From Paracoccaceae bacterium (GTDB taxonomy: Bacteria > Pseudomonadota > Alphaproteobacteria > Rhodobacterales > Rhodobacteraceae): a stretch of 10,297 bases of DNA. The DNA is taken from the NCBI GenBank assembly GCA_007128995.1, contig SKWJ01000036.1, positions 1 to 10,297 of the forward strand, in the 5' to 3' direction. Positions 1 through 10,297 of this stretch are shown in pieces. The notes under the pieces are model-generated. The model made no database searches and had not been told where the DNA came from. It saw nothing but the letters and a program-made list of their open reading frames with translations. Both the position numbers and the translations under genes were made by a program. How positions within the stretch are numbered: position 1 is the first letter of the stretch; each line of letters begins with the position of its first letter.

Positions 1-372
1 CTGGCCTTGCCCTTTGCTGTGCTGATCACCTATTCGCTGTTTTCCGGCATCCCGATAGAGCTGGAAGAGGCGGCCTGGACCCTTGGTTGCACACGGCTGC
101 AGGCCTTCATCAAGGTCGTGCTGCCGCTGGCATTGCCCGGCATCATGGCAAGTGCAGTCTTCGCCTTCGTCATTTCGTGGAACGAGGTCTTCGCGGCGGC
201 TGTCCTGACCATCGAGAACCGCACGCTGACCGCGTTCCTGCTGCAATCGCTGAATGTCTCGCCGCTGCCGCTTAAATTTGCAGGCGGTGCGGCACTGGTC
301 ATGCCGGCGCTGATCTTCATCTTTGCCGTGCGCAAGTATCTGTTCGCGATGTGGGGCATCGCCAACCGTTGA
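1..372 (+). CDS. Carbohydrate ABC transporter permease, MalG-type (3' part only)
   Basis: This is the C-terminal 123 residues of an inner-membrane permease; the gene begins before the window and the frame is open from base 1. The segment starts in a hydrophobic stretch and then shows the cytoplasmic EAA loop, the ATPase-docking element of ABC importers, as ELEEAAWTLGCTRLQAF followed by the conserved LPLALPG. Two hydrophobic segments follow (around IMASAVFAFVISW and GGAALVMPALIFIFAV), with the basic end expected of a MalG-like (CUT1) subunit. The stop codon at 370-372 lies 15 bases before the ATPase gene, which has a strong ribosome binding site between them, so both are in one operon. The MalG assignment rests on the form of the EAA loop and on the MalK-type neighbour. 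The substrate cannot be read from this fragment. Confidence 0.9.
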   Translation: MALPFAVLITYSLFSGIPIELEEAAWTLGCTRLQAFIKVVLPLALPGIMASAVFAFVISWNEVFAAAVLTIENRTLTAFLLQSLNVSPLPLKFAGGAALVMPALIFIFAVRKYLFAMWGIANR

Positions 373-387
373 AAAAGGAGGGGCCAG

Positions 388-1425
388 ATGGCCGAGATTG
401 TCATCAAGGGTGTGGCCAAGAATTTCGGCAGCTTCACTGCGCTGCACTCGGTGGACCTGACCATCGCGGATCAGGAATTCATGGTGCTGCTGGGCGCGTC
501 AGGCTGCGGCAAGACAACGCTTCTGCGCATCATCGCCGGGCTGGAGACACCGTCACAGGGCGAGGTCTGGATCGGCGGGCGGCGGGTTGATCACCTGCCC
601 CCTCGCGCGCGCGGTATCGCCATGGTCTTTCAGAATTACGCGGTGTTTCCGCATCTGACCGTGTTCGAGAATATCGCCTTCGGTTTGCGGATGGCAAAGC
701 TGCCGCAATCAGAGGTCGCGCGCCGTGTGACCCGAACAGCGGAACTGATGCATATCGAGCAACTCTTGAAACGCTATTCGGGCGAGTTGTCAGGCGGGCA
801 GCGTCAGCGTGTCGCCGTGGCCCGCGCGCTTGCGATGGAGCCGGATGTCATTTTGATGGATGAACCCTTGTCCAATCTGGACGCGCTGTTGCGGCTGGAA
901 ATGCGCGCCGAACTGAAGGGCGTGCTGGCCGAAAGCAAGACCACCACCATCTATGTCACCCATGATCAGGTTGAAGCCATGTCGCTTGCAGACCGGATCA
1001 GCGTGATGAATGGCGGCTATATCGTGCAGGCCGACCGCCCGACAGAAGTGTATCGCAACCCCGCCGCACGGTTTGTCGGCAGTTTCATCGGCAATCCGCC
1101 GATGAATTTCCTGCCCGCCCGTGCCGACGGTGCCGGACGCTGGCAGGTGGCCGGACTGACCCTTGATGGCCCACAGACCGGGGCGGCTGAATTTGCAATA
1201 CGGCCCGAAGACCTGCACCCCGCACCCGACGGGCTGCAAGCCGAAATCCGCGTAGTCGAGCCCTTGGGCCCGCATACACTGCTGACAGCACAGGTCGCAG
1301 GACAACCGTTTCGCGCGATTGTCGAAAGCGATCATCACATCACGCCCGGCGATACGATCACACTTGCCCCGATCCCCGACCGGATCCGCTGGTTCGACCC
1401 TGAAACTCACAAGGCCATCGCATGA
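388..1425 (+). CDS. Carbohydrate ABC transporter ATP-binding protein (MalK/UgpC-type)
   Basis: Cytoplasmic ATPase of 345 residues that powers the preceding permease. All nucleotide-binding motifs are intact: Walker A GASGCGKTT (36-44), Q-loop Gln82 in MVFQNYAVFPH, signature LSGGQ (134-138), Walker B VILMDE (154-159), D-loop SNLD (162-165) and switch His192 in VTHDQ. VTHDQVEAMSLADRI and the following VYRNPAARFVGSFIGNPPMN stretch are typical of the MalK/UgpC/MsmK group. Roughly residues 240-345 form a C-terminal TOBE-like region (for example FAIRPEDL), which in this family is regulatory or structural. The length is slightly below the usual 350-380. The start is fixed by an AGGAGGGG ribosome binding site at 376-383. 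The gene ends in a 4-base ATGA overlap with the glycoside hydrolase, so the two are translationally coupled. Confidence 0.95.
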   Translation: MAEIVIKGVAKNFGSFTALHSVDLTIADQEFMVLLGASGCGKTTLLRIIAGLETPSQGEVWIGGRRVDHLPPRARGIAMVFQNYAVFPHLTVFENIAFGLRMAKLPQSEVARRVTRTAELMHIEQLLKRYSGELSGGQRQRVAVARALAMEPDVILMDEPLSNLDALLRLEMRAELKGVLAESKTTTIYVTHDQVEAMSLADRISVMNGGYIVQADRPTEVYRNPAARFVGSFIGNPPMNFLPARADGAGRWQVAGLTLDGPQTGAAEFAIRPEDLHPAPDGLQAEIRVVEPLGPHTLLTAQVAGQPFRAIVESDHHITPGDTITLAPIPDRIRWFDPETHKAIA

Positions 1426-2675
1426 CTGACGCGCTTCACACCACCGCAATCAACATCCTTAAAACCAATGACCGGGGCAGCTATACTGTGCCGACAGAAG
1501 GGCTGTATCCGTTTCAGTGGAACTGGGATTCCTGCCTGACCGCCCTTGGTCAGCGCCACTTCGACCCTGACCGCGCCCTGACCGAGATCGAGACTCTCTT
1601 TCAGCATCAGTGGCCTTGCGGAATGGTCCCTCATATCGTCTTTCATGAACAGGATGACGGGTATTTTCCGGGTCCAGAGGTCTGGGGGTGCCGCCGCCCC
1701 ATTCCCACCAGCGGGATCACGCAACCGCCCGTCGCGGGCTTTGCGCTCCGGCGCTTGCTCGACAGTGCCCCCGACCTGCGCGACAGGGCGCGGCCGCTTC
1801 TGGAAAAGATCACCGCATGGCACCGCTGGTTTCATGCCACCCGAGACCCGCAGGGAACCGGACTTGTCGCCATAATCCATCCATGGGAATCGGGACGCGA
1901 CAACGCGGTTGACTGGGATCTCCCGTTCGAGCGCGTTCCCACCGATGGCGTTACACCCTATACCCGCCGCGACACACAGCACGCGGACCCGGCCCACAGG
2001 CCGACGCAGGATCAGTATGACCGCTATATCTGGCTTGTCGAACGCTTCAGAAGCCTTGGATGGCAGACCGACAGGCTGCATGACGCATCGCCCTTTCAGG
2101 TTGTTGATCCGGGGTTCAATGGTATTCTCATTCGCGCCTGTCTGGACCTTGCCGATCTGGCCGAAGATCTGGGCGAAATTGCGATAGCGGGCGAGAACCG
2201 CATGCTTGCGCAACGGGGTCTTGCGGCGCTGACGGCGCTCTGGTCAGACGCGCATGGCCAGTATCTGTGCCTTGACCGGCACTCGCAGACGCTGATCGAC
2301 AGCCCGTCTTCGGGCGGCTTGCTGCCTGTTTTCGCGCCAATCCCTGCCGAACACGCAGCGCGTATTGCCGCGACGATTGACGCCCATGGAACCCGCTACA
2401 GAGTGGCCAGCCATGCCCCGCAAGCCCCCGGTTTTGATTCCGTGCGCTATTGGCGCGGGCCTGTCTGGCTGGTCGTGAATTACATGATCGCCGATGGCAT
2501 GCGCCATGCAGGGCAGACAGAAGCGGCCCAGCGCATCACTTCGGCAAGCCTTGATCTGATCCGCGACAGTGGTTTTGCCGAATATTACGACCCGCTGACC
2601 GGGACAGGTCTGGGGGGCAAGCAATTCACATGGACCGCGGCGATGGTGCTGGAATTCCTGACCGATCCCGGTTGA
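1422..2675 (+). CDS. GH63-like (mannosylglycerate/glucosylglycerate hydrolase-like) glycosidase
   Basis: Protein of 417 residues with no signal peptide, so probably cytoplasmic. Aromatic motifs mark an (alpha/alpha)6-barrel glycosidase of the trehalase/GH63 clan: YPFQWNWDSC (29-38), HPWESGRDNAVDWD (153-166), YWRGPVW (343-349) and GFAEYYDPLTG (384-394). By analogy with bacterial glucosylglycerate and mannosylglycerate hydrolases, Asp160 in SGRDNA is the likely general acid and Glu387 in FAEYYDP the likely general base. The length fits these compact single-domain enzymes (about 420-450) and not the large eukaryotic processing glucosidases. The start codon lies in the ATGA overlap with the transporter ATPase, which implies hydrolysis of the imported sugar. 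A substrate such as glucosylglycerate, mannosylglycerate or another alpha-glycoside is inferred from the family; the sequence alone does not settle it. Other clan members (trehalase or debranching-like) remain possible. Confidence 0.82.
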   Translation: MTDALHTTAINILKTNDRGSYTVPTEGLYPFQWNWDSCLTALGQRHFDPDRALTEIETLFQHQWPCGMVPHIVFHEQDDGYFPGPEVWGCRRPIPTSGITQPPVAGFALRRLLDSAPDLRDRARPLLEKITAWHRWFHATRDPQGTGLVAIIHPWESGRDNAVDWDLPFERVPTDGVTPYTRRDTQHADPAHRPTQDQYDRYIWLVERFRSLGWQTDRLHDASPFQVVDPGFNGILIRACLDLADLAEDLGEIAIAGENRMLAQRGLAALTALWSDAHGQYLCLDRHSQTLIDSPSSGGLLPVFAPIPAEHAARIAATIDAHGTRYRVASHAPQAPGFDSVRYWRGPVWLVVNYMIADGMRHAGQTEAAQRITSASLDLIRDSGFAEYYDPLTGTGLGGKQFTWTAAMVLEFLTDPG

Positions 2676-2685
2676 CCGGCCTTGT

Positions 2686-2704
2686 ATGGGGACAGTTGCC
2701 CCAT
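2686..2704. terminator. Hairpin between convergent genes, candidate terminator
   Basis: A perfect 6-base stem (ATGGGG at 2686-2691, CCCCAT at 2699-2704) encloses a 7-base loop, 11 bases after the glycosidase stop codon. It lies in the 94-base gap between the convergent glycosidase and apbE genes. No clear T-run follows on either strand, so intrinsic termination is uncertain. Position is the main support. The rest of the gap is GC-rich and shows no gene. Confidence 0.4.
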
Positions 2705-2769
2705 CTGCAACCTTGGGGCGCGCAGAGCGCGGGACGGGGGCCAATCCCGGTCACGGAGGCAACGGCTTT

Positions 2770-3690
2770 TCAGAGGGTGATGTCAGTCAGCCGCCCCTGG
2801 GCATCTGCCAGCAACAGACGTGTGACCCCATCAAGGCGGCGCGCAGCCGACCGCAGCGCGGCCTCGGTCATCAGGCAGGCTGCGGTCGAAAACCCGTCAG
2901 CAAGGGCGGCATCCGTTGCAACAACCCCGACGCTTGCCCATTTCGGCAGGCGCTGTTCGGACGGGTCCAGAATATGGCTCGCACTGGCACTTATCTGCAA
3001 GGCGCCGGGGCTTGAGACAGCAAATGCCGCATCTGTCAGCCTGACGCTGGCACGCAGCCCGGCAAGCGGATCAGAAAAGCCAAGGTGCCACGGACCGCCA
3101 ATCGTGGCCGTCTCGCCTATATCGACAAGCACATGCGTCAGTCCTGCCTCGCGCAAGACCTGACGGACAGCATCGGTCGCGGCCCCTTGGGCAATACCAT
3201 TGAAGGTCAGTGCCTGCCCGCTGGCCAGACGCAACCCCCTGCGCCCCGGCCCCGGCAACTGCACGTTCTGCCAGCCTATGGCAGAGCGGGCGGCCTGCAA
3301 GTCAAGGCCGTAAGCATGCGCCAGCCACAGCGACTGGATGGTCGGATCGAACAGCCCTTCTGTTGCCTCGTGCAAGCTGTCGCTGACTTGCACAATGTCA
3401 TGCCAACGCCGGTCAAGATCGGGCAAGCCCCCTTGTGCGTTCAACTGCACAAGCTGGCTATCCGCGCGGAACAGGCTGAACCGCGCCTCGTAGGCTTCGA
3501 TTTCCAGCCGCGCGCGCGCCAGCGCAGGCCGCGTGATCTGCTCTGGTCCATCCAATGTGATTCGGATGTCCGCCCCAAAGGCCACGCCCTGCCACGTCAC
3601 TCTTTGCGGGGTATCCTGAGAACGAGCGGATGCGCCAAGCGCGGCGCAGGCAGAGACAGCCAGAAAGCGGCGGCGGGTCAGCCAGTTCAT
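2770..3690 (-). CDS. apbE: FAD:protein FMN transferase (ApbE/NosX/NirX-like), Tat-exported
   Basis: Protein of 306 residues that in this family uses FAD and Mg2+ to attach FMN to a threonine of a periplasmic partner. The N-terminus has a twin-arginine signal (TRRRFLAVSACAALG, 5-19), so export through Tat is likely, as for NosX. ApbE landmarks are in order: GLFDPTIQSLW (112-122), NGIAQGAATDAV (164-175, family GIAKGxxxD type), LVDIGE (188-193), SHILDPSEQ (238-246) and ATDAALADGFSTA (258-270). The length matches the family. The start codon overlaps the stop of the NosR-like gene by 4 bases (ATGA on the minus strand), with a GAGG ribosome binding site inside that gene. The coupled NosR-like protein carries an FMN-attachment-type motif and is the obvious substrate. 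It is the last gene of the minus-strand operon seen here. Confidence 0.93.
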   Translation of the reverse strand: MNWLTRRRFLAVSACAALGASARSQDTPQRVTWQGVAFGADIRITLDGPEQITRPALARARLEIEAYEARFSLFRADSQLVQLNAQGGLPDLDRRWHDIVQVSDSLHEATEGLFDPTIQSLWLAHAYGLDLQAARSAIGWQNVQLPGPGRRGLRLASGQALTFNGIAQGAATDAVRQVLREAGLTHVLVDIGETATIGGPWHLGFSDPLAGLRASVRLTDAAFAVSSPGALQISASASHILDPSEQRLPKWASVGVVATDAALADGFSTAACLMTEAALRSAARRLDGVTRLLLADAQGRLTDITL

Positions 3691-5825
3691 GCCGGAGCCT
3701 CGTGCACAGGGGGGGCTTGCACCGGGGCGTGCGGCTGGGGCTGTGCGACAGATCCTGCGCGGCGGGTCTTGCGCGTCGCAAGTACAAGCGGGACACAGCG
3801 GTTTTCGTCATCGTGGATAGCCACGCAATCCAGACATTGAAAACACTCGGAATACGCGATCTTGCCAGATTTCTCGATTGCACCGTAGTTGCATTTGACC
3901 CGGCACAACTGACAGGGGCTGCCACATTCCGTACGCCGGGCGATCCAGTCGCGCCCCCGAACAAGCCCGCCAAGCGCCATCACTGCGCCCAACGGACAAA
4001 GATAACGACAGAACCCCTTGAACAGCACCATGCCCAACAGCAACCAGAAGGCGGCATAAGCAACATAATACCATTCCCGCAGGAAAAACACAGTAATGGT
4101 GGTCTTGAATGGCTCGATCTCGGCGGCAGTATCAACATGGTGTGGCGCGAAAACCACCAGACCAACCAACCCCGCCAGAGCAACGTATTTCAATGACTTA
4201 AGCCGCTTGTCCCACCGCGGCGAGGGCTCGATCTGTGGCAGACGCAGCAGGCGCCCCAGATGGTGGGCAAATTCCTGCAACGCGCCGAACGGACACAACC
4301 AGCCGCAGAACAGCCCCCGCCCCCACAGCACGAAGCCAAGGATCGCGGCAGCCCAGACCAGCAACGAGAACGGATCATAGAGCAGGAAAACATAGGACCC
4401 GCCCTCAAGCGCCGTGCGCAAGACACCCAGCGGCGTGACGATGGACAACTGCCCCTGCCCCCAGAAACCGACAAAGCCTGTCATCAGCGCAAGGATCAGC
4501 AGCCGCGCCGGTGTGAAATGCTGCCAGCCCGCGAAGCGGTTCATCCGCGCGCCCAGCGCCCAGACCAGCGCAGCAAGCCCGAGCGCCAGCACGATCAGGT
4601 CGATCTGGCGATTATAGAGCGCTTCCAGCCAGGGGGGCATCGGTGTAATCACACGTTCGCGCAGGAAAAACCGCTCATCGGTCAGGTGTTCAAGTTCCAG
4701 TTCAACGCGGCCAATTTCCGGGGTGATGAACCCATGCTCGCGCACTGCCTCGATGATCAGGGTGAAGGGCTCAGCCGGGTTGAAGCCAAGCCGACGATCC
4801 GTGCGCAGGATCATGGCTGTGCCGTCGGGCGCGCCGGGCGCAAGGTCCACCAGAAAATCCGCGTCGCGCAAAGCAATGGGAAAACCGCCCTGTTCGGCCT
4901 TGATAAGATCAGGCGAGGTGTTGCGCACGAAAGTATCGCTGACCAGCCCATGACGCCCGGCATCGATCAGAAGCAGGAACTCGTCTGTCGGCGCGACCCC
5001 CTGAAACCGCACCATCTGGGCGATGGTTGATGGGTCGAGCGCCGCACGCGCCAATGCGGGCGGTGTCACATCCAGCAACCAGAGGTCCAGAAAGGCCCCC
5101 TCGGGGTCGGCCCGGGATGCAGGGTCAGACTGCGCCCAGCGCGTGCCCTGAAAGGCCGCGTCAATCTCTGCATTGCTGACGCGCAGATGTCCGACCAGCC
5201 CCTGTTCGACCAGATCGCCCCATGTCAGCGTTTCATCATGGTCCGGATCGGGCCGCGCGGCGGGGGCTGCAACGCGGCCCTGCATATGTTCCCGCGCAAC
5301 GGCATGTGCGGCGGCCATGATCGATTCATGTGCAATCCGGACCGATGCCGTGGCCTTGGTGATGCCGTCAAGATGCACAAGCGATGAACCGGCATCTGCA
5401 CCGCCATAGGGTGTCCCGATCGTCATCGGCGACCAGATCGACTTGCCTGCATATTGCTCGAAAAACTCGCGGAAAGGCCCTTCGCCCATGCCCGAAATGA
5501 AGATCGGCTCATTATGGTGCACCACGCGGACTGTCACGAAGGTTCCTTCGCGGTCCAGCACCACCAGCGCGTTGATCGGTGCACCCGCAAATCCCGGAAG
5601 CGCCGCATAGGGCTGCGTGGTGAAGGCAAACCCAGCAGGCGCGCCGCCGGAATTGACAACGCGGTAAAGACCCTTGTCATTCAACGCCTCGCCCAACCCA
5701 AAGGGCGGCGGCACATAGGCTTGCATTTCTTCAGGGGTCAGAATTTGCGCCTGCGCAGGCAGGGCAAGCAGACATGACAGCAGAAGCATGCGAAGAATCG
5801 TGAACATATGAAGCACAATAAGCAT
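3687..5825 (-). CDS. NosR/NirI-like flavo-iron-sulfur membrane protein
   Basis: Membrane redox protein of 712 residues. In order: a secretory signal (cut near AQA-Q, about residue 27); a periplasmic FMN-binding domain (about 75-180) with attachment-type motif DGITKATAS (153-161), predicted flavinylated at Thr159; a long second periplasmic region (190-400); five or six membrane segments from about 408 to 620; paired CGWLCP (507-512) and CRYLCP (606-611) motifs; and a ferredoxin-like end with CGSPCQLCRVKC (634-645) and CFQCLDC (661-667) plus Cys677, enough for two 4Fe-4S clusters. This is the NosR/NirI architecture and usual length. No denitrification gene is nearby; the neighbours are a PQQ alcohol dehydrogenase and ApbE, so a role in electron transfer between membrane and periplasm for that enzyme is inferred. 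Starts at 5825, 5807 and 5789 all lack a good ribosome binding site; an in-frame TAG lies 11 codons upstream of 5825. Confidence 0.88.
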   Translation of the reverse strand: MLIVLHMFTILRMLLLSCLLALPAQAQILTPEEMQAYVPPPFGLGEALNDKGLYRVVNSGGAPAGFAFTTQPYAALPGFAGAPINALVVLDREGTFVTVRVVHHNEPIFISGMGEGPFREFFEQYAGKSIWSPMTIGTPYGGADAGSSLVHLDGITKATASVRIAHESIMAAAHAVAREHMQGRVAAPAARPDPDHDETLTWGDLVEQGLVGHLRVSNAEIDAAFQGTRWAQSDPASRADPEGAFLDLWLLDVTPPALARAALDPSTIAQMVRFQGVAPTDEFLLLIDAGRHGLVSDTFVRNTSPDLIKAEQGGFPIALRDADFLVDLAPGAPDGTAMILRTDRRLGFNPAEPFTLIIEAVREHGFITPEIGRVELELEHLTDERFFLRERVITPMPPWLEALYNRQIDLIVLALGLAALVWALGARMNRFAGWQHFTPARLLILALMTGFVGFWGQGQLSIVTPLGVLRTALEGGSYVFLLYDPFSLLVWAAAILGFVLWGRGLFCGWLCPFGALQEFAHHLGRLLRLPQIEPSPRWDKRLKSLKYVALAGLVGLVVFAPHHVDTAAEIEPFKTTITVFFLREWYYVAYAAFWLLLGMVLFKGFCRYLCPLGAVMALGGLVRGRDWIARRTECGSPCQLCRVKCNYGAIEKSGKIAYSECFQCLDCVAIHDDENRCVPLVLATRKTRRAGSVAQPQPHAPVQAPPVHEAPA

Positions 5826-5836
5826 GGCGCAGCAGA

Positions 5837-5848
5837 TCGCATATGCGA
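5837..5848. promoter_or_regulatory. 12-base perfect palindrome upstream of the NosR-like gene
   Basis: TCGCATATGCGA reads the same on both strands and lies 12-23 bases upstream of the first possible start of the NosR-like gene, where a ribosome binding site would be expected. It could be a repressor operator or a small mRNA structure. No regulator family is recognised, and a chance palindrome is possible. Confidence 0.3.
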
Positions 5849-5875
5849 CTTTCGACTATGGGGCCGACTACAAAT

Positions 5876-5898
5876 GAACCCGGCGCAAGGCCGGGTTC
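5876..5898 (-). terminator. Strong hairpin after the PQQ dehydrogenase gene
   Basis: A perfect 9-base stem (GAACCCGGC at 5876-5884, GCCGGGTTC at 5890-5898) with a 5-base loop starts 27 bases past the quinoprotein stop codon. In the minus direction it is followed by ATTTGT, a short T-rich run. It may terminate most transcripts, or act as a 3' stabiliser that lets the quinoprotein be made in excess of the NosR-like protein and ApbE. Confidence 0.6.
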
Positions 5899-5925
5899 AA
5901 AGCAGTCACATGATCCTGCAGCGCC

Positions 5926-7671
5926 TTAGTCCGCCGAGGCCAGAAGCGCATCCGGGATGCGGAAGGTCCAGACCGACCCGCCCTGATTCAGATAGGCGAC
6001 CTGCTGGGCGACTTCGCCCCCCCAGAGCGGCACAGCCCCGCCCCAGCCAGACACGACCGAAAGCCACTGAACGCCATCTTCATCGTCCCAGGTGATCGGC
6101 TGACCCACGACGCCGGACCCGGTCTGGAACTGCCAGAGCACCTCGCCCGATTCGTCATCGATGGCCTTGATATAGCCTTCGGGTGTCCCGTAGAAAACCA
6201 GCCCGCCCGCGGTTGCCATGGCCGAAGACCAAAGCGGCGCGGCATTGTTGACCTGGAACTTGATCTCCATCGTGTTGGGATCAATCGCCTTCATCGCGCC
6301 GATATGATCCTCAAACAGCGGCTTGATGGTAAAGCCAGCGCCCAGATAGGCCGCGCCCTGCCGATAGGTGATCGGCTCGTTCCAGATATCCATGCCCCAT
6401 TCATTCGCAGGCACATAGAAATAGCCGGTGCGCTGCGAATAGGCCATGTGCTGCCAGTTCTTGCCACCGAGGAAGCCCGGCACGGCCCAGACAACCTCGC
6501 CCCGCTCGCCATCAGCCGATTCGGCCGGATTGCCCGGACGGTTCTCAGGGTTGAAGATCGGACGTCCAGTCTCGTCAATGCCACTGGCCCAGCTGATCTC
6601 TTCCACGAAAGGCATTGCGTCGACAAAGCTACCGTCCTCACGGTTCAGCACATAGAAGAACCCGTTGCGGTCGGCTGTGGCAAGTCGGCCATTTCCTTCG
6701 GCATCGGTGAAGGGGATCACTTCGTTCACACCGTCATAATCCCAGCCTTCCCATGGGGTTGTCTGGAAATACCACTTGATTTCGCCAGTGGACGGGTCCA
6801 GCCCGATGCGCGAGGCGGCATAGAGATTGTCGCCTTCGCGCAGGTGGCTGTTCCAGGGTGCCGGGTTGCCTGTGCCAAAGATCAGTGTGTCTGTTTCGGC
6901 GTCATATGTGCCGCCAAGCCATGGCGCACCGCCGCCAGTCTGCCACATGTCGCCCGGCCACGAAGCATTCATTTCGCCTGTCATGGTGCTTTCTTCACCA
7001 TTCAATTCGCCCATATGACCCTCGATCACCGGACGACGCCAGACCAGTTCGCCATTTTCGGCATCGCGGGCTTCGACAGCGCCTACAATCCCGAATTCGC
7101 CGCCCGAATTTCCGGTGATCACCAGCCCGTTCACGATCAGCGGTGCGGCAGTATAGCTGTAGCCTTCGCGGTAATCGGCAAAGCGGCGATTCCAGACCAC
7201 TGCGCCCGTATGCCGGTTCAGCGCAACAATGCGCGCATCCAGCGTGCCGAAATAGAGATTGTCGCCATAGATCGCCGCGCCCCGGTTGATCACGTCACAG
7301 CAGGGCAGAATCCCTTCCGGCAAGCGCGCATCATGCTGCCAGAGCTTGCGACCTGTCTTGATATCCAGCGCGAAAACGCGGCTGTAAGAGCCGGTGACAT
7401 ACATCACGCCGTCATAAACCAGCGGCTGGCTTTCCTGCCCGCGCTGACGCTCGCCGCCGAAACTGAAGCTCCAGGCCGGGAACAGGTTCTGCACGCTATC
7501 CTTGTTGATCTGGTCCAGCGGGCTGTAGCGCTGCATGTGCCGCCCCATTCCGTTGGTCAAAACACTTGTCGTGACCACGTCGTCATTCGCCAGGTCTTCG
7601 TCCGTGACCTGCCCATGCGCCATCGGCGCAACCATTATGCCAGCACAGACGGCCAATACGAATCTGTTCAT
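5926..7671 (-). CDS. PQQ-dependent alcohol dehydrogenase, lanthanide-type (PedH/ExaA-like)
   Basis: Periplasmic quinoprotein of 581 residues that oxidises alcohols, and often aldehydes, with PQQ. The start at 7671 is chosen because a GGGAGGAAGAGG ribosome binding site precedes it and a signal peptide ([20 protein letters not shown], 1-20) follows; the frame stays open upstream but without such support. The vicinal cysteine pair Cys124-Cys125 in [11 protein letters not shown] is the PQQ-contacting disulfide. Probable metal ligands are Glu192 (GGEFG), Asn269 (GTGNPAPWN) and Asp311, with an extra Asp313 in WDYDGVNE; this second aspartate marks lanthanide-using enzymes, where calcium MxaF has Ala. 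Tryptophan propeller repeats recur (TGAVVW, TGEIKW, SGEVLW). PCCDVINRG favours the ethanol-dehydrogenase-like group over XoxF. There is no C-terminal haem c domain, so it needs an external electron acceptor. The divergent transporter and downstream NosR-like/ApbE genes suggest one pathway. Confidence 0.93.
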
Positions 7672-7760
7672 CCTCTTCCTCCCAAAGGGGCCGGGCTTGG
7701 CCGGACATCGGCGAAGGCGCGGCGCAATCAGTGCGACGCAGTATCGCGAAACCGTGAGCG

Positions 7761-7781
7761 CCGCGAAATTGGTCTTTGGTC
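7761..7781 (+). repeat. Direct repeat copy A (candidate operator)
   Basis: First copy of a 21-base imperfect direct repeat that matches copy B at 18 of 21 positions. The core is TTGGTCTTTGGTC (7769-7781). The distance between copy starts is 46 bases, a little over four helical turns. It lies about 90 bases upstream of the quinoprotein start, a place that suits an activator. Confidence 0.55.
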
Positions 7782-7806
7782 TTACGACCATTGGGCTAGG
7801 AAAACG

Positions 7807-7827
7807 CCGCCAAGTTGGCCTTTGGTC
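7807..7827 (+). repeat. Direct repeat copy B (candidate operator)
   Basis: Second copy, with core TTGGCCTTTGGTC (7815-7827). It differs from copy A at three positions in 21. It lies about 60 bases upstream of the start of the ABC binding-protein gene. An inverted GACCA half-site (7786-7790) lies between the copies. The regulator is not identifiable from sequence. Confidence 0.55.
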
Positions 7828-7886
7828 GAATAGGCTGCCGACTGGGTTGCGCCTAGGCTTGTCCAGACGTTCTGGGAGGACATGAC

Positions 7887-8858
7887 ATGACCCTATTCAC
7901 CACATTGCGCAGGGCGGCCTGCGCGCTTGCCCTGACATCCGCGCCCATTCTGGCAGATCTGCCTGTCCTGACCATTGCCAGTCAGGCCGGCGGAACGGTT
8001 GCCTGGGAACTCGACGTGATCCGTCACCACGGGTTCGACACCGCCAACGGGTTCCAGCTCGAGATTCAGGAGGTCGCAGGCAAGGCCGCCGGGCAGATCG
8101 CCTTTCAGGGCGGTGAGGTTGATATCATCGTCGATGACTGGATCTGGGTGGCGCGGCAGCGCGCCGCAGGACAGGACATCGCCTTCATCCCCTACAGTCG
8201 CGCTGTCGGGGGGGTTATGGTCCGGGCCGACAGCCCCGCGCAAACCTTGCAGGACCTGAGCGGCGCAAAAATCGGGATTGCAGGCGGCCCGAACGACAAA
8301 AGCTGGATCATCCTGCGGGCCTATGCAGCACAGCAAGGCTTTGATCTGCTGGCCGAGACCGAACAGGTCTACGGGGCACCACCGCTGATATTCCAGACCG
8401 CCCGCAGCGGCGATCTGGGTGGCGCGATCAATTTCTGGCATTTCATGGCCAAACAGGAAGCGGCAGGCATGCGCCACCTGATTTCTGTGGCCGATGCCGC
8501 CGCAGCGCTGGGAATGGACCCGGCAATGCCGCTTCTGGGCTATGTCGTGCAATCCGCGCTGGTGGCCGAGCAGCCAGAGCTTGTCACGGCCTTCGCCGCG
8601 GCCTCGCGCGATGCAAAAGCGCAGCTGGCCGGGTCCGAAGATGACTGGGCGCGGTTGCGCCCGATCATGAATGCCGCCGATGATGCAGAGTTTCATGCTC
8701 TTGTCGCAGGCTTCAGAGCCGGCATCCCGGAAGACGGTCCGATCAGCGAAGACTCGGCCCGCGCCATGTTCCGCCTGATGGTGGATCTGGGTGGCGAGGA
8801 TCTTGTCGGCACGGCGACCGAATTGCCAGAGGGCGTTTTCGTGCCGCTCGGATCGTGA
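7887..8858 (+). CDS. ABC transporter substrate-binding protein (SsuA/NMT1/THI5-like)
   Basis: Protein of 323 residues with a standard signal peptide (about 1-23, cut near ILA-D) and no lipobox cysteine, so a free periplasmic binding protein. The mature start [20 protein letters not shown], the [26 protein letters not shown] stretch (about 61-87) and the [15 protein letters not shown] hinge (about 125-139) fit the nitrate/sulfonate/taurine and THI5-like type II fold. The ligand is unknown: this superfamily binds aliphatic sulfonates, nitrate, pyrimidines, aromatic acids and others. The start has a GGGAGGA ribosome binding site 6 bases upstream; an ATG at 7882 is out of frame and stops at once. 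The gene overlaps the permease start by 4 bases (GTGA). Divergence from the PQQ dehydrogenase suggests co-regulation, so an alcohol, its acid product, or a cofactor-related compound are candidate ligands (inference). Confidence 0.85.
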
Positions 8859-9676
8859 CACGCTGGGTGCAGGATACGCTTGGCACGGAAACAGCAGGAC
8901 GAAGCATGCCCGCTGGCATGTTGCGTCCGCTGCCGCTCTGGGCCGTGCGCTGGCTGTCATTGCTGGCGCTCATTGGTTTCTGGTGGGCGCTTGCTCTGGT
9001 CAAGGCCGATCCCATGGTCTTGCCGGGGCCACAGATCGTTCTTCCGCGCCTCTGGGCAGAGGGCGCATCCGGTGCCTTGTGGCAGCATCTGGGAATAACC
9101 TTGTGGCGGGTGATACAGGCCTTTGTCTTTGCCATGTCGCTGGGTCTGGTGCTGGGGGTCCTGATGGGGCTTCTCCCTGCGCTGAACCGATGGCTCGATC
9201 CCTGGCTGGTCTTTTTCCTCAACCTGCCGGCGCTGGTGGTGATCGTGCTGTGTTTTCTGTGGATCGGCTTGAACGAGACGGCAGCCATTGTCGCCGTCGC
9301 CATCAACAAGATCCCGCTGGTGACCGCCATGATGCGCGAGGGGGCGCGCGCATTGTCGGGGCAGCTGGCCGACATGGCGCAGGTGTTCGGCATGTCGGCC
9401 TATGCCCGGCTGCGCCATGTGCTGTTGCCGCAGCTTGCCCCGCATCTGGCATCCACCGCGCGCTCTGGCCTCAGCCTGATCTGGAAGATTGTTCTGGTGG
9501 TCGAGTTTCTGGGCCGTGGACAGGGGGTCGGGTTCAAGATCCACCTGCATTTCCAGATGTTCGATGTCACGATGGTGCTGGTCTACGCGCTCAGCTTCAT
9601 CGGCGTCATGCTCGCCATTGAAACCCTTGTGCTGCAACCTGTCGAAGCCCGCGCACGGCGCTGGAGAGACGCATGA
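8855..9676 (+). CDS. ABC transporter permease (SsuC/TauC-like)
   Basis: Inner-membrane permease of 273 residues with about six membrane segments, the first near 29-49 (LWAVRWLSLLALIGFWWALAL). The EAA-type ATPase-docking loop is visible as ADMAQVFGMSAYARLRHVLL (172-191), followed by the conserved LPQLAPHL. LPGPQIVLPRLW (56-67) after the first helix is typical of the SsuC/TauC class. The GTG start at 8855 overlaps the binding-protein stop by 4 bases; an ATG at 8906 with AGGA at 8896-8899 would give 256 residues and is a realistic alternative, since the first 17 residues look unconserved and hydrophilic. The end overlaps the ATPase gene by 4 bases (ATGA). It forms the membrane channel for the preceding binding protein. 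Confidence 0.9.
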   Translation: MTRWVQDTLGTETAGRSMPAGMLRPLPLWAVRWLSLLALIGFWWALALVKADPMVLPGPQIVLPRLWAEGASGALWQHLGITLWRVIQAFVFAMSLGLVLGVLMGLLPALNRWLDPWLVFFLNLPALVVIVLCFLWIGLNETAAIVAVAINKIPLVTAMMREGARALSGQLADMAQVFGMSAYARLRHVLLPQLAPHLASTARSGLSLIWKIVLVVEFLGRGQGVGFKIHLHFQMFDVTMVLVYALSFIGVMLAIETLVLQPVEARARRWRDA

Positions 9677-10257
9677 GCCTGCAGGTTGCGATCACGCGGA
9701 AATCCTTTGGCCCTGAAACCGTGCTGCGCGATCTGGCCTTCACTGTCGCGCGCGGGGATGTGCTGGCAGTGCTGGGGCCGTCCGGTGTCGGAAAATCAAC
9801 CCTGTTGCGCATCATCGCGGGGCTGGACAGGTCTTTTCAGGGGCAGGTCCGTCGTGACGGACGCCTTGCAATGGTCTTTCAGGAACCCACGCTGCTGCCA
9901 TGGCGCAGTGCTTTGGACAATCTTGTGCTGACAACACGCGTCAGCAGAGCCGCCGCCGAAGCGGCCCTGTCGCGCGTCGGCCTTGGCGGCAAGGGGGCGC
10001 TCTATCCGGGGCAGTTGTCGCTTGGCCAGCAACGCCGCCTGTCACTTGCCCGTGCCTATGCCGCGAAACCCGATATCCTGCTTCTGGACGAACCTTTCGT
10101 GTCGCTTGATGAAACCCTTGTCGCCGATATGCTGGCGCTGACCGAAAGTGTCATCGCCGAACAGCGTCCCGCAACTGTCTTCGTCACCCATTCCAGGGCC
10201 GAGGCAGACCGGCTGGCCACGCGGCAAATGGTCCTTGCCCCGCTGCAGACAGCCTGA
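9673..10257 (+). CDS. Short ABC transporter ATP-binding protein (SsuB/TauB-like)
   Basis: ATPase of only 194 residues that energises the preceding permease. Motifs: Walker A GPSGVGKST (35-43), Q-loop Gln70 in MVFQEPTLLPW, Walker B DILLLDE (134-140), D-loop SLDE (144-147) and switch His173 in VTHSRAEADRL. PTLLPW after the Q-loop is characteristic of the nitrate/sulfonate/taurine ATPases. The signature reads LSLGQ (115-119), with Leu at the first Gly of LSGGQ. The chain is about 50-60 residues shorter than typical SsuB/TauB because the loop after the Walker A helix is short and the protein ends soon after the H-loop. All catalytic motifs are present, so it is probably functional. The ATGA overlap with the permease and GGAGAG at 9663-9668 support the start. 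Confidence 0.9.
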   Translation: MSLQVAITRKSFGPETVLRDLAFTVARGDVLAVLGPSGVGKSTLLRIIAGLDRSFQGQVRRDGRLAMVFQEPTLLPWRSALDNLVLTTRVSRAAAEAALSRVGLGGKGALYPGQLSLGQQRRLSLARAYAAKPDILLLDEPFVSLDETLVADMLALTESVIAEQRPATVFVTHSRAEADRLATRQMVLAPLQTA

Positions 10258-10260
10258 CGC

Positions 10261-10281
10261 GCCCCTGACGCAGGCAGGGGC
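10261..10281 (+). terminator. Candidate terminator after the transporter operon
   Basis: A perfect 7-base stem (GCCCCTG at 10261-10267, CAGGGGC at 10275-10281) with a 7-base loop begins 3 bases after the ATPase stop codon. No T-run is seen before the window ends. A second small GC hairpin (GCCC at 10285-10288, GGGC at 10294-10297) follows and may be cut off by the window end. Confidence 0.5.
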
Positions 10282-10297
10282 AGCGCCCCCGAAGGGC

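Follow-up and report, generated by a model that had tools for sequence, protein, structure and literature searches.

The window is an entire contig of 10.3 kb that ends at position 10297. Three genes were called on its minus strand: apbE, encoding an FAD:protein FMN transferase (2770..3690; Pfam ApbE, E 2.1e-37), a gene for a NosR-like transmembrane FMN/4Fe-4S protein of 712 aa (3687..5825; NCBIfam NosR, E 1e-122; Fer4_5), and a gene for a PQQ-dependent alcohol dehydrogenase (ADH) of the ExaF/PedH type with 581 aa (5926..7671; TIGR03075, E 1.8e-221, above the cut-off). The coordinates and names given for these genes in the initial annotation are correct, as is the 4-base overlap of apbE with the NosR-like gene. 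An ABC transporter is encoded on the plus strand, divergently from the ADH gene. It consists of an NMT1/SsuA-like substrate-binding protein belonging to the conserved cluster (7887..8858; Pfam NMT1), a permease (8855..9676; Pfam BPD_transp_1) and an ATPase (9673..10257; profile search). Gene-neighbour counts, here and below, were obtained with the author's codon-usage gene caller and are lower bounds. The substrate-binding gene is found at the equivalent position in loci L118, L120-L122 and L127, and the permease in 36/80 relatives' loci; in many relatives the permease gene lies divergent from the NosR-like gene without the rest of the transporter. A terminator- or attenuator-like hairpin between the ADH and NosR-like genes (5875..5899, minus strand) is weak on its own, six such sites being found vs 4.8 expected in shuffles. 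A G+C-rich palindrome occupies the same position in 8/9 close relatives' loci; in the ninth (L122) the intergenic stretch is nearly absent in the gene call.

The open frame of the ADH gene extends to 7791, and the annotated start at 7671 is preferable because a Shine-Dalgarno-like GGGAGGAAGAGG directly precedes the ATG. No haem family matched the enzyme in a Pfam search, in keeping with its earlier description as a soluble quinoprotein without a haem domain. The closest solved structures, described as 'quinoprotein ethanol dehydrogenase', are 6zcv (E 1.8e-237), which is presumably PedH, and 6zcw. A DxD motif (DYD) of the lanthanide-type metal site appears within GWDYDGVNE (6733..6741, minus strand), and alignment with 6zcv identifies a vicinal pair of cysteines (CC) close to the active site (7297..7302, minus strand). 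DxD is present in 40 of the 43 called ADHs of the relatives, the window counted and the other three being incomplete, and DxS is found in ADH paralogues. The CC pair also precedes each genuine ADH metal motif examined in the DxD/DxS comparison. The DxD motif and the nearness to PedH place the ADH of the window among the predicted lanthanide-type PQQ-ADHs (ExaF/PedH).

The NosR-like protein scores 410.7 bits against NCBIfam NosR (NF046105), below the curated cut-off of 1000 and hence outside that family, and matches Fer4_5 (PF12801) with E 3.3e-13. Hydropathy and charge predict a signal peptide, a periplasmic region at residues 21-407, five membrane helices and a cytosolic Fe-S tail. By analogy with NosR and NqrC, T159 (codon at 5349..5351, minus strand) in the aligned motif DGITKATAS is the predicted FMN attachment site. 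This motif is found in 155/159 called NosR-like proteins, and the remaining four have a variant that retains KATAS; the threonine is unvaried across the PQQ-type, NosR, NirI and orphan rows of the alignment. Two CX3CP motifs, C507-C511 (4293..4307, minus strand) and C606-C610 (3996..4010, minus strand), are likewise unvaried between groups. The cysteines of C634-C677 (3795..3926, minus strand) are predicted from the alignment to hold two 4Fe-4S clusters on the cytosolic side, and this C-terminal pattern appears in 157/159 called proteins. All of the NosR cofactor residues are retained as invariant columns. ApbE is predicted to flavinylate the NosR-like protein; apbE was called as a gene in 53/80 relatives' loci, and a tblastn match of at least 60 bits was obtained in 72/80. 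The NosR architecture, covalent-FMN motif, ApbE partner and lanthanide-type quinoprotein of the initial annotation are all borne out.

Co-occurrence was surveyed in 394 genomes of the family Rhodobacteraceae, nearly one per genus. Both the NosR-like protein and the ADH were found in 77 genomes, the NosR-like protein only in 4, the ADH only in 2 and neither in 311; the ADH is present in 77/81 genomes of the NosR-like clade. The two genes are separated by at most 25 kb in 55/77 genomes, and in 53 of those 55 they are on the same strand. This survey supports the suggested linkage of NosR-like proteins with PQQ dehydrogenases, and the three-gene cluster is real, but the close ADH-NosR spacing seen in the window is exceptional, with the genes within 1 kb of each other in 2/77 genomes. 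Two genomes with only DxS ADHs (G002 and G367) are without the NosR-like clade. DxD ADHs were detected in 4/4 tested of the 6 genomes with orphan NosR-like genes. Five class-level genomes have a DxD ADH and gave no NosR-like match at E 1e-110, a threshold that leaves room for weaker NosR homologues; lanthanide ADHs therefore appear to be generally independent of NosR-like proteins, and a requirement for one by every lanthanide ADH was rejected. Those Rhodobacteraceae that may use rare earths to oxidise alcohols are possibly dependent on NosR-like/ApbE.

A regulatory box, GTCGCATATGC, is located upstream of the NosR-like gene (5839..5849, minus strand). This match from the motif scan is circular because the motif seed was taken from there and from relatives. 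The same box appears in the divergent region between the ADH and ABC-transporter genes (7825..7835, plus strand; score 11.7, threshold 9.9). Half of the NosR loci served to train the motif, which was then scored on held-out genes; matches were obtained for 25/38 held-out NosR, 34/39 pedF, 6/10 ADH and 5/8 pqqB genes vs 13/428 other genes. The NosR-like operon is probably co-regulated with pedF, ADH and pqqB.

The initial annotation reported no cytochrome c and took this as an argument for a distinct electron route. The statement is true within the contig, where the cytochrome gene is missing because the contig ends at 10297, and the argument built on it is an artefact of that edge. Cytochrome c550 PedF was detected in 77/80 clade genomes and in 0/27 family genomes with neither NosR-like protein nor ADH. 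It is encoded close to the ADH in 7/10 long loci from the closest relatives. In L115 and L118-L121 pedF is found about 1.0-2.2 kb beyond the ABC ATPase gene, and in L113 it is inside a possible operon, cytC-SBP-ADH-NosR-ApbE. Genes for PedF and a PedG-like protein are expected past the ABC ATPase gene of the window, beyond the contig end. In 80 PedF proteins of the clade loci, 152-178 residues follow CxxCH vs 71-77 in six PedF proteins of other lineages. This C-terminal extension was rejected as a docking part for the NosR-like protein: in G566 the NosR-like protein occurs and the extension is missing, and in G002 the extension occurs and a clade NosR-like protein is missing.

In the relevant sections of Meheust 2021 (eLife, PMC8238504), flavinylated NapH-like proteins were described together with an ethanol oxidase in 172 genomes and were proposed to take over the role of cytochrome c. 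The linkage of NosR-like protein and quinoprotein, and an inward electron route, are thus already published and are not new; the present data add the co-inheritance counts, the upstream box and the finding that NosR-like/ApbE and SoxYZ/SoxH usually alternate. As in the NapH-like/ExaA system of those sections, a PF12801 (Fer4_5) membrane protein with an N-terminal FMN site is clustered here with ApbE and a PQQ alcohol dehydrogenase. The locus differs in its DxD-type dehydrogenase and in the coexistence of PedF (77/80), whereas in the published model the flavoprotein stands in the position that cytochrome c has in other microbes. In PMC8238504, the Figure 5A legend lists 'Rhiobacillus thiooxidans', which may be Roseinatronobacter thiooxidans, L115 here. 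The NosR-like system is an addition beside the cytochrome, which contradicts replacement, and the hypothesis to test changes from a replacement route to a probably co-regulated addition.

It is tentatively proposed, with confidence a little short of even, that NosR-like/ApbE is a dedicated accessory module of DxD ADHs that maintains the quinoprotein reductively, with PedF receiving the electrons of catalysis. Judging from the motif, ApbE would attach FMN at T159 of the periplasmic domain, and conservation and predicted topology suggest that the five helices and two CX3CP motifs join the cytosolic 4Fe-4S clusters to this FMN. The catalytic electrons of alcohol oxidation would pass to PedF as in Pseudomonas, given the co-occurrence and the known function of PedF. 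The NosR-like protein would most likely work outwards, as proposed for NosR, with the periplasmic FMN receiving electrons from quinol or from a donor in the cytosol. The reduced FMN may then serve in the activation, repair or continued activity of the quinoprotein or of its vicinal-disulfide/PQQ site.

An unlikely reading, though a published one (PMC8238504, in the sections cited), has the electrons move inward: FMN would accept them from the quinoprotein or PedF and pass them through Fe-S to the quinone pool, as an energy-conserving branch beside the cytochrome. The tight co-inheritance and co-regulation of the NosR-like protein with the dehydrogenase are also in its favour. A flavin, moreover, can accept two electrons from PQQH2. 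Given the potential of PQQ, however, electron transfer from PQQH2 to a flavin near -205 mV would be uphill. In the portions of PMC7660919 and PMC5928378 bearing on this point, -205 mV is the potential of free FMN, though flavoproteins span +153 to -495 mV. The same portions propose NosR as electron donor to N2O reductase and have NapH participate in passing electrons to periplasmic nitrate reductase, both acting towards periplasmic reductases. PedF is so widespread in the clade genomes that there is no cytochrome in need of replacement.

Reduction of another partner of the alcohol pathway instead of the dehydrogenase, such as metal or PQQ uptake, cytochrome maturation or an aldehyde-oxidising Mo-hydroxylase, is improbable. 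ABC transporters are part of the cluster and a CoxL-like Mo-hydroxylase was found in 29/80 loci, but this frequency is to be set against those of the dehydrogenase (77/81) and PedF (77/80) in the genomes.

Strict replacement of cytochrome c, with the NosR-like protein as the sole electron acceptor of the dehydrogenase, is very improbable and is largely refuted by the PedF counts. It would agree with the 10.3-kb window without a cytochrome gene, with the failure to find PedF in the incomplete genome of the window and, among the 80 clade genomes searched, in G020, G098 and G198, and with a Variovorax plasmid locus in which the piece examined has the NosR-like gene and a HiPIP gene and lacks pedF. 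The genome of the window is 79% complete, however, and pedF is commonly near the ADH in the long loci.

In phylogenetic trees the NosR-like proteins form a separate clade with support of 100/100, distinct from 17 NosR and 4 NirI-type proteins taken as references from nos- or nir-bearing loci. NosR, linked to nosZ, has the FMN threonine, both CX3CP motifs, both 4Fe-4S motifs and an ApbE partner, as does the NosR-like protein, and NirI of nir/nor loci shares the architecture and cofactor residues. The NosR-like protein nevertheless has about 30% identity to NosR/NirI. No match to nosZ, nosD, nirS, nirF or norB was obtained in 160 clade loci, whereas nosZ was found in 17/17 NosR reference loci; this agrees with the earlier claim of a functional link unrelated to N2O or nitrite. 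Database labels like 'NosR/NirI family transcriptional regulator' notwithstanding, the separate clade, the low identity, the retained cofactor residues and the empty loci make a leftover or true denitrification NosR/NirI, or a regulator, located here by chance extremely improbable. Some proteins labelled 'NosR', or labelled as a 'regulator of nitric oxide reductase', in databases may thus be unconnected with N2O.

The ped cluster of Pseudomonas putida (PedH/PedE, PedF, PP_2666/PP_2677/PP_2678; PMC12997753) shares with the relatives a vicinal-cysteine quinoprotein, PedF c550 and a PedG-like protein; the relatives' loci also contain TIGR03861/03863/03864/03866 genes. The P. putida cluster differs in its SoxYZ-like, SoxH-like and rhodanese genes, and NosR and ApbE are absent from the main text of PMC12997753. 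At most loci NosR-like/ApbE would occupy the place of this module in related systems. Counted at locus pieces, not whole genomes, 51 DxD ADH loci have the NosR-like gene without SoxYZ/SoxH, 7 have SoxYZ/SoxH without the NosR-like gene and 1 has both; the 52 NosR-positive loci include six pairs of identical ADH (46 distinct) and several close relatives, and 3 further rows without a readable metal motif were excluded. Many pieces, anchored on the NosR-like gene, stop short of the ADH. Another 19 DxD rows are without either module in the piece: for 16 of them the genome has a NosR-like gene elsewhere, some being represented by two overlapping loci, and the other three are L204, L205 and L260. A SoxH-like match in L151 (92 bits, 31%, without SoxYZ) was not counted as a relay pair, and cluster family f11 was rejected as the CXXCW protein, the motif being found in 0/46.

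Both modules lie beside each other in 5/80 NosR-like loci (L046, L064, L086, L090 and L105; SoxYZ, SoxH, CXXCW), and L134, one of 80 in a second NosR-like locus set, has the NosR-like gene plus a SoxYZ fragment truncated where the contig ends. Strict exclusion was therefore rejected, and the two modules may be complementary. A wider reading is possible, if doubtful: the unrelated NosR-like/ApbE (flavin, Fe-S) and SoxYZ-like/SoxH-like/rhodanese (thiol, zinc) modules would share one function, namely redox maintenance of vicinal-disulfide PQQ dehydrogenases, and this NosR-like branch, including the 'orphan' copies in other proteobacterial classes, would be quinoprotein reductases, not denitrification proteins. 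Should SoxYZ/SoxH, the 'quinoprotein relay', prove to alternate with NosR-like/ApbE, this unexplained module would gain a testable role. Neither module was found within the piece in 3/7 DxS rows, or in the locus pieces examined from Sinorhizobium fredii NGR234. Among the seven DxS rows, L208 and L263 are one locus, and in L196 a single Sox pair is flanked by ADHs of both types. Gemmobacter fulvus has the DxD ADH and NosR-like gene on one plasmid and the DxS ADH and SoxYZ/SoxH on another, with PedF on each.

The NosR-like protein (3687–5825) and ApbE (2770–3690), encoded on the minus strand with a 4-base overlap of their genes, are an accessory of DxD PQQ dehydrogenases and are used together with cytochrome c550 PedF (TIGR04494). 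The window dehydrogenase (5926–7671, minus strand) has two vicinal cysteines and a DxD metal motif; among solved structures, 6zcv and 6zcw are closest to it. Hydropathy predicts residues 21–407 of the NosR-like protein outside, followed by five helices and an Fe–S tail inside. Its cofactor residues are invariant (at least 90% per group) among the PQQ-type, NosR, NirI and orphan proteins that were compared: the threonine for FMN, the two CX3CP motifs and the Fe–S cysteines.

The clade of NosR-like proteins (at least 50% identity) was identified in 81 of 394 family genomes (393 genera), well apart from matches near 30%. Twenty loci of the latter kind were fetched; nosZ and nosD are present in 17, and nirS-like, nirF-like and norB-like genes in the remaining three. 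Locus L211 has nosZ plus a nirS-like match. The initial annotation had named nosZ or nirS beside related loci with no PQQ gene as evidence against its reading; nosZ, nosD, nirS-like, nirF-like and norB-like genes have no match in the 160 clade loci examined. In a tree of the kind it had proposed, the PQQ-type proteins (31 rows) are separate from NosR (17) and NirI-type (4) proteins, with support of 100/100, 95/98 and 100/100, respectively, from a bootstrap not fully settled and with long branches present.

An orthologue of the window dehydrogenase is present in 79 of the 394 family genomes. Both genes occur in 77, the NosR-like gene alone in 4 (G020, G122, G191 and G198), the dehydrogenase alone in 2 (G147 and G216) and neither in 311 (Fisher p = 2.9e-74, uncorrected for relatedness). 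G179, which belongs to the same genus as the window, has neither. In 62 of the 77 genomes with both, the pair is encoded on one contig; the distance is at most 25 kb in 55 genomes and at most 1 kb in 2. The proposed linkage is conserved, and it was already known, since Meheust et al. 2021 (PMC8238504) had described linkage of the flavoprotein module with PQQ dehydrogenase. For the co-occurrence counts, the shared box and the alternation described below, no report was recognized among the matches listed from the open-access literature.

The NosR-like/ApbE pair belongs to a large alcohol-catabolism cluster which, across 80 loci from relatives, has genes for PedG-like (52), TIGR03863 (48), PedF (40) and TIGR03866 (32) proteins, CoxL-like Mo-hydroxylase (29), the dehydrogenase (13) and PQQ synthesis (pqq, 7–9). 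A whole-genome search detected PedF in 77 of the 80 clade genomes (73 of 74 when limited to good ones), in 10 of 39 other genomes, all of which encode a PQQ dehydrogenase, and in none of 27 family genomes with neither clade nor dehydrogenase. It was not found in the source genome, which is incomplete (79% complete, 545 contigs) and whose contig C258 is identical in extent to the window. Ten of the 13 closest named loci are long enough for the PedF check, and PedF adjoins the PedG-like gene in seven; it was not seen within the pieces examined of L117, L122 and L123. Where the order is kept, PedF lies ∼1.0–2.2 kb beyond the ABC ATPase, so the window most likely has no cytochrome because the contig ends there. 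The absence of cytochrome c, taken earlier as the sign of a distinct electron route, does not hold for these relatives. The single-strand order in L113 is cytC, SBP, ADH, NosR and ApbE.

The window's ABC transporter (7887–10257, plus strand) is divergent from the dehydrogenase. The genes at 1–2675, for another ABC transporter and for an MGH1-like protein resembling glucosylglycerate hydrolase, are not among the frequent families adjoining the cluster. A split transporter occurs in L033, L142, L151 and other loci, with a lone permease divergent from the NosR-like gene and the binding protein and ATPase elsewhere in the cluster. A CoxL/M/S/G-like Mo-hydroxylase lies between NosR/ApbE and PedF in 29 of 80 loci (5788–8707 in L153), and an aldehyde dehydrogenase adjoins the NosR-like gene in Salipiger loci. 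At the C terminus, PedF of L149 (18497–19177) and of other clade loci is longer by ∼80 residues, with EALTIGLSAA close to the end; PedF proteins from six other genomes do not have this extension. The cluster also encodes family f11 (L149, 21440–21934; L039, L042, L043), a conserved secreted protein of ∼150 residues; a scan of one member gave no Pfam or NCBIfam match.

The NosR-like gene usually alternates with SoxYZ-like (TIGR04557) and SoxH-like (TIGR04558) genes. In related DxD loci without NosR-like genes (G443, G560, G656, G737 and Azospirillum thermophilum), these two are flanked by the PedG-like gene on one side and the dehydrogenase on the other; in Sphingobium indicum they are a few kb away; the G629 contig ends after its SoxYZ-like gene. 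Among DxD loci with a full dehydrogenase, 51 have NosR-like only, 7 Sox only, 1 both and 19 neither in the piece; the counts for DxS loci are NosR-like 0, Sox 4 and neither 3. The locus with both is L134, which starts inside a SoxYZ-like gene (1–246, cut by the contig end) adjoining the NosR-like gene. Annotated plasmids of Sulfitobacter, Phaeobacter, Paracoccus aestuarii, Shinella and Thioclava carry NosR-like, ApbE, PedF and dehydrogenase genes, with Sox genes absent from the examined stretch. Gemmobacter fulvus has two plasmids, one with DxD and NosR-like genes and the other with DxS and SoxYZ/SoxH. Plasmid records matched NosR-like (82 at E 1e-60, some ordinary NosR), SoxH-like (23) and SoxYZ-like (21) proteins, with no shared accession among the matches listed. 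Against alternation, however, SoxYZ-like, SoxH-like and CXXCW genes directly adjoin NosR-like/ApbE in 5 of 80 loci (L046, L064, L086, L090 and L105), and S. fredii NGR234 has neither module in the pieces examined.

Outside the family, the NosR-like protein (E 1e-110) was found in 4 of 385 class genomes, source genome included, all with the dehydrogenase; 5 of the 9 class genomes with the dehydrogenase have no NosR-like match at that threshold. With the G566 protein as query, 53 of 317 phylum genomes matched. Twenty of these loci were fetched: 12 have nosZ, 6 neither gene, and 2 a run with the dehydrogenase, namely G810 (with ApbE) and G1025 (NosR-like directly downstream). The six orphans (L230–L235, other proteobacteria) have no nosZ, nirS or PQQ gene nearby. 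In a quick tree they and G1025 join the PQQ-type clade, not NosR, and all four orphan genomes searched encode a DxD dehydrogenase elsewhere (59–63% identity). Plasmids of Aquabacterium, Variovorax and Methylorubrum extorquens carry NosR-like and ApbE genes inside the dehydrogenase cluster. Directly behind the dehydrogenase on a Variovorax plasmid (L276, 15801–16142; no pedF in the piece) is a gene for a high-potential iron–sulfur protein, possibly another electron acceptor.

The neighboring ApbE would flavinylate the NosR-like protein, which may deliver electrons outward for upkeep of the quinoprotein. The inward electron route published by Meheust et al. is the somewhat less probable direction. 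In Pseudomonas putida, PedF is described as essential for PedE/PedH activity (PMC12997753). NosR has been proposed to donate electrons to N2O reductase, and NapH participates in passing electrons to the periplasmic nitrate reductase (PMC7660919, PMC5928378). By analogy with these systems, outward delivery is tentatively favored.

Half of the regions upstream of NosR-like genes served to refine a box near CCAAGGTCGCATA. This box was found upstream of 25/38 held-out NosR-like, 34/39 pedF, 36/48 TIGR03863, 29/35 divergent permease, 18/30 CoxG, 6/10 ADH, 5/8 pqqB and 2/4 SoxYZ genes, counts that are partly non-independent since intergenic regions are common to pedF/TIGR03863 and to permease/NosR. 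The background in the same loci is 13/428 other genes (3/201 first genes), and the box occurs at 0/7 LuxR, 1/4 HK and 1/3 FIST genes. Window sites appear at 5839–5849 and 7825–7835; its three short-pattern matches were equaled in 10 of 200 shuffles. A G+C-rich hairpin 3′ of the dehydrogenase (5875–5899) is kept in eight of nine close relatives' loci with bases changed on both arms, and is possibly an attenuator lowering NosR/ApbE expression.
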